From positions 1 to 64,000 of the IMG/VR virus record IMGVR_UViG_3300043122_000207: a stretch of DNA of 64,000 bases. One strand, 5' to 3'. The DNA is from a virus. Under the pieces are notes generated by a model, which did not search any database, was not told where the DNA came from, and saw only the letters and a program-made list of their open reading frames with translations. Of the stretch, positions 1-64,000 are shown in pieces. How positions within the stretch are numbered: position 1 is the stretch's first letter; each line of letters starts with the position of its first letter. A program made the translations under genes and the position numbers.

Positions 1-135
1 TCTTACTGTCATTGTACCTTCAAAAAAATCTTCTTCTTCTAAAAGTGGTATATTAAAATCAATATCAATTGAGGTTGTATCCTCATATTGTGGAACTGAT
101 ATTTCCCCATTGAATTGGGAAACTTCTTCTGCCAT
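1..135 (-). CDS. Hypothetical protein, C-terminal part outside window
   Basis: The first 45 codons of a minus-strand gene are visible, starting ATG at 135 and running off the left edge. The start is preceded by an AAGGTGA-type ribosome binding site. The visible part is acidic (an EEED cluster) and shows no recognised domain. It lies just downstream of the large RCC1/discoidin gene in the same run, so it is probably part of the same tail-fibre operon. Confidence 0.6.
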   Translation of the reverse strand, partial: MAEEVSQFNGEISVPQYEDTTSIDIDFNIPLLEEEDFFEGTMTVR

Positions 136-161
136 TAATCTTCACCTTCTTTCCTATTGTA

Positions 162-3080
162 TTAGGAAACCATAATAGTACCCTCTGTTTTAACATGGAA
201 ATTTGCACCGATCTTTCCTTTACCCATTTCAGTATGAACTGCAACATAAAAGTCTCTTTCATCACCATGGTTCATAACTTCATTTAATTCTATTAAAGTT
301 TTAGGTGTAAAAGAAGAGCCGTCTAAATCTATATACACGTTAGCTGTATCAGGTAAATCACCTTTTAGAGCAGAAATCTTAACTGACTCTAAAGCAGAGC
401 CTGTTTGATTCAAAAGTTTAACTCTTTTTGGATCACTGTTTTGACCTGCTATAATTTGGGGTAATTCTAACTTTTTTAATTCTACACCCTGATCACTCAT
501 ATAATAGTTACCCTCTTCATCTAAGAATAAAAGTCCATTATATTTACCCATAATATCAAAGGACTCTGTAGTTATTTCGTTAAATTCATCTTCAGCTTCT
601 ATGGTTACAGCATTCATTTCACCTAAACGCACATCATCACTTGTCCATTCGGCTCTAAATCCAGCTGGTGTTTCCATCCAATCTGTCCATTCCATAATGG
701 GTGTACCGTTTATTTTAACTCTGTATCTAATATTATCAGAATCAACATCACCAATTTCACCGTGCACATTAAATTCATTATATGAATAATTTATGTTTGG
801 TGCTGTATTGGTTAAAACAATATTGCCAGTATATTCTGATCCAAGCTCACTCCTTTGGTCTCTAACTTCAACTTTGATTTGGTTGGTGCCTTCTTCGAAA
901 TATGATTTATCATATGCTCTAAAGAAGGAAGAATAGTTATCTTTAGTTGTCCAAGGGTCAACTTCGGTAAAAAATCTTTCACTTTTAAATATTTCTAATT
1001 CGTCTATTGCTGTATATGAAGAACCATCATTCCCTGATATATTTATTCTATAATATGTGTATTCGGACGGGTTATCAATGGTATATTCTCTTCTTTCACC
1101 GGCACTCCAACCAGTTTCATCTGATATGGTATCTAAAACATCCCAATTCACACCATCATCGGAACCTTCAAAGGTCCAATCTTTGGGTGCCGCTATAGTG
1201 CCAACACCTCTAGAGGTTACAGAATACTTGGTCATTTTTTGTGGTGTATCTAATTGAATTTGTAACCATCCAGAAACTGTACCACTCGATGTTATCCAGG
1301 CATCATATGTGTCTGTGTTGGAATCATTAAAAGCTTTCCAAGCAGGATAATTTGCATTATATTCGCTACTTGCACTAATAGTACCCTCTGGGGTTGTGTA
1401 ACCTGATGCTGTTGATATAAAGTCATTGGTTTCTGTTGTGATGTCGTTGACTTTAGATATTAAAACCCTGTAATCAATTGTGTCACCTTCAAGGTCAACC
1501 AATTCACCAGTGACCTCTACATGGTTATTATGGATCTCATCTGGTGTGATATTGAAGTTATTTATAACAGGTCCTTGGTTTGGTTTAAATGTTGTTTCAA
1601 AAGAAGATACAGAGGGTAAGTTATCAGGATTATCGGATTCTAGATTTATTTTGTAATAGAAATCAAATTTATAAATACTATCTCCTACCCAATTTCTAAA
1701 CTGTGTTTCTGTTATACCTTCTAATTCAGATTGACTCATTTCATAATTTTCTTCAAACTGACCTGTTGTGGAATTAAAACCCCACCAAGTTTCGTTGTCT
1801 GTGGATACTTGATAAGTTATTTTTGAATAAGCGTTATAAGTCATCTCTAATTCTAAAGGGTCAGTAGAATCTGTCCAAGTAGAAATAGCAACTGGTTGTG
1901 GTAACCAATTAATTGGTTTATTTTCTTCCACAGTTAAGTCGACTAGGATTTCTTGAGTTGTTTCATCTGTGATACCATCTGTCCAGGTTATGATTTCAAA
2001 TTGATCTGGTAGAAGATCCCAATCGCTTTCTGTTAAGTCTTTAAGTTTCACACCGTGTGTTTCAAAATCAGAAAGCGTTAAAGGTTCTGATAAACCAGTA
2101 TCGACTAATGAATTATCATCTATTGTGTATAGTGTTCCATTATCGTTAAATAGTGAATACAATTGAAAAATAATAAATTGCCAAAAACCAGATGATGTTG
2201 GTGTATTTGTGATGACATTATAATTGTCATATCCCCATGATACTAAAGTACCATCTGATTTTAATGCTAGTGAATGGTAAGCACCACAGGCAACTTGCAC
2301 AAAATCATTATCTGTCGGTGTATCACTGACCAATGAATACCCATCGCTACCCCATGACACTAGAGTACCGTCCGATTTTAATGCTATCATATGCCCCCCA
2401 CCACATGCCACCTGTATGAAATTGTCATCTGTTGGTGTATTGCTAACTTGTCCGTTACCATCATCACCCCAACTCACTATTGTGCCGTCCGATTTCAATG
2501 CTGATGAATTACTACCACCACATGAAACCTGTACAAAATCATTTCCTGATGGTGTATCACTAACTTGTGAATGATTATCTCTACCCCAACTTATTAATGT
2601 GCCGTCCGATTTCAATGCTGATGAATTACTACCACCACATGAAACCTGTACAAAATCATTTCCTGATGGTGTATCACTAACTTGTGAATGATTATCTCTA
2701 CCCCAACTTATTAATGTGCCGTCCGATTTCAATGCTGATGAATGGTAATTACCGCACGCTACTTGTATATATCCGTTATCCGTCGGTATATCGGATGTCT
2801 GACCATAGTTATCACCACCCCAACCAAATAATGTTCCATCTTCTTTTAAAGTTAAAGTCCGAAATTGTGCTGCGTCCACTTGGACATAACCACTATCAGT
2901 TGGTGAGTCTGTGACCTGTGAACCACCACCGTTATTACCCCAAGTTGTCAATGTTTTGTCGGATAATAAAACAGTAGAATGGGCCCATCCACCCGATATA
3001 ACCAAAGGCCTCTCCCATGGTGATATATGTGGTGCTGTTGGATCGTAAACTCTATCTGTTATATTTGATTCTAAAGGCAT
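162..3080 (-). CDS. RCC1-propeller plus discoidin-domain adhesin, putative tail fibre
   Basis: This 972-residue protein is probably displayed on the virion for host attachment. Residues about 30-300 are RCC1-type blades, each with a variant of ALKSDGTLxSWG followed by VQVxCG. After a linker come Ig-like beta regions. Residues about 545-690 form an F5/8 type C (discoidin) domain with TPEGTISASSEY, AFND and WTFEGS motifs, then more beta-rich sequence. There is no signal peptide or membrane segment. RCC1 and discoidin are known binding folds, so receptor or polysaccharide binding is inferred. A related discoidin domain is in the plus-strand gene at 43679-45511. Two adjacent blades are identical (see the repeat at 2482). 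It lies 25 bases beyond the stop-to-start junction with the 3106 gene. Confidence 0.75.
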   Translation of the reverse strand: MPLESNITDRVYDPTAPHISPWERPLVISGGWAHSTVLLSDKTLTTWGNNGGGSQVTDSPTDSGYVQVDAAQFRTLTLKEDGTLFGWGGDNYGQTSDIPTDNGYIQVACGNYHSSALKSDGTLISWGRDNHSQVSDTPSGNDFVQVSCGGSNSSALKSDGTLISWGRDNHSQVSDTPSGNDFVQVSCGGSNSSALKSDGTIVSWGDDGNGQVSNTPTDDNFIQVACGGGHMIALKSDGTLVSWGSDGYSLVSDTPTDNDFVQVACGAYHSLALKSDGTLVSWGYDNYNVITNTPTSSGFWQFIIFQLYSLFNDNGTLYTIDDNSLVDTGLSEPLTLSDFETHGVKLKDLTESDWDLLPDQFEIITWTDGITDETTQEILVDLTVEENKPINWLPQPVAISTWTDSTDPLELEMTYNAYSKITYQVSTDNETWWGFNSTTGQFEENYEMSQSELEGITETQFRNWVGDSIYKFDFYYKINLESDNPDNLPSVSSFETTFKPNQGPVINNFNITPDEIHNNHVEVTGELVDLEGDTIDYRVLISKVNDITTETNDFISTASGYTTPEGTISASSEYNANYPAWKAFNDSNTDTYDAWITSSGTVSGWLQIQLDTPQKMTKYSVTSRGVGTIAAPKDWTFEGSDDGVNWDVLDTISDETGWSAGERREYTIDNPSEYTYYRINISGNDGSSYTAIDELEIFKSERFFTEVDPWTTKDNYSSFFRAYDKSYFEEGTNQIKVEVRDQRSELGSEYTGNIVLTNTAPNINYSYNEFNVHGEIGDVDSDNIRYRVKINGTPIMEWTDWMETPAGFRAEWTSDDVRLGEMNAVTIEAEDEFNEITTESFDIMGKYNGLLFLDEEGNYYMSDQGVELKKLELPQIIAGQNSDPKRVKLLNQTGSALESVKISALKGDLPDTANVYIDLDGSSFTPKTLIELNEVMNHGDERDFYVAVHTEMGKGKIGANFHVKTEGTIMVS
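2482..2742 (-). repeat. 117-bp tandem duplication within RCC1 blades
   Basis: A unit of 117 bp (39 codons, one RCC1 blade) occurs twice back to back with no difference that I can see, followed by about 27 further identical bases. Neighbouring blades encode similar protein but differ at many DNA positions. The identical pair is therefore a recent duplication or gene conversion, not just conserved sequence. Confidence 0.85.
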
Positions 3081-3105
3081 TATTTAAAACCTCCTCTATT
3101 ATTAA

Positions 3106-3627
3106 TTATTTATTCTGTTTTTGTCCGTTTGTTAAATTCATTGAGATTACATTTTGCTCGTTTAATTTTTCAGTTTCAATTTTAATATTTTTTGTCTGTC
3201 CATTTATATTTAAACTAAAAACATTTGTCTTTTTTATAGGTACAAATTTAAATCTTAATTTTATTTTCTGTTCCATCATATCTACCCAGAAAAGTAACTC
3301 GATACTATTTCCATTTTCATCTCTTTCTTTCCAACCTGTATAGTATCCTATTATGTAATCTTTACCTTTCCAGCCACTTACCTTTTCTTTAAAGTTTATA
3401 ATATCTTTACTTAAACCTAACTGTCGACCATTAAAAGAAAACATAAATTCACTTTCGTTTACCTTGCATACCCCTGTATCAGTAAAGTGGGTGAACTTTG
3501 ATCTATCACCTTTTAAGATGAATTCTTCTACTCTATATTTTTCTATATCTTCAAAATCTTTTTCTGTTTCTTTTAATACTTCGCCATTTTTATAAACTGC
3601 TATCCAGTCCATCAATCTTTTAGCCAA
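3106..3627 (-). CDS. Hypothetical protein, 173 aa
   Basis: Not recognised. It is a soluble, lysine- and phenylalanine-rich protein with no membrane segment. It appears to start with TTG at 3627, about 8 bases after an AGGGGG ribosome binding site; the next ATG lies five codons further in with no such site. It sits between two fibre-type genes in the minus-strand structural run, so an accessory structural or chaperone role is possible but not shown. Confidence 0.6.
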   Translation of the reverse strand: MAKRLMDWIAVYKNGEVLKETEKDFEDIEKYRVEEFILKGDRSKFTHFTDTGVCKVNESEFMFSFNGRQLGLSKDIINFKEKVSGWKGKDYIIGYYTGWKERDENGNSIELLFWVDMMEQKIKLRFKFVPIKKTNVFSLNINGQTKNIKIETEKLNEQNVISMNLTNGQKQNK

Positions 3628-3665
3628 TTCTAAAACCCCCTAATTTGACTTCTTTAAATTATATA

Positions 3666-3695
3666 GCTGTAGCCAACCATAAGATCGGCTACAGC
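3666..3695 (-). terminator. Hairpin after the 306-aa structural gene
   Basis: A perfect 9-bp stem, GCTGTAGCC/GGCTACAGC, with a 12-base loop lies downstream of the stop at 3707. On the minus strand it is followed by only a weak AT-rich tail. It may attenuate rather than fully terminate, because the next gene starts about 40 bases on. Confidence 0.5.
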
Positions 3696-3706
3696 ATAAT
3701 ATGTTT

Positions 3707-4627
3707 TTAAGTATAGAAATATCTTACTGCAACTTTAAATGGTTTTGGTCCATGTGTTGCACCATATGGTACTTGTACCTGAAGTGTAACATCTGAAAAG
3801 TTTTCTAAAGCTGTTTCGTCACCAACATTGGCTAAACCAGAAATTTGGTTATCTGTAAGTTCAGAAGATCCAATAGGTAATTCAAAAGAATCATTCAATT
3901 CTTGTAAAGAAGTATCACCTAACGAATCACATTGAGCATATACCCAACCTGCTGTTACAACTTCCTGTAGTTTTGCACCATTTTCATCCAACACAAATAA
4001 AGAACAATCCTGCATTGCACTTGCTGGTTCAACATCAGCAGATACTAAATAATCAGTTGCATCTGGCATAGAGCCTGTAGAAAGTGGTGTTACACTACCT
4101 GCAACATAATCGATTGTGTAATCTGTGTCTTTAACATAGATATCTTCATAGTTGAAATCTAGTGTATGTGTTGCAACACCATCAACTGTTAAAGATGTCC
4201 CTGTTGGGAATGTGATTGTGTTAGCTGTATAGTCAATAACATAATCAGTTCCAGCTGTTGCACCAGAGATTGCAGCGTTACCATCGTCAATAATGTTTTC
4301 ATTGATATCAATAGCAACATCAAGTGTATCTGGCACAAAATCTTGTGTGGTGTTTAGAGGTAAAGATTTAACTACTTCTGTTCCTTCTGCAAGTTTGGTT
4401 TCACCTACATCGTTAGCTGCATCTAATGTAGCAGTTAACTGTACATCTGTTATAGAATCTACCCCACCTCTGTTATTCCAAATTCTTAAATTTAGTTCAT
4501 CTGAATTCTCCTGGGCTTTAATCTCTCCAAGATCCCAAGGATTGGATTTTAAATCAACATCTGCTGGCACACCTGTATCTGGATCAGGGGTCACATCATA
4601 AAAACTTACCTGAGGTACTTTAGACAT
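3707..4627 (-). CDS. Putative virion structural protein with shared beta module
   Basis: This 306-residue acidic, beta-rich protein has no membrane segment. Residues about 95-175 hold a module with TLD, IN, DDG, GTDYVIDY, ITFPTGTSLTVDG and YEDI motifs. The same module occurs inside the large baseplate-like protein at 49189-51897 on the other strand. The C-terminal part ends with VQVPYG. It starts with ATG at 4627 after a good ribosome binding site. The location in the fibre block and the shared module suggest a tail or baseplate component. The exact role is unknown. Confidence 0.55.
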   Translation of the reverse strand: MSKVPQVSFYDVTPDPDTGVPADVDLKSNPWDLGEIKAQENSDELNLRIWNNRGGVDSITDVQLTATLDAANDVGETKLAEGTEVVKSLPLNTTQDFVPDTLDVAIDINENIIDDGNAAISGATAGTDYVIDYTANTITFPTGTSLTVDGVATHTLDFNYEDIYVKDTDYTIDYVAGSVTPLSTGSMPDATDYLVSADVEPASAMQDCSLFVLDENGAKLQEVVTAGWVYAQCDSLGDTSLQELNDSFELPIGSSELTDNQISGLANVGDETALENFSDVTLQVQVPYGATHGPKPFKVAVRYFYT

Positions 4628-4649
4628 TAAATATCATTCCTTTCTCTTA

Positions 4650-5054
4650 TTATTTTTGATTTACATTAAGTTGTGCTATAATACTCATTGTGGTGACATT
4701 ATCAAAGTCGCCGCTGACTAATGTAATTCTTAACTTATCGTTTACGATATTAAAATTGGTCGGAAATTCTTTATGTTCTTCACCAGTCTGTAAATCAAAA
4801 CTATCCAAAATAACCCAATCATCTGTGTTAGATAATTTCTCTAAATTGATTATTAGGTTAGATTGATTGTCTGACTGGCTACCAATAGATATCAATAGAT
4901 TGTTTATTGTTCCTTCATACGGAACTTTAATTTCTGTGAATGTTTGGGGACCTTGTTTTAAATTTTCCCCCAACATAAATACTATATCTTTGGTTTCACT
5001 TTTGTTGGGGTTTTTATTAAGTTTAGACCACCCATTAGCAAATCCATTAGGCAT
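4650..5054 (-). CDS. Standalone copy of the fibre C-terminal domain
   Basis: The 134-residue protein is a homologue of the two C-terminal domains of the 667-aa fibre at 5591-7594. Shared features are FMLG, GPQ, TEI, VPY and LVSGD followed by NV and MS. It appears to be a third copy of a small beta domain cast as a separate gene. It might trimerise with, cap or replace the fibre tip; this is inference from paralogy and position. It starts at ATG 5054, 7 bases after the 169-aa gene ends. Confidence 0.6.
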   Translation of the reverse strand: MPNGFANGWSKLNKNPNKSETKDIVFMLGENLKQGPQTFTEIKVPYEGTINNLLISIGSQSDNQSNLIINLEKLSNTDDWVILDSFDLQTGEEHKEFPTNFNIVNDKLRITLVSGDFDNVTTMSIIAQLNVNQK

Positions 5055-5061
5055 TTATAAT

Positions 5062-5571
5062 CTACCCCCTAACCACAAGTCTATAAGGACCACTAGCTGT
5101 GATATTAAAAGAAGAGAAATCTTCAAATAAATCAGAGAAACTCTCTCCAGTATCAACTTTAATGCTGATATCATTGACACTCATGGTTAAAGATTGATCA
5201 CCATCATTGATTATTGAAATTGATTTTCCTATCTTTTGTAGAGTGTACGATTTATTTCCTGTGTGTTCATCAGCCAAAATAACCTTTGGGTTGTTTATTT
5301 CAGTCTGCACATCAGGGATTGATACATTTATACTATCTTCACCAGATGCATAAAGAAACCTTTTGTTTATAAAGAAATTCTTTTCTGGATTATAGCAAAA
5401 GGTTTTAGCTTTAATATCTGCTGGTATTGTCAAACCATTGTATATATTAAATGAATCTTTATCGGGTAATTTTATAGTACCATCTATTAATATATCACCA
5501 TCTACTTCTGTTGCTGTTGAGCAAATTCTGATTATAACGTCTGAGCCTTTTTCTGTTATGATACTAGCCAT
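5062..5571 (-). CDS. Hypothetical structural-block protein, 169 aa
   Basis: Not recognised. It is a soluble beta-rich protein with no signal peptide or membrane segment, between two genes sharing a fibre-tip domain. It starts at ATG 5571 after a GGAGG site. The spacing on both sides is under 20 bases, so co-transcription with the fibre genes is likely. A fibre-associated or assembly role is inferred from context only. Confidence 0.55.
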   Translation of the reverse strand: MASIITEKGSDVIIRICSTATEVDGDILIDGTIKLPDKDSFNIYNGLTIPADIKAKTFCYNPEKNFFINKRFLYASGEDSINVSIPDVQTEINNPKVILADEHTGNKSYTLQKIGKSISIINDGDQSLTMSVNDISIKVDTGESFSDLFEDFSSFNITASGPYRLVVRG

Positions 5572-5590
5572 ATTTTATCCCTCCTTTTTA

Positions 5591-7594
5591 TTATGTTCTG
5601 GGTTGATTACTTAATCTCAACATAACCGACATGTTTGAAACATTTTCGACATCACCACTGAATAACGATACCCTTAAAGTGGGGTTGTCTATTTCTATAT
5701 TGACAAATTTTTTAGCCGAATTACTACCTGATGGTATAGTTATATTGTCGAGTATATACCATCCATTTGCTGTTTCATCATAGTATTCTATAAATAAACC
5801 TATGTCTTCTGTATTGGATGAACTCTGACCTTTATTTGCTATTATGGTATTTATATATTTTTGATATGGCACATATATCTCTGTTTTTTCTTGTGGACCA
5901 AGTATTAAGGATGTACCCAACATAAACACAACATCTCTATCACCCTCTATAACCGTGGCTGATTCTAACTTGAGGATTACGTTCATATTAGAAACATTTT
6001 CATAATCACCACTCACTAATGATATCCTGAATATATCGTTATCTATTTCTTCTAAAACATCGTATGTCACATTGTTCTCATCAACCTGTAATTCAAATGT
6101 TTTCAATACATCCCAATTACCGGTGTTTTCATTTAAAATATCCAATGAAAATATCAAGTTAGATGAGTTTGTTGAACTTACACCTTTATTGACAGTTAAT
6201 GTTTTAATTTCTGCATCATAAGGTAACATCATTTCTGTGTGACTTTGTGGTCCAGTTATTAGTTCACCACCCAAAGAAAAAACCGCATCTTTAGTGAAGA
6301 TTGCTCCTACACCACCCGATGCCGTAGAGTTTATGGTTATTTCTCTAGTTGTGGGGTCCATTTCAAATTCTATATTGTTACCTGGTGAAAGATAATCTAT
6401 TAGGTTACTATTTAATGTTTCGATATTTTCTATGGTTACAATCCCCGATGGTTCGTCATATGAGAGATTTATATTGTTCCCAGCCCCAAGATAATCGATT
6501 AACCTATCTTTTTCTAAAAGTTCACTTGCATCAATAGTTAGTGACTCTGTTTCTGGATCATATATCAAATTGATATTATCTGATGAATTGAATGCAGAGT
6601 CCAGCTGACCCCTTTTTAATAGGTTACCATTTGTATCGATTGTGATTTCTTCTATTTCTGGGTCGTAACTTATGTCAATATCATCTCCGCCTTTGAAATG
6701 ATCTATGATTCTATTTTTTAATAAAAGATCACTTGCATCAATAGTTAAGATCCCAGTTTCTGGATCATACTCAAGATTTATATTGTCAGATGAATCAAAA
6801 AAATTATTTATTTCATTCTTTCTTAATAGATCTGGTGCACCTATGGTGATCTCGCCTGTTTCTGTATCCTCTGATAACGTTATGTTTTCACCTTGATTAA
6901 TAAGTTCATTTATACGTGAACTCATTATTTCGAAAACATCCTTTATATTATCAAATTTTATTTCTCCAGTATCTGGATCATAAGTTATAGAGATGTCGTC
7001 ACCAGCAATGAGTTTATCATTGATCAAACTCGATATATGATCACCCGTTAATGAACTTTCTATACTTATAGTGTTTGTGGTTTCATCTAAGGTTACACTA
7101 ACCATATCATCGGTATCTATCACATTACCAATGAGTGAGACTATATCTTCATCGGTTCTCTCATTTCTTATTACTATCTGATCATTGGTATCATCATAGG
7201 TTATGTTGATATTGTCTGTGCCTTTGAGTGTAGGTCCTATTAAATCTTGTATCTGCTGGGTGGATATTGGTTTGCCAGTTATGGTTATCTTATTGGTTGC
7301 AGAATCAAAATCAACCAATATATTGTCACCGGCAACTAGAGTCTCAGAAAGTGCTTCGCCTAATTCTCCACCACCAACACCTGCTCTCTGCCAAGTATCC
7401 TTAGCTGTATCTTTTTTCTGCCAAAGAGCTTTTGTATTATGTTCCATTAAAAATGTACCAGGTGGGGAATTATTTACTTTTGGGTCAGAGGATAGATTTG
7501 GGTCCCCTGTATATTGAGACCCATGTAGTAAAACTATTCTCTTTGGTAATTCTGTATTAATAAAGTTTATAAAACGTTCTAAATCAATAGGCAT
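5591..7594 (-). CDS. Repeated-shaft tail fibre with duplicated tip domain
   Basis: The 667-residue protein has a short N-terminal region (possible attachment domain). Residues about 85-430 then hold roughly ten repeats of 30-35 residues with the pattern G-x-N-I-x-x-x-Y-D-P-E-T-G-x-I-T-I. This is the look of a trimeric beta shaft. Two related C-terminal domains follow (about 445-560 and 565-665), each with F-x-L-G, GP, E, PY and L-V-S-G-D. A third copy is the separate 134-aa gene downstream. The start at 7594 follows a GGAGGT site. A tail-fibre or receptor-binding role is inferred from architecture. Confidence 0.7.
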   Translation of the reverse strand: MPIDLERFINFINTELPKRIVLLHGSQYTGDPNLSSDPKVNNSPPGTFLMEHNTKALWQKKDTAKDTWQRAGVGGGELGEALSETLVAGDNILVDFDSATNKITITGKPISTQQIQDLIGPTLKGTDNINITYDDTNDQIVIRNERTDEDIVSLIGNVIDTDDMVSVTLDETTNTISIESSLTGDHISSLINDKLIAGDDISITYDPDTGEIKFDNIKDVFEIMSSRINELINQGENITLSEDTETGEITIGAPDLLRKNEINNFFDSSDNINLEYDPETGILTIDASDLLLKNRIIDHFKGGDDIDISYDPEIEEITIDTNGNLLKRGQLDSAFNSSDNINLIYDPETESLTIDASELLEKDRLIDYLGAGNNINLSYDEPSGIVTIENIETLNSNLIDYLSPGNNIEFEMDPTTREITINSTASGGVGAIFTKDAVFSLGGELITGPQSHTEMMLPYDAEIKTLTVNKGVSSTNSSNLIFSLDILNENTGNWDVLKTFELQVDENNVTYDVLEEIDNDIFRISLVSGDYENVSNMNVILKLESATVIEGDRDVVFMLGTSLILGPQEKTEIYVPYQKYINTIIANKGQSSSNTEDIGLFIEYYDETANGWYILDNITIPSGSNSAKKFVNIEIDNPTLRVSLFSGDVENVSNMSVMLRLSNQPRT

Positions 7595-7614
7595 TTAATT
7601 TTATACCTCCTTTA

Positions 7615-7844
7615 TCATGTAGATTTTACTTGTACATTTAAACTAGTTATATCTAAATCAGTGTTCACTTCCTTCTCATAAACTGTACCTTATTATTATT
7701 ATTTACTAAAGTTATAGCTTTACTTATCGTTGATATGGGATTACTCTCACTACCATCACCATTTGTATCATCACCATTTACTGCATCCACATAAATTATA
7801 TTGTCATAAGTTAATTCTTCTTTATTTATCTTTATAGTTGGCAT
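7615..7844 (-). pseudogene. Remnant of a beta-helix fibre gene
   Basis: An ATG at 7844 with a ribosome binding site begins MPTIKIN, then YVDAVNGDDTNGDG, almost the same start as the intact 610-aa fibre at 43679-45511. After about 50 codons and a run of AAT triplets, the reading frame hits TGA at 7665. In the -1 frame the sequence continues as TVYEKEVNTDLDIT to a stop at 7615, nearly identical to the last residues of the 610-aa protein. So the two ends of the gene are present, the roughly 530 middle codons are gone, and the join is out of frame. A short 59-aa product could still be made. Confidence 0.8.
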
Positions 7845-7862
7845 TTTTTAAATCACCTCTTC

Positions 7863-9254
7863 CTATGTTAATTGAATTCCACCTGAAGTGCCATATGTCT
7901 CTTCTGGTATAATATAAATATCTTCAGGTATATTTGAAATCACACTATCATTTACTAGATCACCATTTATAGGTATTAGTTTATCTTCCTTTGTGACACC
8001 TATCATTATATCACTTATATTTTTTATAACAGATTTGAAAGTGTAACCTGTATGGATATATTCACCTTCATATGTGTTGCCGATTGGATTACTACCACCC
8101 CATAAAAATAGTTTATCAGAATTATCTATAGCTAAAGATATCCCACTCCAAGTTGATGTGAATGCTTTTTTCCAATTAGAATTCCTGGGTGTGTAATCCA
8201 ATGTTTCACCACCACCATATCCACTAAACCACAAATTGATATACCCTTCTTTGGTTACATAATAACCATAACTAGAAGAAGCAAAATCATAATTGGTTAT
8301 ATTGTTGGTCAAAGGTATGGTTTCTAAAACTGTAGCTTTTCCATCTTCTCCCCACCCCATAATTGAACCATCTTCTTTTTGTGCTATTGCAGAAGAATGA
8401 CTTGTTTTGATGTCCACATAGTTATTACCAACTGGTAAATCACTCACGATACCATGTTCGTCATCCCCCCAACTTACAAGAGAACCATCTTCTTTTAGCC
8501 CAACGAAAAAACCGTCACCTGATTCTATTTTCACAAAATCGTTATCAGAGGGGGTATCACTTATTTGATCATTATCATTGTACAATGACCAACATTCTAC
8601 AGTACCATTTTCTCTTAAAGCCGACGCATTCATATTTTTAGCAGATACGTGGATAAAATCATTACCTTCTGGTACGAAATAAAACTCCGGGAGTGTATCA
8701 ACATCTTCTGGGGGGATTCCATTATCATCTATGAATTGCTGTTTTGTCATACTCATTGGTCCTACACCATCACCCCAACCCTCAATAGAACCGTCACTTT
8801 TAATTCTTATTCCATATGAATTTCCTATATCAAATTTTCTTAATTCTAGGTTTGTGTATTCTAAAAGCAAGTTAGCTCTTGCAAAATAATTTAATTTATT
8901 ATCACCTATACCGTCAGTTTTTACATACAGTTTATCTAAATTGTCGATTGGTATTGTCATTTGTCTTCCAGGTTTTAATATCATAACCTGTTTTTTTGCA
9001 TCACCAATAAATAGATCGTGATCGTTATCTGGGTCAGCCTGTAAGAGTATTTCTCTTGTCATCTTATATGTCGGTGATAATGGTCTGGCAGTAGTGTCAA
9101 CATCTACACTGTCACAGTAGGTGAAATTACTTTCATAATTGGTTTCTTCTACAGTTAATACATTCCATTCTCTTTTTTCGTTATCCCATCTAGCTGGCAA
9201 AGCACGACCTCTTAAATCAGTTGGTAGTTCTTCACCGTTATATTGTAAAGTCAT
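7863..9254 (-). CDS. RCC1-type fibre protein with conserved N-terminal anchor
   Basis: The 463-residue protein has two parts. Residues 1-150 match the whole 128-aa protein encoded immediately upstream: R-x-D/N, W-x, E-E-x-N-Y, and an IPI-x-x-L/D segment. Residues about 155-440 contain degenerate RCC1 blades such as LKEDGSLVSWG and QKEDGSIMGWG. The N-terminal part is probably a virion-anchoring domain and the propeller a binding head. The blades are more diverged than in the 972-aa protein. Start ATG 9254, 14 bases after the 128-aa gene. Confidence 0.65.
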   Translation of the reverse strand: MTLQYNGEELPTDLRGRALPARWDNEKREWNVLTVEETNYESNFTYCDSVDVDTTARPLSPTYKMTREILLQADPDNDHDLFIGDAKKQVMILKPGRQMTIPIDNLDKLYVKTDGIGDNKLNYFARANLLLEYTNLELRKFDIGNSYGIRIKSDGSIEGWGDGVGPMSMTKQQFIDDNGIPPEDVDTLPEFYFVPEGNDFIHVSAKNMNASALRENGTVECWSLYNDNDQISDTPSDNDFVKIESGDGFFVGLKEDGSLVSWGDDEHGIVSDLPVGNNYVDIKTSHSSAIAQKEDGSIMGWGEDGKATVLETIPLTNNITNYDFASSSYGYYVTKEGYINLWFSGYGGGETLDYTPRNSNWKKAFTSTWSGISLAIDNSDKLFLWGGSNPIGNTYEGEYIHTGYTFKSVIKNISDIMIGVTKEDKLIPINGDLVNDSVISNIPEDIYIIPEETYGTSGGIQLT

Positions 9255-9268
9255 ATTAAAAGCCTCCT

Positions 9269-9655
9269 TTATAATCTGTTTACTCTAGCCATAATATCTA
9301 AATTTAAATCGACTGATGATTTCTTTTTAAAATAAACCTCACTTAAATCACCTATAGGTATACTAAAAGACATATCTGGTTCTAAAACCATAGTTTGATT
9401 ATTTTTGTTACCTATATAAATATTTTCTTCATTTTCTTTACTTGATTGTACCATAACTTCTGTTACTGGAATAACCGTATCACTTATTGGTTTCTTATCA
9501 AAAGAAACCTCCAATGAGTCAATATATAACCCATTGGAAGCATAATTACTTTCTTCGGTTGATACTATATCCCAATCTTTTTTCTTATTATTATATCTAG
9601 AAGGTATGGCTATTCCACTATCACTTCTTTTAATTAGTTCTCTATTATAAGCCAT
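9269..9655 (-). CDS. Standalone anchor-domain paralogue
   Basis: This 128-residue protein is homologous to the N-terminal domain of the following RCC1 fibre and lacks any propeller. Both share a W-D/N-I/V-x-x-x-E-E-x-N-Y segment, an IGN/IGD-x-K segment and a final ARxN. It may be the ancestral adaptor to which the RCC1 head was fused, or may form mixed oligomers with it. Function is not established. The start at 9655 follows a GGAGGT site. Confidence 0.55.
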   Translation of the reverse strand: MAYNRELIKRSDSGIAIPSRYNNKKKDWDIVSTEESNYASNGLYIDSLEVSFDKKPISDTVIPVTEVMVQSSKENEENIYIGNKNNQTMVLEPDMSFSIPIGDLSEVYFKKKSSVDLNLDIMARVNRL

Positions 9656-9671
9656 TTTTATAAACCTCCAT

Positions 9672-12506
9672 TTATTGAATTCTATGGGATGTTGTCAAAA
9701 CAGGTGGATATAGATAATGCATGTTTGCGGGATAGACATCTCCACTGTAATTAAGATCTTGACCTCTCATGAATTTGAGTAACAGACCATCCATCCTTGG
9801 TCTATCATAATTTTCTAAACCATCTAATATGGATTCATCAAAAACACCATAGTTCGCATAATATTTAAAATAAAGATATGATAACATATCATCCCCGAAA
9901 AGTTCATACCTTTCTTCTATCTCTTTTAGACTATTAAAGTTTTCAGGGTTTTCAAATAAGATTTTATGATAATCGGGTAAAGCTTCTATTATATCTCTAT
10001 CGATGTTTTCTATATCGATTATCTGTTCTCTGTAATCTGTGTCGAAATGGTTTTTATCAAGCTTTTCATCATAACCATTATAATATAATCCCAAATAACC
10101 ATTATGGTCTATATCTATATAACGGAAATGTTTTAATAACCCACCATCAAATTTAGCAGCTCTTAATCCTGTAGATTTAATGTTGGTTAATAAAGATCCG
10201 TTCCACTTATCATTGTCGATAAATTCATTCATATATGAATAAGATAAATAGTCTTTTAAATCCTCATTATCGGAGCTTGAATAAATAGGTGAAGGGTTAG
10301 GGTTTGATAAACTTAAAAGTGTATCGTTTGGTTTATTTTCATCATCTCTTAAAAAACCAACCATTATTATCTTATCACCCACATCCACATTATTGATGAA
10401 TTTCATTATCAAAATTTCTCTATTGTCACCATAACCTAAATTGGTGGTTTCTGTTAAGATTTCATAATCACCAGGGTCCAAATATTCTCCATTACAATAA
10501 AACTCAGGATTATAAATATCCCCAACAGTATTTTTTAAAATTATTGAATTAGGGTATTTTTCATTAACACCGTATTCTTCCATTATCATATTGCGGTCTT
10601 TTAATATAACTCTAAACTCATTTGATTTATCAATGTATCTATCTACCAATTCATCTTTATATTTATCTACATTTATAAAGTGCTGGATTCTATTATCTAA
10701 TTTTTCGACACCAATATAAATGTAAGTGTATCTATCTTTTTTTATAACATCAGTATCTATTGTAAAAAGTTTATCTTTATAGAAAAGTAGAGGCTCACTC
10801 AATGCTGGGTTCTCTACCTTTATTTCAAATTTAGGATACATATATTTTTCACCATTTATATTTTCTTTAGTATAATCTAAATCAAATATGGTGAAAGTGT
10901 GTTCTAAATCCAAACCTGTATTATCAGAAATCCTATCTCTTATATGGTCGTTATCTGTATCCACATCGATAAATCTATCATTATTTGATATCTTTTTAGT
11001 GTAGTCATACCCTATAAAATGGTTCTGATAGTATATTTCATAGTTGGCATTTATGTTATCTTCTTTTAGTCTTCTTTTTAAAGGTATAACTTTTTTATCT
11101 TCTTTTATCTCATTTAGATAACCAGTCATTGTGATAATTTCTGCATGATCAGGTTTAAAATGGAATATCATAATATAAAGGTTAGTTCTTAACTGTACTA
11201 TATTGTATTCGTCTTCATTCATTTTTATTCCATTGTGGTAGAAGTTAACACCATTTAAAGTGAAGAAATCTGAATTCAAAAATATAAAGGAATTATATTT
11301 ACCAAGTGTCACAAAGGAATTGATTATATAATCTTTTCTTTTTAAATTTACGGTTAAAAAGTCTTTATTATTAAGCCATTTTAAAAGATGTTCTGTTATG
11401 TGTTCTGTTCTATTTACATTTATATAGTGTTGTAAAGGTGGGTAAAGTTTTTCTATACCTATATAAACGTATGTGTAATAAGGGTCCTTAATCAATATTC
11501 TTTCATCAGTGTATAATTTACCATTAAAGAATAATTCGACATCTTCTAAAGAGGGGTTTTTAATCTTAATAACAAATTTAGGTTGTTTGAATTCCCTTTT
11601 AGAATCAACAAAAAAATCACGACTTATTGGTTCTTCTGTAACATCTAAATCTTTGACTTTATAGGTTTTAACTTTTTCTAAACCCATATCATCTTTTATT
11701 TTGTCATACAACCCAACATCGTTATTTATTAAAGTTTCTATTATCTTTTCATTAGATAAATCATCCCTTTTACTTAAAGCTAAATCTTTAATTGGTATTG
11801 GGTGTGGTTTATCTTTAATTAAAAGATTATCCCCATATTCTTTTATAGTGTCGGTATAATAAGCATCCACGCTGTATAAATAAATGTAGACCTTATCGGC
11901 TGCCGATATGATAGATTGTATTTCTATCATATTTTCATTTATCTTTTCTATTCTCAATGGGTAGAACATATTATCTTTTAATATTATTAGATAATCACTA
12001 AAAGCATAATCGGTAGATGATAGTATACCGGTATCGGTTAACTCCAGAAAATCACCTTCAAGGTAATAGTCATCTTTTAGGGTCGATAGTTTAAGATATT
12101 CGTCAGTTTCTACTTTAGCCAAACTATCTTTAACTCGGCTAGTTCTAGCAGTATGGTATATAAAGGTTAATTTAGTGAAGGTAAATGTCTCTAAAATCTC
12201 ACCATAGATGAAGCATCTGCCATCTAAAAATTTATGTTCTAAACCGAGTTCTTCTAAAGATTTATTATCAAGATAGATTTCATATCTTTTTTTATCTGGT
12301 GGGTAAGGGAAAGAAATAACTTTACCCTCGTAAGGTTTTAATAAATCTTCTATAGTGTCGAGTTTTATATCACCAAAATAAAAGTCTTCTTCTGTCTCAT
12401 ATATTTTAAAAAATCTATCTGCAATTTTTAAATCTTTATACTCTGTTATATACTTTTCAAGTTCGTCTTTAAAATCATTTGAAAAGTGATCTATTTTTTC
12501 AATCAA
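9672..12506 (-). CDS. Large virion structural protein with internal duplication
   Basis: A 944-residue protein rich in Asp, Ile, Tyr and Lys, with no recognised enzyme motif. A segment of about 180-190 residues occurs twice (about 285-480 and 535-725). Both copies share YTYVYIGxEKL, QHxINV and a final G-F/Y-L. The C-terminal 200 residues are Tyr/Asp rich. Large size, internal duplication and position at the head of the fibre run suggest a baseplate or tail-fibre-hub component. It starts with ATG at 12506 after a GGGGG-type site. Confidence 0.55.
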   Translation of the reverse strand: MIEKIDHFSNDFKDELEKYITEYKDLKIADRFFKIYETEEDFYFGDIKLDTIEDLLKPYEGKVISFPYPPDKKRYEIYLDNKSLEELGLEHKFLDGRCFIYGEILETFTFTKLTFIYHTARTSRVKDSLAKVETDEYLKLSTLKDDYYLEGDFLELTDTGILSSTDYAFSDYLIILKDNMFYPLRIEKINENMIEIQSIISAADKVYIYLYSVDAYYTDTIKEYGDNLLIKDKPHPIPIKDLALSKRDDLSNEKIIETLINNDVGLYDKIKDDMGLEKVKTYKVKDLDVTEEPISRDFFVDSKREFKQPKFVIKIKNPSLEDVELFFNGKLYTDERILIKDPYYTYVYIGIEKLYPPLQHYINVNRTEHITEHLLKWLNNKDFLTVNLKRKDYIINSFVTLGKYNSFIFLNSDFFTLNGVNFYHNGIKMNEDEYNIVQLRTNLYIMIFHFKPDHAEIITMTGYLNEIKEDKKVIPLKRRLKEDNINANYEIYYQNHFIGYDYTKKISNNDRFIDVDTDNDHIRDRISDNTGLDLEHTFTIFDLDYTKENINGEKYMYPKFEIKVENPALSEPLLFYKDKLFTIDTDVIKKDRYTYIYIGVEKLDNRIQHFINVDKYKDELVDRYIDKSNEFRVILKDRNMIMEEYGVNEKYPNSIILKNTVGDIYNPEFYCNGEYLDPGDYEILTETTNLGYGDNREILIMKFINNVDVGDKIIMVGFLRDDENKPNDTLLSLSNPNPSPIYSSSDNEDLKDYLSYSYMNEFIDNDKWNGSLLTNIKSTGLRAAKFDGGLLKHFRYIDIDHNGYLGLYYNGYDEKLDKNHFDTDYREQIIDIENIDRDIIEALPDYHKILFENPENFNSLKEIEERYELFGDDMLSYLYFKYYANYGVFDESILDGLENYDRPRMDGLLLKFMRGQDLNYSGDVYPANMHYLYPPVLTTSHRIQ

Positions 12507-12554
12507 AATTTAACACCCCCTTCAAAAGGTTATTGGTGGTCACAAGTTATTGGT

Positions 12555-14498
12555 TTATTTTATATTTGATAATAAAACAGTTTGTAATCTATTACATGGT
12601 AATTTCAGTTCTTTTTTGATTGTCTTCTTATTGGAATAAATAGCAAAATCATACCTTTCAGAAAATGCCATCACAACTAAATAAGGAACATAGTCTATAC
12701 AGAAAATACCCAGCTCACCAAATAACATTGTGTGTACCTTTATAAATGAAGCTAAATCTATCTTCAATTGTGGGAAAGTTTTTTTGATTACTTTAAGAAC
12801 TTTTTTAATGGATATGAAATCTTTTGTGTCATGTTCCATATTGATTAATTCTATTTTATCTAAGTTCTTGGTTTCAGATAAGGTTTGACATGTATCTTCT
12901 AATTTATCTGAATAACCCAATCCCAAAACAGAAAGGTGCATATATTTTGCTAGGATATATTTTAATACTTTAGCATTATCTGTCTTATTGGCAACAGAAC
13001 CCATCCTATTTATGGTAGACATCATCATTGTAGAGTACACTTCAAACAATTGCTTTCTTATCTTGAAGTTATGTTTTACCATATTTGGATTAGAAGCAAC
13101 CTCTAACATGGTGTAAGCTGCTGTTAATACATTTTCTAAACCGTTATCGTGATTGAACCTAAACTTTAATACCTCTTTATCATCTTCGACTTCCTTTTTT
13201 TCTTTAGTTAAAGATGTCACATTAACATATAATTTATAATCTCTTTTATTTTTAAATAAAGGCATAAACATAATTGATTTAGATAAAGATGTATCTGCAT
13301 TTCTTAAAAGAACTATTCTATCATCTGCTATTAATTTTTCGATTTGATTTTTAAACTTATAGCTTTTCTTCTGTAATCTTAAGAAGTCAAATTCAGCATT
13401 GGATGGTTTTACAACATCAGCAGTATCTAAAAATTTCTTTATTCTTTTATCTAATCTTAAAATACCATCTAAATGTGAATAGATTTCAGAGTTACTTATT
13501 TTAAAGATATCTTTATCATCTGGTGATTCTTTCACCATACCTTCATCTTTGACAAATTCTTCATCTTCCTCAGAATCTTCTGTTTCCTCTTCCTCTTCTT
13601 CTACCTCAACTGGTTCATCGTTCTCCTCTTCTAAATCTATATCATCATCTTCAACTTCCTCTTCCCCGCCACCATTCATCTCAAATAATTCGATAGCTAT
13701 TAATTCTATATAATCACATAGAAATTCCATATTGGTTGTGATTGGTGTTTCATTTTCTTTAAACATAGCTTTAATTTTATCAAATGACTTTGATTCTTCA
13801 TCGTAGCTTGGAAGATAAACTATCATGTCATCTGCTTCTTCAGATGCTTTATGTGCTTCAGCTAAATCGTTAGAATCTACTCTTCCTTTTTTGACATCAA
13901 CTATACTAACTGTAAGGTCAGCATCTTCTACTTTATTTACACCAACTACATCCACATTTCTTTTTGCTATGGTTTCTTTTATACTCTTTTCTTTTTTACC
14001 ATTTGCCTCAGATGAATCAAAATAAATTTTAATCTGTTTGGTTTCATCGTTTTCAATTTTGCTATCTGTGGTTTCCATACCTTCCATGTCTGGTGCCTCC
14101 TTATGTAATCTTGTATTATTTCCTTCTAAAAATGATATTAAAGGTTGAACATCATAAAAAATTTGTGATCTAGTTACACTATATTTTTGTGCCAGATCCT
14201 CAATTTTTGACATCGACTGTAATTTGTTTTTGCTTTTAAAAGTTTCCTTTACAATACAAATTACCACTTTGGATTTATACTTCATTATATCATGTACCAG
14301 TTCAGCTACTACAGATGCTGTAGTGGAACTAGTTAATATATAAACTAAAAAATCACAGTCCTCTTTTTTCCTATCTGTTTCTAACATCATAGGGTTAATC
14401 GTTTTAATTTTATTGTTCTCTAAAGACTTTGATACCTTAGCCTTCCACATCGATCTTCTTGAGCGTCTACCACCCAATCCATTTATTCCTATAAGCAT
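12555..14498 (-). CDS. Structural-type protein with N-terminal Rossmann-like domain
   Basis: The 647-residue protein begins MLIGINGLGGRRSRR. Residues 45-90 have CDFLVYIL then VVAELVHD and KVVICIV, a pattern like nucleoside 2-deoxyribosyltransferase-type folds, where an Asp/Glu pair acts. A second similar unit may follow at about 150-250 (ADLTVSIVD, DDMIVYLPS). Residues about 275-325 are a very acidic stretch. The C-terminal half is alpha/beta and unrecognised. It is the first gene of the minus-strand run, divergent from the plus-strand replication genes. The enzymatic assignment is weak. Confidence 0.45.
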   Translation of the reverse strand: MLIGINGLGGRRSRRSMWKAKVSKSLENNKIKTINPMMLETDRKKEDCDFLVYILTSSTTASVVAELVHDIMKYKSKVVICIVKETFKSKNKLQSMSKIEDLAQKYSVTRSQIFYDVQPLISFLEGNNTRLHKEAPDMEGMETTDSKIENDETKQIKIYFDSSEANGKKEKSIKETIAKRNVDVVGVNKVEDADLTVSIVDVKKGRVDSNDLAEAHKASEEADDMIVYLPSYDEESKSFDKIKAMFKENETPITTNMEFLCDYIELIAIELFEMNGGGEEEVEDDDIDLEEENDEPVEVEEEEEETEDSEEDEEFVKDEGMVKESPDDKDIFKISNSEIYSHLDGILRLDKRIKKFLDTADVVKPSNAEFDFLRLQKKSYKFKNQIEKLIADDRIVLLRNADTSLSKSIMFMPLFKNKRDYKLYVNVTSLTKEKKEVEDDKEVLKFRFNHDNGLENVLTAAYTMLEVASNPNMVKHNFKIRKQLFEVYSTMMMSTINRMGSVANKTDNAKVLKYILAKYMHLSVLGLGYSDKLEDTCQTLSETKNLDKIELINMEHDTKDFISIKKVLKVIKKTFPQLKIDLASFIKVHTMLFGELGIFCIDYVPYLVVMAFSERYDFAIYSNKKTIKKELKLPCNRLQTVLLSNIK

Positions 14499-14591
14499 TT
14501 ATATTCACCTCAATTATTTTTATTTTCTCACAACATATTATTGTTGAGGTTAACCCAAAACTGGTATAAAAATATAAAAGGAGATGTTTTT

Positions 14592-14915
14592 ATGTCTAAA
14601 ACAAAAGAGAAAACTTTTATCGACCAATTTTTTGAAGAGAATCTATGGGTATTAAATGATAGATCTAGATACAAATTATCCATAACTTCTGGTAGATTGA
14701 TGATAACCAAAGACGATGGATTAACAAGAGTAGAAGAAATACCACTGGATTATATAACAGGATTTAAATTTGTGGGTCAAAGCCCAGAGGAGTCAAATCA
14801 TTTTTACATTTATTTTAAAGAGTATCACACTTACCCTTCAGAAAAAAGATTTCTGATATGGAAATACGAGGGAGTTAGTAAGGTTAAAAAGGAATTTAAA
14901 ATGAGAATATACTAG
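14592..14915 (+). CDS. Hypothetical protein, 107 aa
   Basis: Not recognised. The ATG at 14592 is chosen because a strong AAAGGAGATG site lies 6 bases upstream. The earlier in-frame ATG at 14541 has no such site and would put the ribosome binding site inside the gene. The product is soluble, with charged and aromatic residues. It is the first gene of the plus-strand early/replication run. Confidence 0.6.
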   Translation: MSKTKEKTFIDQFFEENLWVLNDRSRYKLSITSGRLMITKDDGLTRVEEIPLDYITGFKFVGQSPEESNHFYIYFKEYHTYPSEKRFLIWKYEGVSKVKKEFKMRIY

Positions 14916-14926
14916 GAGGTTTTTAA

Positions 14927-15241
14927 ATGAATAAATTAAAAACTGATATTTTAGAACACATTTTAGAAGTTTTAAATAGAAAGATAATGGGAGAGTATAG
15001 AATAGACAGAAATGAAGAAGATCTTTTAGCTTATGATTATAAAGATAGATTATACTTTGCTGTATCTTTAAAAAATATAACTGACATCCATATAGATGAT
15101 GATGATAATGTTTATATTATGGCACTGTCACCTAAATTCAAACCAAGAAGTGATGGTATGAGAAAAGAGATGTCAAAGGAGTTTGAAAAAGAATTGGTAA
15201 AATATATACTTTATGATGGGGGAGAATATGTGAGGTGGTAA
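14927..15241 (+). CDS. Hypothetical protein, 104 aa
   Basis: Not recognised. It is a small acidic/basic soluble protein with an IDDDDN segment in the middle. The start follows AGGAGG. The stop overlaps the region of the SbcD-like gene start (2-base spacing), which suggests translational coupling and a possible accessory role in recombination. Confidence 0.55.
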   Translation: MNKLKTDILEHILEVLNRKIMGEYRIDRNEEDLLAYDYKDRLYFAVSLKNITDIHIDDDDNVYIMALSPKFKPRSDGMRKEMSKEFEKELVKYILYDGGEYVRW

Positions 15242-15242
15242 T

Positions 15243-16406
15243 ATGAAAGAAATTATAAAGATGATAAATATAGCAGATATTCATTCTGTACCAAATGATA
15301 CAGATGCATATACATTTTTTAATGATGATCTTTATTTTGTTTTGGAGTTTTTAGATAATAATGATTTTGATTTATTAACTATATCTGGTGATTTATTCGA
15401 AACAGTTTATAAAGCAGATTCACCAGAAGTTAGAATAACTTTAAGGTTTATGCATTTGCTTCTCAATATAGCTAGACAAAAAAATGCAAAGGTTAGAATA
15501 ATAAAAGGAACACACAGACACGATTATGACCAGCTATCACTTTTAGAACATTATGTATCTGAAACACATTATGATTTTAAAATATATGACAGTCCAACTG
15601 ATGAAGAAATCTTTGAGGATTTCATTGTTAAGTTCATACCAGAAATGTATGTTGATGATTATGTTGATTTTAAAGATAAATACTTATCAAGTTATTGTGA
15701 TGTAATGGTCTTTCATGGTATGGTAGAGGGTGTAATGAAAATAGCAGAAAGAAGAAACGATATTATATTAGACAAATCTGTCCCCATTATGAAAGTGCCG
15801 GATATAGAAAATTGCACTGAAATATTTGCAGTTGGCGGTCACATTCATAATAGGATTTTTGCGACAGATAATATATGGTATACGAACTCATTGCATGCAA
15901 AATCCTTTTCTGACACTGATGATAAGGGTTTTGATTATATTACAATAGATAATGTATCTAAAACTTTTGAAACTGAGTATATAATAAATGAGGAGTCACC
16001 TTCATACAAGGTTATAGATTTTACTGAGGATTTTCTAACACAGGGTAAAAAATCTTTAAGAGCTAAATTACTGGAGATGAAAAGAAAATTAGATTATAAA
16101 TCACATGTGAGATTGGATGTGGATATATCCAAATTAAATTCCACCCAAAAAGAAAACTTAGATTTTTTAAAAGTTAAATTCGGGGATAATTTTGAATTCA
16201 AAACAACAAAAAGTGATTTAAATACATCTGATGAAGTTTTTAATAAGAAATTAGAAGAAGCTAATATGGTTTTAGATAAGGGTATTCATTTAGAAAAAAA
16301 GGTATTAAAAGTTCTTCAGCAGAAAAAAGAACAGTATAATTTAAAAGAAAGTGATTTAGATATTAAAAAAATACAGGATGTACTAGAAATTCTCAGAACA
16401 GAATAA
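15243..16406 (+). CDS. SbcD/Mre11-like metallophosphoesterase nuclease
   Basis: The 387-residue protein has calcineurin-type metal motifs in order: ADIH (D12, H14), SGDLF (D50), GTHRHD in the position of GNHD/E (89-94), FHG (H158) and GGHIH (198-202). This is the fold of the SbcD/Mre11/T4 gp47 nucleases, which trim double-strand ends and cut hairpins with an SbcC/gp46 ATPase partner. No partner ATPase is in this window. The C-terminal third is helical and charged, as expected for partner binding. The Asn-to-Thr change in the third motif is unusual. It probably acts in replication-coupled recombination. Confidence 0.75.
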   Translation: MKEIIKMINIADIHSVPNDTDAYTFFNDDLYFVLEFLDNNDFDLLTISGDLFETVYKADSPEVRITLRFMHLLLNIARQKNAKVRIIKGTHRHDYDQLSLLEHYVSETHYDFKIYDSPTDEEIFEDFIVKFIPEMYVDDYVDFKDKYLSSYCDVMVFHGMVEGVMKIAERRNDIILDKSVPIMKVPDIENCTEIFAVGGHIHNRIFATDNIWYTNSLHAKSFSDTDDKGFDYITIDNVSKTFETEYIINEESPSYKVIDFTEDFLTQGKKSLRAKLLEMKRKLDYKSHVRLDVDISKLNSTQKENLDFLKVKFGDNFEFKTTKSDLNTSDEVFNKKLEEANMVLDKGIHLEKKVLKVLQQKKEQYNLKESDLDIKKIQDVLEILRTE

Positions 16407-16437
16407 ATGGATATCAAATGTTTTGGAGGTGTTAAAC

Positions 16438-18063
16438 TTGGCTTTTTATGATAACCGGGAGATGATGAAGACTACTCTTTTAAGTGTTTTAAAAAAAGGA
16501 CAGAATACAAAATATGTTATGACACTTAAAGAGGTATTTTCAAATGTCAAAATTAAAGATATGGTGGATGAAACTTGTATTGAATTAACTAAAATGATTA
16601 AAAAAGCAATAGAAGGTATAGGAGATTCTATACTTCGTTCAGAGATGCTTTTTGAATATGCTAAATCATCCGATGAAGATTTGAATGAAGAAATACACTC
16701 TAGAATGGATGAGCCTTTAGGAGAGTCTGTTATGCACGATTTAATGGCACATTATGCAACCATTAAATTATACCCCATTTTAATAGATAAGAGTGAAGAG
16801 ATTATTGATGCAGTGACCAAGATTAATATTGGTGGTATTAAAGATTCTGCTGATGCTATGGAAAACTTAAGAGAACTTTTAGGTAATGTTCAAACTGAGA
16901 TTAATAAATCCCTATCAGTTGAAGATGGTAAAACTATAGAGTTTGAAGAAGATACAATTATTGGTTTTGATGAAACTATTAAAGAAATGCGTGATACTGA
17001 AACATTTAGGGTTTATACTGATACAGCTTTAGATGACCATGATGGTGGGTATGCGCCAACTAAATCTTATTGTAAGATAGGTATTCCAGGTGGTGGTAAA
17101 TCTTTAACACTTTTAAATACTGCTCTTTTAATAAGGCACGCTAATAAATTTACACCAATGGAGCTTGAAGGTTATAAACCTATAGTGATTTATATTACCT
17201 TAGAAAATACCACTGTTCAAACTTTTGAAAGAATGTTGGCTTTCTATGGTATGGATAGTGATGAAATAGATGCAATGTCACCTGCTGAACTTAAAGCAAA
17301 ATGTATGGAGCTGGTTTCTCCTAAGGATGAATTTGACATAAGATTTTCTATTAAGCAGTTTAAAAGGTATACCATTGATGGTGTACATCTAACCAATATG
17401 GTCAAAGATTATGAAAACAGAGGTTACAAAGTTATGGCTTTAGTTGTCGATTACCTTGACCTTTTAGAGTTCCACGAAGATGCAGAGGATAGATATAATT
17501 CAAAAATGCCTATTGTAAAAAAGGCAGAGGATTTAAAAAATACTGCAATCGATGGGTTCACACCTGTTATAACAGCAGCACAGACAAATAGAAATGGTGA
17601 GGTTGCTATTAAAGAGGCTATAGAAAGAGGTAAGAATGTTATTGATCCTATTAAAGCATTACATGGTGGTTGTATTGCTGGTGGCTATCAGCTTAAGGGT
17701 GAATTTGATTTTGTGTCATTTATTTATAAAGGTGAATTCAATGGTAAAAATTATGTTTCTATTATGAGTGATAAAGAAAGAGACCATGTTGAAAAGAATG
17801 AAGATAGAAAATATCAGTCTGGTAAAAAGTTATCTGTTGTTCCACTTAATGGATTTAGATATACTAAAGAAACACTTCATTCTGCATCGGAGTTATTCCC
17901 TGAGGATAAAACCACAGTTAATATATTATCTGAGGGTAATAGGAAGTTTAAAGATATGGTTGAAGAAGGTAAAGGAAAAATAGAAACATCCAGTAATAAA
18001 AAGAAAAAAGAAAATGATGATGAAAAATCTAAGGGTATGAAAAGATCAATAGAGCAAAGTTAA
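16438..18063 (+). CDS. DnaB-like replicative helicase
   Basis: The 541-residue protein has a RecA-like ATPase core: Walker A GIPGGGKS (about 215-222), an ITLEN segment, Walker B ALVVDYLDLLEF (about 334-345) and AAQTNR (sensor-like) further on. This order matches DnaB-family hexameric helicases. The N-terminal 200 residues are helical and unlike a typical DnaB N-domain. The C-terminal tail is Lys/Asp/Glu rich. The start is TTG at 16438, 6 bases after GGAGGTG; an upstream in-frame TTG at 16423 overlaps that site. It follows the SbcD-like gene and ends at a terminator. Confidence 0.75.
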   Translation: MAFYDNREMMKTTLLSVLKKGQNTKYVMTLKEVFSNVKIKDMVDETCIELTKMIKKAIEGIGDSILRSEMLFEYAKSSDEDLNEEIHSRMDEPLGESVMHDLMAHYATIKLYPILIDKSEEIIDAVTKINIGGIKDSADAMENLRELLGNVQTEINKSLSVEDGKTIEFEEDTIIGFDETIKEMRDTETFRVYTDTALDDHDGGYAPTKSYCKIGIPGGGKSLTLLNTALLIRHANKFTPMELEGYKPIVIYITLENTTVQTFERMLAFYGMDSDEIDAMSPAELKAKCMELVSPKDEFDIRFSIKQFKRYTIDGVHLTNMVKDYENRGYKVMALVVDYLDLLEFHEDAEDRYNSKMPIVKKAEDLKNTAIDGFTPVITAAQTNRNGEVAIKEAIERGKNVIDPIKALHGGCIAGGYQLKGEFDFVSFIYKGEFNGKNYVSIMSDKERDHVEKNEDRKYQSGKKLSVVPLNGFRYTKETLHSASELFPEDKTTVNILSEGNRKFKDMVEEGKGKIETSSNKKKKENDDEKSKGMKRSIEQS

Positions 18064-18069
18064 TAATGA

Positions 18070-18105
18070 TACCATAGCTATCTTTCGCTATAGTTATGGT
18101 ATTTT
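18070..18105 (+). terminator. Intrinsic terminator after helicase gene
   Basis: A 12-bp stem (TACCATAGCTAT with ATAGTTATGGTA, one G-U pair) with an 8-base loop is followed by TTTTG. It lies 7 bases after the helicase stop. Confidence 0.75.
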
Positions 18106-18107
18106 GA

Positions 18108-18120
18108 TTATATATTATAT
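18108..18120 (+). promoter_or_regulatory. Candidate phage promoter, TTATATATTATA class
   Basis: TTATATATTATAT followed by GGTTGAAAG lies directly after the terminator and about 65 bases before the gene at 18185. It is one of seven intergenic copies of this motif in the window. Confidence 0.5.
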
Positions 18121-18184
18121 GGTTGAAAGAGGAGATTTACATTAATGCATTAATTAAAAATACTTTAAAAGGAGATGTTAGAAA

Positions 18185-19513
18185 ATGGGAACTAATTATG
18201 TTGAGAGAGGTTATGACAGTTATGAAAGAGAAAACAAGTTAAGAGATTATTCGATTGCAGTTGGTAATGTACAACACGTTGAAGATTTAAGAGACAGGTT
18301 TGATTTACAGAAAGGGTCAGCTCATTCTAATGTAATGCACATGTTAGATGCATTGGAGACTGGAGAGGAATTTAACACACAAGCTAATATGAATATGGTC
18401 TTTGATGGTGCTTTAGCGGACTTTCTGGAATTTGTTAATCAGACTAATAAAGACCAGTACAAGTATTTAGAGGATGAAATTGATATGCTTAAAAGAATTT
18501 CATCTGGGCTGGCAAAACTTAAGATGGATGGTATTCTAAACGAGTTGGAAAAAGAAGGTATTCTAGAAAGAGATGAAGTTGATGCAATGGCTTCACATCA
18601 TATTCTAGATGATGCTGCTGAAGATTTAACTACAGCAACAAGTAAGAACATACTTCTTGCTAGAACAAATTCTGATTTAAAAGCTGCTATCCACAGTATT
18701 AGAAATACCTTTGATGACAATGCTTATAGATTTAATTTCGAAGGTAACCCTGTTATTGAGAAGTTACAGGACTTGGGAGTTGTAGAAAGTGTGCGTTCCC
18801 GAGGTATTATAAGAGAAGATGAAGGTTATAACGACGGACGCTCTACTGACTTTAGAAGAAGTACAGAAAGCAACTTCAATAGAAGAAGACCACAAAGACA
18901 GGGTGATAGAGTAGATTTCAATAGAGACTATTCTAGAAGAAATGATGATGTTGGTTATGCTGGAAGTAGAAGAACACCGCAGAGACAATATCAACCAAGA
19001 CAAAACTATCAGGACAATAGAAGATATGATAGTAGAAATGTGAGGTCTGATTATGGTGGTCGTTCAGGTGGAATACAATTAGACTTAAGTGGTGATAGAG
19101 GAAGACAACAAGATACCAGAAGAAATCAACCTGTAAGAAATTCTGCAGGAGGTAGAACTTCTAGAGCACCAAGAAAGAGCAGATATAATCCAAGCTATAA
19201 TGAACCAAGAAATAACTATGGAAGAAGAGATGATGGAAGATATAGTAGAAGAGATGCCCAGTATGATAGGGGTTATGACAGAGACAGAGGAGGATATGAT
19301 AGAAACAGAAGATCCTTCTCACTAAATGATTTTGGTGGTGGTTCAAGACAACCAAGACAATCAAGGGAAACTAGATTCTATCCCGATAATGATAGAAGTC
19401 GAAACAGATCACCAAGACCTTCTACTGGAACTTTCTCAATCTTAGGTTTTGATCAAGATGAAAGAGGAAACCGTAGTCTGCATATAAATGTCGATGATGA
19501 TTTTGTTTCTTAA
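18185..19513 (+). CDS. Protein with long RG-rich disordered tail
   Basis: This 442-residue protein has a helical acidic N-terminal part (about 1-200). Residues about 210-410 are low-complexity Arg/Gly/Tyr/Asp/Asn/Ser sequence with repeated RR, RG, YDR and DRG. It ends in a short ordered-looking segment (SILGFDQDE and DDDF). RG-rich tails in cellular proteins bind nucleic acid and can drive condensates; that role here is inference. The N-terminal part has no recognised domain. It has a candidate promoter and an AAAGGAGATG site. It is followed by the kinase-like gene, which also ends in an RG tail. Confidence 0.6.
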   Translation: MGTNYVERGYDSYERENKLRDYSIAVGNVQHVEDLRDRFDLQKGSAHSNVMHMLDALETGEEFNTQANMNMVFDGALADFLEFVNQTNKDQYKYLEDEIDMLKRISSGLAKLKMDGILNELEKEGILERDEVDAMASHHILDDAAEDLTTATSKNILLARTNSDLKAAIHSIRNTFDDNAYRFNFEGNPVIEKLQDLGVVESVRSRGIIREDEGYNDGRSTDFRRSTESNFNRRRPQRQGDRVDFNRDYSRRNDDVGYAGSRRTPQRQYQPRQNYQDNRRYDSRNVRSDYGGRSGGIQLDLSGDRGRQQDTRRNQPVRNSAGGRTSRAPRKSRYNPSYNEPRNNYGRRDDGRYSRRDAQYDRGYDRDRGGYDRNRRSFSLNDFGGGSRQPRQSRETRFYPDNDRSRNRSPRPSTGTFSILGFDQDERGNRSLHINVDDDFVS

Positions 19514-19581
19514 GTTATCATCTTAACCATAAATAAAGAACTGATAATTAAAAATAAAAAATTATTAAAGGAGATGTTAAA

Positions 19582-20514
19582 ATGAGAGATTTTGAAAACT
19601 TTCTAAAAGAAATGTATGAGTTCTATGAAAATTTGGATTGGAGTTATTCAGGAAGAAAACCAGAAAATAATGAAATCCGTAATAAGATTTCAATGACAGC
19701 TAAAAAGTATGGGGTGCCTATCTTTGGTGAGGGTACCAATAGAACAGTATTTGAAAATAATGGTTATGTTTATAAGCTTGCACATAAAAGAGGTGCAACT
19801 TATGATAACATTGGTGAGAAATCAAATACTGAATATATCAAAAGAAAGCATCCAGAGCTTATACCACATATTGCTGAAGCGACCAAATACATTGGTAACG
19901 AATACATGCTTGAAGAAGAGATGATTACCCCTATCTTTGAATTTGAAGGTATTGATAAATTCGAGGGTAGTGATGGTGAGAGAGCTCTTCAATTCTTAAT
20001 GGAAAGAGCAGACGATTATGATTATCTAATCGAGCTTCTTTCAAGAGCATTTATTCTAATGGATGCTTCACCAAAATCCATCTTCAACTATGGTCTAAAG
20101 ACTACAAGAAGTAGAGACGGTAGAAGACAAACTACTTTGGCAAACTTAGACTATGCATATTTTGTACCAAAAGATGGTGCTCTAATTTGTCCTACATGTA
20201 ATAATGGTGAATTAAAATATGATAAGATTGATTTACATTATAGAAATAATCAGGAAAGAGAAAAGATTATTAAGACTGTAAAATCAATCAATGAAGAACA
20301 ATATGTCTGCACCAATGAAGGATGTCAGCATCACAAAGGTGGAAGAGGTATTGCAGTTGAAGATGTTATTGAGATGTATGAGGATGGACAAATCCAAACA
20401 CAAAGATACCAGTCAGGTCCTGGCTCTAGAAGAGGAGGATATTCTTCCAGAAGTTATGAGAGAAGTTATGCTGGTAGCAGAAGTGGTGGATATAATGATG
20501 GGTTTAACAGATAA
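19582..20514 (+). CDS. Protein-kinase-like protein with zinc cluster and RG tail
   Basis: This 310-residue protein looks like a divergent protein kinase. GEGTNRTVF (49-57) resembles the glycine loop, YKLA (K65) the ATP-binding lysine, MDASPKSIF (D161) the catalytic loop and ANLDYA (D190) the DFG site. A Cys cluster follows (CPTC at 203-206; CTNEGCQHH at 243-251), probably zinc binding. The last 35 residues are Arg/Gly/Ser/Tyr rich. Active-site spacing is not canonical, so it may be a pseudokinase. Substrates are unknown; the RG-rich neighbour is an obvious candidate partner. A terminator follows. Confidence 0.5.
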   Translation: MRDFENFLKEMYEFYENLDWSYSGRKPENNEIRNKISMTAKKYGVPIFGEGTNRTVFENNGYVYKLAHKRGATYDNIGEKSNTEYIKRKHPELIPHIAEATKYIGNEYMLEEEMITPIFEFEGIDKFEGSDGERALQFLMERADDYDYLIELLSRAFILMDASPKSIFNYGLKTTRSRDGRRQTTLANLDYAYFVPKDGALICPTCNNGELKYDKIDLHYRNNQEREKIIKTVKSINEEQYVCTNEGCQHHKGGRGIAVEDVIEMYEDGQIQTQRYQSGPGSRRGGYSSRSYERSYAGSRSGGYNDGFNR

Positions 20515-20524
20515 TTAAATTAAT

Positions 20525-20550
20525 GTGGGGGTGTAGTGCCCCCACTTTTT
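20525..20550 (+). terminator. Strong intrinsic terminator
   Basis: A 7-bp stem, GTGGGGG/CCCCCAC, with a 7-base loop is followed directly by TTTTT. It lies 10 bases after the kinase-like gene. Confidence 0.9.
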
Positions 20551-20604
20551 ATCACACCAACAATTTTATGTAAAAATATACCAAAAAATATGGAGGTGTT
20601 AATT

Positions 20605-21075
20605 ATGTCAAAAATCATTAAGTTGATATATCAAATTAAACTATACCTTTTTAAGATTACATCTATTTCTGGTTTACAGGCAAAAAGAATTGTAAGCAGA
20701 AACAATTTAAAAGCCTATTCAAATTTACCTTGGTTTTTAGACAAAAGAATTAAAATCAAAGGGGAGACTGGTATTTTTTCCAGCATAAGAGATTTGTCTG
20801 GGTTTTTTGATGTAGAGAGGTTTGATAACGATCAGTTAACTTTAAGAAAAGATCAGCTATCAATTTTGATTTGTAGAATTTTAAATGCTATGGATTATAA
20901 ACCTAAGATGCTGATACTTTTTGATGGGTTCGATATCAATACATATTGTTTCTTCAATCATAAAGGGGAAACAGTTATTTTTAATAACACATGTTATTAC
21001 AATAAATATGATAACATTGAAGATGTGTTGGATGTTTATGACCATGATGAATTCATAATTTACGATCCTAAATAA
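20605..21075 (+). CDS. Hypothetical protein, 156 aa
   Basis: Not recognised. The start at 20605 follows GGAGGTG by 6 bases; the longer reading frame from 20536 would overlap the preceding terminator. The N-terminus is basic and hydrophobic (IIKLIYQIKLYLFK). The C-terminal half has LLFDGFDINTYCF-like beta segments. It is flanked by terminators on both sides, so it is a single-gene unit. Confidence 0.6.
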   Translation: MSKIIKLIYQIKLYLFKITSISGLQAKRIVSRNNLKAYSNLPWFLDKRIKIKGETGIFSSIRDLSGFFDVERFDNDQLTLRKDQLSILICRILNAMDYKPKMLILFDGFDINTYCFFNHKGETVIFNNTCYYNKYDNIEDVLDVYDHDEFIIYDPK

Positions 21076-21081
21076 TAAATG

Positions 21082-21112
21082 TTGATGAGGTTTACGCCTC
21101 ATCAATTATTTT
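21082..21112 (+). terminator. Intrinsic terminator
   Basis: A 9-bp stem, TTGATGAGG/CCTCATCAA, with a 6-base loop is followed by TTATTTTTGCTTTTTT. Confidence 0.85.
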
Positions 21113-21150
21113 TGCTTTTTTGAAAACATTAATATAGGAGATGATTAAAG

Positions 21151-22113
21151 ATGAATGAAAAAAATAATGGATATATCTATACAGAAAAAGATGTTCGGTC
21201 TCTTTTTAATTTAAGTAAGCGTTGTATTCAGCAGGGGTTATATGAGAAAAAATATTCACATTCCATAAGAGCCGAGCATGAACACGGGAGAAAAAGGTAT
21301 TTAAGAAAAAAGGATGTAATGGAGTATGTTATAAATAGATTGATACATAAATCAGGTATTAAAGAAGATGTTTTGTATTCCTTATTAGATGGAGATGATG
21401 TCTCTAATATTATACCTAAAGTAAAGGGGTTGAATAAAGTGTGGATAAGCAGAATGAATATCGGAAGTTTTTTAGAAAAGGTTGGTTATGATAGTGAATT
21501 ACCTGAGGGTATCGACATTGTAAATAAAACCAATATGTACTGGAGTGTCTTTGGAAGAAAAGGTATAATTAAATATGTTCTTTTCGAACATATGGATAAA
21601 ATTATTTTATCCCTTGACATTGATGAGTTGACTTTAGATCAAAATGAACTATTCGATATGATATTAAAGATCACAGAAAAACATGAATTAAAAGGTGAGA
21701 TTTTTGATTTCGTGGATGATAAGGATAATATTGAATTGAAAATAAACTATGAGAAGGCTGAAATAAGAATCGGAGAAATAAGAGATTTTTCTTCGATAAT
21801 TGAAAGCTTAAAAATAGAAGAAAATCATATAGCTAGTAACGAAATATCTTTCAATGAATTGATGTATGAAGATTTTTTATTAACCAAGGATATATGTTAT
21901 GGTTATAAAATAGTTGGTGGTATTTATTCTTCAGAAGAGGAAAGTTATTTAGAGGACATTAAAAACTCAATGTTTATAAACCCTATAATATCTTTAAAAG
22001 TTAATCCTAAAAAGGGTGGTATTTATAAGGGTGAAGATTTAACCATGGTTTTTGAAGAAAATGAGAATGGGACACCACAAGTTGTTTTCTATGATAATAA
22101 TCTAAGGAGGTAA
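21151..22113 (+). CDS. Putative DNA-binding protein with MerR-like N-terminus
   Basis: Of the 320 residues, 8-70 have the pattern YTEKDVRSLFNLS, then a basic turn and GRKRYLRKKDVMEYV. This is the shape of MerR/excisionase-type winged helix-turn-helix domains. The rest is unrecognised and acidic. It may be a phage regulator; a dimerisation or effector domain is not visible. A ribosome binding site (AGGAGATG) precedes the ATG. The next gene starts 4 bases after its stop. Confidence 0.45.
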   Translation: MNEKNNGYIYTEKDVRSLFNLSKRCIQQGLYEKKYSHSIRAEHEHGRKRYLRKKDVMEYVINRLIHKSGIKEDVLYSLLDGDDVSNIIPKVKGLNKVWISRMNIGSFLEKVGYDSELPEGIDIVNKTNMYWSVFGRKGIIKYVLFEHMDKIILSLDIDELTLDQNELFDMILKITEKHELKGEIFDFVDDKDNIELKINYEKAEIRIGEIRDFSSIIESLKIEENHIASNEISFNELMYEDFLLTKDICYGYKIVGGIYSSEEESYLEDIKNSMFINPIISLKVNPKKGGIYKGEDLTMVFEENENGTPQVVFYDNNLRR

Positions 22114-22117
22114 TAAA

Positions 22118-22480
22118 ATGGGTTTAACTATAAATGGATTAAAGGCAACCAAGAACATAATTGAAAAAACGATTGAAGAATACACAGTATACGAATACGG
22201 GTACTGTGTAATAATGATGGATGATTTAAGTGGTAATCAACTAGATGAGTTTATGGTTCACATATGTACAATTGAAATATTTAAAAGGGATGAGTTTGAA
22301 AAGAAACTTAAAAAAAGACTCAAGAGTTTCAATTACAGTCATTGTCATATAACTGGTCGTCTAACAGAAGATTTAAAAGAACATTATGACATTGTGGTTG
22401 GATTATTCGATAGAAAGGGTTTATTAGTGGATTCCACTTATAAAAAAAGAAAAGGTGAGTGTGTTGACAGGTTGTGTTAA
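22118..22480 (+). CDS. Hypothetical protein, 120 aa
   Basis: Not recognised. It is a soluble alpha/beta protein with a Lys-rich C-terminus. AAGGAGG precedes the ATG. Its 3' end overlaps the start of the HAD-like gene, which suggests coupled translation. Confidence 0.55.
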   Translation: MGLTINGLKATKNIIEKTIEEYTVYEYGYCVIMMDDLSGNQLDEFMVHICTIEIFKRDEFEKKLKKRLKSFNYSHCHITGRLTEDLKEHYDIVVGLFDRKGLLVDSTYKKRKGECVDRLC

Positions 22481-22961
22481 TATCATATTCCTAGATATAG
22501 ACGGGGTTATGAGACCCGATAGTTTTATAGAGTTATCTCATATAAGTTTAGGTGGTGGTCAATATCCACCAGAAAAATTTAAAATAGAAAAAAGATTTGC
22601 ACCTTGGTCTGTTGATGTTTTGAATATATTATTAAATAGAAACCCAAATTTATATCTTGTGATATCATCCGAATGGAGAAGAAATATGTCTAGAGTTTAT
22701 GATGCTTTCGATTATAGTGGTTTACCTACAGAAAAAATTATAGGTAAGACACACCATATAAATGAATTGAAAACAAGGGGTGAGGAAATAAATAGATTCC
22801 TAGACGATTATGATTATCTCATATCAGACTACCTTGTAATAGATGATGATGATATTGAGGGTATTGATAAAAAAATTATAGTAAATAAAAAGACAGGTTT
22901 ATCTTTTGATACATTATCTAAAATAGATAATGATTTTAATTTAAGCTGGCTTTGGGAATAG
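22455..22961 (+). CDS. HAD-like phosphatase domain protein
   Basis: The 168-residue protein starts near VNIIFLDIDGVMRPDSF, the DxD motif I of HAD hydrolases. VISSEWRR (motif II-like Ser with a following Trp-Arg) and an SDYLVIDDDDIEG segment (motif IV acidic pair) follow. This type is close to the small HAD domains found in nucleic-acid repair proteins and phages; phosphatase activity is inferred. The start is uncertain: GTG at 22455, GTG at 22461 or TTG at 22464, the latter two following GGTGAG. It overlaps the 120-aa gene. Confidence 0.6.
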   Translation: MSVLTGCVNIIFLDIDGVMRPDSFIELSHISLGGGQYPPEKFKIEKRFAPWSVDVLNILLNRNPNLYLVISSEWRRNMSRVYDAFDYSGLPTEKIIGKTHHINELKTRGEEINRFLDDYDYLISDYLVIDDDDIEGIDKKIIVNKKTGLSFDTLSKIDNDFNLSWLWE

Positions 22962-22967
22962 GAATAG

Positions 22968-22987
22968 GCGAGGGATATAACCCTCGC
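22968..22987. terminator. Bidirectional terminator between convergent genes
   Basis: A perfect 7-bp stem, GCGAGGG/CCCTCGC, with a 6-base loop lies between the plus-strand HAD-like gene and the minus-strand hydrolase, with AT-rich flanks on both sides. Confidence 0.75.
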
Positions 22988-22993
22988 TTAAAA

Positions 22994-23512
22994 TTAAGAT
23001 GGTCTTTGAAAAGAATACACTTTTTCAAAAAACATTTCTTTACAACCATTTTCAGGTTCTATAATATCACAAGGTCTACAGTCACCTTTTTTAATATCAG
23101 ACCTAACATCATACCCAAGGTTTAAATAAGCATCATCACCCAATTCAGAACAGATAACATATCTTGGGTCATTGAATTTATTTTCTCCACCAAATAAAGC
23201 TTGGTGTATGTAACCTACAATTTGGAAGATGTCATATTTTGTCCCGTGCTTATCTAGAAGAAACTTAATCATTTTTTCTTTTTCTTCTTTAGATAAACCA
23301 CCTATTTTTCTATAAACATCGAAATCATCGTATATAGAAATGGGGTTTGTTTCAACAGTGAGTTTAGCTTCTATTAGTGTATAAGAAGATAAAGCCACAG
23401 CAACATGATTATATTCACTATCTGTAAACCACTGTATTGCTTTACTATATGGTCCATCACCTCTGGTGAGAATTAAATCCCCTGTTTCTATTTCATTAAA
23501 TATCATGGTCAT
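22994..23512 (-). CDS. YiiX/NlpC-P60-like cysteine hydrolase
   Basis: This 172-residue protein has the permuted papain-like (YiiX/YaeF) pattern: GDLILTRG (11-18), NHVAVAL with His36, an IEA segment and VICSEL with Cys121. These families are amidase/lipid hydrolases. Here it could act on cell envelope, lipids or a peptide; no signal peptide is present. The start at 23512 follows GGAGGTATAAA; the longer upstream frame adds residues before that site. It is a lone minus-strand gene in a plus-strand accessory block. Confidence 0.6.
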   Translation of the reverse strand: MTMIFNEIETGDLILTRGDGPYSKAIQWFTDSEYNHVAVALSSYTLIEAKLTVETNPISIYDDFDVYRKIGGLSKEEKEKMIKFLLDKHGTKYDIFQIVGYIHQALFGGENKFNDPRYVICSELGDDAYLNLGYDVRSDIKKGDCRPCDIIEPENGCKEMFFEKVYSFQRPS

Positions 23513-23624
23513 TTTATACCTCCTTAATCTATAAGGGTATTTACTATATATATTGTTTTTGCACCCATATATTATGTGGGTAAGAGAACTCATAAACATA
23601 AAAATTTAAAAGGAGGGGTTAAAA

Positions 23625-23897
23625 ATGAATTTAAAAGAATTGATTGATGGTATAGTTGAGACTAATAAAGAAAATGTTGATAGTTGCATTGAAGAAAACC
23701 AGGAGATAACCGAATTAGAAAACCTTATATTTGAGAATTTAGATTTAATGGATGTGGTGGCTGATGTCCCAGAGGGTGCTGAAAAAAGTGGTAAGACATT
23801 AAGAGAGATGTTTACAGAGTTTTCTATCCTTTTACAGGATGAAGCTTATAAAAAAGGAATAGAAGATGGTATCAAAATAAAAAAGATGTTAAGTTAG
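23625..23897 (+). CDS. Hypothetical acidic protein, 90 aa
   Basis: Not recognised. It is a very acidic, helical, soluble protein with a good AAAGGAGG site. It resembles many small early phage proteins that bind host targets, but nothing specific supports that here. Confidence 0.55.
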   Translation: MNLKELIDGIVETNKENVDSCIEENQEITELENLIFENLDLMDVVADVPEGAEKSGKTLREMFTEFSILLQDEAYKKGIEDGIKIKKMLS

Positions 23898-23934
23898 TTT
23901 TTAAAATACATTCATTATAAAAGGAGATGTTAAT

Positions 23935-24225
23935 ATGATTAGTAGTGAAGACATCAAAAACATTGATATTGTGGAGTTATCGTCAAACGCCGATTTTCTT
24001 TCTAATTTAAAAAAGGTAGCTGATAAGAGAATAGGTAATTACTCTAAGGGAGATATAGTAGAGTCTAAAGAATTACTGGAACCTATATGGAGTAACTACG
24101 GACCTTTAGAGCAAAGGGAATTGGGTAAGTGTTTTAGGGTATTGGTTGAGAGTGGTTTCTATCCTAAACTAAAATACATGGGTAAGAAATCTAATAGACA
24201 CGCAAAGTATAAAGTATTAGTCTAG
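23935..24225 (+). CDS. Small winged-helix-like protein, 96 aa
   Basis: Not firmly recognised. The C-terminal half (GPLEQRELGKCFRVLVESG, then a basic RHAKYKV strand) has the helix-turn-helix/wing look of small DNA-binding proteins. An AAAGGAGATG site precedes it and a strong terminator follows. Confidence 0.5.
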   Translation: MISSEDIKNIDIVELSSNADFLSNLKKVADKRIGNYSKGDIVESKELLEPIWSNYGPLEQRELGKCFRVLVESGFYPKLKYMGKKSNRHAKYKVLV

Positions 24226-24234
24226 TTGATTATT

Positions 24235-24257
24235 GGGTGGGTTAAACCCACCCTCTT
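24235..24257 (+). terminator. Intrinsic terminator
   Basis: A 7-bp stem, GGGTGGG/CCCACCC, with a 5-base loop is followed by TCTTTAAAA. Confidence 0.75.
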
Positions 24258-24281
24258 TAAAATTAAAAGGAGGAGATTTAT

Positions 24282-24665
24282 ATGTTAAAGAAAACTTTAT
24301 TAATTACAATTATGTTGGTTATGGTATTGGGGCTATCTGCACAGGCAATGGATGTTACAGCAGGCACAGAAATCAATGAGAACTTAGACTTAAAAGAAGA
24401 AAAGACTGTTATCCCTAATAACGGTGCTCTTTATGTTAGAGCTGAATCTGATAAAGGTCGTTTCGGTCAGGATTATCTTACTATAACTTTATTTGATACT
24501 TCTGGTTTTGGAGAAAAGATAGTTAATAAAGGCAACTTACCTGTAGATCCCAATTGGTCAGTTTATGTTATGAGACCTAGTTTATATCCTGGTGAATATA
24601 AAATAAAAGTAGAAACCCAAAATGATGTTGGTTATTTAGAAATTGAAGTAATAGAGGCTGATTAG
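24282..24665 (+). CDS. Small secreted protein with signal peptide
   Basis: The 127-residue protein starts with KK and a hydrophobic segment, LLITIMLVMVLGL, ending SAQA-M, a classical signal peptidase I site. The mature part is a beta-rich domain of about 100 residues. It would be exported across the host membrane. A role at the cell surface, such as superinfection exclusion, is possible but not shown. It starts after AAAGGAGGAG and is the first gene after a terminator. Confidence 0.6.
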   Translation: MLKKTLLITIMLVMVLGLSAQAMDVTAGTEINENLDLKEEKTVIPNNGALYVRAESDKGRFGQDYLTITLFDTSGFGEKIVNKGNLPVDPNWSVYVMRPSLYPGEYKIKVETQNDVGYLEIEVIEAD

Positions 24666-24679
24666 TAAAGGAGGACAAT

Positions 24680-25051
24680 ATGAAAATCATAATGGAATCT
24701 AATTTAAATGGAGTAGGCAAGTTAGCATATAAGTTATTACACAAAAAAGGAAAGATAAGACTTAAAGAAAAGTGTAAATGTAAACCAGATGGTGATTCAA
24801 GTCATTGTGATACTAATCCACATCTTATATTGGAATGTAAGAGAGATACCAGGGGCAAATACTATTATAGAACTTATGATAGTAGTAAACATACTAGAAG
24901 AGGTAAGTGGCTTAAAATCCATCCTATAGCTTTAGAGGATAAGATAGATTTCTTTACAAAAGAATACGATTCATATATAGAAACTAATCCATTAGAGTTT
25001 TTCGAAAAGATATCTAAAAAACCTGTTAAAGAGTTATTGAAAAATTACTAA
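24680..25051 (+). CDS. Hypothetical Cys-containing protein, 123 aa
   Basis: Not recognised. It is a basic protein with clustered cysteines and histidine (CKCK, HCDTNPH, then C) at about 33-57, which could bind a metal. It lies 15 bases after the secreted-protein gene with an AAAGGAGG site, so it is probably co-transcribed. Confidence 0.5.
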   Translation: MKIIMESNLNGVGKLAYKLLHKKGKIRLKEKCKCKPDGDSSHCDTNPHLILECKRDTRGKYYYRTYDSSKHTRRGKWLKIHPIALEDKIDFFTKEYDSYIETNPLEFFEKISKKPVKELLKNY

Positions 25052-25067
25052 TAAAGGGGGTATTTAA

Positions 25068-25484
25068 ATGAAAGATTATTTAGTACCATTTGATTTACAA
25101 GGGGATGAAAATCCTAGTAAGGAAGATTTAATAGCTGAGATTAAGAATTTAGGTATACACATTCATGATAGAATGTATAGTAGGTTAGATATCAAAGAAC
25201 ATTATAAAAATTCATACCAAACACTTATCATATCTCCCTATAGGTATAAGAGCACGATTGTAATAGGTTTAAAAGATGAAGATGATGGTAGTAAGTATGT
25301 TAAGGTAAATAAAATGGAACCTAATCTAACTGGTGATACTTTAGCATCTTATATGTATGAGAAGGAAGATTTAAATAAACTATCTATTGATGAATTAAAG
25401 TATATATGGACAGAGCTTGAAACTTATAACGATACTTTGAATGAAATCATAGCAAAGGTTAAAATGAAAGGAGAAGATATCTAA
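25068..25484 (+). CDS. Hypothetical protein, 138 aa
   Basis: Not recognised. It is a soluble alpha/beta protein. The start follows AAAGGGGG. Its stop codon overlaps the next ATG (TAATG), a sign of translational coupling. Confidence 0.55.
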   Translation: MKDYLVPFDLQGDENPSKEDLIAEIKNLGIHIHDRMYSRLDIKEHYKNSYQTLIISPYRYKSTIVIGLKDEDDGSKYVKVNKMEPNLTGDTLASYMYEKEDLNKLSIDELKYIWTELETYNDTLNEIIAKVKMKGEDI

Positions 25485-25930
25485 TGGCTAATGCAAGGGT
25501 TGTAATGAATACTACAGCATTTAATTTAAAGGGGGGCACTAAAGAGGAGTTTCTAAAGGTATTGGAATTGTTTAAAGGAGTTAATATGTTTATTAAAGAA
25601 GGGGAATATGATGTTAAAGCTGAATATAAATTATTTCATAACGGGGATGGTTTCGTTTATGATATAGACGACATATACTACCAATTAGAAGAGGAAGAAG
25701 ATAATAAAGAATTAAAGGTGTTAGAAGAAAACAGTATAACTAACCTATTACAACTAATACAACACTACATGGACCCTAAAGAAATAGACCGTATATTGTA
25801 TAAAGAAATATCTAATACTAAGGTACGTAGTATATATGGTTTTAGTGCTATAATTACTAAGGACAATATATCTACTAAAACTTTATTTAATATACATGAC
25901 TTGCATCCTAGTAGTAAAGATAAAAGGTAA
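25484..25930 (+). CDS. Hypothetical protein, 148 aa
   Basis: Not recognised. It is soluble, with an EEEED cluster at about 69-75. It is coupled to the gene before it by a TAATG overlap. It is the last gene before the terminator and the repeat-rich intergenic region. Confidence 0.55.
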   Translation: MANARVVMNTTAFNLKGGTKEEFLKVLELFKGVNMFIKEGEYDVKAEYKLFHNGDGFVYDIDDIYYQLEEEEDNKELKVLEENSITNLLQLIQHYMDPKEIDRILYKEISNTKVRSIYGFSAIITKDNISTKTLFNIHDLHPSSKDKR

Positions 25931-25947
25931 TAACTAAATAACTAAAA

Positions 25948-25976
25948 GGGAGAGTTATATACTCTCTCTTTTTTTG
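25948..25976 (+). terminator. Intrinsic terminator
   Basis: GGGAGAG pairs with CTCTCTC (one G-U) around a 7-base loop, followed by a run of T. It lies 17 bases after the 148-aa gene. Confidence 0.8.
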
Positions 25977-26064
25977 TTTTTATAATCAAATCCTACTAAT
26001 TTTTTTATAATCAAAATCTTTCTTAAAATTTTTTATAATCAAAATATTTTTTATAATCAAAATC
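25977..26064 (+). repeat. Four direct repeats of TTTTATAATCAAA
   Basis: Copies start at about 25977, 26003, 26031 and 26049 (spacings 26, 28 and 18); the last three extend to TTTTATAATCAAAAT. They lie in a gene-free region of about 265 bases, between a terminator and the integrase-like gene. Direct repeats like these can be iterons, arm-type recombinase sites or operators; the sequence alone does not decide. Confidence 0.7.
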
Positions 26065-26104
26065 CTGCCTATTACGTCCTTATACGTCTATATGGGGGAG
26101 GGTC

Positions 26105-26144
26105 GGTTTTTATTAATAATGGGTGATTAATAAATTAAATACCG
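26105..26144. repeat. Inverted repeat upstream of integrase-like gene
   Basis: TTTATTAAT (26109-26117) and ATTAATAAA (26126-26134) flank an 8-base spacer, AATGGGTG. Outer CGGT (26104-26107) and ACCG (26141-26144) add partial symmetry. The arm-spacer-arm layout resembles a tyrosine-recombinase core site, or a dimer operator. It lies about 60 bases before the integrase-like start. Confidence 0.5.
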
Positions 26145-26196
26145 ATAACAAAGTAATTAGAGTAGTTTAAAAGGAATCTGAAAGGGGAATAATAAT

Positions 26197-26763
26197 ATGA
26201 GTGGTATATTAAATAACTTACCTTTAGTATTGGATGATTATCAGATTGAAGACTTATTAGAGCAGGCTAATATGGAATGCTTTACAGGTTATAGAAATTA
26301 CTGTATATTAAGGTTAATGGTTTTTAATGGATTAACTTCAACAGAAGTTGCCAGATTAAGATGGGAAGATGTTAAATTATATGAAGGGGATTGTTATATA
26401 AGAGATAATGATGACCCTAGAGATTCAAGAAGGATATTATTAGATTTTGAAACTTTAGAACACCTAAGGGATTTAAAAAGAATTCAGGCTATAGAGGTTC
26501 AGCCACATAGTCATATATTTACTACTAAAAAAAATAAACCAGTATTAGCAGTATATATCGCACATATGGTTAAACGCTATGCAAGACGTGCTTATCTACC
26601 AGAGGAGGTTAATCCATCTACACTGCGTCAGACCTTTGGTAAAAACTTATATAAAAAAACTAGAGATATTGAGGAAGTAAGAGAGCATATGGGTTATACC
26701 AAAAAAACGACCTTAAGTAAGTTTAAGTATTTAGCTGATGAGGATATAGTAACTAACTATTAA
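26197..26763 (+). CDS. Degenerate tyrosine-recombinase-fold protein
   Basis: The 188-residue protein corresponds to the catalytic domain of XerC/D-type integrases, with no N-terminal core-binding domain. Recognisable landmarks are the GLTSTEVARLRWEDV helix (45-59), NPSTLRQTFGKNL (139-151) and EHMGYTKKTTLSKF (163-176). Compared with the family, the first Arg of GLR is Thr47, the HxxR His is Ser141 (Arg144 kept), the next His is Gln145, the LGH His is Tyr167, and the usual Tyr nucleophile aligns with Phe176 (Tyr178 is nearby). Cleavage activity is therefore doubtful; a DNA-binding role is plausible. It starts after GAAAGGGG, downstream of the repeats. Confidence 0.6.
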   Translation: MSGILNNLPLVLDDYQIEDLLEQANMECFTGYRNYCILRLMVFNGLTSTEVARLRWEDVKLYEGDCYIRDNDDPRDSRRILLDFETLEHLRDLKRIQAIEVQPHSHIFTTKKNKPVLAVYIAHMVKRYARRAYLPEEVNPSTLRQTFGKNLYKKTRDIEEVREHMGYTKKTTLSKFKYLADEDIVTNY

Positions 26764-26778
26764 AAGAGGTGAATTAAA

Positions 26779-27156
26779 ATGACATTTATGGAGACCTTAA
26801 GGGTTTTAAAAAGAGGAGAACTTGTAATAGATGATGAGGATATGGGTGATGTTGAATCTATTTATATAAACTATTATGGTGATAAATATGCTAAAAGAGT
26901 TTATAAAAATACAGAAGTAATTAAAGTAGAAATAGGTTTTGATGATTTAAAAACTAATCTAATAGATTATATGAGATGGCTTGAGGATAATTTATGTGTT
27001 GAAACATCTATAGAGTATTTAAATAATAGATTAAGGTATAACTTCCCATTATCTTTAAAGATGGTTTCTATCTATAGTGTATGTATAGAAGGTTCACCAG
27101 ATATGATAAAAGAATTTAAAAAAGGGTTATTATTGGTAGGCTGTAAGATAAATTAA
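26779..27156 (+). CDS. Hypothetical protein, 125 aa
   Basis: Not recognised. It begins MTFMETLRVLKRGELV and is otherwise a soluble alpha/beta protein. It follows the integrase-like gene by 15 bases with an AAAGAGGTG site, and precedes the first Tad2-like gene. Confidence 0.5.
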   Translation: MTFMETLRVLKRGELVIDDEDMGDVESIYINYYGDKYAKRVYKNTEVIKVEIGFDDLKTNLIDYMRWLEDNLCVETSIEYLNNRLRYNFPLSLKMVSIYSVCIEGSPDMIKEFKKGLLLVGCKIN

Positions 27157-27173
27157 TTAGGGGGTAAATACTT

Positions 27174-27827
27174 ATGAATATTGATATGATAAAAGAACTT
27201 TATAAAAATAAAATAACTTCTGATTTGAATTTAGAAATAAATGATTTAGCTATTTATTCAACCAAGGATAGATTAAGACAAAGATCAGCAAAAGAGGAAA
27301 AGGTTTTTAATGTGGGCCCTTATAAAACATGTGACTTTATGGTTGAGGTTAAATACGGGTTACCTTATCTAATAGAAGGAAAAGTAACCTTCAGTTCAGT
27401 TGAAAGTGAATTAATTAAAAGGGATAAAAAATTAAATGAACTTTTAAAAGATTATGATTTTAAATTGACCTCAAATGCTATGGCTGTTGATAGGTTTGAT
27501 CCAGAAAGAAGTGATTTTTCTTTTACTATTAAGGAATTTTATAAGTTTGATAAAAATAAGAATAAAACTGTATCTTTTTCTAAAGTATTAAAAGAAGTTA
27601 AAGCTGGTAAGAAAATAGCTAGAAAAGGTTGGAATGGTAATGGGATGTTTGTTTATTATGTTGGTGAAGATAAATATAAAGCCAAAACTAAAGCAGCTAA
27701 AAAGACCTTTGGTAAGTGTGTACCATATCTTCCTTATCTGGCTTTAAAGACTGTAGATGATAATGTAGTACCCTGGACAATAAGCCAAACAGATGTCCTT
27801 GCAGAAGACTGGTATATAATTGATTAA
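27174..27827 (+). CDS. Tad2-like (DUF2829) anti-Thoeris protein with extra N-domain
   Basis: The 217-residue protein has a C-terminal domain (about 133-217) with the DUF2829/Tad2 signature: FSKVLKEVKAGKK, RKGWNG, GMFVYYV, LPYLALKT, VPWTISQTD and LAEDW. Tad2 proteins inhibit Thoeris defence by sequestering the cyclic ADP-ribose-type signal made by the ThsB TIR protein. They are normally about 90 residues. Residues 1-130 here are an extra, unrecognised soluble domain. A second copy with a different N-domain lies at 28236. Anti-defence function is inferred from the family. Confidence 0.75.
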   Translation: MNIDMIKELYKNKITSDLNLEINDLAIYSTKDRLRQRSAKEEKVFNVGPYKTCDFMVEVKYGLPYLIEGKVTFSSVESELIKRDKKLNELLKDYDFKLTSNAMAVDRFDPERSDFSFTIKEFYKFDKNKNKTVSFSKVLKEVKAGKKIARKGWNGNGMFVYYVGEDKYKAKTKAAKKTFGKCVPYLPYLALKTVDDNVVPWTISQTDVLAEDWYIID

Positions 27828-27845
27828 AGTAGGAGGTAGTACAGG

Positions 27846-28235
27846 TTGGATAAAATTGCGATAAATAACTTTTTAAATACAGCTAATGATATACTAAAAG
27901 ACATGGGTTATGTGGATGAATTGGAGTTTAACTATTTAGATGGTGAATATATATTAAAACTTATTATGTTAAGTGATTCTCCTGTTATGTTAGGTAAACA
28001 TTTGATATCTTTAAAAGATAATAAGATAAAGGTAAATAAATCAATACATGATAAGTTATTTTTGATATCTAAACTTAAAGATGTATTGGATCAATTCAAA
28101 AAAGATTTTAAAGGTAATGATTTAAAAGTATACCATAATAGAGTTATGAGAAGAGAATATGAAGCTCGCGATAGTATGATAGATGGTAGAGATTTTACTG
28201 TTATAACTAAAAATTACTTATTAGGGGATGATTAA
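27846..28235 (+). CDS. Hypothetical protein between Tad2-like genes
   Basis: Not recognised. This 129-residue soluble protein starts with TTG at 27846 after AGGAGG. It ends one base before the second Tad2-like gene, so the three genes are probably translated together. An accessory role in counter-defence is suggested by position only. Confidence 0.5.
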   Translation: MDKIAINNFLNTANDILKDMGYVDELEFNYLDGEYILKLIMLSDSPVMLGKHLISLKDNKIKVNKSIHDKLFLISKLKDVLDQFKKDFKGNDLKVYHNRVMRREYEARDSMIDGRDFTVITKNYLLGDD

Positions 28236-28985
28236 ATGTTTTATGATATAGACGATAATTTAATTCTAAAGAAAAAAGAATATACTTCAATTAGACTAAA
28301 AAACAATAATGAAGATGATAAATCAAATAGTAAGTTAAACGATATTTCTATATTTATCCCGAATATTAATATAAAAGATTTGGATGTTATATTAAAGAAA
28401 TTTAAGACATCTGAATCTACAGATAAAGAATATATAGAAGATTTCACATTGACCCTTTTAGATGGGTATCAAGAAGAAATAAAGACCTATAATATAAAAC
28501 TGGATGATAAAGAAAATAAAGTCTTATTAGAGAATGTAAACTTTAAACAAAATGAAATTTATATTATTAAAATTGAATTTGATTTTTCAAATATCGAGGG
28601 GTTTATATTTGGAGAGTGGTTATACAATATAACATTTAATGTACCTGAGAGAAAGGATGTTTCTAAAGGTGATAATATGGGTGCTGATGAGTTTCTAGAA
28701 CATGTTTCTGAAATATTAAAAGAAGATGGTGTTTCATTTTCTAAAGCTTTAAAGGCTTGTAAGAGTGGAAAAAGAATCCAAAGAAAAGGTTGGAATGGAA
28801 AGGGTATGTTTGTGTATTATGTAGGAGAAGATTCTTACCCAGCTAAAACTAAAGCAGCTAAAAATACCTTTAAAGATAATGTACCTTATCTACCATATCT
28901 AGCTTTAAAGACTGTAGATGAAAAGGTAGTACCCTGGACTATATCCCAAACAGATGCTCTAGCAGAAGACTGGGTTATACTGTAA
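28236..28985 (+). CDS. Second Tad2-like (DUF2829) protein with different N-domain
   Basis: In this 249-residue protein, about 165-249 form a Tad2 domain: SFSKALKACKSGK, RKGWNGKGMFVYYVG, VPYLPYLALKT, VPWTISQTDALAEDW. It is close to the domain in the 27174 gene. Residues 1-145 are an acidic beta-rich domain unlike the N-domain of that protein. An in-frame ATG at 28677, preceded by AAAGGTGAT, could give a standalone Tad2 of 102 residues. Anti-Thoeris function is inferred. It starts one base after the preceding stop, and its stop overlaps the next ATG (TAATG). Confidence 0.75.
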   Translation: MFYDIDDNLILKKKEYTSIRLKNNNEDDKSNSKLNDISIFIPNINIKDLDVILKKFKTSESTDKEYIEDFTLTLLDGYQEEIKTYNIKLDDKENKVLLENVNFKQNEIYIIKIEFDFSNIEGFIFGEWLYNITFNVPERKDVSKGDNMGADEFLEHVSEILKEDGVSFSKALKACKSGKRIQRKGWNGKGMFVYYVGEDSYPAKTKAAKNTFKDNVPYLPYLALKTVDEKVVPWTISQTDALAEDWVIL

Positions 28986-29284
28986 TGAAAAAGATAATAT
29001 TACTAATAGTATTGACGGTCATATTTAGTACTAGTGTATATGCAGTAGATATAAATATTACCTATCCAAAAGAGTATGAAATAATAGATGTGGAATTAAT
29101 AGATCAAAGTAAGATTAAATGGGATATGCTTATTAAAGCTAAAGATGATAATGAGTTTATTATAATACCAATTGAATTAAATTTTAAAGCAAGTCCATTT
29201 GGTATATTAGGTGATAGGGGTCCAGATAAAATTACATTTTCTAAAGGTGATGTTTACAATCCATATATATCCTATAGTGATTAA
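28985..29284 (+). CDS. Small secreted protein with signal peptide
   Basis: The 99-residue protein begins MKKIILLIVLTVIFSTSVYA, a clear signal peptide with a likely cut after VYA. The mature part is a beta-rich domain of about 80 residues with no cysteine for lipid attachment. It is coupled to the second Tad2-like gene by a TAATG overlap. Function is unknown; the exported location contrasts with the cytoplasmic Tad2 proteins. Confidence 0.55.
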   Translation: MKKIILLIVLTVIFSTSVYAVDINITYPKEYEIIDVELIDQSKIKWDMLIKAKDDNEFIIIPIELNFKASPFGILGDRGPDKITFSKGDVYNPYISYSD

Positions 29285-29305
29285 GACAATATAAGGGGGG
29301 CACCA

Positions 29306-29821
29306 ATGAGTTTATTTATTAAAGATAGATTAGATTATTTAACTAAAAAAGAAAATGAGATCAGTAAAGAAAAGAAATTGGAATCAAAAAAGCTATTGAT
29401 TAAAAACTTGTGTGATAAACCTGATACTATGTTTTATAACCTTGCTTTATCTGCAGTACTTAATTCTGGTAAGTTTAAAGATAAGTATATAAGGCGAATT
29501 GTAAAGATTGGGATATTACAGGTTTCAGAAGGTAAAAGAGTATTTAAAAGAAATGATTTATCTTTTGATAATATGTGTAACCTTAAAGAAGAATTAGAAT
29601 ATATTAAACCTATTAGTGTTCATACAAAAAAAGAAATGACTTTATATATAAAAAAAGACTTTGAAATAAATGAACACATCACAACATTGGAATCAAAGTA
29701 TCCTGATCTTAGTAGAGAAACTATAGCACACGAAATAAATAAATTATTAATTAAGGTGCCTATTGATATTATATCAGGTTCTCTTAAATTATCATTTAGA
29801 TTATTAGAATCATATATTTAA
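29306..29821 (+). CDS. Hypothetical protein, 171 aa
   Basis: Not recognised. It is a helical, basic, soluble protein. The start follows AGGGGGG. It is the last gene of the Tad2 cluster, before a hairpin and a candidate promoter. Confidence 0.55.
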   Translation: MSLFIKDRLDYLTKKENEISKEKKLESKKLLIKNLCDKPDTMFYNLALSAVLNSGKFKDKYIRRIVKIGILQVSEGKRVFKRNDLSFDNMCNLKEELEYIKPISVHTKKEMTLYIKKDFEINEHITTLESKYPDLSRETIAHEINKLLIKVPIDIISGSLKLSFRLLESYI

Positions 29822-29828
29822 AATATTA

Positions 29829-29854
29829 AGCTGAGGGTTTAAATACTCTCAGCT
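29829..29854 (+). terminator. Hairpin ending the Tad2 cluster
   Basis: A 7-bp stem, AGCTGAG/CTCAGCT, with a 12-base loop lies 8 bases after the stop. There is no T-tract directly behind it, so termination may be partial. Confidence 0.5.
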
Positions 29855-29873
29855 ATCACTAACTGTTTTATAA

Positions 29874-29885
29874 TTATATATTATA
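29874..29885 (+). promoter_or_regulatory. Candidate phage promoter, TTATATATTATA class
   Basis: TTATATATTATA followed by AAAGTGAAAG. It is preceded by TTTTATAA, as in other copies. It lies about 20 bases before the structured leader of the 217-aa gene. Confidence 0.55.
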
Positions 29886-29903
29886 AAAGTGAAAGAAGAA
29901 TAA

Positions 29904-29999
29904 ATGTTATTACTTATTAATCCGCCCTCCCAAAGAGGAGATAATACTACGGGGCGAACCAAGTCATGGGTGCTACACTTTAGGAGGTGTTTTAAATGA
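29904..29999 (+). promoter_or_regulatory. GC-rich structured leader and possible leader peptide
   Basis: The leader of the gene at 29996 is far more GC-rich than its surroundings. CGCCC at about 29933 can pair with GGGCG at about 29956, enclosing a smaller CCTC/GAGG hairpin. The same stretch is an open frame of 31 codons from ATG 29904, whose TGA overlaps the next ATG (ATGA). Its codons (CCG, CCC, ACG, CGA) are unlike the genome. An RNA structure is more likely than a peptide, but a coupled leader peptide cannot be excluded. It matches no riboswitch class I can name. Confidence 0.4.
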
Positions 30000-30649
30000 C
30001 TAAAATTAATATTGAAGATGTAAAGGTAAACGGTGGAGCTTACTTAGTAGAGGATACAATGGTATGGTCAGCAGGATGGGATGAGAAGTATTACAAGAAG
30101 AATATTAAATTCTTTGATTTACTTATTAAAGCCGAATATGATGAACTTATTCTGGCAGTGGATATGGAAAACACCCATATCTATTATGAACTGGTTGTCA
30201 TAAGAAAAGATGATAAAGACTTAGTAGTACCTCTACCATTAGTAATGGAGACATTACACTTTGGTGGGGGGTATGAAGATTGGGATGAGTTTATCAGTGA
30301 TTCTGCCATAGTTTGGTTGAATGAAGATATTGATGAAGGTGTTGATCACAGAACCTTTAGTAAAGTGATGACAAGAAAGAATTATTATCTTGATAGAGAG
30401 TATAAAGATAATAAAAAGAAGATAGATGTTATAGCTGAACTTCTAGAAGAAGAATGTATAGAGCTCCCCAAAAGTTATAATACAGAAGGAGAACTATTTA
30501 ATATTATAACTTTCCATTTCGATAATGATGATAATTGGGATGGTGAAATAACAATTTCAACTAAGATGGATGAAGGTTATGGTGATAAAATTTACACACA
30601 CCATTTAACTTTTGAAGAATTAGTCGAGATAATAGAGGAAGCTTATTAA
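29996..30649 (+). CDS. Hypothetical protein, 217 aa
   Basis: Not recognised. It is an acidic soluble protein with aromatic-rich N-terminal strands (MVWSAGWDEKYY) and an EELVEIIEE C-terminus. It has its own promoter candidate and structured leader, with AGGAGGTG before the ATG, and a terminator after it. It is thus a self-contained unit. Confidence 0.6.
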   Translation: MTKINIEDVKVNGGAYLVEDTMVWSAGWDEKYYKKNIKFFDLLIKAEYDELILAVDMENTHIYYELVVIRKDDKDLVVPLPLVMETLHFGGGYEDWDEFISDSAIVWLNEDIDEGVDHRTFSKVMTRKNYYLDREYKDNKKKIDVIAELLEEECIELPKSYNTEGELFNIITFHFDNDDNWDGEITISTKMDEGYGDKIYTHHLTFEELVEIIEEAY

Positions 30650-30655
30650 ATAATC

Positions 30656-30684
30656 AGGGGTGTAAAAACCCCTCTTTATTTTTT
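30656..30684 (+). terminator. Intrinsic terminator
   Basis: A 6-bp stem, AGGGGT/ACCCCT, with a 6-base loop is followed by CTTTATTTTTTT. Confidence 0.8.
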
Positions 30685-30701
30685 TAAAAAGGAGAGATAA
30701 A

Positions 30702-30770
30702 ATGTATTCTATTTTAGAGTTTATCTTTTTAATGGCAATAGGTATATTCTTTTTGGTCAGTCTAATATAA
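30702..30770 (+). CDS. 22-residue membrane peptide
   Basis: A tiny gene, MYSILEFIF then a hydrophobic run ending VSLI, is preceded by AAAAGGAGAGATAAA at ideal spacing. Nearly all of it would be one membrane helix. It lies between a terminator and the 398-aa gene. The strong ribosome binding site is the main support; function is unknown. Confidence 0.5.
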   Translation: MYSILEFIFLMAIGIFFLVSLI

Positions 30771-30797
30771 CACTAAATAATTAAAGGAGATGGTAAT

Positions 30798-31994
30798 ATG
30801 TTAAACGATATTTATGATTTAACCGATTATGATGGTATTGGAAAAAAGACAGTAATAAAAATAATCGATGCAGGATTAGGTGGATATAGACAGTTAAAGA
30901 ACAATCCCGGTATGTTATATATCCTGGATTTTGATATTCAGGGGTTATTAGAGTATTTAGGAGATAATGGTGTAACTCATAGATCCACTGATATATTAAG
31001 AGCCGTTAAAAAGATAAAAGAAGAAGGTGATATAAAAGAAATAAAAGAAGTTTTATCTTTTGAATTACCAATAGATAAGTTTAAAGATTCTAATTTCTTA
31101 TTACAATTTAAAAGAAAGTGGAATGAAAGTTTATCACACACCATAGAGTTTAATTCCACTCCAGAAAACATATATAAATATGGGAAGACAATAGGGCTTT
31201 TAAATAAGTTAGAAAGGGGTTTTAGTGTAGAAGATAAAGAGGTTCAATTTATAATAGACACAATAGGTTTTAAAGATTTAGAGTTATTAGAAAATAAAGG
31301 AGATGCTGATATGGAAAAGGATATCGATGATTTTGAAAATACCGAAGTCGATTGGGAAGATAAGACTATATTCGAGCTATCAAAGGAATTTGATATAGAT
31401 GAAAATGATAGGGGTTTTATATTAAAGTTTAAAAGAAAGTTTAATAAACTTGTACCTCTTGAAATAGATGTAGAAAATAGTATGTTAGATATAGATCAGA
31501 TCAATAGATTTAAAAAGATATCATCCAATGTTGCTATGGGGAAAGCTATTAGTGAATTTGATTTACGTTATATCTTATGTATTCTAGATACAATATATAG
31601 GGAAGAAGGTATTGAAGATACTACCATACAGGCCGATAGGAATAGGATGGTATTATCTAGAGAAGACGATGATAGAAGGTTTAGAAGAGATAGAAGTTTT
31701 TTGAATTCTAGAGAATCATTTGAAAGACCTTCTTTTATAGGACGTATTGATAGAGATGATAGAAGAAACAGAAGAAGAGACAATACCAGAAGAAGGGATT
31801 CAATCTTTAGAGGGGTTGATGCTGAAATAGAAGCTATATTGGAAGATCATGTTACAGACGAGACTCTTTTAAAGTTTATTGAAAAATTAGAGGACATGAC
31901 ATATGAAAAGGAAATGGACTTTCCTGTTAATAAATCGATTATGTTCGAAATATTAAAAAAGAGATTATCTAAAAATATAAGGGGGAGAAGATAA
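30798..31994 (+). CDS. Internally duplicated protein with Arg/Asp-rich segment
   Basis: The 398-residue protein is unrecognised. A segment of about 75 residues occurs twice (about 95-165 and 210-280): each has F-x-L-x-FKRK-x-N and an I-x-x-I-L/I-D-T-I ending. An in-frame ATG at 31311 sits behind a strong AAAGGAGATG site, so the second half may also be made separately. Residues about 290-340 are Arg/Asp-rich low-complexity (RRDR, DRDDRR), like the RG tails at 18185 and 19582. The start at 30798 also follows AAAGGAGATG. Confidence 0.55.
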   Translation: MLNDIYDLTDYDGIGKKTVIKIIDAGLGGYRQLKNNPGMLYILDFDIQGLLEYLGDNGVTHRSTDILRAVKKIKEEGDIKEIKEVLSFELPIDKFKDSNFLLQFKRKWNESLSHTIEFNSTPENIYKYGKTIGLLNKLERGFSVEDKEVQFIIDTIGFKDLELLENKGDADMEKDIDDFENTEVDWEDKTIFELSKEFDIDENDRGFILKFKRKFNKLVPLEIDVENSMLDIDQINRFKKISSNVAMGKAISEFDLRYILCILDTIYREEGIEDTTIQADRNRMVLSREDDDRRFRRDRSFLNSRESFERPSFIGRIDRDDRRNRRRDNTRRRDSIFRGVDAEIEAILEDHVTDETLLKFIEKLEDMTYEKEMDFPVNKSIMFEILKKRLSKNIRGRR

Positions 31995-32419
31995 TGATTG
32001 TAAAACCTAATCTTAAAGGAAAAACAAGGAAAGAGATTTTATTTGATGGTGTTAAAGAAAAGGCAGAAAAAGAAAGAAAAGAATATGTTGAAGGTACAAA
32101 CCTAGATGAACTTAATAAAGAAGGTAAGTTAGCTTATGAGGCTAGCTTACTTGTATTTGATGATTTCATCTTAAAGGTAATGGTCCCAGAAAATATGGAA
32201 CTTACTGGCAAAAGATTTGTAACCATTACAGTATCTAAAGATGAGGTTAATGCTTTATTCAATAAGATGTATGATAAGATAAATAAAGCAGCTGTAAGGA
32301 ACTTTGTCCATAAGATGCATCATTTATATTTTGAAGAGTTTAATGGTCAAACTAATGTTATTGATGTAGGTACAGGAAGTAAGTTTGAATCAATAACATA
32401 TAAACTTGTAATCGAGTAA
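31994..32419 (+). CDS. Hypothetical protein, 141 aa
   Basis: Not recognised. It is a basic N-terminus followed by an alpha/beta domain. It overlaps the previous stop (TAATG), so it is probably co-translated with the 398-aa protein. Confidence 0.55.
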   Translation: MIVKPNLKGKTRKEILFDGVKEKAEKERKEYVEGTNLDELNKEGKLAYEASLLVFDDFILKVMVPENMELTGKRFVTITVSKDEVNALFNKMYDKINKAAVRNFVHKMHHLYFEEFNGQTNVIDVGTGSKFESITYKLVIE

Positions 32420-32427
32420 GTGATGAT

Positions 32428-32820
32428 ATGGATTTAGTTTTTAAATTTATACTGAGTTTTATAATCTTTAGTCAAACTATTAAGAGTATACAAAGTGATA
32501 TCAAAAGAAGAAAGATGAGAAAAGAAGCAATTGAAAAGTTTATACTTAAAGCAAATAAAATATTAAAGGGTGATAATATGGATATTAATATAACCACACA
32601 GTTAGAGGATTTCGGTCTTAAAGAATTAGATGATGCAGCTAAATTACTTTTAGTTTATAAAAAAGAAATAAGAGAAGATAAACTCACAGATGAATTTAAA
32701 AAAGAAGATGTTAAACTTTGTTTCAATAAAAACAATGGTAAAGTTAAGTTGGTTAATGTTTATGGTGATGCATTGGTCAGAGATGATAATAGACTCTTTT
32801 TAGAAAGGGTTGTGGATTAA
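32428..32820 (+). CDS. Membrane-anchored small protein or shorter internal product
   Basis: In the full-length form (130 aa) the first 15-20 residues are hydrophobic (VFKFILSFIIF) and then basic, a membrane anchor. An in-frame ATG at 32578, behind AAAGGGTGAT, would give an 80-residue soluble form. The upstream start has a poor ribosome binding site, so the short form may be the main product. Function is unknown. Confidence 0.45.
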   Translation: MDLVFKFILSFIIFSQTIKSIQSDIKRRKMRKEAIEKFILKANKILKGDNMDINITTQLEDFGLKELDDAAKLLLVYKKEIREDKLTDEFKKEDVKLCFNKNNGKVKLVNVYGDALVRDDNRLFLERVVD

Positions 32821-32975
32821 TGAAGTCATTTACCTTTATTAATTATTTAAATAAAGAATTAGATAAACTATCAGATGAAGAAAGATTAAAAGCTTTTAAT
32901 GAATATAATAAAGGCTTACGAGGTATTAATCATTTTAAAGATAAAAGAAATACATTCAATAATAAGCAGGATTAA
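32820..32975 (+). CDS. Small protein, 51 aa
   Basis: A 51-codon frame starts with an ATG that overlaps the previous stop (TAATG), suggesting translational coupling. It is charged and helical (YLNKELDKLSDEERLKAF). Its end overlaps the left arm of the terminator. Not recognised. Confidence 0.5.
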   Translation: MKSFTFINYLNKELDKLSDEERLKAFNEYNKGLRGINHFKDKRNTFNNKQD

Positions 32976-32994
32976 TCCCCTGCTTTATTTTTTT
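32965..32994 (+). terminator. Intrinsic terminator
   Basis: A 6-bp stem, AGCAGG/CCTGCT, with an 8-base loop is followed by TTATTTTTTT. Confidence 0.8.
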
Positions 32995-33015
32995 AAATTT
33001 GAAACACTTATATAG

Positions 33016-33027
33016 TTAGATATTATA
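33016..33027 (+). promoter_or_regulatory. Candidate phage promoter, variant of TTATATATTATA class
   Basis: TTAGATATTATA (one change from the common motif) is preceded by CACTTATATAG and followed by ACAGTACAGG. It lies just after a terminator and 22 bases before the gene at 33049. Confidence 0.45.
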
Positions 33028-33048
33028 ACAGTACAGGAGGATGATAAA

Positions 33049-33525
33049 ATGAATTCAATGAATAAAGAGGAATGTTCTAACCCAACATTGTATGGAAAAT
33101 TAATTGCAGGTGGATACAATATACCTGAAAATGTTGACTCTATAAAAATTGCTCATTTAGATTTTAATGAACCTGAAACATTAGATGATGGCACTGGGGG
33201 GTTTATTATGGATAAAAATAAAATGGCAAATAAACTAAAGAAGATGTTAATGGAATCAGAACTTAAGGGTAATGATAAAAAGACATTGGTTCATACTCAA
33301 GGTTATACCATAACAGAAATTAAAGGGGGGAAAAAAGAAGACTTTAATAAATTAGATATGATAGATATCCTCTCTAATCACTTTAATGTATTAGATGCGA
33401 TAATAAAAGATATGGGTGAGGATAATATAAAGATGACATATCTTAACTGGACTGTTTTAAGTTTAGGTTCTTTTTTACCTGTAAGTGGAAATAAGATAGA
33501 TATTACTATAGAGTTTTTTACTTAA
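33049..33525 (+). CDS. Hypothetical protein, 158 aa
   Basis: Not recognised. It is a soluble protein with a Lys-rich middle. It starts after CAGGAGG with a candidate promoter upstream, so it heads the small operon that ends with dUTPase. Confidence 0.55.
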   Translation: MNSMNKEECSNPTLYGKLIAGGYNIPENVDSIKIAHLDFNEPETLDDGTGGFIMDKNKMANKLKKMLMESELKGNDKKTLVHTQGYTITEIKGGKKEDFNKLDMIDILSNHFNVLDAIIKDMGEDNIKMTYLNWTVLSLGSFLPVSGNKIDITIEFFT

Positions 33526-33542
33526 ATAAAGGAGGTGGACTA

Positions 33543-33776
33543 ATGGATGACATGAATATAAAAGAAATACTAGATAGCTTATATAGGGATTTAAATCATG
33601 GGTGGTTTATAAATAAGCGTTTATTTAAAAAAGGTAAGATAGGTTTATCAAAGTATATGGTGTATAACAGCTTAGAGCTTTTAAAGTTTATCTTTATTAT
33701 TTTACTGCTTATTGCAGCTTCTTTGGTATTGCCTTTATATTTGGTATTTAAATTCATTAAAGAAAAGATTGGATAG
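33543..33776 (+). CDS. Small membrane protein, 77 aa
   Basis: Residues about 46-68 (LLKFIFIILLLIAASLVLPL) form one membrane helix, with a charged cytoplasmic-type N-terminus. AAAGGAGGTG precedes the ATG. Not recognised. It is in the dUTPase operon. Confidence 0.55.
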   Translation: MDDMNIKEILDSLYRDLNHGWFINKRLFKKGKIGLSKYMVYNSLELLKFIFIILLLIAASLVLPLYLVFKFIKEKIG

Positions 33777-33785
33777 GAGGATAAG

Positions 33786-34076
33786 ATGGATTATCTAGAA
33801 AAGGTAATAAGAGATAAATTCTTAGAACATTTAAAAGCATTAGAGAAAAATGTAAAAAAATATGAACTCTATGATTACGGTCTATTTGAATTCATGAATA
33901 AAAATGGTTACAGGTTACTTAGAGAAGAAGGATTAGAATGGCTTAAAAAGACAAGTATACTAGTACAAGAAGAGGTCTTAGTTCATAGAGAATTTAAAGC
34001 CTTCATAAATGATTATTATGAAGGTACATTACCAGAGTGGTTTATTAAAAAGTACGGACTTAAAAATAATAACTAG
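33786..34076 (+). CDS. Hypothetical protein, 96 aa
   Basis: Not recognised. It is a helical, charged protein with several Tyr and Trp. It has an AGGAGG site and short spacing on both sides, in the dUTPase operon. Confidence 0.5.
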   Translation: MDYLEKVIRDKFLEHLKALEKNVKKYELYDYGLFEFMNKNGYRLLREEGLEWLKKTSILVQEEVLVHREFKAFINDYYEGTLPEWFIKKYGLKNNN

Positions 34077-34087
34077 GAGGAAGTTTA

Positions 34088-34900
34088 ATGCGTGAAAGAG
34101 GTTTTAAGTTCATTTCAAATAGACAAATGGTTGAGGATATAAAAAAGGCAATAGAAGTTAATGATTATTCTATGATGACAGGTGAGCTTAGAGTATTAGA
34201 ATATAAGATAAATGATTTAGAATATAATAAAGGGTTAAGAGATTTAGAATGTTTTACATTCCCTAAAAGGGCCACAATGCATTCAGCAGGTCATGATTTA
34301 TATTTACCAATAGATATTAGATTATCCCCAGGTGAAGTGATCAGTCTACCACTTGGTATTAAAGCATATATGCAAATAGATGAATCAATGGATATTTATC
34401 CAAGAAGTGGTTTAGGTTTTAAATACTTTATTAGACTTGCTAATACAATCGGTCTAATAGATTCTGATTATTATAACAATAGATCAAATGAGGGTAGTAT
34501 CTGGATTAAGATAAGAAATGAAGGCGATAAGGTTCTAGAGCTTAAAAGAGATGAAGCTATAGCTCAGGCTCGCTTTAGTAAGTATTTAATAGCCGATTCA
34601 GAAAGTTTTGATGAGGGTGATTTAAGAGAAGGTGGAATGGGTTCTACATCATCTGGTTTATCTAGTTTTAATAGTATTAAAGAAGACACCTTTGATGATA
34701 AAGAATTTATTAAAACAATGAAAGAAGCTAAAAAGACATTTAATGAAAGTATAAAAGAACATGAAGAGTTTGCTAAAGAATTACAGGATGTTGATTTAGA
34801 TGATGAAAAAGAACTTAAAGAGTTTATTGAAAAACATGATTTAGATAAATCAAAGATAGTAACACTTGATACATTAACTGCTTTAGGTTTTGATGATTAA
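34088..34900 (+). CDS. dut: dUTPase with N- and C-terminal extensions
   Basis: The 270-residue protein carries the five trimeric-dUTPase motifs: SAGHDL (66-71), PRSGL (105-109), NTIGLIDSDY (119-128), RDEAIAQARF (154-163) and REGGMGSTS (180-188). It would hydrolyse dUTP to dUMP and so keep uracil out of phage DNA and feed dTMP synthesis. The family's motif V normally ends the protein. Here about 80 acidic, helical residues follow it, and about 55 precede the core. The start follows GGAGG. A terminator follows, facing a convergent gene. Confidence 0.85.
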   Translation: MRERGFKFISNRQMVEDIKKAIEVNDYSMMTGELRVLEYKINDLEYNKGLRDLECFTFPKRATMHSAGHDLYLPIDIRLSPGEVISLPLGIKAYMQIDESMDIYPRSGLGFKYFIRLANTIGLIDSDYYNNRSNEGSIWIKIRNEGDKVLELKRDEAIAQARFSKYLIADSESFDEGDLREGGMGSTSSGLSSFNSIKEDTFDDKEFIKTMKEAKKTFNESIKEHEEFAKELQDVDLDDEKELKEFIEKHDLDKSKIVTLDTLTALGFDD

Positions 34901-34910
34901 AATCATATAA

Positions 34911-34930
34911 CCCGAGGTTAAACCCTCGGG
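34911..34930. terminator. Bidirectional terminator after dUTPase
   Basis: A 7-bp stem, CCCGAGG/CCTCGGG, with a 6-base loop is followed by CTTATTTTTTT. It overlaps the end of the convergent minus-strand gene. Confidence 0.85.
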
Positions 34931-35256
34931 CTTATTTTTTTGATTAGATATTTATCTAGATTATATTTTTTTATTAGTTCATCCATTTTCTTCTCATTAT
35001 AGTTTTTAGAGTATTTGGTATGTATTGATTTAATTAAAATAGTTTGATCCATTTGCTGGTGAAACTCTTTATTTACATTGTAATAGGTTTTCAATTTATA
35101 TAACCTTATAACAAACTTAGTCTTTTCATTTAAGTGTAGTGGTCTATATTGGAGCTTATAATTGTGCTGCATAGATACTAAACCCTTTAATCTTTTTATT
35201 AAATCTATATGGGGTTTTATAAGTTTATTTTTTATATTATTAATAAATGTTTTCAT
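34918..35256 (-). CDS. Hypothetical basic protein, 112 aa
   Basis: Not recognised. It is very basic (many Lys, Tyr), soluble, and starts after GGGGGAGGG. It is convergent with dUTPase and follows a second small minus-strand gene. Confidence 0.5.
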   Translation of the reverse strand: MKTFINNIKNKLIKPHIDLIKRLKGLVSMQHNYKLQYRPLHLNEKTKFVIRLYKLKTYYNVNKEFHQQMDQTILIKSIHTKYSKNYNEKKMDELIKKYNLDKYLIKKISPRV

Positions 35257-35267
35257 AAACCCTCCCC

Positions 35268-35579
35268 CTACAATTTTATTGGGTTTTTAATATTTAACCT
35301 AATTGGTGTTTTAATTGCTATCATATCATAATTTATATTGGTGTATGTGACAGACTTATCTATTTTAAATTCACTCATTTTTATTTTCATATAACAGTTT
35401 TTATCTATACCTTTATCTTTTAAATAGTTTTTTAACCCGTTGACCGATAGATGTATTCCTATATGGTCTTTATGTTTATTTGACACTTTTAAATAACCTT
35501 TATTTATATCTTCATCTGATATTGGTAAATAACCATACTTTCCTTTTAGAGTATCTAGAGCTTTTTTAAAACTTTTCAT
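35268..35579 (-). CDS. Hypothetical protein, 103 aa
   Basis: Not recognised. The start at 35579 follows AGGGGG; the longer frame from 35657 would cross the divergent promoter region. It is a small basic alpha/beta protein, divergent from the metallopeptidase-like gene. Confidence 0.5.
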   Translation of the reverse strand: MKSFKKALDTLKGKYGYLPISDEDINKGYLKVSNKHKDHIGIHLSVNGLKNYLKDKGIDKNCYMKIKMSEFKIDKSVTYTNINYDMIAIKTPIRLNIKNPIKL

Positions 35580-35622
35580 ATAAACCCCCTTTGTTTTTAA
35601 AAAATGACTATAACATTTATAA

Positions 35623-35634
35623 TTATATATTATA
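35623..35634 (+). promoter_or_regulatory. Candidate phage promoter, TTATATATTATA class
   Basis: TTATATATTATA followed by ATAGTG, preceded by ATTTATAA, lies 49 bases before the metallopeptidase-like gene in a divergent intergenic region. Confidence 0.55.
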
Positions 35635-35682
35635 ATAGTGTTAGGAAGAATAATCAATACATAATAAAGGAGATGGATAAAA

Positions 35683-36189
35683 ATGAGAAAGATTTATAAT
35701 GTTGTGGTATTTAATATTGTATATTATCTGTTGATATTGGGTAGTTATTTAAGAGGGAATATTGAATATCAAATAAAAGATGGAAGAAAGATTAGAGTTA
35801 TTAAAAATGATTTGATTGTTAGATGGTATGGATTTGGGTATGGTGTTGCAGTATTGGATAGGGGAGATATATTTATGGAGGAAAATTTAAATGATGATAT
35901 AAATGATTTTGTTAAATTTCATGAGATGGGTCATATAATAAATGGTCATTATAAAGATGAAAGGAATTTAAGTGATGAATTGGAAGCTGATAGTTATGCT
36001 ATTGGTGAGTTATTTAAATTAGGATATAATAAAAAAGAGATAGAGAATATAATAAGAGAGATGATGAATAGGAGTATTAGATCATTTATAAATAGTGATC
36101 TAGAAAAAGAAGATAAAGAATATTATATTGATTTATTAGAAAAAGAAAGAAAAGAGAGAATAGAAAATATAAAAAAGCAGAGAAATTAA
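35683..36189 (+). CDS. Zinc-metallopeptidase-like protein with membrane segment
   Basis: The 168-residue protein has FHEMGH (HExxH at 80-84) and then ELEADSYA (about 99-106), the ligand layout of small zinc peptidases (M48/ImmA-like). An N-terminal hydrophobic stretch (VVVFNIVYYLLILG) is a membrane anchor or signal. The C-terminus is Lys/Glu helical. Proteolytic activity is inferred; a target is unknown. It is a single-gene unit with a TTATATATTATA-class promoter and a strong terminator that faces the RNA polymerase gene. Confidence 0.6.
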   Translation: MRKIYNVVVFNIVYYLLILGSYLRGNIEYQIKDGRKIRVIKNDLIVRWYGFGYGVAVLDRGDIFMEENLNDDINDFVKFHEMGHIINGHYKDERNLSDELEADSYAIGELFKLGYNKKEIENIIREMMNRSIRSFINSDLEKEDKEYYIDLLEKERKERIENIKKQRN

Positions 36190-36209
36190 TCTCTGCTTTA
36201 TTTTTTTTT
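36176..36209 (+). terminator. Intrinsic terminator before RNA polymerase gene end
   Basis: An 8-bp stem, AGCAGAGA/TCTCTGCT, with a 6-base loop is followed by TTATTTTTTTTT. Confidence 0.9.
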
Positions 36210-36657
36210 ATATAATAAACTGATTTAAATCATCGATATCATAATATTCTAGAGTCATCTTATGAGTCTTCTTTAAGGATTTCTGAGCAAGCTCTGTATA
36301 TACTTTAGATACTGGCACACCTAAATTAATTGGTTTATCATATTCATTTAATAATTTATAGTATCTTTCACCAGCACATTTATTACATATTTTTTCTGTT
36401 AAACAACCCATAGGATATCTTATCTCAATGTCTTTACCTATATATTTTTTTATATTATCATAATCTAAAAGGGTGAGTTCTTTTCCATCAACCATATAAG
36501 CATCTATATATTCACTTTGGTTATCTTCAGTCACATGGACAGTTCTATACTTTTTAGTACCACAATCAGTACCATGTTTATCAGCATATAAACCCTGTAA
36601 TACTGAACCACCTCTTTTTTTCTGGTATCCACCCATTGCAGTATTCCTCGTTACCTT
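36208..36657 (-). CDS. RNA polymerase beta' subunit, exon 3 (C-terminal)
   Basis: This exon encodes 149 residues plus the stop. It starts KVTRNTAMGGYQKKRGG, the bridge-helix segment of beta' (compare KGLADTALKTANSGYLTRR in E. coli). GTDCGT with Cys and GCLTEKICNKC (zinc-site cysteines) follow. The end resembles the trigger-loop start (PVSKVYTELAQKSLKKTH). It continues in phase from exon 2 once the 269-base group I intron is removed. The usual residues after the trigger loop are absent, so the rest of beta' must be in another gene, as in other jumbo-phage polymerases. An ATG at 36660 overlaps the splice point but is not needed. Confidence 0.8.
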   Translation of the reverse strand, partial: KVTRNTAMGGYQKKRGGSVLQGLYADKHGTDCGTKKYRTVHVTEDNQSEYIDAYMVDGKELTLLDYDNIKKYIGKDIEIRYPMGCLTEKICNKCAGERYYKLLNEYDKPINLGVPVSKVYTELAQKSLKKTHKMTLEYYDIDDLNQFII

Positions 36658-36926
36658 CATATAGATTCGTTAAATCTATACAGTTCTTTTATGAACTTCT
36701 CATGTTCACACATGAAGTCGAGACTATATCTTTACCATATGTATTTAAACACTTAGGTATTCCGCTTTTCCAACTTACTTAAGTTGTACTCCCTAGAAGG
36801 GATAGTCGTTGAACTACACCTATCGATATAGCTGCTGATTATCTCACACCCTTTAGGATATGACATTTTCCAGCAATTAACGGAATCATAATATATATTC
36901 TTTCGAATATACACGCCTAGAAATTA
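36658..36926 (-). ncRNA. Group I intron 2 in RNA polymerase beta' gene
   Basis: A 269-base intron without an ORF. Core elements on the minus strand are AATTGCTGGAAAA (36864-36878), AATCAGCAGC (36831-36840), GTTCAACGACTA (36803-36814) and AAGATATAGTC (36722-36732), the conserved P, R, S and P7 parts of group I introns. The 5' exon ends GGGCT and pairs with the AGGCGTG stretch just inside, with the U-G pair expected at the splice site. The 3' end is a G at 36658. Splicing joins Ala to Lys in phase just before the bridge helix. Confidence 0.85.
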
Positions 36927-37856
36927 AGCCCGAAAGTACCCACCTAATATCATAGAAGAGGATACTTTATGAATATCTGATTTCTTTAAACCATCCACAT
37001 AGTTAGATGTTGTTACATGGAATTTAGTTGAGTTTAAATTAGCAGGTATAGCACCAACCATAAGTGAACTCTTTTTAAATGAGTTACCTAATGAAGGACC
37101 TGCACCAGATAGATAGTGCTGCATTTGTGGATTATCTTTATAAACTTCTTTTACTTTTTCAATTAGTTTTTCTTCTATCTCACTTACTATTTCTGTATCA
37201 CCATTTTCGATAGCCTCTTTATTATCTTTAATTAGTTTATCTCTTAACTTTTTAATAGATGGATCTACATTCATCATATCGACACTTAAAGAAGGATTAA
37301 CAAAAGAAGACATCCTAAGTGAAAAATCCTCAAATCTATTAAGGAGCGATTTGTATTCTTTCATATCTAATTCTTTATTTAATACTTTAGCACCTATATA
37401 GTTTAGATGGTATTGGATTTTCTTTTCAGTAAAGGTATCGTTTTGATAGTCATAACCTACTGGATCAAATATTATTTTATTGATAAGTAGTTTACCCAAA
37501 GTAGTCTCTGTCTTTTTATTGATACCTTTATAATCACCTTTTTTTAAAATAACTTTATCATTTAATTCATATATCTTATCACGGTTTGGGAACTTACCTA
37601 AACCTAAATCACGCAATATATATTTGACTGTGAAGTCTTCTTTTTTAGCATTTAGTATTTCTGAGACTTTATCTCTTTTAACTATCTTATTATCTTTAGT
37701 AGGTGGCAAAGACATAGAATATAAACATTGAGCTGATTCAAGATCAATACCTTTATTATTAGTTCCTTTATTATCGAATACATAAAGTGGATCATCTATC
37801 TTTTCTGCACATTCTAAATTAGCCTCTTCGGAGAATACACCGCGATTACCAGTTTT
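36927..37856 (-). CDS. RNA polymerase beta' subunit, exon 2 (middle)
   Basis: 310 codons, in phase at both ends. The first residues KTGNRGVFSEEANLEC align with the segment after the catalytic DxDGD (E. coli QMAVHVPLTLEAQLEA), with the same 10-residue spacing to the Glu-Ala. LYSMSLPP, TTLGKLLINKII (compare TTVGR) and NYVDGL (compare NFREGL) follow. An internal ATG at 37715 is not the true start. It is flanked by group I introns on both sides. It forms the secondary-channel/core part of beta'. Confidence 0.8.
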
Positions 37857-38534
37857 CTTAATTTGGACTATATCTTTAACATATGGTTTAAAACCACTTA
37901 GTTACCTTGTGCTTCCATTTATACCTTTCCTTGTATAAACGTACATTACTCGGTTATACTTAAATTAAGTATCCTTTCATTAGTCTCTGAACATATTGAT
38001 TAATTAAATCCTCTTCCTTTTTTAGATGGGTTTTTATCTTTAGCCTTTTTTTTTCACCTGAGATTGGATATGTGGTTATTTAATAACACACCGTCTAGAT
38101 GGTCTATTTCTTTCTTTTTTTTCTTGTTGTTGGGGATGAATGTTTTAGCAACAAGCATATCAACCTGGAAGTCTCTTTTTGAACCACCATCACAATTTAG
38201 TTCAACATATAATTTACCATCTTCTTTTAAAGTAGTTGGTAGAAACCCCTGTTCTAATATACCGTAAACATCCCCTCTTTCTGAGAGATAATAATCTTTT
38301 CTTTTAATATCTAAAAAATCAATAAACTCCCACTTTAAACCTTTTTTATCAAACATAGTTTATCACATCCTTTAAATATTTGTTCCCATCTATTTAAATT
38401 CAATATGCACAGGATTACCCAATAGGGTTTCCCTGTTAGCCTTATAATTAATAAGACACCGCTGGTTAGGCGTTCTCAAGGTATTCTCCTTTTAAGGAGC
38501 CAACCATATTTCTATGGTAGGGAGACAAAACTTT
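37857..38534 (-). ncRNA. Group I intron 1 with HNH endonuclease
   Basis: A 678-base intron. The 5' exon end GGAGAT pairs with GTCTCC inside the intron, giving the U-G splice pair. Core elements are AACAGGGAAACCC (38425-38437), AATCCTGTGC (38407-38416), GTTCAGAGACTA (37981-37992) and AAGATATAGTC (37866-37876). The intron ends in G at 37857. It carries a homing-type HNH gene in a loop between Q/R and S. It inserts directly after the codons for the catalytic DxDGD motif. The phase is preserved. Confidence 0.85.
38054..38356 (-). CDS. HNH homing endonuclease inside intron 1
   Basis: The 100-residue protein has a NUMOD4-like N-terminus (WEFIDFLDI, YYLSERGDVYG) and an HNH core, IDHLDGVLLNNHISNL. 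Such enzymes cut intron-less alleles and let the intron spread. It starts with ATG 38356 after AAAGGATGTGAT. It stops at a TGA directly after SNLR, where the family usually has Trp (TGG). The frame stays open for about 16 more basic codons beyond, so the C-terminus may be recently lost. Confidence 0.75.
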   Translation of the reverse strand: MFDKKGLKWEFIDFLDIKRKDYYLSERGDVYGILEQGFLPTTLKEDGKLYVELNCDGGSKRDFQVDMLVAKTFIPNNKKKKKEIDHLDGVLLNNHISNLR

Positions 38535-39944
38535 ATCTCCATCGTAATCACCATTCATTCCCCAAAGATGTAAATTAGAAAAATTCATAGTTTCAGCAAA
38601 CATAGAAGAAACCTTAGATTCAAATTCATCCACATTATTTTGTAATTCAGGGTCATTTAGTATATCATCTATAACAGGATAGTATTTAAAGTCCATACCA
38701 TCCATTCTAACTTCTCTGGTTTCTATAGTAGATAAAACATGTAATTTATTTGGTACGGTATTGAATTGATCCATTACAGGATAACGGGTTGTGATATCAT
38801 GTTTTTGGTCTAGCTCTACTCCAAAGTAAGTTGCTATATAAATTAAGTCTGTAAGAGTAAGTGGTCTATTAAAGCTCTCCCACTCCCCATCTATTTTTTG
38901 TTCACCTTTTATTTTGATTGGGTTATCTTTGCCAGGTACATTAATAAAGTTAAATCTCTCACCCCAACTATCCACATATGTATCTATTAAATCCTGTAGT
39001 TCCTGTCTTGAAAACTCTTCTTCAAATTCTTCTTCACTACAATCTAGTTCACCATTATCAAACTTCTGTCTTAAATACTTTTTCATATTATTTATTACAA
39101 AAGGAGAAAACATATCAGCTAAAGCACCAAGTGGTAGACCTGCTGTATCTAGATTAACTGGCCCTTCACCAAAGTTTTCACTATCAAAATGTGGTGCAGA
39201 TAATACAAGGCGTGATGTGTAATCAACATTACGACTCATTACCTTACGCCGCATAACGCCATCTTTACCAAATACTTTATTCATTAAAAAATCAAGTAAC
39301 TCAACCAATAAAAGTTGTACCCTAAATCTTACACCGTGTTTATCAAATAAGGGGTTATCTTTACCGTCTTTAATAATTGAAGTTAAAGTAAGTAACTTTT
39401 TATACTTCTCATTTAATATATCAAGTGAGATGTGACCTGAATCTTTAGTATTAATATCACGGAAAGCAAGAGGTAGTATTAAGAACTTATCTATAAAGAT
39501 TTCATTTCTTCCCTTGGTTTTAACCACCTTTTTTAAATCCTTTAATATTAAAGAATCATCTTCTTTTACCTTTAGGTTTTTTAAGTTTATCTTATTATAG
39601 TTTTCATAGAAAAACTCTATACCTGTCCCACCATTTTCATCTTCTATTAAAGAACCTGATTTAGATATCTTGTAGTTTTTACGACCAGCTAGAAGATCAT
39701 CTATTTTTCTCATTGACCTTTTAAAGATTCTTGAATAAATTAAAGGGTGTAAATACTTACCGTCCAATTTAACATAACCCATCTTCTTTCTTTTTTCTCT
39801 CATTGATGAACCAAATATATCATCGCTCATTAATCCCTTTTTATTAGGTGTTTGTGAACTACCCTCAAATAAGAAGGGTTCTGTAACTTCTTTAGATTTG
39901 TGGTTTCTTATATAGTTATTAAAATCTGTTAACTTCTCTTTCAT
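38535..39944 (-). CDS. RNA polymerase beta' subunit, exon 1 (N-terminal)
   Basis: 470 codons. Residues include GLMSDDIFG (compare GLF..IFG in beta'), GKDGVMRRKVMSRNVDYTSR (compare GK.GRFR..L.GKRVDYSGR) and, at the very end, NGDYDGD, the catalytic magnesium motif NADFDGD with Asp 466, 468 and 470. The exon ends exactly after that motif; the reading frame seen in the DNA continues a further 22 codons into the intron. The spliced three-exon protein would be 929 residues. It starts at ATG 39944 after GGGAGG. It would act in phage-specific transcription with other subunits encoded outside this window. Confidence 0.85.
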
Positions 39945-39950
39945 TTAACT

Positions 39951-40670
39951 TTACCTCCCTTTATAATAGTTCTGGAGTTCTAATATATCCCTGCCGAATT
40001 TCTTTTCAGGATTTGTTTCACTCATTTTCTTTAATTTATTTTTATCTATATTATAACTTAAAACTTCTGCTTTAGCTGAATCTACATCTATTTCATATTC
40101 ATCTAAAATATCTCTTACATTCTTTGGTATAGATTTATCTTTATTTTTATCCTGTTTCATATTTTGGAATCTCTGTTCTTCAGAGCGTTTTCTAATATCT
40201 AAGGCATCCTCAATAAGTTTTGTGTAGGTTTGTTTAGAAAAAATTCTAATAAAGTATTTAATCCTTTCGATATCTAGATACTTAGTTAAATGTCTTAAAT
40301 GATCATCACTTGTCATATCTAAAATAAGCTCTGCAATATTATCGATATTTTCCTGGTGTTCTTTTTCTGTGGGCGGAATCCTTATTGCGTTATCATCTAC
40401 TTTGTCTTCATGATAATTTAAAACATTATCTTCTACATATTCATTTGCTATAATACCAACCATAAAAAGTAGTGGTTCTAAATCCTCTTCTAAATTAAAC
40501 TTATTATAGTTTCTGTGTTTAAAAGTGCTCCTATCAAAATATTTTTCTTCATCTGATTTTTCCCTATTTAAATCTTTAATAAAATCAAAGGTGTTTTTTA
40601 CTATAGAACTTAAAGCAAGAAGTGATGCAATCAATACAACTGTCAATTCTAAATTTAAAAATTCTTTCAT
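39951..40670 (-). CDS. Membrane-anchored hypothetical protein, 239 aa
   Basis: The start at 40670 follows AGGGGG; the longer upstream frame adds residues without a site. Residues about 5-22 are a membrane helix. The rest is a charged helical domain. Not recognised. It lies 6 bases before the beta' start and so shares its transcript. It is divergent from the second structural block. A virion or membrane-linked role is possible. Confidence 0.5.
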   Translation of the reverse strand: MKEFLNLELTVVLIASLLALSSIVKNTFDFIKDLNREKSDEEKYFDRSTFKHRNYNKFNLEEDLEPLLFMVGIIANEYVEDNVLNYHEDKVDDNAIRIPPTEKEHQENIDNIAELILDMTSDDHLRHLTKYLDIERIKYFIRIFSKQTYTKLIEDALDIRKRSEEQRFQNMKQDKNKDKSIPKNVRDILDEYEIDVDSAKAEVLSYNIDKNKLKKMSETNPEKKFGRDILELQNYYKGR

Positions 40671-40698
40671 TAATATACCCCCTTTTATAGATATCATT

Positions 40699-40714
40699 CT
40701 AACAAATTTGTTAG
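40699..40714. promoter_or_regulatory. Perfect 16-bp palindrome between divergent operons
   Basis: CTAACAAATTTGTTAG reads identically on both strands. It lies in the 71-base gap between the RNA polymerase operon (minus) and the structural block (plus), where promoters must be. It is a good candidate operator for a dimeric regulator. Confidence 0.5.
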
Positions 40715-40741
40715 GTATAAGAAAGGAGGTATATTGAAAAT

Positions 40742-42859
40742 ATGGCTCTAATAGAAGAAGTTTTTGCTCTTGCAGGGAATGCTATTGTTAAAAGAAAAAA
40801 ATATGCAGACTCTTTAGAAACTGTTGAAGCGACAAAACAATTTGACATTTATAAAGGTGCATATTTGTATTATGATGATTTAACACCTGTAGAGCGTCAA
40901 AAGATTATAGATGATTACGAAGAAAAAAATAACTATTACAGGTTATTAAATGGGTACCCTCCACTTAATGAAGAGGGTATAAAAGTACCACCAGAAACTG
41001 ATTTGGTGGGTATTGATAATAATATGTATTTACATGATATGAATGATGCTGATTTAGATATTATTATAAGGGTTGGTTTATTAGATGAACTTATTGAAAA
41101 ATACCCTGATAAAACATATCTTAAATCACTTAAAAAAAGAATACCATTTATAGAATCCCGTTCAGCTGATAAGTTTTCTTTACTTGGTATCTTCGATGTA
41201 GAGGATATGAATATAGATCCTAACATCAAAAATACATTCATGAATACATATGAAAAAAATAGACACTATTTTATGAGGACCAATTTTAACCCGTACTATT
41301 TTGAAAACTACGATTATTATGAAATCATGATGATTTTATATCTTTTATTTTCTACAGTAATTTCTACAATAGATGAATTAAACGAAGAGATGATAGATAT
41401 TAATATGCTAGATGAGGTGGATATGAATAATCTCCTAAACGAATATGGTGTACCAAACTGGGGTCTACCTTTATCTATTAAAAAGAATTTAGTTAAGATT
41501 ATAAATACTTTGGTTATGAATAAAGGTTCAAAGCAGACTATTATAGATATTGCAAAGTTATTTGATTTAGATAATATTTATAGATACTATCTGCATAAAA
41601 AGTTAATAAACTATAACTTTGATGAAACCACTCCTGCTAATGAGAAATACCAGCTTGAGTTTATAAGGGTACCTTTTGGTCAAAAAAATGTTTATGAGTG
41701 TATGCAAAATAGAGATAATATAAGAGACTTTGAAGAGTTTGTTTATGATGATCCAAAATGGGGGGATAGAAATACAGGTGATCTCCTTGAGGATGAACTA
41801 TTAGAAACTGACTTTTCTTTTATGTCTACAAAGTACATGTCAATTGAGAATATGATAGAGCTTACTAAATTAACTTTTGAGAACTCTTTATTTTTTCAAG
41901 GTTTTTTTGATTCAGATCATATATCAAAATACCTTTATATAAGACATGATAGAATAGATGCAGAGGTTTCTTTATTTGAACTATTAGTTTATGAAACTGC
42001 TTTAAGTATTCTGCGTTTAGGTTATGATGATTTAATTCCTTATAACAGTGAAAAGGTATCTTATGTTATAGGTTTAAATGATGAAGCTGACCTATATCAT
42101 CTTGAACATGATTTCCGTGTTGCTTTAGCTAATACAGAAGATCAGGAACTTTTAACCATTTATAAAGAAATGGGTGAGGGTAAATCAATCTATGAGGTTA
42201 TGGATGATTATGCTGAAGATGTAGACATTATAAAAAAGATAAGAGATGTAATGCGAGATTGTGAGGATATAGAAACTTATAAGTTGCTTAAAAAGGTTCA
42301 CGATACAATGACAATAGTAGACACCAATAAAAAAGTATATGGTGATGTTGATAGATACTCTGAATATTTAGCAGATAATAATGATATACTTTATGCTAAA
42401 TACCATGAGCTTAAATTTAATAATGATAAAGAAAAGATTCAAGAGGAGATGCGTTATGTGTTTGAGCTTTTAAAAAAGGAATTGGAACATATATCTCCAG
42501 CTAACTTAAAACACTTTGAATTTTTAGATGATCATATAAATGAAGAATTGGATGATTTAAAGGGATACTTATTTAAAGTAATAGAATTTTTTAAATCACA
42601 CACTAATGAATTAAAGGATTATTCTGTTCTTTATAAAATAGATGATCCTTTTAATAGATTGCAAATTTTAGAGGATTTAACTATCAGTGAAGAATTCTAC
42701 GATTGGGAAAAGGTTGAATATTTCCTATATGGTGGAATGAGTAAGATAGAAGAATTAAATAATAAACTTGGAATGTATAAAGATAAACATGAGATAAAAG
42801 AAGTATTAATAGATAAAGATTTATATAATGAAAAAGGAGGATTCATACACTATGATTAA
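40742..42859 (+). CDS. Large structural, baseplate-like protein, 705 aa
   Basis: The 705-residue acidic protein has many Tyr, Asp and Glu and no enzyme motif. It starts MALIEEVFALAG after a GGAGGT site. The C-terminal 200 residues are helical. It heads the plus-strand structural block and is overlapped by the next gene. Size and context suggest a baseplate or tail protein of the kind seen in jumbo phages, but no specific family was recognised. Confidence 0.5.
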   Translation: MALIEEVFALAGNAIVKRKKYADSLETVEATKQFDIYKGAYLYYDDLTPVERQKIIDDYEEKNNYYRLLNGYPPLNEEGIKVPPETDLVGIDNNMYLHDMNDADLDIIIRVGLLDELIEKYPDKTYLKSLKKRIPFIESRSADKFSLLGIFDVEDMNIDPNIKNTFMNTYEKNRHYFMRTNFNPYYFENYDYYEIMMILYLLFSTVISTIDELNEEMIDINMLDEVDMNNLLNEYGVPNWGLPLSIKKNLVKIINTLVMNKGSKQTIIDIAKLFDLDNIYRYYLHKKLINYNFDETTPANEKYQLEFIRVPFGQKNVYECMQNRDNIRDFEEFVYDDPKWGDRNTGDLLEDELLETDFSFMSTKYMSIENMIELTKLTFENSLFFQGFFDSDHISKYLYIRHDRIDAEVSLFELLVYETALSILRLGYDDLIPYNSEKVSYVIGLNDEADLYHLEHDFRVALANTEDQELLTIYKEMGEGKSIYEVMDDYAEDVDIIKKIRDVMRDCEDIETYKLLKKVHDTMTIVDTNKKVYGDVDRYSEYLADNNDILYAKYHELKFNNDKEKIQEEMRYVFELLKKELEHISPANLKHFEFLDDHINEELDDLKGYLFKVIEFFKSHTNELKDYSVLYKIDDPFNRLQILEDLTISEEFYDWEKVEYFLYGGMSKIEELNNKLGMYKDKHEIKEVLIDKDLYNEKGGFIHYD

Positions 42860-43664
42860 GCTTAACGATAGAGTTGATATAAAAGATGGATTTAATAAAA
42901 AGTTTGCCCGTGGAGTATGTTACGAGAAAAATAAAACTCTAAATGGTAATACTTTATTTAATAAATTAGGTGAAAATAAAATCACCTTAGGTCTAGCTCA
43001 GGAAATAGTCGCCTGGTGGACTAATACAGAACCATTTAATGATATTCAAAAATTAGATGAAGAGGCTGCTTTAAATCTTTTGCCAGTAGATACCATTGTA
43101 GATGAAAACCCACAGCTTATTGGGTTTACTCTCTCAATAGACGGTGGAGATGAGAATGTGACTTTACCTGTTAAAAAATATTCCAAAGGTTATTCACTAG
43201 ATGGACTATTACCTTTTAGAATGCTCACAACAGATATAGAAGATACTATGGATATCAATGATAAATACGGTGTGCGTCATACTGATGGTAGTGGTAACAT
43301 TTATTATTATATGAAATACTTTGATAAAATTACAATAAGAAATATTACTGAAGATAATAACCCTGTACCAGATTATCCAGATATTAATTTAAGTGAGGAT
43401 ATGCAGGTTTATGCTATTATTGATTTAGAACTTACCATTGAAAAAGAAGATTTAGCAGAATACTTTGCTCTAACTCAGGGTGGAGTAAACTTTAGAAGAT
43501 ATAATGGTATAACACTTTTTAGAGGTTATCCAGTAGAATGTACTAAGTTTGGAAATCCAATAACAGACTATAGAGGCCTTCTTGCAACTAATAGAATGAA
43601 TATCAAACAGCGTGATTTAGCTGAAGAAGGTAAACAGGAATTACTCTATAGAATCTATGTTTAG
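42852..43664 (+). CDS. Hypothetical structural-block protein, 270 aa
   Basis: The start at 42852 overlaps the previous gene's last codons and follows AAAAGGAGG by 11 bases; an earlier ATG at 42828 lacks a site. The protein is a soluble alpha/beta protein with a KRYNGITLFRGYP-like stretch near its C-terminus. Not recognised; a tail or baseplate component is inferred from context. Confidence 0.5.
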   Translation: MIKLNDRVDIKDGFNKKFARGVCYEKNKTLNGNTLFNKLGENKITLGLAQEIVAWWTNTEPFNDIQKLDEEAALNLLPVDTIVDENPQLIGFTLSIDGGDENVTLPVKKYSKGYSLDGLLPFRMLTTDIEDTMDINDKYGVRHTDGSGNIYYYMKYFDKITIRNITEDNNPVPDYPDINLSEDMQVYAIIDLELTIEKEDLAEYFALTQGGVNFRRYNGITLFRGYPVECTKFGNPITDYRGLLATNRMNIKQRDLAEEGKQELLYRIYV

Positions 43665-43678
43665 GGGGTATAAACTAA

Positions 43679-45511
43679 ATGCCAACTATAAAAATTAATA
43701 ATGAAACTTTAGAATATAATAATATAATTTATGTAGATGCAGTAAATGGTGATGATACAAATGGTGATGGTAGCGAAGGTAATCCTTATGCTAGTATACC
43801 GTATGTGGTGGATAATACCATAACTAACGGTGACGCCATAGTTTTATTGTCTGATATTTTGGTAGAAGATTACCAAACATCCAAATTTTTTGACATCATC
43901 GGTAACCAACATGAATTGCACTTGAATTACCCAACCACTGGATCTATTATGCTCTTTACCAATAACAACACAGTTTCGAATTTTTATAATACAAAATTAA
44001 AGATGACCGGTGCGGCTTGGTCCTATTTCGGTAGAGAAACCAATGTAAATATGTATTTCATAAACTGTGTTCTACACATACCAAATTCATCCCCTGAGCA
44101 ACCATTTGCAGAATATAATTCTTCATGCCAATATCATTTTGAAAACTGCTCATTTGATTTTTATGATTTGTATGGAAGTATTCTTGTTAAAGCGAGTATA
44201 AAAGACTTCATTAATTCGTCATCAAATTTAGTGTCTGGTGAAACACAATTGGAAGGTGTTACATATGATTCTGATTATAATATAACATCAGATGGTTGGG
44301 AAAATACAGGTACTGGATTAAACCCTGATGGTACTCAGGCTCATATTGGTGTTTATGGTGGACCATATGGTTGGGGTGAATGGTCCAATATGAGATTAGT
44401 TAACTTATTATTTGATCCTTTATACCCATTTAAAAATAAAGATACTAATATTAATTTAACTGGTAATATTAAAGAAAAAGATGGATTAAATGAAAGTATA
44501 AGATACAGAATAACTTTAAACGGTGAACAGTTGTATCCAGAGTCTCCATACCCATATTCGATAAGTGAACCAAGTACAGAAGATTATATGTCTACTGCAA
44601 CAGGATATGAAACACCAGAAGGTACTATAAGTGCTAGTAGTGAATATAGTGTAGATTATACGGCATGGGAGGCTTTTAACGATACTCTAATTGATGGTAT
44701 TGATGCGTGGTCTTCAGATGGTGCTTCTGGGTATTTACAAGTGGAACTAAATGACCCGGTGGTAATTAAAGGATACAGTGTATCTGCCAGAAACTATTCG
44801 GATATTATTGCTGCACCAACCGATTGGACATTCGAGGGTTCTGTAAACGGTATTGACTGGGTTGTGTTGGACACACAGTATAATATAAACTCTTGGTTTC
44901 CATCCGAAAAGAAAGAATTTATGATATCAAATAATAACCTATATTACTATTATAGGATATATGTGACAGCAAACACAGACAATACATCTTGGACATCGAT
45001 TGGCGAAATGGAGTTGTTTGGGCCGGGTGAAAAGAAGAAGGGTTACACAGAACTTAAAACCACACCATTTAATATAGATTTAAATTTAGACACAAATAAA
45101 TTTAATGTTGGTAGTAATAATTTAATTATAGAAACCTTAGATGAAAACGACAATATTTTCGAATTATTAAATACCACAATAACCAAAGAAGATAGAGATA
45201 CATTTACCATGAATCATAATTTAAATTATGATGGTTCACCAATACTTACTGGTGATACTGTAATAGACAATTATAAGGGTTTAACACTTTCCAATACAGG
45301 TAAAGGTTCTGCTGTAATTGAAATCCCAACAGAAGGTAAAGCCAGGTTACAAGATGTTTTAGGTATATCTGATATTGTTGAAAGTGAATCTAAAACAGAA
45401 GTTAATGATATGGTTGACCAAGGTTCACTTGATACCGGTACAGTTTATGAGAAAGAAGTGAACACTGATTTAGATATTACCGATTTAAATATAAATGTTA
45501 AATCAACTTAA
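43679..45511 (+). CDS. Beta-helix plus discoidin fibre protein
   Basis: The 610-residue protein starts with a right-handed beta-helix type repeat region: YVDAVNGDDTNGDGSEGNPY, later a GVYGGPYGWG. About 295-450 is a discoidin (F5/8 type C) domain with TPEGTISASSEY, AFND, WTFEGS and ASARNY-like motifs, related to that in the 972-aa fibre on the minus strand. The C-terminus ends TVYEKEVNTDLDIT, shared with the pseudogene at 7615. A host-surface binding role is inferred. It starts after GGGGG; 14 bases separate it from the previous gene. Confidence 0.65.
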   Translation: MPTIKINNETLEYNNIIYVDAVNGDDTNGDGSEGNPYASIPYVVDNTITNGDAIVLLSDILVEDYQTSKFFDIIGNQHELHLNYPTTGSIMLFTNNNTVSNFYNTKLKMTGAAWSYFGRETNVNMYFINCVLHIPNSSPEQPFAEYNSSCQYHFENCSFDFYDLYGSILVKASIKDFINSSSNLVSGETQLEGVTYDSDYNITSDGWENTGTGLNPDGTQAHIGVYGGPYGWGEWSNMRLVNLLFDPLYPFKNKDTNINLTGNIKEKDGLNESIRYRITLNGEQLYPESPYPYSISEPSTEDYMSTATGYETPEGTISASSEYSVDYTAWEAFNDTLIDGIDAWSSDGASGYLQVELNDPVVIKGYSVSARNYSDIIAAPTDWTFEGSVNGIDWVVLDTQYNINSWFPSEKKEFMISNNNLYYYYRIYVTANTDNTSWTSIGEMELFGPGEKKKGYTELKTTPFNIDLNLDTNKFNVGSNNLIIETLDENDNIFELLNTTITKEDRDTFTMNHNLNYDGSPILTGDTVIDNYKGLTLSNTGKGSAVIEIPTEGKARLQDVLGISDIVESESKTEVNDMVDQGSLDTGTVYEKEVNTDLDITDLNINVKST

Positions 45512-45527
45512 AAGAGGTGAAATATAA

Positions 45528-47090
45528 ATGGCATTAACAATGAATGATGTCGTTAGTGCTGGTATGAATGGTGGGGTGTTTATTTCTGATATCACCCCAC
45601 TTAATACTGACGACAATATAGGTAATAAAATTTTTTCAATGGATGGTAAAGTCCTAGATTCCTGTATAACCGATACGCTTAATTTAAAGGTGCATGTTAC
45701 AGCTTTTACAGGTAATTCAAATTACACACCCAAAATTAAAGTTAAAGGTACTGAAGTAACCAGCCTAAATGAAATAGATAATAATGGTATATTTACAGGT
45801 ACCATTAATATAACCATTACAGAAATAGATGAAAGAATAACTGCACTACATGAAGATGGTGCTAAAGATTTTGTAGAAATTGAATATGTACCAAAACCTG
45901 AAATTATAGAAGCTTATTTTACTGGTGGTTATCCAGGTGGTCAAACAGAACTTAAAGAAAACGATACATTTGATATCTTTATAAAAGCAAATACTGAAGT
46001 AGTTGAATTAGAAATAGCAGATGAATCAGCTTTTAAAGGCTTAGTAACTTCAGGTGTTAGTGGTAGTGAGAATACAGTAACTAACTTTATAGCTGACCGT
46101 GGTAATACAGCTGTGGCTCGATATGCTAAGGTAAGAATTAAAGATTCAAATGGTTCTTATTCAGAATGGTTTTTTACTAATTCATTAGGAACTAATGACG
46201 GTGAACACACTGTTATTTTAAATAACATAAGACCAACACTTTCTATTGGTTCTATAACTTATCCAGTTGACCAAGAAGCTATTAAAAATAATGAATCAGC
46301 AACGGTTAATATAGCAGCTAATAACTACAGTGAATTTTTGATGGAACCTATTAATGGAGAACTTGATATTATAGATCCAAATATTTATTCTACTACTAAA
46401 GAAGTTAAAAGATTATCTGGTGATTATAATATAGATACCAATAATTTCAAAATAACTTTAAATAGAATTCAAAATGATTCTTCTATCGCAAAAGAAGGTT
46501 TAGTTAAAATAGTGAATGTTCCAGCAGAGATTACAATTTCTGAACAGAATGAAAACTTAAAAAGCTCACCTACTGGTAATAATAACTTGATTAATTTAAA
46601 TTCCAATCAAGAGTTAATAGAACCACCAACACTACAAGCTGAAGTTGGTACCTGGGTGGAATTAGCTTTCCAGGGTGGACCATATGATTGGACTAGAAAC
46701 CTATCAATAGATGATTCTATTACAAAGGGAACATATAACTGGTCTAATCTATTAGCAAAAGGTTTAAGTGGTATTATAACATCTACAATAACTGGTGAGA
46801 GTGAATATACACTAGCAGGATTTAAAGAAAGAGAATTATCTTTTCCACCATTTACAAGAAAAGTAGATATAGGCACTAATGTTGTAGATCCATATAGTTT
46901 AATTTGTACTGATATGAGTGGAGAGGAATTTAGTTATCAATCAAGTAAATTAAATTCCAGCTGGGGTTTTACTATAGTAGATAGTGATGGGACACCAAAC
47001 CCTAATGGGAAATATATTTATATCACAGACGATAATTGGGTTTATAAAAACTCAGAAGGTTTAGCATATGTTACAATAAAAGAAATATAA
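45528..47090 (+). CDS. Beta-rich virion structural protein, 520 aa
   Basis: The 520-residue protein has an Ig/fibronectin-like look: many short strands with Thr, Asn and Gly, and no membrane segment. No defined domain was recognised. It lies between two fibre genes with short spacing, so a fibre or baseplate role is likely but inferred. The start follows AAGAGGTG. Confidence 0.5.
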   Translation: MALTMNDVVSAGMNGGVFISDITPLNTDDNIGNKIFSMDGKVLDSCITDTLNLKVHVTAFTGNSNYTPKIKVKGTEVTSLNEIDNNGIFTGTINITITEIDERITALHEDGAKDFVEIEYVPKPEIIEAYFTGGYPGGQTELKENDTFDIFIKANTEVVELEIADESAFKGLVTSGVSGSENTVTNFIADRGNTAVARYAKVRIKDSNGSYSEWFFTNSLGTNDGEHTVILNNIRPTLSIGSITYPVDQEAIKNNESATVNIAANNYSEFLMEPINGELDIIDPNIYSTTKEVKRLSGDYNIDTNNFKITLNRIQNDSSIAKEGLVKIVNVPAEITISEQNENLKSSPTGNNNLINLNSNQELIEPPTLQAEVGTWVELAFQGGPYDWTRNLSIDDSITKGTYNWSNLLAKGLSGIITSTITGESEYTLAGFKERELSFPPFTRKVDIGTNVVDPYSLICTDMSGEEFSYQSSKLNSSWGFTIVDSDGTPNPNGKYIYITDDNWVYKNSEGLAYVTIKEI

Positions 47091-47104
47091 AGGTGGTGAT
47101 TTAA

Positions 47105-48187
47105 ATGGCTAACGGTAATTTTGCGGGAGGAACAGGTGTAGAAAATGACCCGTATCTGATTGAGGATGCTGACGATTTAAACGCGATAAGAGAAGATCTT
47201 TCTTCACATTATAAGATGGTTTCCGATATTGATTTAAATATAGAACCTTACAATATAGACCCGGGTTGGGAACCAATCGGTACTGTAACTGATCCATTTG
47301 TCGGGAGTTTGGATGGTGGTTGGAAAAAGATTAAGAATTTATACATCAACAGAAATGACACCATTCAGAGTTTTATCTCGAGTATAGATTATGGCGGCAA
47401 TATAAAAAACTTGGGTTTAGAAAATATTCGTATTGAATGTACAGGTTTTTCCAGCGGCATTGCTTATTATTTAAAAGATGGTTTAATTGAAAATTGTTAT
47501 GTGACGGGTGTCATAATGAATTCAAGTTCAAACACTTATAATCAAGTGAGATGTGGTGGCATGGTATCTTATATGATGAACAATGGGGGTCATATAAAAA
47601 ATTGTTGGGCCAATGTCAATGTGGATGGACCTGGGGAAATCATAGGTGGTTTAGTTGGTGATTTAACATACGGGATTGTGGAAAATTGTTATTCTTATGG
47701 TGTAGTCACATCAGACACATCTGTTGATGTGGGTGGGTTGATTGGAAAAAAAGGTAATGACGGAACATCCACCGGATGTTTTTGGGATAAGGAGGTGTCC
47801 GGTATAGAAGTTTCATCTTCTGGTACTGGGTTGACCACATTAGAAATGAAGACACCACAAGTGTTCATCGATGCTGGGTGGGATCAAGAAGTTTGGTTAT
47901 TAAAAAATAGTGAATACCCCCATATTACCTCTCATTATCTTGTGGTCGGGTCACTTTTAGAATCTGAAGGTATTTTGTATATTTTTAAAAATAATCGATT
48001 TATCGAAACTAATGATTTTCAAAACGAAGGGATGTCATATTTATCCCCAATACTAACACCAGATAATCTAATTAAATACGGTATGGACTATAATATTGAC
48101 GATAATGGTGGTAAAATATTCAAAAAAGAAATAAATAAAGATTTATTAAAATCTATTAAATCAGGTAAATTTTCTTTTAATTTATAA
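47105..48187 (+). CDS. GLUG-motif beta-helix fibre protein
   Basis: The 360-residue protein has the GLUG-type repeat pattern: DLNAIREDL, SDIDLN, FVGSLDGG, IKNLGLENI, IENCYVTG, GGLVGDL and NCYSYG-V, then TGCFWDKEVSG and TTLEMKTPQVF. GLUG repeats form parallel beta-helices in adhesins and phage fibres. It is related to the adhesin pieces at 57594-59939. No signal peptide. A binding or fibre role is inferred. The start follows AAAGGTGGTG. Confidence 0.65.
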   Translation: MANGNFAGGTGVENDPYLIEDADDLNAIREDLSSHYKMVSDIDLNIEPYNIDPGWEPIGTVTDPFVGSLDGGWKKIKNLYINRNDTIQSFISSIDYGGNIKNLGLENIRIECTGFSSGIAYYLKDGLIENCYVTGVIMNSSSNTYNQVRCGGMVSYMMNNGGHIKNCWANVNVDGPGEIIGGLVGDLTYGIVENCYSYGVVTSDTSVDVGGLIGKKGNDGTSTGCFWDKEVSGIEVSSSGTGLTTLEMKTPQVFIDAGWDQEVWLLKNSEYPHITSHYLVVGSLLESEGILYIFKNNRFIETNDFQNEGMSYLSPILTPDNLIKYGMDYNIDDNGGKIFKKEINKDLLKSIKSGKFSFNL

Positions 48188-48212
48188 ATGAAAGAGAGGT
48201 GTATTTATTAAT

Positions 48213-49172
48213 ATGCCAAACACATTTGATGAAAAAGTAATGCAGTCTTATGGGCTTACAACCTCCCCAGAGACTGCAAGACGTTATATGAGAAATTATT
48301 TTAATACTTATAATAGAGTAATGGTTGATTTATTTCCGGCATTTGAATTTAGTTATGTTTTTATAACAAGACCTGAGTTAAATCTTTTCGGTCAATCAGC
48401 CAATAAATCAATTGATTTACCTACTATGGTGAATCACGATAGAGAATTATCAAAGTGGCTTGATTATAAAGCTGATAAACAAAAGGGTTCTTTTCTAACA
48501 CCAATGATTAACCATTTAACTGAGATGTCTGTATCTGATGTTGAGTTTCAATCTAAGACTTCACCTGCTAATGCACACAACATAAGAATAAACTATCCTA
48601 CAAATTATGAAGAGTCTCTAGCTGGTGTACCTGTTAACTTAACATTCCAGGATAATAAGTCTGCTGATATATTGAAACTTTTGAATATCTGGACAACTTA
48701 TATGTCAGAGGTTTCACTTGGTAGAATAGAACCAAGAGCTGAGGATATATTAAAAAATAAATTTGAATCTTCGGTTTCCATTTATCAATTCGTTACAGGT
48801 GAAGATGGCGAAACCATTAAATTCTGGGCAAAGTGGATTGGTTGCTATCCAAACAATTTACCCTTCTCATCTTTTGAGCATAAAAAAATAAGAAAAGAAT
48901 TACAACCTATGTCGGTTTCTTTTTATGCACCTTTTGTAAAGATGATGAGGCCGTCTATATTGGCAGAGTTTAATAAATTAGGAAATCACTCTGTTGTGAA
49001 AAATTTAGATTCTGGGTGGAAAAAATCCAATCCAAAAGATAGGGATATAAATAATTATTTTATGGATACTGTTGCGGTGGTAAAAGAAAACGGTGATTAT
49101 AAATTAAAGTTTTCCAATACAAATAATGATCCAGTTACAATGGCTGCAGGGCCAAACACCACATTGGGATAA
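48213..49172 (+). CDS. Virion structural protein, 319 aa
   Basis: Not specifically recognised. It begins NTFDEKVMQSYGL and is a soluble alpha/beta protein with a Lys- and Asn-rich C-terminus. It sits directly before the baseplate-like gene, so a tail or baseplate role is likely. It starts after AGAGAGGTG. Confidence 0.5.
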   Translation: MPNTFDEKVMQSYGLTTSPETARRYMRNYFNTYNRVMVDLFPAFEFSYVFITRPELNLFGQSANKSIDLPTMVNHDRELSKWLDYKADKQKGSFLTPMINHLTEMSVSDVEFQSKTSPANAHNIRINYPTNYEESLAGVPVNLTFQDNKSADILKLLNIWTTYMSEVSLGRIEPRAEDILKNKFESSVSIYQFVTGEDGETIKFWAKWIGCYPNNLPFSSFEHKKIRKELQPMSVSFYAPFVKMMRPSILAEFNKLGNHSVVKNLDSGWKKSNPKDRDINNYFMDTVAVVKENGDYKLKFSNTNNDPVTMAAGPNTTLG

Positions 49173-49188
49173 GAAAGGAGGTAGAAAT

Positions 49189-51897
49189 TTGAAAGATTAT
49201 ACAATACCAGAGCTTATAGAAAAAGCTGTAGGTGAAATGACAGATAGACACGAAATAGAAGATGATGAATTTCAACTTATGAGTACAAACGGTATGTTAC
49301 TTGATGGGTTAATTGAGGTTGCAGAAAACAGTTTATACAAGATAAATTCTGCTAAAAGAGAAAGATTTTTCGTTACAGCCGAACAAGAAGATTCTCTTCT
49401 AAAACACGGTAGACGTTTTGAGATTGACCCTGATCGAGCGGTACCAGCTAAGATGGATGTAATGCTTATAGTTAGATTAAAAGATGTTATAGATAATGCT
49501 GAACTTGATAGCAATAATATCTATAGGTATACAATCAATAAAGATTCTGAAATAACTATTGGTGAACATTACTTTAACTTAGATTATGATATCAATATTA
49601 GTATTTTTGATTTAAAATCAACATGGGGTGTAACCTCTGCTTATAATATAGATAACACAAATGATTTCAGTGATTTAGAAAACCCCAATATTAAAACTAT
49701 CCGTTTTAAACAAAATGGGGAAGATTATATCGGTATGATTTTAACTATAAGACAATTTAAAAGAGTTACTGAAGAATACACATATATTAGTAATGTAGAT
49801 ACCAGATCTTTTAAAGTACCATACAGTGATCAGCTTTTAGATTTTAATGTATATTATAAAGAAGAAGGAAAAGATTTAGAAAAGATAAATAAAACTATGT
49901 TTTTAGAAGATAGTGGTGAAGTACAAAAAAATATCTTCTATAGACATTTAGATAATAAAGAATTTTTAGTAATGAATAAATACGAATTAGGACACTTCTA
50001 CCCTGAAAGAGGTTCTATCTTTAATATAGAAAAATTTGTGACAAAAGGTAGTGAAGGTAACTTTACATATGAGGGTGGTGACACTAAACTCATAAACTCT
50101 AATGATGATAATTTAGTAGTTAATGTTCATGTATTATCTTCTGCTATTAATGGTAGTGATAAACTCGGGGTAGATGGCATAAGAAGAACACTTGTGGATA
50201 AAAATATAACAAGAGGTTCACTTGTATCGACTAATGATATAGCAAGAACCCTATCTAACTATGATGATAGATATAAGATTATTAAATTTAGAGATGATGT
50301 TGCTTATAGAATTTATAATATCTTCGGTGTTATGAGTGATGATGAAGATAATATAGTACCCACAAATACTTTGGATGTAGATGTTAACTTAACTAACTTT
50401 ATAGAAGAAGATGGAGAATATATGCTTCCTGAAGAACATATAATTTCAGCTGATGGGTATAAGGGTATATTAGAGGACACACCAGATGAAAGACATAAAT
50501 ACATCTATCCTTTTAATATGACATATGATATGAGTGATAACTTTATTACGGTCTTTAGAAAATATATCGATGAATCATATAGAACTGATTACGATTTTAT
50601 TAATTCATTAATACCTGTAACATATATGGTAAATAATATCGACTTTGAAAAAAGATTAAATAAAGATTATAAAATAAAGTTTGAACTAAGAACCAATACA
50701 GCTGAACCTGTGGATTTCTTACACGAGGTTTTAACTAGTGATACACAAACATTTACACCTTCTACTTTAGATACACCACTTAACATAAATAAAGATATTT
50801 TAGATGATGATTCAGCCAGTTTGGATTCAGGTACTGAAGGTACAGATTTTATTATAGATTATGAAAATAATACTATTGAATTCCCTACTGGTACAACTTT
50901 AACAGTTGATGGTTCTACTAGCTATATATTGACATATAATCACGAAGATATAATTGTTGATAAAGACCATATAAGGTGTGCTATGATTGTAAAAAATAAT
51001 GGTATACCAAAAGGTTATTTGGATATGGAAATGGTTAATTATACAGAAGAAGGGGATTTCTATAGTTATGAAAAGGTATTAAACTTTAATTCTATTTTAA
51101 GAGCTGATGGTACAGCAAATATAGATTTAAAAGATATCAATACACATAATGTTATGAGTCAGGATATAAATATAACCGATTGTGAATTCGAACTTTATAT
51201 AATGTCTAAAGACAATATAGTCGATATGAAAGATCCTTTAATAACTATGACAGATTATTCAACTTCAAATATCTTTTCTTTTGATGCACCTATATATGAG
51301 GATATAACATATCTTAACTATCTACAAATAATAAATAACACGCCAGATGAATTGACCTTAAGATTTGTCCCACTATTGGGATACGACTACTTTATGGAAT
51401 TTAATGAAAAAGCAAACCAGATAGTAAACCGTAATGTTCGTAACTTAGAAACCTTATTTGGTTTAATGAAAGATGACTTTGAATATACTTTACTTTTCGT
51501 TAATACATTTGGTAAATCTAGAATTCATAAGATTGGTCTTGATTATATTGATTTAGATAGAACAGATTTAGCCATGTCATTTAGAATGGGAATTAAAAAC
51601 GGTATGACTGTGGAAAAAGACACTATCCGTGATTATATCTGTGATTACTTTGAATCTATCGATTTTCTTGATAATCAAAATTTCCACATCTCAAGATTAC
51701 TAAAAGAATTAAAAACTAACTATACAGAAATAGATTTCGTTGAGTTTTTAGGTGTTAATGGATACAATAATGACCATCAATTAATCTCTTCTAATGATGA
51801 AGATCTTAAAAATGATAGTGTCCCTGAATACTTAAATATTTATAGAAAAATCGTCAACAAAGAATTAGTACCAGACATTGATATTTTATATGTATAA
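49189..51897 (+). CDS. Baseplate-like protein with shared beta module, 902 aa
   Basis: The start is TTG at 49189, after AAAGGAGGT; the earlier frame overlaps the previous gene. The N-terminal 100 residues (IPELIEKAVGEM, then EDDEFQLMS) resemble the start of baseplate J/wedge-type proteins, a weak match. At about 510-580 it has the same TFTPSTLD, IN, DDDSAS, GTDFIIDY, IEFPTGTTLTVDG and HEDI module as the protein at 3707. It is the last and largest gene of the structural block and is followed by a promoter candidate. Confidence 0.5.
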   Translation: MKDYTIPELIEKAVGEMTDRHEIEDDEFQLMSTNGMLLDGLIEVAENSLYKINSAKRERFFVTAEQEDSLLKHGRRFEIDPDRAVPAKMDVMLIVRLKDVIDNAELDSNNIYRYTINKDSEITIGEHYFNLDYDINISIFDLKSTWGVTSAYNIDNTNDFSDLENPNIKTIRFKQNGEDYIGMILTIRQFKRVTEEYTYISNVDTRSFKVPYSDQLLDFNVYYKEEGKDLEKINKTMFLEDSGEVQKNIFYRHLDNKEFLVMNKYELGHFYPERGSIFNIEKFVTKGSEGNFTYEGGDTKLINSNDDNLVVNVHVLSSAINGSDKLGVDGIRRTLVDKNITRGSLVSTNDIARTLSNYDDRYKIIKFRDDVAYRIYNIFGVMSDDEDNIVPTNTLDVDVNLTNFIEEDGEYMLPEEHIISADGYKGILEDTPDERHKYIYPFNMTYDMSDNFITVFRKYIDESYRTDYDFINSLIPVTYMVNNIDFEKRLNKDYKIKFELRTNTAEPVDFLHEVLTSDTQTFTPSTLDTPLNINKDILDDDSASLDSGTEGTDFIIDYENNTIEFPTGTTLTVDGSTSYILTYNHEDIIVDKDHIRCAMIVKNNGIPKGYLDMEMVNYTEEGDFYSYEKVLNFNSILRADGTANIDLKDINTHNVMSQDINITDCEFELYIMSKDNIVDMKDPLITMTDYSTSNIFSFDAPIYEDITYLNYLQIINNTPDELTLRFVPLLGYDYFMEFNEKANQIVNRNVRNLETLFGLMKDDFEYTLLFVNTFGKSRIHKIGLDYIDLDRTDLAMSFRMGIKNGMTVEKDTIRDYICDYFESIDFLDNQNFHISRLLKELKTNYTEIDFVEFLGVNGYNNDHQLISSNDEDLKNDSVPEYLNIYRKIVNKELVPDIDILYV

Positions 51898-51903
51898 TTA
51901 AGG

Positions 51904-51915
51904 TTATATATTATA
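51904..51915 (+). promoter_or_regulatory. Candidate phage promoter, TTATATATTATA class
   Basis: TTATATATTATA followed by ATAGAGAATA lies 7 bases after the baseplate-like gene and about 53 bases before the SSB-like gene. Transcription of the structural and replication blocks can thus be uncoupled. Confidence 0.55.
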
Positions 51916-51967
51916 ATAGAGAATATCAAATAAAATATTTTAAAATCAAAAAGGAGATGATTGAAAA

Positions 51968-52606
51968 ATGGCAAAGAATGATAATGTATTTGTGACAACG
52001 GAAATTTTTAGTTTAACAGAATGGAATAATGATAGTAATAGTAAAAACCTATCAGCAAGATTATTAAACAACAATGGGTTCATAATTTTCTTTCAGGAGC
52101 AGAATCAAGGTAAAGGAGCCTATTGGAATAACAAGGGTAACTTTTGGTGTAGACAGGATGATATGCCGATTCTAGCTAGGATGATTGAATTAGTAGTAAG
52201 AGATATTAAAGAAGGGAACTACTCCAGAGAAAGATACATGAAAGGCTCTAAGAGTGACTTCTATATTCTAGCTAAAGAAAAAAACGGCAGATTATATATT
52301 GCTGCTAAACTGGTACCAAAAGATAGCAATGGAAACCAGGATGATTCTAAAGCACTACTTATTAAATTCCCATCAAATAAAGTATTAGATGATGAACAGA
52401 CTAAAGGATTAATTTTACTTGAAACATTCAGAGATGCTATTAAAAATACCTATGATAGAGTAAACACATCCTTTGATTCTCATTACAAGAAATACTTTGA
52501 GGAAATCAATGGTAGTAGTGGTGGTTCTAAATCAGGTGGATCATCTAAAGGTAAAAGCAGTGGGGGTAAAGAAGACATCGAAAGTGATGATGATTATCCT
52601 TTCTAA
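51968..52606 (+). CDS. Putative single-stranded DNA-binding protein
   Basis: The 212-residue protein has a compact beta-rich N-domain with several aromatic and basic residues. A Gly/Ser/Lys linker (SGGSKSGGSSKGK) and an acidic tip, DDDYPF, follow. This linker plus acidic-hydrophobic end is the hallmark of SSB proteins (DDDIPF in E. coli), which recruit replication partners. An OB fold is not provable by eye. It has its own promoter candidate and strong ribosome binding site, and lies near the DNA polymerase. Confidence 0.65.
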   Translation: MAKNDNVFVTTEIFSLTEWNNDSNSKNLSARLLNNNGFIIFFQEQNQGKGAYWNNKGNFWCRQDDMPILARMIELVVRDIKEGNYSRERYMKGSKSDFYILAKEKNGRLYIAAKLVPKDSNGNQDDSKALLIKFPSNKVLDDEQTKGLILLETFRDAIKNTYDRVNTSFDSHYKKYFEEINGSSGGSKSGGSSKGKSSGGKEDIESDDDYPF

Positions 52607-52619
52607 ATTAAATATAAAC

Positions 52620-52641
52620 CCCGAGGGATTATACCCTCGGG
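52620..52641. terminator. Bidirectional terminator after SSB-like gene
   Basis: An 8-bp stem, CCCGAGGG/CCCTCGGG, with a 6-base loop is followed by ATTATTTTTTTT, between convergent genes. Confidence 0.9.
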
Positions 52642-52651
52642 ATTATTTTTT

Positions 52652-53626
52652 TTATACTTCTTTTCCTTTTTGTCTCCATTGCTCTCTATAGTGTTCTGGC
52701 ATATTTTCTTTTTTATCTTCTACAAACTCATAAGAATTATTTAATGAGTCTGTAACTACACCTTCATCCATATTCAAATTAATGTCACCAAGTGTTTCTA
52801 TGTTTTTCTTTCTAGCATCACTTATTGTGTGTCCTTCTTCATCTTGTACTTCTATCCAGTAAATCTCTTCTTCTAAATCAAGATGCATAACTTCTTTTAA
52901 ATCTTTATCTTTGTATCTTAAGTTAGCAGCAGATGAACCATAATTTATTCCATACTGTTCTTCTAGGTCAGCGTTTATATTTCCAGAACTTTTTTTCTTA
53001 GCTTTTTCTGGATCACATTTTGGTTTATTTTCATCTAGGGCTTTATTTGGTTTTGGTTGTGTTGAGTTTGCTATATCTTCTTTAGTTCTTTTTCTGGGTT
53101 CAGTTCTTGTTGGTCTTCTTTTAGTTTGTCTTCTATTTTTTTCTGGGTTGGTTAAAAAAGAACCATTTAACTGTGGTGTGTCAGCTGAATCATTGGAGAA
53201 AAATTGAGCATATGTACCACGCATATCACGAGGGTCATTACCCACACCACCAACATCCTTTTGGTTGAGTTTCTTTTCTTTCATTTCAAGATCAATGATA
53301 TTTTTAGTGATTGAAGATTTTTTATCTATAGCAGTTATTTTGGAAGTTAAAAGAGAAGTTAGAGTCTGATACATATCCTTTTCATATACCAGTTGATTTC
53401 CGTGTTCTTTTCTTACCTCACGTATTCTATGTTTAACTTCATTGGCTGCTGAGTCTATTTGTTTTTGTACTTTATTTAAATCCTTAATAGATTTTTTAAA
53501 TCTTTTTTCTATATCAGATTTTTCGTTTTTCTTTTTAGGTTCTAGAACTTCGACATACTCCATATAATCATCCATGGATTTATTGGAGTTTAATCCAAGT
53601 TCTCTCATACCTTTATTAAGAATCAT
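52652..53626 (-). CDS. Coiled-coil, charged hypothetical protein, 324 aa
   Basis: Not recognised. It is Lys/Glu rich and mostly helical, with likely coiled coil at about 35-110 and a basic, disordered middle (RRQTKRRPTRTEPRKRTKE). It is a lone minus-strand gene between replication genes. The start follows AGGAGGAG. It could be a structural or assembly protein; there is no direct support. Confidence 0.5.
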   Translation of the reverse strand: MILNKGMRELGLNSNKSMDDYMEYVEVLEPKKKNEKSDIEKRFKKSIKDLNKVQKQIDSAANEVKHRIREVRKEHGNQLVYEKDMYQTLTSLLTSKITAIDKKSSITKNIIDLEMKEKKLNQKDVGGVGNDPRDMRGTYAQFFSNDSADTPQLNGSFLTNPEKNRRQTKRRPTRTEPRKRTKEDIANSTQPKPNKALDENKPKCDPEKAKKKSSGNINADLEEQYGINYGSSAANLRYKDKDLKEVMHLDLEEEIYWIEVQDEEGHTISDARKKNIETLGDINLNMDEGVVTDSLNNSYEFVEDKKENMPEHYREQWRQKGKEV

Positions 53627-53694
53627 TTAAGTCTCCTCCTTTTGATTTTCCATATATTTATTTGTTTATAACAATAAAACTATCCTTTATATAG

Positions 53695-53706
53695 TTATAT
53701 ATTATA
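53695..53706 (+). promoter_or_regulatory. Candidate phage promoter, TTATATATTATA class
   Basis: TTATATATTATA followed by AAGGTGAAAAG, preceded by CTTTATATAG. It lies between the divergent coiled-coil gene and the 68-aa membrane protein gene. Confidence 0.55.
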
Positions 53707-53760
53707 AAGGTGAAAAGAAAACTACATATAAAAAAAAAATTAAAAGAAAGGGTTGATAAA

Positions 53761-53967
53761 ATGTTAATACTTAAAGTTTTATTTATTGGTTTAATTGTTT
53801 ATTTTATTGGTGGTGTAATGGCTATACCTTTAACCATTTATAAATTGGGGGATAAGGTTGGTTGGGATGATGATCCAGTTGATGTTAAGGTTGGGATAAT
53901 TGTCTACATAATATTACATGGTTGGCAGTTAATCCATAGACTAACAGTTCATAGTGAGCAGAGTTAA
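53761..53967 (+). CDS. Small membrane protein, 68 aa
   Basis: The start at 53761 (after AAAGGGTTGAT) is preferred to GTG 53710, which falls within a few bases of the predicted promoter. The first 30 residues form a membrane helix (ILKVLFIGLIVYFIGGVMAI). It ends in a hydrophilic tail with Trp and His. Not recognised. It is a single-gene unit with promoter and terminator. Confidence 0.5.
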   Translation: MLILKVLFIGLIVYFIGGVMAIPLTIYKLGDKVGWDDDPVDVKVGIIVYIILHGWQLIHRLTVHSEQS

Positions 53968-53987
53968 TTCTCTGCTTATTTTTTTAT
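53957..53987 (+). terminator. Intrinsic terminator
   Basis: A 7-bp stem, AGCAGAG/CTCTGCT, with a 6-base loop is followed by TATTTTTTTAT. Confidence 0.85.
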
Positions 53988-54021
53988 ATCCACAACAATT
54001 TTTTGAAGGAGAGTGAATAAA

Positions 54022-56835
54022 GTGAGCAACGAAAATATGTTACTTCTTAATAACTATTTTGATAGAAATAAAAATAGACACCATATATTAATGAAGAATG
54101 TAGATACTGAGGAAAAGAAAGTTTATAAAATAAATAACCCAACTATACCTATATATAAAGTTAAAGATGATGTTGAGGTGCCAGATTATTTTATGGAGTA
54201 TCGTGATATAGAAGACCTTGAAAAACATGATGTCTCATATAGATGGAGAGAATGGGACCTTGCAAGATTAATAGGTTATGATGGTTTTACAAATGATGTA
54301 AGAAAAAAGCATATTAAAAAGGAGCAGATTTATTTAGATAAAAGATTATTCGGAGCTGATGTTAGATTAACAGATAGAACTATTATGGACTATCTAGATT
54401 CAATGGGTAAAGAAGATAAAGAAGGTAATATAACTTATCCTGATGAACCACCAATTAAAAATTTACACATAGGTTTTTTTGACCTTGAGTGGGATATTAG
54501 AATAGATAGTGATGATGAAGCTGATTACCCTATATACCTTATGACGTATTTTGATTCTAAAGAAAATGTTTGTCACACTTTTTATCTTGAAGATAAAAAT
54601 TATAAATACCAAGATAAACTTCTTAAAGATAAGGGTCATAAAAAATTTATCAAGGAATTGAAAAAAGAACTCGAAGAAGATTTTAGTAAACTATCCTTAA
54701 AAAATGCTAAGGAAGAACAGCAGGTAAAAGAGACAATATTCAAAAGATTAGATAATATTAAATATGAGCTTAAATCTTACAGCAGTGAACAGAGAATGAT
54801 TCGTGATTTTTATAAAATGATAATCAGAGATTATATGCCTGATTTTCTATATGCATATAACACCAGTGCAGATATAGGACAAACTCTAAACCGTTGTGAT
54901 AAATTAAATATCAAACCATCTAGCATTTTCTGCCACCCTGATGTCGGAGATTATGTTGACTTTAGAATTAGAGATAACACCTTCCCACCAGAGGATAGAA
55001 AGCATAACTATGAATGTGCATCTTATACCAAGATAATGGATATGTTTATAACCTATCATGCTATAAGGGGTGCATCATCTTTTACAAGTTATAAGTTAGA
55101 TACTGTTGCTAAAGATAATCTTGGTGTTGGTAAACTAGACTATTCTCATATCTGTGACCACATTGGTGATTTACCTTATAGAGATTTTTATACCACAACT
55201 AAATACAACATTCGTGATGTTTTGGTTATGCCATTTATAGAGGATGTTACACAAGATACTAAGACAATGGTATCTAAACGGTTTACAACAAGAACAGAAT
55301 ACGATCAGCTTTTTACTTCTATGGCTCAAGTTATGAATGCTTTTTTCCATATGGGAGAAAGAAATGGTCAGATACTCTCTAATGAAGTTAATAAACTTCT
55401 TTTAAAGTTGTCCGATAAACAGGTAGAGATCCTAAAGGAAGAAGACAGAGTAACCTATGATATTATTATGTCTATTAAAAATGGTGATAGAATCCAGGGT
55501 GGTTTATGTACTGACCCAAATAAAGTTACAAGAAAAGGGATAAAACTTTTACCACTATTAAATAATAAGAAAGTATTTGAAACAGTAATTGATGCAGATG
55601 CATCTTCTATGTATCCTAATAATTTGATATCCCACAATATAACTAAGACAACTTTGGTTGGTAAGTTAATATGGATAGATGAATTTCATGACTTAGTTTA
55701 TAAAGAAACTAAAACAGTAAATGGTAGGTTGATAATAAGTAGGGATGATTGGGCAGCTATTAAAAAGATGCGTTCTAAATCAAATAATAATAAGTTCCAA
55801 AGAAATAAGTTTCTTAAAATGTATAGGGCTATCAAATATTTTGATTATAAAGAACTTGCTAATAAGTCTATCGATATAGATATCATGAGTGTACTTGAAG
55901 ATTACGGTTTTAAAGAAGAAAAAGAGTATATGCCAAATTTAAGAAAGATATTCAAATACTTTAATGGTTCTATGATAGATAAGGAAGAGTTTGAAAAAGA
56001 TTTCCCAGATAAAGATAAAAAGGACTTAAAACACACTATAGAAATAATCCAAATCTATATTAAAAACATCACATCAAGAATAGGTGAAAGGGCTATCATT
56101 TCTTTAATCCAAAGAAACATTATAGAAATAGGAGAGATATTTTTTAATCTTCCGAATCTAACTGATTTAGATTTTATTTTAAATAATATATCTCAAAAGG
56201 AAGTTAGTCTGGTTGATTCACATGATGACTATGAAGTAAAAATAGTTAAAAACAAATTAAGACCATTACTTTCTATTTTGTCTCAGCTTGATTCATCTAT
56301 GTTAAATGATAAAGATTTAGATACCGGATTATATAAAACAAACGGTATGTTTTATATCGGGGATAAAAAGAGAAATTATATCAGATATACTGGCACTGTT
56401 ATAGAATACTTTCTTGAAAGTGGGAAAAATCTAACAGATGTCTTCGAAATAGATGAACCAATATATACTGATAGAAGAGGTAACGTTGCAAATTACATTT
56501 ATGAAGAACAAGTCAAAGTTAAAGAGATACCAGATATTAATGGTTCAGTCATTTTCAGTGGTGAAGTTGATGAAGAAAATGTTCGTAAATTGAAGTTAAC
56601 AGATAGGTTATCTAGGAGGTTAGACTTTAAAACTAAAAGTGGAGAAATAATAACCATTAATTTAAACCCTAGAATGGTTCCCTGTATAAGGGAGATAGAG
56701 TCATTACATGTTAAGATATGTAAAACAGAACATGATAGTATTTATGATGTGATAATAAGATCTGAAATACCAATAGAAAAACCACACGAAGATAAATTTA
56801 TATATAACCAATACATGAAAATACTAAATTACTAA
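54022..56835 (+). CDS. Family B DNA polymerase, N-terminal half (split)
   Basis: The 937-residue protein has three exonuclease motifs: FFDLEW (about 152-157), YNTSADIG (about 279-286) and YNIRD (about 395-399). Polymerase motif A follows, VIDADASSMYPN at about 523-534 (D..S.YP). The expected motif B (K...N..YG) and motif C (DTDS) are not in this protein nor in the next two genes. The palm must be completed by a second gene elsewhere, or the protein is only an exonuclease. The start is GTG 54022, 8 bases after AAGGAGAG; another GTG at 54013 overlaps the site. Confidence 0.75.
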   Translation: MSNENMLLLNNYFDRNKNRHHILMKNVDTEEKKVYKINNPTIPIYKVKDDVEVPDYFMEYRDIEDLEKHDVSYRWREWDLARLIGYDGFTNDVRKKHIKKEQIYLDKRLFGADVRLTDRTIMDYLDSMGKEDKEGNITYPDEPPIKNLHIGFFDLEWDIRIDSDDEADYPIYLMTYFDSKENVCHTFYLEDKNYKYQDKLLKDKGHKKFIKELKKELEEDFSKLSLKNAKEEQQVKETIFKRLDNIKYELKSYSSEQRMIRDFYKMIIRDYMPDFLYAYNTSADIGQTLNRCDKLNIKPSSIFCHPDVGDYVDFRIRDNTFPPEDRKHNYECASYTKIMDMFITYHAIRGASSFTSYKLDTVAKDNLGVGKLDYSHICDHIGDLPYRDFYTTTKYNIRDVLVMPFIEDVTQDTKTMVSKRFTTRTEYDQLFTSMAQVMNAFFHMGERNGQILSNEVNKLLLKLSDKQVEILKEEDRVTYDIIMSIKNGDRIQGGLCTDPNKVTRKGIKLLPLLNNKKVFETVIDADASSMYPNNLISHNITKTTLVGKLIWIDEFHDLVYKETKTVNGRLIISRDDWAAIKKMRSKSNNNKFQRNKFLKMYRAIKYFDYKELANKSIDIDIMSVLEDYGFKEEKEYMPNLRKIFKYFNGSMIDKEEFEKDFPDKDKKDLKHTIEIIQIYIKNITSRIGERAIISLIQRNIIEIGEIFFNLPNLTDLDFILNNISQKEVSLVDSHDDYEVKIVKNKLRPLLSILSQLDSSMLNDKDLDTGLYKTNGMFYIGDKKRNYIRYTGTVIEYFLESGKNLTDVFEIDEPIYTDRRGNVANYIYEEQVKVKEIPDINGSVIFSGEVDEENVRKLKLTDRLSRRLDFKTKSGEIITINLNPRMVPCIREIESLHVKICKTEHDSIYDVIIRSEIPIEKPHEDKFIYNQYMKILNY

Positions 56836-56847
56836 GGAGAGATATAA

Positions 56848-57036
56848 ATGGGTTTTACAAGTATTAAAGATCCACAATCATTTGAGGTTCAGGTAGATCA
56901 TATAATCAAAGAGTGCAAGAATGATCCTGAAGATATGCATAAGAGATTAGATTCTTTAATGGAAGAGCAATTATGCCAACTAGGTTATTATAGGGCAATA
57001 AACAAAATAAGAGAAACGACAAGACACTACTCATAA
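56848..57036 (+). CDS. Hypothetical protein, 62 aa
   Basis: Not recognised. It is a small helical, charged protein, 12 bases after the polymerase gene with an AAGGAGAG site, so it is probably co-transcribed with it. A polymerase accessory role is possible from position only. Confidence 0.5.
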   Translation: MGFTSIKDPQSFEVQVDHIIKECKNDPEDMHKRLDSLMEEQLCQLGYYRAINKIRETTRHYS

Positions 57037-57041
57037 TATAA

Positions 57042-57053
57042 TTATATATTATT
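57042..57053 (+). promoter_or_regulatory. Candidate phage promoter, TTATATATTATA-like
   Basis: TTATATATTATT followed by TATTTGAAAG, preceded by CATAATATAA. It lies 5 bases after the 62-aa gene and 45 bases before the 130-aa gene. Confidence 0.45.
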
Positions 57054-57097
57054 TATTTGAAAGACAAATAAAATATTTCAAATAAGGAGAGATTCAA

Positions 57098-57490
57098 ATG
57101 GAAATTGTAGATATTGAATTTGATTTGGATTTATACAAAAAGGAAGACTTTAAAAAAGAAGATATCGTAGAAGTGTCTAATAAGATTTTAAATATCTTGA
57201 AAAAGAACGATATAGTCCATGATGAATTGATTAGATCACATGTCACCCTTTTTAGTTGTATTTACAAAGTGCCTGTTAAAATAATAGGACTTACAAAAAA
57301 ACAGGTTGGTTTATTAATAGATGATATAATAAAAAATAAAACAGCCTCGGATTCTATAGTGGCTGGTAGGGTATCATCTATGGAACATAATAAATCATAT
57401 ACTGTTGTATTGGAAATGGATAATACAAAGTATCATGTTTTTAATAGGGATTCAGTACCAAAAGAAAATTTAGAGTATTCTTTAAAATAG
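57098..57490 (+). CDS. Hypothetical protein, 130 aa
   Basis: Not recognised. It has an acidic N-terminus (FDLDLYKKEDFKKED) and a small alpha/beta C-domain. It is a single-gene unit with a promoter candidate and a strong terminator, after AAGGAGAG. Confidence 0.55.
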   Translation: MEIVDIEFDLDLYKKEDFKKEDIVEVSNKILNILKKNDIVHDELIRSHVTLFSCIYKVPVKIIGLTKKQVGLLIDDIIKNKTASDSIVAGRVSSMEHNKSYTVVLEMDNTKYHVFNRDSVPKENLEYSLK

Positions 57491-57497
57491 TATCTAC

Positions 57498-57524
57498 ACC
57501 CGGTTAATAGCCGGGTATTTTTTT
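57498..57524 (+). terminator. Intrinsic terminator
   Basis: A 6-bp stem, ACCCGG/CCGGGT, with a 7-base loop is followed by ATTTTTTTT. Confidence 0.85.
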
Positions 57525-57593
57525 TGTCATTATATTCCAAAAGCACTATTTAATTCGAACAAAGATATAATAAAAAATGAGAGGTGAAAACCA

Positions 57594-58748
57594 ATGACAA
57601 TAGAGATAAACACAATTCAAGGTTTATTAGATATTAAAAACGATTTATCAGCTGATTACGTTTTAACCGACGATATAGATTTAAGTGGTTTAAGTAATTG
57701 GGAACCTATTTTTAATCATAAAGCAGCAACAGCTGAAGATGGGTTTTTTAAAGGAACACTTGATGGACAGGGTCACAAAATAATGAATTTGTCCGGGCAA
57801 TATATTTATGAAGAGGACATGTGGCGTGCTTATTTTGAAAAAAATAATTTAGAGGATTTTGAGAAAGTTAAAAACGATCTTAAAACTGGAGAATTTGCTG
57901 ATGATGAGCATTTATCTATATCTTTAGAAATGTTTTTTGATATGGTGGTCATGGGTATCTTAGGTGATAATGATACAGTCTCTCCTTTTTTATCACCAGA
58001 TACGGTGACACTTATAACAGACAATAATAATAATGATTATTTTTTAGACGATACTATAGGTGAAAGACCAACTGAAGCAAAAATTATATTTAACAGTTGG
58101 CCTCTGCAAGATGAGATGGAGGGTTATTTTGGTCAGTTTGATGCTGATGGTGATAGTGGTATCACATTGGAAACAGATGCTATTCTTACTTATTTTGAAG
58201 ACAATTATTCAAGATGTGAGATTATTTATACCTTGCCAGATGATCCAGCAGAGGACCCACAGATAACCAATTTTTCTGGTAACTTTGCACCGAATGGCAC
58301 TGATAGTATAGTGCCACCGAGAAGTTTATTTATGGGTTTATTAAATGCTGAAATTAAAAATTTAATTTTAGAGAATGTAGATATTGCTGGTTTAGATTCA
58401 TCTGGACCTGATATGTTAGGTAATCCAGAGGTAGATTTTGTAAGTGTATTGTCACACATGTCATGCAATAGCACTTTTAAAAATATCAAAATTACTGGTA
58501 CTGTTGCTGGAAAATGTTATGTTGCAGCTTTATCAGGTATAGGATATAAAAAAAATCAAGATGACAAGATATTAATAGATAATGTTGTTTTTGATGGAGA
58601 TATATTTTCCAGAAGTAATTTTGCTGGTTTTATCACAAATGTTATACCAGTTGATCAAAATGTAACTCTTGATGTTGATGATATCGAAATAAATGAAAGC
58701 TATGTGCAGGGTAGGTTTACTATTTTAGAACAGCCAGTAGCAGTATAA
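57594..58748 (+). CDS. GLUG-type beta-helix adhesin, N-terminal piece
   Basis: The 384-residue protein begins like the 47105 fibre: GLLDIKNDL, TDDIDLSGL, WEPI and FFKGTLDGQGHKI, the GLUG start. A large acidic insert follows (about 75-230), and then more beta-helix (NLILENVDIAG, FKNIKITGTVAG). The protein ends at INESYVQGRF, where GLUG repeats would continue. They do continue in the next gene. It starts after GAGGTG, following a terminator. A fibre or adhesin role is inferred; it may be non-functional on its own. Confidence 0.55.
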   Translation: MTIEINTIQGLLDIKNDLSADYVLTDDIDLSGLSNWEPIFNHKAATAEDGFFKGTLDGQGHKIMNLSGQYIYEEDMWRAYFEKNNLEDFEKVKNDLKTGEFADDEHLSISLEMFFDMVVMGILGDNDTVSPFLSPDTVTLITDNNNNDYFLDDTIGERPTEAKIIFNSWPLQDEMEGYFGQFDADGDSGITLETDAILTYFEDNYSRCEIIYTLPDDPAEDPQITNFSGNFAPNGTDSIVPPRSLFMGLLNAEIKNLILENVDIAGLDSSGPDMLGNPEVDFVSVLSHMSCNSTFKNIKITGTVAGKCYVAALSGIGYKKNQDDKILIDNVVFDGDIFSRSNFAGFITNVIPVDQNVTLDVDDIEINESYVQGRFTILEQPVAV

Positions 58749-58774
58749 TTTTAATAACTGAGAGGTGAATAAAA

Positions 58775-59506
58775 ATGATAATTGATTTCCCAATAGATAC
58801 ATTTGCTATAGATACTGGATTAAATGATTTTGTGGCTGGAATGACAATTGCTGGACCACAAACAAAAATAAGAAACTCGTATGTTTCTGTTAGGCTAATT
58901 AAACCCGATTTGGCTGGAGATGAATACTATGAAATGAGAGGACTCATTAGATCCAGTTTAGCAATAGGAGGACCATTGACCCATAGGTGTTATTACAATT
59001 CTGATTTATTTGGTCTTGTGGATACACAAGCTACACCTTTAACTAACGAGAGAATGAAGGACATGTTAAATTATGTTGAATGGGATTTTGAAAACACATG
59101 GGGTATGGATGATGGTGAACCTGAAGGGTATACTCCTGAAGAATTGAATTTTGATGGTTTCTACGATCTTTTGATGGGTAGTTTTTCTGAAACAGGTATG
59201 CTTCCACCTGGAGACGAGCAGGAAATAAAAGATATGATGGAAATGTCCATTGGATCTTTGATGATGATGCTTTTTATGGCTGGAATGGCTAATAATCCCA
59301 ATACACCTGATGCACCAGGTGATATCCCACCGGGTTTGTTATCTGGTGATGTTGTTAGTTTTAAATTGGATGGACAACCAATGGATTTAGAAAATCTTAC
59401 AGAAGAAGAGTTTATGAACATTGATCCAACAAAAAACGTAACAATTACAGTTAACGATTATTCGAAACTTCTGCAAAATTTTAAAAATATACCAGATATG
59501 ATTTGA
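58775..59506 (+). CDS. GLUG-type adhesin, middle piece
   Basis: This 243-residue acidic protein begins with a beta-helix turn like those in GLUG proteins: KIRNSYVSVRL, then HRCYYNSDLFGL and MLNYVEWDFENTWGM. The last pattern normally ends a GLUG array. A Met-rich stretch and an acidic tail follow. It has its own GAGAGGTGAA site and ATG, 26 bases after the previous stop. It reads like the continuation of the upstream gene. Confidence 0.5.
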   Translation: MIIDFPIDTFAIDTGLNDFVAGMTIAGPQTKIRNSYVSVRLIKPDLAGDEYYEMRGLIRSSLAIGGPLTHRCYYNSDLFGLVDTQATPLTNERMKDMLNYVEWDFENTWGMDDGEPEGYTPEELNFDGFYDLLMGSFSETGMLPPGDEQEIKDMMEMSIGSLMMMLFMAGMANNPNTPDAPGDIPPGLLSGDVVSFKLDGQPMDLENLTEEEFMNIDPTKNVTITVNDYSKLLQNFKNIPDMI

Positions 59507-59517
59507 CCAACAGACCC

Positions 59518-59547
59518 ACCACTTGGTAGATAAGTGGTTTTGGTTTT
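59518..59547 (+). terminator. Probable terminator
   Basis: A 7-bp stem, ACCACTT/AAGTGGT, with a 7-base loop is followed by TTTGGTTTTT. Confidence 0.6.
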
Positions 59548-59582
59548 TAATATAAAATCAGATAATATAAGAGGTGATAAAA

Positions 59583-59939
59583 ATGGATTTAGAGATGATT
59601 ATTTCTATGTTAGAAGAAATATCTAATTTTATATCGTCAAGTGAAACTGAAGTGAATTTTGGAGATATAACTCAAGCAACTGACCCCACAACAGTACAGA
59701 TGCAACAGTATAAGTTTTATAAAAAATATCAAGGTATAAATAATGGGTATCCTTTTCTTAGAGTTTTTGATGGCTCCTCTCCAGTTATTGATCCAGAAGA
59801 TTCTACTGGTGATAATGGTGGTGGGTTACCTAATACCGGCAATTTAAGGGAGGTTATTGCACCTTTAATTTATGGTGATAGATATAGATATACTTTCCCT
59901 TATGTTAATTTACCTAGTGAATTTTTCACTAATAAATAA
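59583..59939 (+). CDS. GLUG-type adhesin, C-terminal piece
   Basis: The 118-residue protein contains KYQGINNGYPFLRV, the phrase that normally follows WDFENTWG in GLUG proteins. It seems to be the displaced end of the adhesin. The start at 59583 follows AGAGGTGAT; the frame from 59574 would overlap that site. A short helical N-terminus (about 1-20) may allow oligomer formation. A strong terminator follows. Confidence 0.5.
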   Translation: MDLEMIISMLEEISNFISSSETEVNFGDITQATDPTTVQMQQYKFYKKYQGINNGYPFLRVFDGSSPVIDPEDSTGDNGGGLPNTGNLREVIAPLIYGDRYRYTFPYVNLPSEFFTNK

Positions 59940-59947
59940 TAAATAAA

Positions 59948-59974
59948 ACCCAGGGTTAACCCTGGGTTATTTTT
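59948..59974. terminator. Strong terminator between convergent genes
   Basis: An 8-bp stem, ACCCAGGG/CCCTGGGT, with a 4-base loop is followed by TATTTTTTAT. Confidence 0.9.
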
Positions 59975-60243
59975 TATATAAAACCTTTTTTGGTTAATTT
60001 TTTAATTAAATCTTCGAGAGAAATTTTTCTTGATGCTTCTATACTTCCATTTTTAATCCACATCAAAGATTCCCCATTTTTTTTACCGTAAAAATAGACA
60101 GGTCCGATTCTATCAACATTGCAAAATTTACCAACACATGTTTTTGTACCAAATACTCTTTCTGGTGTCCCTAACTTTTCTTTTAACTTCTCAACTCCAC
60201 GACATAGTAGTAGTTTTTCTTTCCCCAATTTAACTATAACCAT
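59974..60243 (-). CDS. Hypothetical protein, 89 aa
   Basis: Not recognised. The start at 60243 follows AGAAGGGTGGAG; the longer frame to 60282 has no site. It is a basic protein with two Cys (CVGKFC) that may pair or bind metal. It lies downstream of the amylase gene, with a TACACT/AGTGTA inverted repeat in between. Confidence 0.5.
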   Translation of the reverse strand: MVIVKLGKEKLLLCRGVEKLKEKLGTPERVFGTKTCVGKFCNVDRIGPVYFYGKKNGESLMWIKNGSIEASRKISLEDLIKKLTKKGFI

Positions 60244-60311
60244 TGTCTCCACCCTTCTTATTCCTATTATTTTTATATACACTTTAGTGTACTAAATATT
60301 TGTTGTGATGA

Positions 60312-61418
60312 TTAGACTATTTCACATTTATTCACAACTTTGTAAGATCTTGGTTTTATTTTAAATCCAGCGTATTCTCTTTTTGATAAACTATTATTTA
60401 ATAATAAAGTTTTATCACCTTTAGTGACAACATAAAGGTCTGAATCCAAATAGTTTAATTCATTTTTTTCTTCGCTGTTGTTTACCTTAATCAAAGGATC
60501 AATCCTTTTTTTGAGATTATAGTCGAAATAATCTTTCCAGAAAATAACAGCCGGTTCATTTTGAAAAAGTATGTACGCATAGGCTAATTCTTTATTCTCG
60601 ACTATATCCTTTGTGTACCCATTTTCGGTTCTACCTATATCGTGATTGGATACAAAGTTTATCATACCCGGATAACTCATACCATATATTTTTCTCATAT
60701 CAAATTCTGGGTTCATACACATTTCTTTTAATTTATAAAACATAGGGAAATTTAAAGTATCTATTTTAGTTTGGTTTCTAAAATCATCTATGTAGGTTAT
60801 ATCTCCATCCCATAATTCACCCATCGTAAAACAATCAAAATTTTCTTTCCATTCTTTAAGAAAGTCCCATCGTATGTCTTTGCAATTATCTATTCTGAAC
60901 CCATCGTATCCTATGTCTTTTTTCAACCATTCACACCATTTTATCAATCCATTTTTCATATATTCATTATCTGAATAATAACAGATCGTTTCACCGAATT
61001 CATTATTTGATCCACAATTCCCACAGTTATGGCAGAAATGCTTGTGGTTTTTTGGGAATCTCTTTTCAGTAAATCTGGTCCAAGTCTCTACTTGAACTCT
61101 TTCATCTGATAAAGATGGGTTTGGTTCTCTATCTCCACCAACCATATGACCCATAACAACATCAGCTAAAACTTCTATATCTTTTGATTGTAAATTGGAT
61201 ATTAAATTCTTTAGGTCTTTTTTTGTTCCGAATCTAGAATTTAAGTTGTAGTGTTCTTTAATGTCATATCCCATAGAATCATTACCATTCATTCCTCTTG
61301 ACGGTGGTGGCAACCATATTTTTTTAAAACCTTTTTTTGATAAGGCGTCAACTAAGGCATCTAATTCTTTATACCAGTCTTTATGACAATCCCAATAAAA
61401 CCCTTGTAGAATAACCAT
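60312..61418 (-). CDS. GH13 alpha-amylase family protein
   Basis: The 368-residue protein has the GH13 motifs in order: LQGFYWD (4-10), DVVMGH (86-91, region I), GFRIDN (nucleophile Asp177, region II), MGELWD (acid/base Glu201, region III) and FVSNHD (255-260, region IV). It would hydrolyse alpha-1,4-glucans such as glycogen or capsular glucan. No signal peptide, so it is cytoplasmic or virion-associated. A cysteine cluster (HCHNCGNCG-like, about 128-136) is unusual and may bind a metal. A full catalytic set argues that it is active. It follows an ordinary phage gene order, so it is probably a cargo gene. Confidence 0.85.
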   Translation of the reverse strand: MVILQGFYWDCHKDWYKELDALVDALSKKGFKKIWLPPPSRGMNGNDSMGYDIKEHYNLNSRFGTKKDLKNLISNLQSKDIEVLADVVMGHMVGGDREPNPSLSDERVQVETWTRFTEKRFPKNHKHFCHNCGNCGSNNEFGETICYYSDNEYMKNGLIKWCEWLKKDIGYDGFRIDNCKDIRWDFLKEWKENFDCFTMGELWDGDITYIDDFRNQTKIDTLNFPMFYKLKEMCMNPEFDMRKIYGMSYPGMINFVSNHDIGRTENGYTKDIVENKELAYAYILFQNEPAVIFWKDYFDYNLKKRIDPLIKVNNSEEKNELNYLDSDLYVVTKGDKTLLLNNSLSKREYAGFKIKPRSYKVVNKCEIV

Positions 61419-61505
61419 TTAATAAAACACAACCTTTATCTATATATTTCCTTTCATTAAGTTCTAAAAAATTGTTTAAATGGTGTTTCAAATGGTAAAT
61501 TAAAA

Positions 61506-61526
61506 GCGAGGGATTTTAACCCTCGC
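61506..61526 (-). terminator. Intrinsic terminator of acidic protein operon
   Basis: A 7-bp stem, GCGAGGG/CCCTCGC, with a 7-base loop is followed on the minus strand by TTTTAATTT. It lies just after the stop at 61536. Confidence 0.75.
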
Positions 61527-61535
61527 ATAAATTAT

Positions 61536-62951
61536 TTACATTGCTTTTTTTAGTTCTTGTTTTAATGCTGGATCTTGCACACACATATTTAATACTGCTT
61601 TAGGTTGCATGTTAGTTTTAAGAATAAATTTCTGACCTTTAGGTAGTTCTCTTGAAAGGGTTCTTGCAAAACCTGATAAAGCAACACTAATAGATTGCAC
61701 AGGATCATAACCATTCTTTAATGCAACACCGACTATTTCTTGAATGATTGGTTTGATAATAGCAAAATCTTTTTTATCCAAAATAACAATTAAAGGTTCT
61801 GTTACTTTACCATTCATTAAATCAGCATCTTTTAATTTATATCTCTTACCTGAGTTTTTACCAATAGCAAAACCGTTTCTAGCTTCTTTAGCTTTAATCA
61901 TTCTAAGAAGTCTTGACATATTATTTTCCTTGATCATGGTTGTTCTTAAATCGTTGATGATATTGCTTTCAGCAATCAGTACCTCGTGGGCTTTGAATGC
62001 TCTGGCAGTTTCTTCACCAAGCAAATCAAAAGACTCCCTAATCATTTCTTCGTCCATTTCTGCTTCGTAATCTTCTGCTGCTGGTTCTTCTCCTTCTTCG
62101 TCATCGCCATACAGTTCATTAAAGCTATCTTCTAATTCTTCTGGTGGTGTTTCTTCCATATCATCCATTCTTTCTAAGAACTCTTTTTTCTTCATTAATC
62201 TTAATCTATCAAAAGCCACAGCAATAGCGACATAGACTATAGTATCTAACTTAGCTGACTGCATGATCACATCTTCACCAGCATCAATATTTGAATATGT
62301 ATCAATCACTCTTTCTTTTATAATGGAAATGTAATCCTTATCAGGGGTTACTTTATTATTAAAGGGATCTAAAGATTGGATTGCATCGAAAGTTGATTCA
62401 CCAATTGTTTCTGATTCGTCTACTTCATCTTCGAAACCCATTCCCTCTTCATCTTCTACATCTAATTCTTCTTCTAGTTCTTCTGCTTCTTCTTTATCCT
62501 TTTTGACTTTTTCTGCATCTTCTTTCATTTCTTTTTTAATTGTTTGGGAAATCTCTTCTTCTATGTCTGTATTCTCCATTTCACCTAATACATCTTCTAC
62601 TTCTTTTGGTGCCTCTTTGGTTTCTTCTTCATCTTTAGCCTCACCAATTAATTTAGAATAATGATCTGTTAAACCCTCAATGATACCACGAATATAGATT
62701 GTATTGAATTCGTTTGTCTGTTTTACTCTTTCATCGAATTCTTCAAAGGGAAGTATTTCATCAACAACCTCACCTATATGGTATTTGACATCTCTAGCAG
62801 GGATATCTGATAACTGTTCTTTTTGTTGATCTGGAATCGAGTTAAAGATAACCTCACCCATAACTGACTGATAAATCTTATCATAAGATTCATCTAACAT
62901 TTTTCCTTTTTTATTTAATAAAATTTGATCTTCAAAACTATTAAAGTACAT
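61536..62951 (-). CDS. Acidic structural-type protein, 471 aa
   Basis: The 471-residue protein has two very acidic Glu/Asp regions (about 110-185 and 270-300) between helical domains. A basic, ordered C-terminal domain follows (KGQKFILKTNMQPK). No enzyme motif. Similar acidic proteins act as scaffold, chaperone or prohead proteins in phages, which fits but is not proven. The start at 62951 overlaps the end of the upstream gene by 11 bases. Confidence 0.5.
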   Translation of the reverse strand: MYFNSFEDQILLNKKGKMLDESYDKIYQSVMGEVIFNSIPDQQKEQLSDIPARDVKYHIGEVVDEILPFEEFDERVKQTNEFNTIYIRGIIEGLTDHYSKLIGEAKDEEETKEAPKEVEDVLGEMENTDIEEEISQTIKKEMKEDAEKVKKDKEEAEELEEELDVEDEEGMGFEDEVDESETIGESTFDAIQSLDPFNNKVTPDKDYISIIKERVIDTYSNIDAGEDVIMQSAKLDTIVYVAIAVAFDRLRLMKKKEFLERMDDMEETPPEELEDSFNELYGDDEEGEEPAAEDYEAEMDEEMIRESFDLLGEETARAFKAHEVLIAESNIINDLRTTMIKENNMSRLLRMIKAKEARNGFAIGKNSGKRYKLKDADLMNGKVTEPLIVILDKKDFAIIKPIIQEIVGVALKNGYDPVQSISVALSGFARTLSRELPKGQKFILKTNMQPKAVLNMCVQDPALKQELKKAM

Positions 62952-63222
62952 TATCTACACCTCTTTTTTTATTATAGTTATTAACATGATAGGATACAAA
63001 TTCTTTAGAATTTTCTTTTTCTAAAACTTCTTTAATATCCTTTTTATGATAGAAATTATTGGACAAGGAAAGAAGTGTTGAAAGTGTTCTTTCCCTATTC
63101 ACAAACTCACCAAATAAACGATTTATATCTTTAGCAGAAACTTCTATATCAGTTTTTTTTATTATCTCATTTGCTATATTCATTAAAAGCAGTTTGTCTT
63201 TTTCTTCTACTGTCGCAATCAT
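62941..63222 (-). CDS. Hypothetical protein, 93 aa
   Basis: Not recognised. The start at 63222 follows AAAGGGTGAG; the longer frame to 63282 overlaps the upstream gene. It is a helical, charged protein. It overlaps the next gene, so translation is coupled. Confidence 0.5.
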   Translation of the reverse strand: MIATVEEKDKLLLMNIANEIIKKTDIEVSAKDINRLFGEFVNRERTLSTLLSLSNNFYHKKDIKEVLEKENSKEFVSYHVNNYNKKRGVDNVL

Positions 63223-63238
63223 TAAGCTCACCCTTTTT

Positions 63239-64000
63239 TTATAGTTTACCTTTAGACTCCACAACATAAGTTGAAAGAGCATTCACATTTTTAGATTTTT
63301 TTCCACCCAATAGTTTAGGGTTTATATTTTCTAAAATGGTTATGACTTCATCTGCATAGAAAACACTGTTGATATATTTAGCAGCTTTATCGATACATTT
63401 ATTTTTTCTTTTAGCTTTATCTTTTATATGTGAATACGATGTGTGGAACTTTAGTTTCTTTATGAATTTTTTAAAATGCTCAAACAGTTCCTTACCCTCT
63501 AAACCTTTCATTTCTATATATTTTCTAGAAAGTTTAAATTTATTATACACCATAGATTTCTTTATTGATTTTTCATAACAGTCATAAAGATAATCTTCTG
63601 AGTATAACACATCTATTTCTACTCTGGGATTATTGGAATAATATTTTTCTGTATAATTTTTAATTATTGAACTGTCATTTAATATTATTTTAAAAGCGTC
63701 ATCTTGTAATATATCCCAATGTACCTTTTCTATATTATCATTATCCTTTAAACCCAAAGCAGGAGCATTTTCTTTTTCTAAAATCTCATCAGGCAATGCT
63801 GCATCGAATGCTTTTTTTGGTTCTACATATATCCTTAAAACCAACATATGAGGGTATGTTACACATGTGTTTAATAATAGTTCATCTTCCTCATATAGTT
63901 TTTTAAATAACTTCTTTAAAGCATTTTTATTTGGGTTATAGAAATGTCCAGATTTAGTACCCCTAGGTCTTGAATCACTTACAGGTGTACCCGGGATAAC
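63239..64000 (-). CDS. RusA-like Holliday-junction nuclease, N-terminus outside window
   Basis: The reading frame is open to the right edge, so at least 253 residues are present; the ATG at 63847 is internal. The edge part begins VIPGTPVSDSRPRGTKSGHFYNP, the RusA-type start (I.G.P...RPR...YNP). DNDNIEKVHWDILQDD and ILNDSSIIKNYTEKYYSNNPRVEIDV then match the DNL/DD and K-Y-PR.EI segments of RusA nucleases. These cut Holliday junctions in recombination. A C-terminal extension of about 100 Lys-rich residues is extra. The true start lies beyond the window. Confidence 0.6.
   Translation of the reverse strand, partial: VIPGTPVSDSRPRGTKSGHFYNPNKNALKKLFKKLYEEDELLLNTCVTYPHMLVLRIYVEPKKAFDAALPDEILEKENAPALGLKDNDNIEKVHWDILQDDAFKIILNDSSIIKNYTEKYYSNNPRVEIDVLYSEDYLYDCYEKSIKKSMVYNKFKLSRKYIEMKGLEGKELFEHFKKFIKKLKFHTSYSHIKDKAKRKNKCIDKAAKYINSVFYADEVITILENINPKLLGGKKSKNVNALSTYVVESKGKL

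What the first reader, a model, noticed from the sequence alone, without database searches (positions are those of the whole stretch)
27174..28985. Two Tad2-like anti-Thoeris domains fused to different N-terminal domains
Two nearby genes end in a full DUF2829/Tad2 domain with near-identical motifs (RKGWNGxGMFVYYVGED, YLPYLALKT, VPWTISQTD, LAEDW). Known Tad2 proteins are about 90 residues and stand alone; these carry unrelated extra domains of about 130 and 160 residues. One has an internal start that could give a free Tad2. The pair with a gene between them and a secreted protein after them looks like a counter-defence island. The different N-domains may change ligand range or add a second anti-defence activity.
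Basis: partly seen in the sequence, partly recalled or inferred. Interest (0 to 1): 0.75.

Follow-up and report, generated by a model that had tools for sequence, protein, structure and literature searches.

The report
Two duplicated N-extended Tad2 immune-signal sponges

Summary
Genes 27174-27827 (A, 217 aa) and 28236-28985 (B, 249 aa) both end in a full Tad2 domain (PF11195; E about 1e-25). The two domains are 76% identical in protein and 78% in DNA, are each other's closest relatives, and remain under purifying selection. Their front parts (about 130 and 147 residues) are unrelated to each other and match nothing I could search. (1) Tad2 does not always stand alone: about half of the distinct viral relatives have 70 or more residues in front, three PHROG families are such fusions, and fusions arose repeatedly. 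(2) The likely ligand is not gcADPR: sequence, tree and fold place A and B nearest Myroides ModTad2, solved with histidine-ADPR (type II Thoeris), and they lack the insertion used for cyclic dinucleotides. What remains unusual is a domain-level duplication giving two differently extended sponges in one operon of a 195-kb phage; a second Tad2 gene is rare (304 places in 302 phage records). The internal start in B is possible but not special. Nothing shows a counter-defence island or what the front domains do. Verdict: new variant of a known sponge family, modest interest; function inferred, not shown.

The parts
27174..27827 (+). Gene A: ORFan N-terminal part plus C-terminal Tad2 domain (217 aa)
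   Evidence: ORF; Pfam PF11195; strong ribosome-binding site AGGGGG
27174..27563 (+). N-terminal part of A (about 130 aa), no detectable relative
   Evidence: no match in phages tblastn, IMG/VR, Pfam/PHROGs/NCBIfam; AF2 pLDDT mostly below 60 beyond the first helix
27564..27824 (+). Tad2 domain of A
   Evidence: AF2 pLDDT mostly 87-98, top fold match ModTad2-hisADPR 9eib
27846..28235 (+). 129-aa ORFan gene between A and B (TTG start); its stop is directly followed by the ATG of B
   Evidence: no relative
28236..28985 (+). Gene B: a different ORFan N-terminal part plus C-terminal Tad2 domain (249 aa)
   Evidence: ORF; Pfam
28236..28676 (+). N-terminal part of B (about 147 aa), no detectable relative; low-confidence model is mainly strands
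   Evidence: no relative; pLDDT about 30-60
28677..28679 (+). In-frame internal ATG with AAAGGTGA upstream; could give a 102-aa free Tad2
   Evidence: duplex energy -6.9, same as the start of B; 5.4% of internal ATGs reach this
28725..28982 (+). Tad2 domain of B
   Evidence: AF2 pLDDT mostly 88-97, top fold match 9eib
28985..29284 (+). 99-aa ORF with a signal-peptide-like start; its ATG overlaps the TAA of B and it has no clear ribosome-binding site of its own, so translation is probably coupled to B
   Evidence: sequence
26197..29821 (+). Probable transcription unit of seven genes: tyrosine-recombinase-like, ORFan, A, ORFan, B, signal-peptide ORF, ORFan
   Evidence: terminator-like hairpin before it at 25944-25972 and a hairpin after it at 29829-29854; phage promoter-like motif at 29875 starts the next unit
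25977..26063 (+). Four close copies of TTTTTATAATCAAAA upstream of the unit, possible control sites

Best explanation
A and B are two paralogous phage immune-signal sponges of the Tad2 family. Shown: a Tad2 domain was duplicated within this phage lineage so that two copies now sit at the ends of two unrelated front domains, in neighbouring genes that probably form one operon. Inferred: each C-terminal domain assembles into the Tad2 tetramer and binds and holds an ADP-ribose-type signal made by a host TIR enzyme during infection, most likely histidine-ADPR of type II Thoeris, so the host effector is not switched on and the cell survives to make phage. The front domains most likely tune dose, stability, location or assembly, as they may in the many other N-extended Tad2 proteins; having two copies most likely raises capacity or splits the work between two slightly different signals.
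For: Full Pfam matches; confident Tad2 fold in both; best sequence and fold match ModTad2, solved with hisADPR (E 1e-27 by sequence, 53-56% identity; SPO1 Tad2 only 1e-11 to 1e-13, 34-36%). Tree: A and B are sisters (100/99) in a 27-row group with ModTad2 (96/87), apart from SPO1, HgmTad2 and SptTad2. MoTad2 inhibits type II Thoeris by binding His-ADPR as summarised in PMC13299392. All residues invariant across 50 aligned relatives (R, GWNG, G-M, W, D, DW) are kept in both. dN/dS about 0.15-0.3 between the copies: both domains stayed under selection.
Against: No binding or phage data. Ligand choice in this family may change with few residues, the signal-contacting residues could not be checked against the 9eib coordinates, and A and B carry SQTD where ModTad2 has SVSD. 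The tree rests on 90 columns with many weak forks. The host is unknown, so whether it carries type II Thoeris is unknown. A front domain could block tetramer assembly.
Confidence: 0.6

Rival explanations
1. A and B are gcADPR (2'cADPR/3'cADPR) sponges like SPO1 Tad2, acting on type I Thoeris.
For: Same family and fold; the SQTDxLAEDW segment is closer to SPO1 than to ModTad2.
Against: Overall identity 34-36% to SPO1 versus 53-56% to ModTad2; separate tree group.
Confidence: 0.2
2. One or both bind cyclic dinucleotides and act against CBASS, like HgmTad2 and SptTad2.
For: Some Tad2 proteins bind cyclic dinucleotides (PMC12043709); the structures 8kbk and 8wjd hold cGG.
Against: The cyclic-dinucleotide site uses a long insertion between strands 2 and 5 (PMC12043709), and A and B lack it.
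Confidence: 0.05
3. The front domains carry a second, separate anti-defence or host-takeover activity, making A and B two-function proteins.
For: Front parts are long, different and retained in frame; Tad2 acts as a mobile module joined to many partners.
Against: No homolog or confident fold; nothing links them to an activity.
Confidence: 0.2
4. B is translated twice, giving the full protein and a free 102-aa Tad2 from the internal ATG, so mixed tetramers form.
For: ATG at 28677 with AAAGGTGA upstream, energy equal to the start of B.
Against: 5.4% of internal ATGs in the window score as well; among 41 N-extended relatives only 6 have a start near the domain with energy -6 or better, against 9% of background internal ATGs, so there is no clear family-wide pattern. 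A has no such start.
Confidence: 0.2

Closest known systems
ModTad2 / MoTad2 (Myroides odoratus prophage; PDB 9eib with hisADPR, 8v3e apo)
   Same: Closest solved relative of both domains, 53-56% identity, gapless alignment over 86 residues, same fold
   Different: Stand-alone 88-89 aa; A and B have ORFan front domains and are a duplicated pair; SQTD instead of SVSD
SPO1 Tad2 (Gp34.65; PDB 8smf, 8smg with gcADPR)
   Same: Same Pfam family and fold; shares GWNG and SQTDxLAEDW
   Different: 34-36% identity; different tree group; stand-alone; binds type I Thoeris signals
HgmTad2 / AcrIIA7 and SptTad2 (PDB 8kbi-8kbm, 8wjc, 8wjd, 9kzr)
   Same: Same family and fold
   Different: Carry an insertion between strands 2 and 5 that A and B lack
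N-extended Tad2 families phrog_872, phrog_1048, phrog_30130 (for example Vibrio phage VP06 AVI05109.1, 263 aa)
   Same: Same architecture: other front domain plus C-terminal Tad2, similar total length
   Different: Their front domains show no match to those of A and B and recur in many phages

Membership tests
Tad2-like (PF11195) | Match to the curated domain model above its cut-off | tested here: met
   89.2 and 87.7 bits against a cut-off of 25
Tad2-like (PF11195) | Tad2 fold | tested here: met
   AF2 pLDDT mostly 87-98 over the domains; top 24 PDB matches are all Tad2 structures
Tad2-like (PF11195) | Residues invariant among relatives (R, GWNG, G-M, W, D, DW) | tested here: met
Tad2-like (PF11195) | Homotetramer with ligand pockets between protomers | not testable with these tools
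   needs purified protein; single-chain models only
Tad2-like (PF11195) | Binds an immune nucleotide signal and rescues phage from Thoeris | not testable with these tools
   needs binding and plaque assays
ModTad2 (His-ADPR) group | Groups with ModTad2 rather than SPO1/Hgm/Spt | tested here: met
   tree, support 96/87 for the shared group, few columns; identities
ModTad2 (His-ADPR) group | His-ADPR-contacting residues kept | not tested
   coordinates of 9eib and the primary paper were not available here
HgmTad2-type cyclic-dinucleotide sponge | Long insertion between strands 2 and 5 | tested here: not met
   alignment

The most novel reading that the evidence does not exclude
The phage built two two-part sponges by copying one signal-trapping domain onto two unrelated front domains, and the front domains give each sponge a different address or a second anti-defence activity, so one operon neutralises two layers of TIR-based immunity.
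Probability: 0.12. Interest if true: 0.65.

Novelty: new variant of a known kind. Interest (0 to 1): 0.35.

Why it matters
It shows that the Tad2 domain behaves as a portable part that phages repeatedly join to other domains, not only as a small stand-alone protein. That matters for annotation (N-extended forms are often labelled 'hypothetical' or DUF2829) and for function (the solved Tad2 structures found here are essentially stand-alone forms). The pair is a natural within-genome experiment: nearly the same sponge on two different front domains, so swapping them would directly test what Tad2 front domains do.

Tried and rejected
Homologs of the front domains: tblastn in 50,697 phage records, scans of IMG/VR with the two front domains and the gene between them, a genome-contig scan with the front domain of B, Pfam, PHROGs, NCBIfam, PADLOC and PDB all gave nothing usable. 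Idea that the front part of A is a paralog of the gene between A and B: not supported, BLASTP E 4.7. Synteny with related viruses: the two records with a 100% identical terminase lack the Tad2 domain and the region; one has exactly the length and offset of a fragment of the same genome. Two Fusobacterium phages with the most similar terminase have no Tad2. Fold search of the front domains: models too poor (pLDDT mostly below 60), matches outside Tad2 not significant and disregarded. Assembly artefact: rejected, since copies differing at 22% of bases cannot be a mis-assembled duplicate. Family-wide internal starts at the Tad2 boundary: 18 of 41 extended relatives have a Met at the boundary but few have a ribosome-binding site, so these look like leftovers. 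The primary His-ADPR, HgmTad2 and sponge-diversity papers were not held.

Full report
The window is the first 64 kb of a 194,604-base virus record. The virus has a large terminase related to those of jumbo phages (nearest cultured relatives Fusobacterium phages JD-Fnp, about 38-40% identity), a phage RNA polymerase beta subunit and a tail sheath, and 30% G+C. It has no close annotated relative and its host is unknown.

The finding is real. Gene A (27174-27827, 217 aa) and gene B (28236-28985, 249 aa) each end in a complete Tad2-like domain, and these are the only two in the record. The two domains are 76% identical in protein over 88 residues and 78% identical in DNA over 250 bases, and the homology stops at the domain edge. 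They are sisters in a tree of 84 Tad2 domains (100/99). dN is about 0.2 and dS 0.7-1.2. This is a domain-level duplication kept by purifying selection, not a chance match and not an assembly error. A stretch of 130-150 codons without a stop is very unlikely by chance at this base composition (about 8% of codons would be stops, own estimate), and both genes start after ribosome-binding sites, so the front parts are very probably real protein.

The front parts are unrelated to each other and to everything searched: phage records, IMG/VR, genome contigs for B, Pfam, PHROGs and NCBIfam and the PDB. AlphaFold models are confident for the Tad2 domains and poor for the front parts; the front of B looks strand-rich, but at a confidence that supports no fold claim.

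The premise that Tad2 stands alone does not hold. Of 79 distinct relatives recovered from IMG/VR, 37 have at least 70 residues in front of the domain and 31 are stand-alone (8 or fewer extra residues); these are mechanical ORF starts, so a few may be over-extended. Three PHROG families (872, 1048, 30130; 172-262 aa) have their Tad2 region at the C-terminal end, and a deposited 263-aa Vibrio phage VP06 protein is one. On the tree the extension label needs at least 9 changes forced by well-supported branches. Tad2 is therefore a portable module. Some partner domains match PHROG families that do not show a Tad2 match, among them a MazG-like pyrophosphatase family.

What is uncommon is a second copy. 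Searches with A and B found 304 places in 302 phage records and 332 in 330, and none of the 92 fetched loci (up to 6 kb each side) held a second Tad2 hit.

Ligand. Both domains match ModTad2 best by sequence (1e-27, against 1e-11 to 1e-13 for SPO1) and by fold (9eib, 'in complex with hisADPR'), with 53-56% identity against 34-36% to SPO1. They fall in a group with ModTad2 and apart from SPO1, HgmTad2 and SptTad2. MoTad2 inhibits type II Thoeris by binding His-ADPR (PMC13299392). Cyclic-dinucleotide binding uses an insertion between strands 2 and 5 (PMC12043709), which A and B lack. Histidine-ADPR is therefore the first ligand to test. This is inference from kinship: the contact residues were not checked, and the SQTD segment resembles SPO1 more than ModTad2.

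Operon. A strong terminator-like hairpin lies at 25944-25972 and another hairpin at 29829-29854, followed by a phage promoter-like motif at 29875. That motif (TATATATTATAAAAGTG, up to 2 mismatches) occurs 10 times in the genome, always on the + strand 14-190 bases before a gene start. A and B therefore probably belong to a seven-gene unit, 26197-29821. The middle gene abuts B, and the signal-peptide-like ORF overlaps the stop of B by one base without a clear ribosome-binding site, which suggests coupled translation. No scanned neighbour matches a known defence-system model at E 0.01, so 'counter-defence island' remains a guess.

Internal start. The ATG at 28677 in B has a moderate ribosome-binding site, equal in energy to the gene's own start, but 5.4% of internal ATGs reach it and extended relatives show no clear pattern of this kind. 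A free Tad2 from B is possible, not indicated.

Conclusion. Known kind (Tad2 sponge), new variant (duplicated pair with two ORFan front domains), probable His-ADPR target. The biochemical function and the role of the front domains remain to be tested.

Noticed in passing
window 26197-26763: Short tyrosine-recombinase-like gene (188 aa, PF00589 E 2.8e-18) at the head of the operon; by eye the usual first catalytic Arg and box-II His look replaced, so it may be a degenerate, regulatory form.
   Followed up: partly
window 25977-26063: Four close copies of TTTTTATAATCAAAA between a terminator-like hairpin and the recombinase-like gene; exact copies were found nowhere else in the genome. Possible operator sites.
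   Followed up: partly
window 29875, 35624, 51905, 53696 and six sites beyond the window: Motif TATATATTATAAAAGTG (up to 2 mismatches), 10 copies, all on the + strand 14-190 nt before a gene start: probably this phage's own promoter, consistent with its encoding a phage RNA polymerase subunit.
   Followed up: partly
genome 158573-159043 (L100:573-1043): Macro-domain protein similar to ADP-ribose 1''-phosphate phosphatases (PF01661 3e-7; PDB 6lfu 2e-14): a second, probable ADP-ribose-handling protein in the same phage.
   Followed up: partly
L080 (ORF of 167 aa): A viral relative whose front part itself looks like a second, diverged Tad2 domain (MNFGEALECLKNG...ASEDWEV), that is, a possible tandem Tad2 protein.
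   Followed up: no
L018, L019, L007: Relatives with extra residues after the Tad2 domain (185, 428 and 245 aa in all), so C-terminal additions also occur.
   Followed up: no
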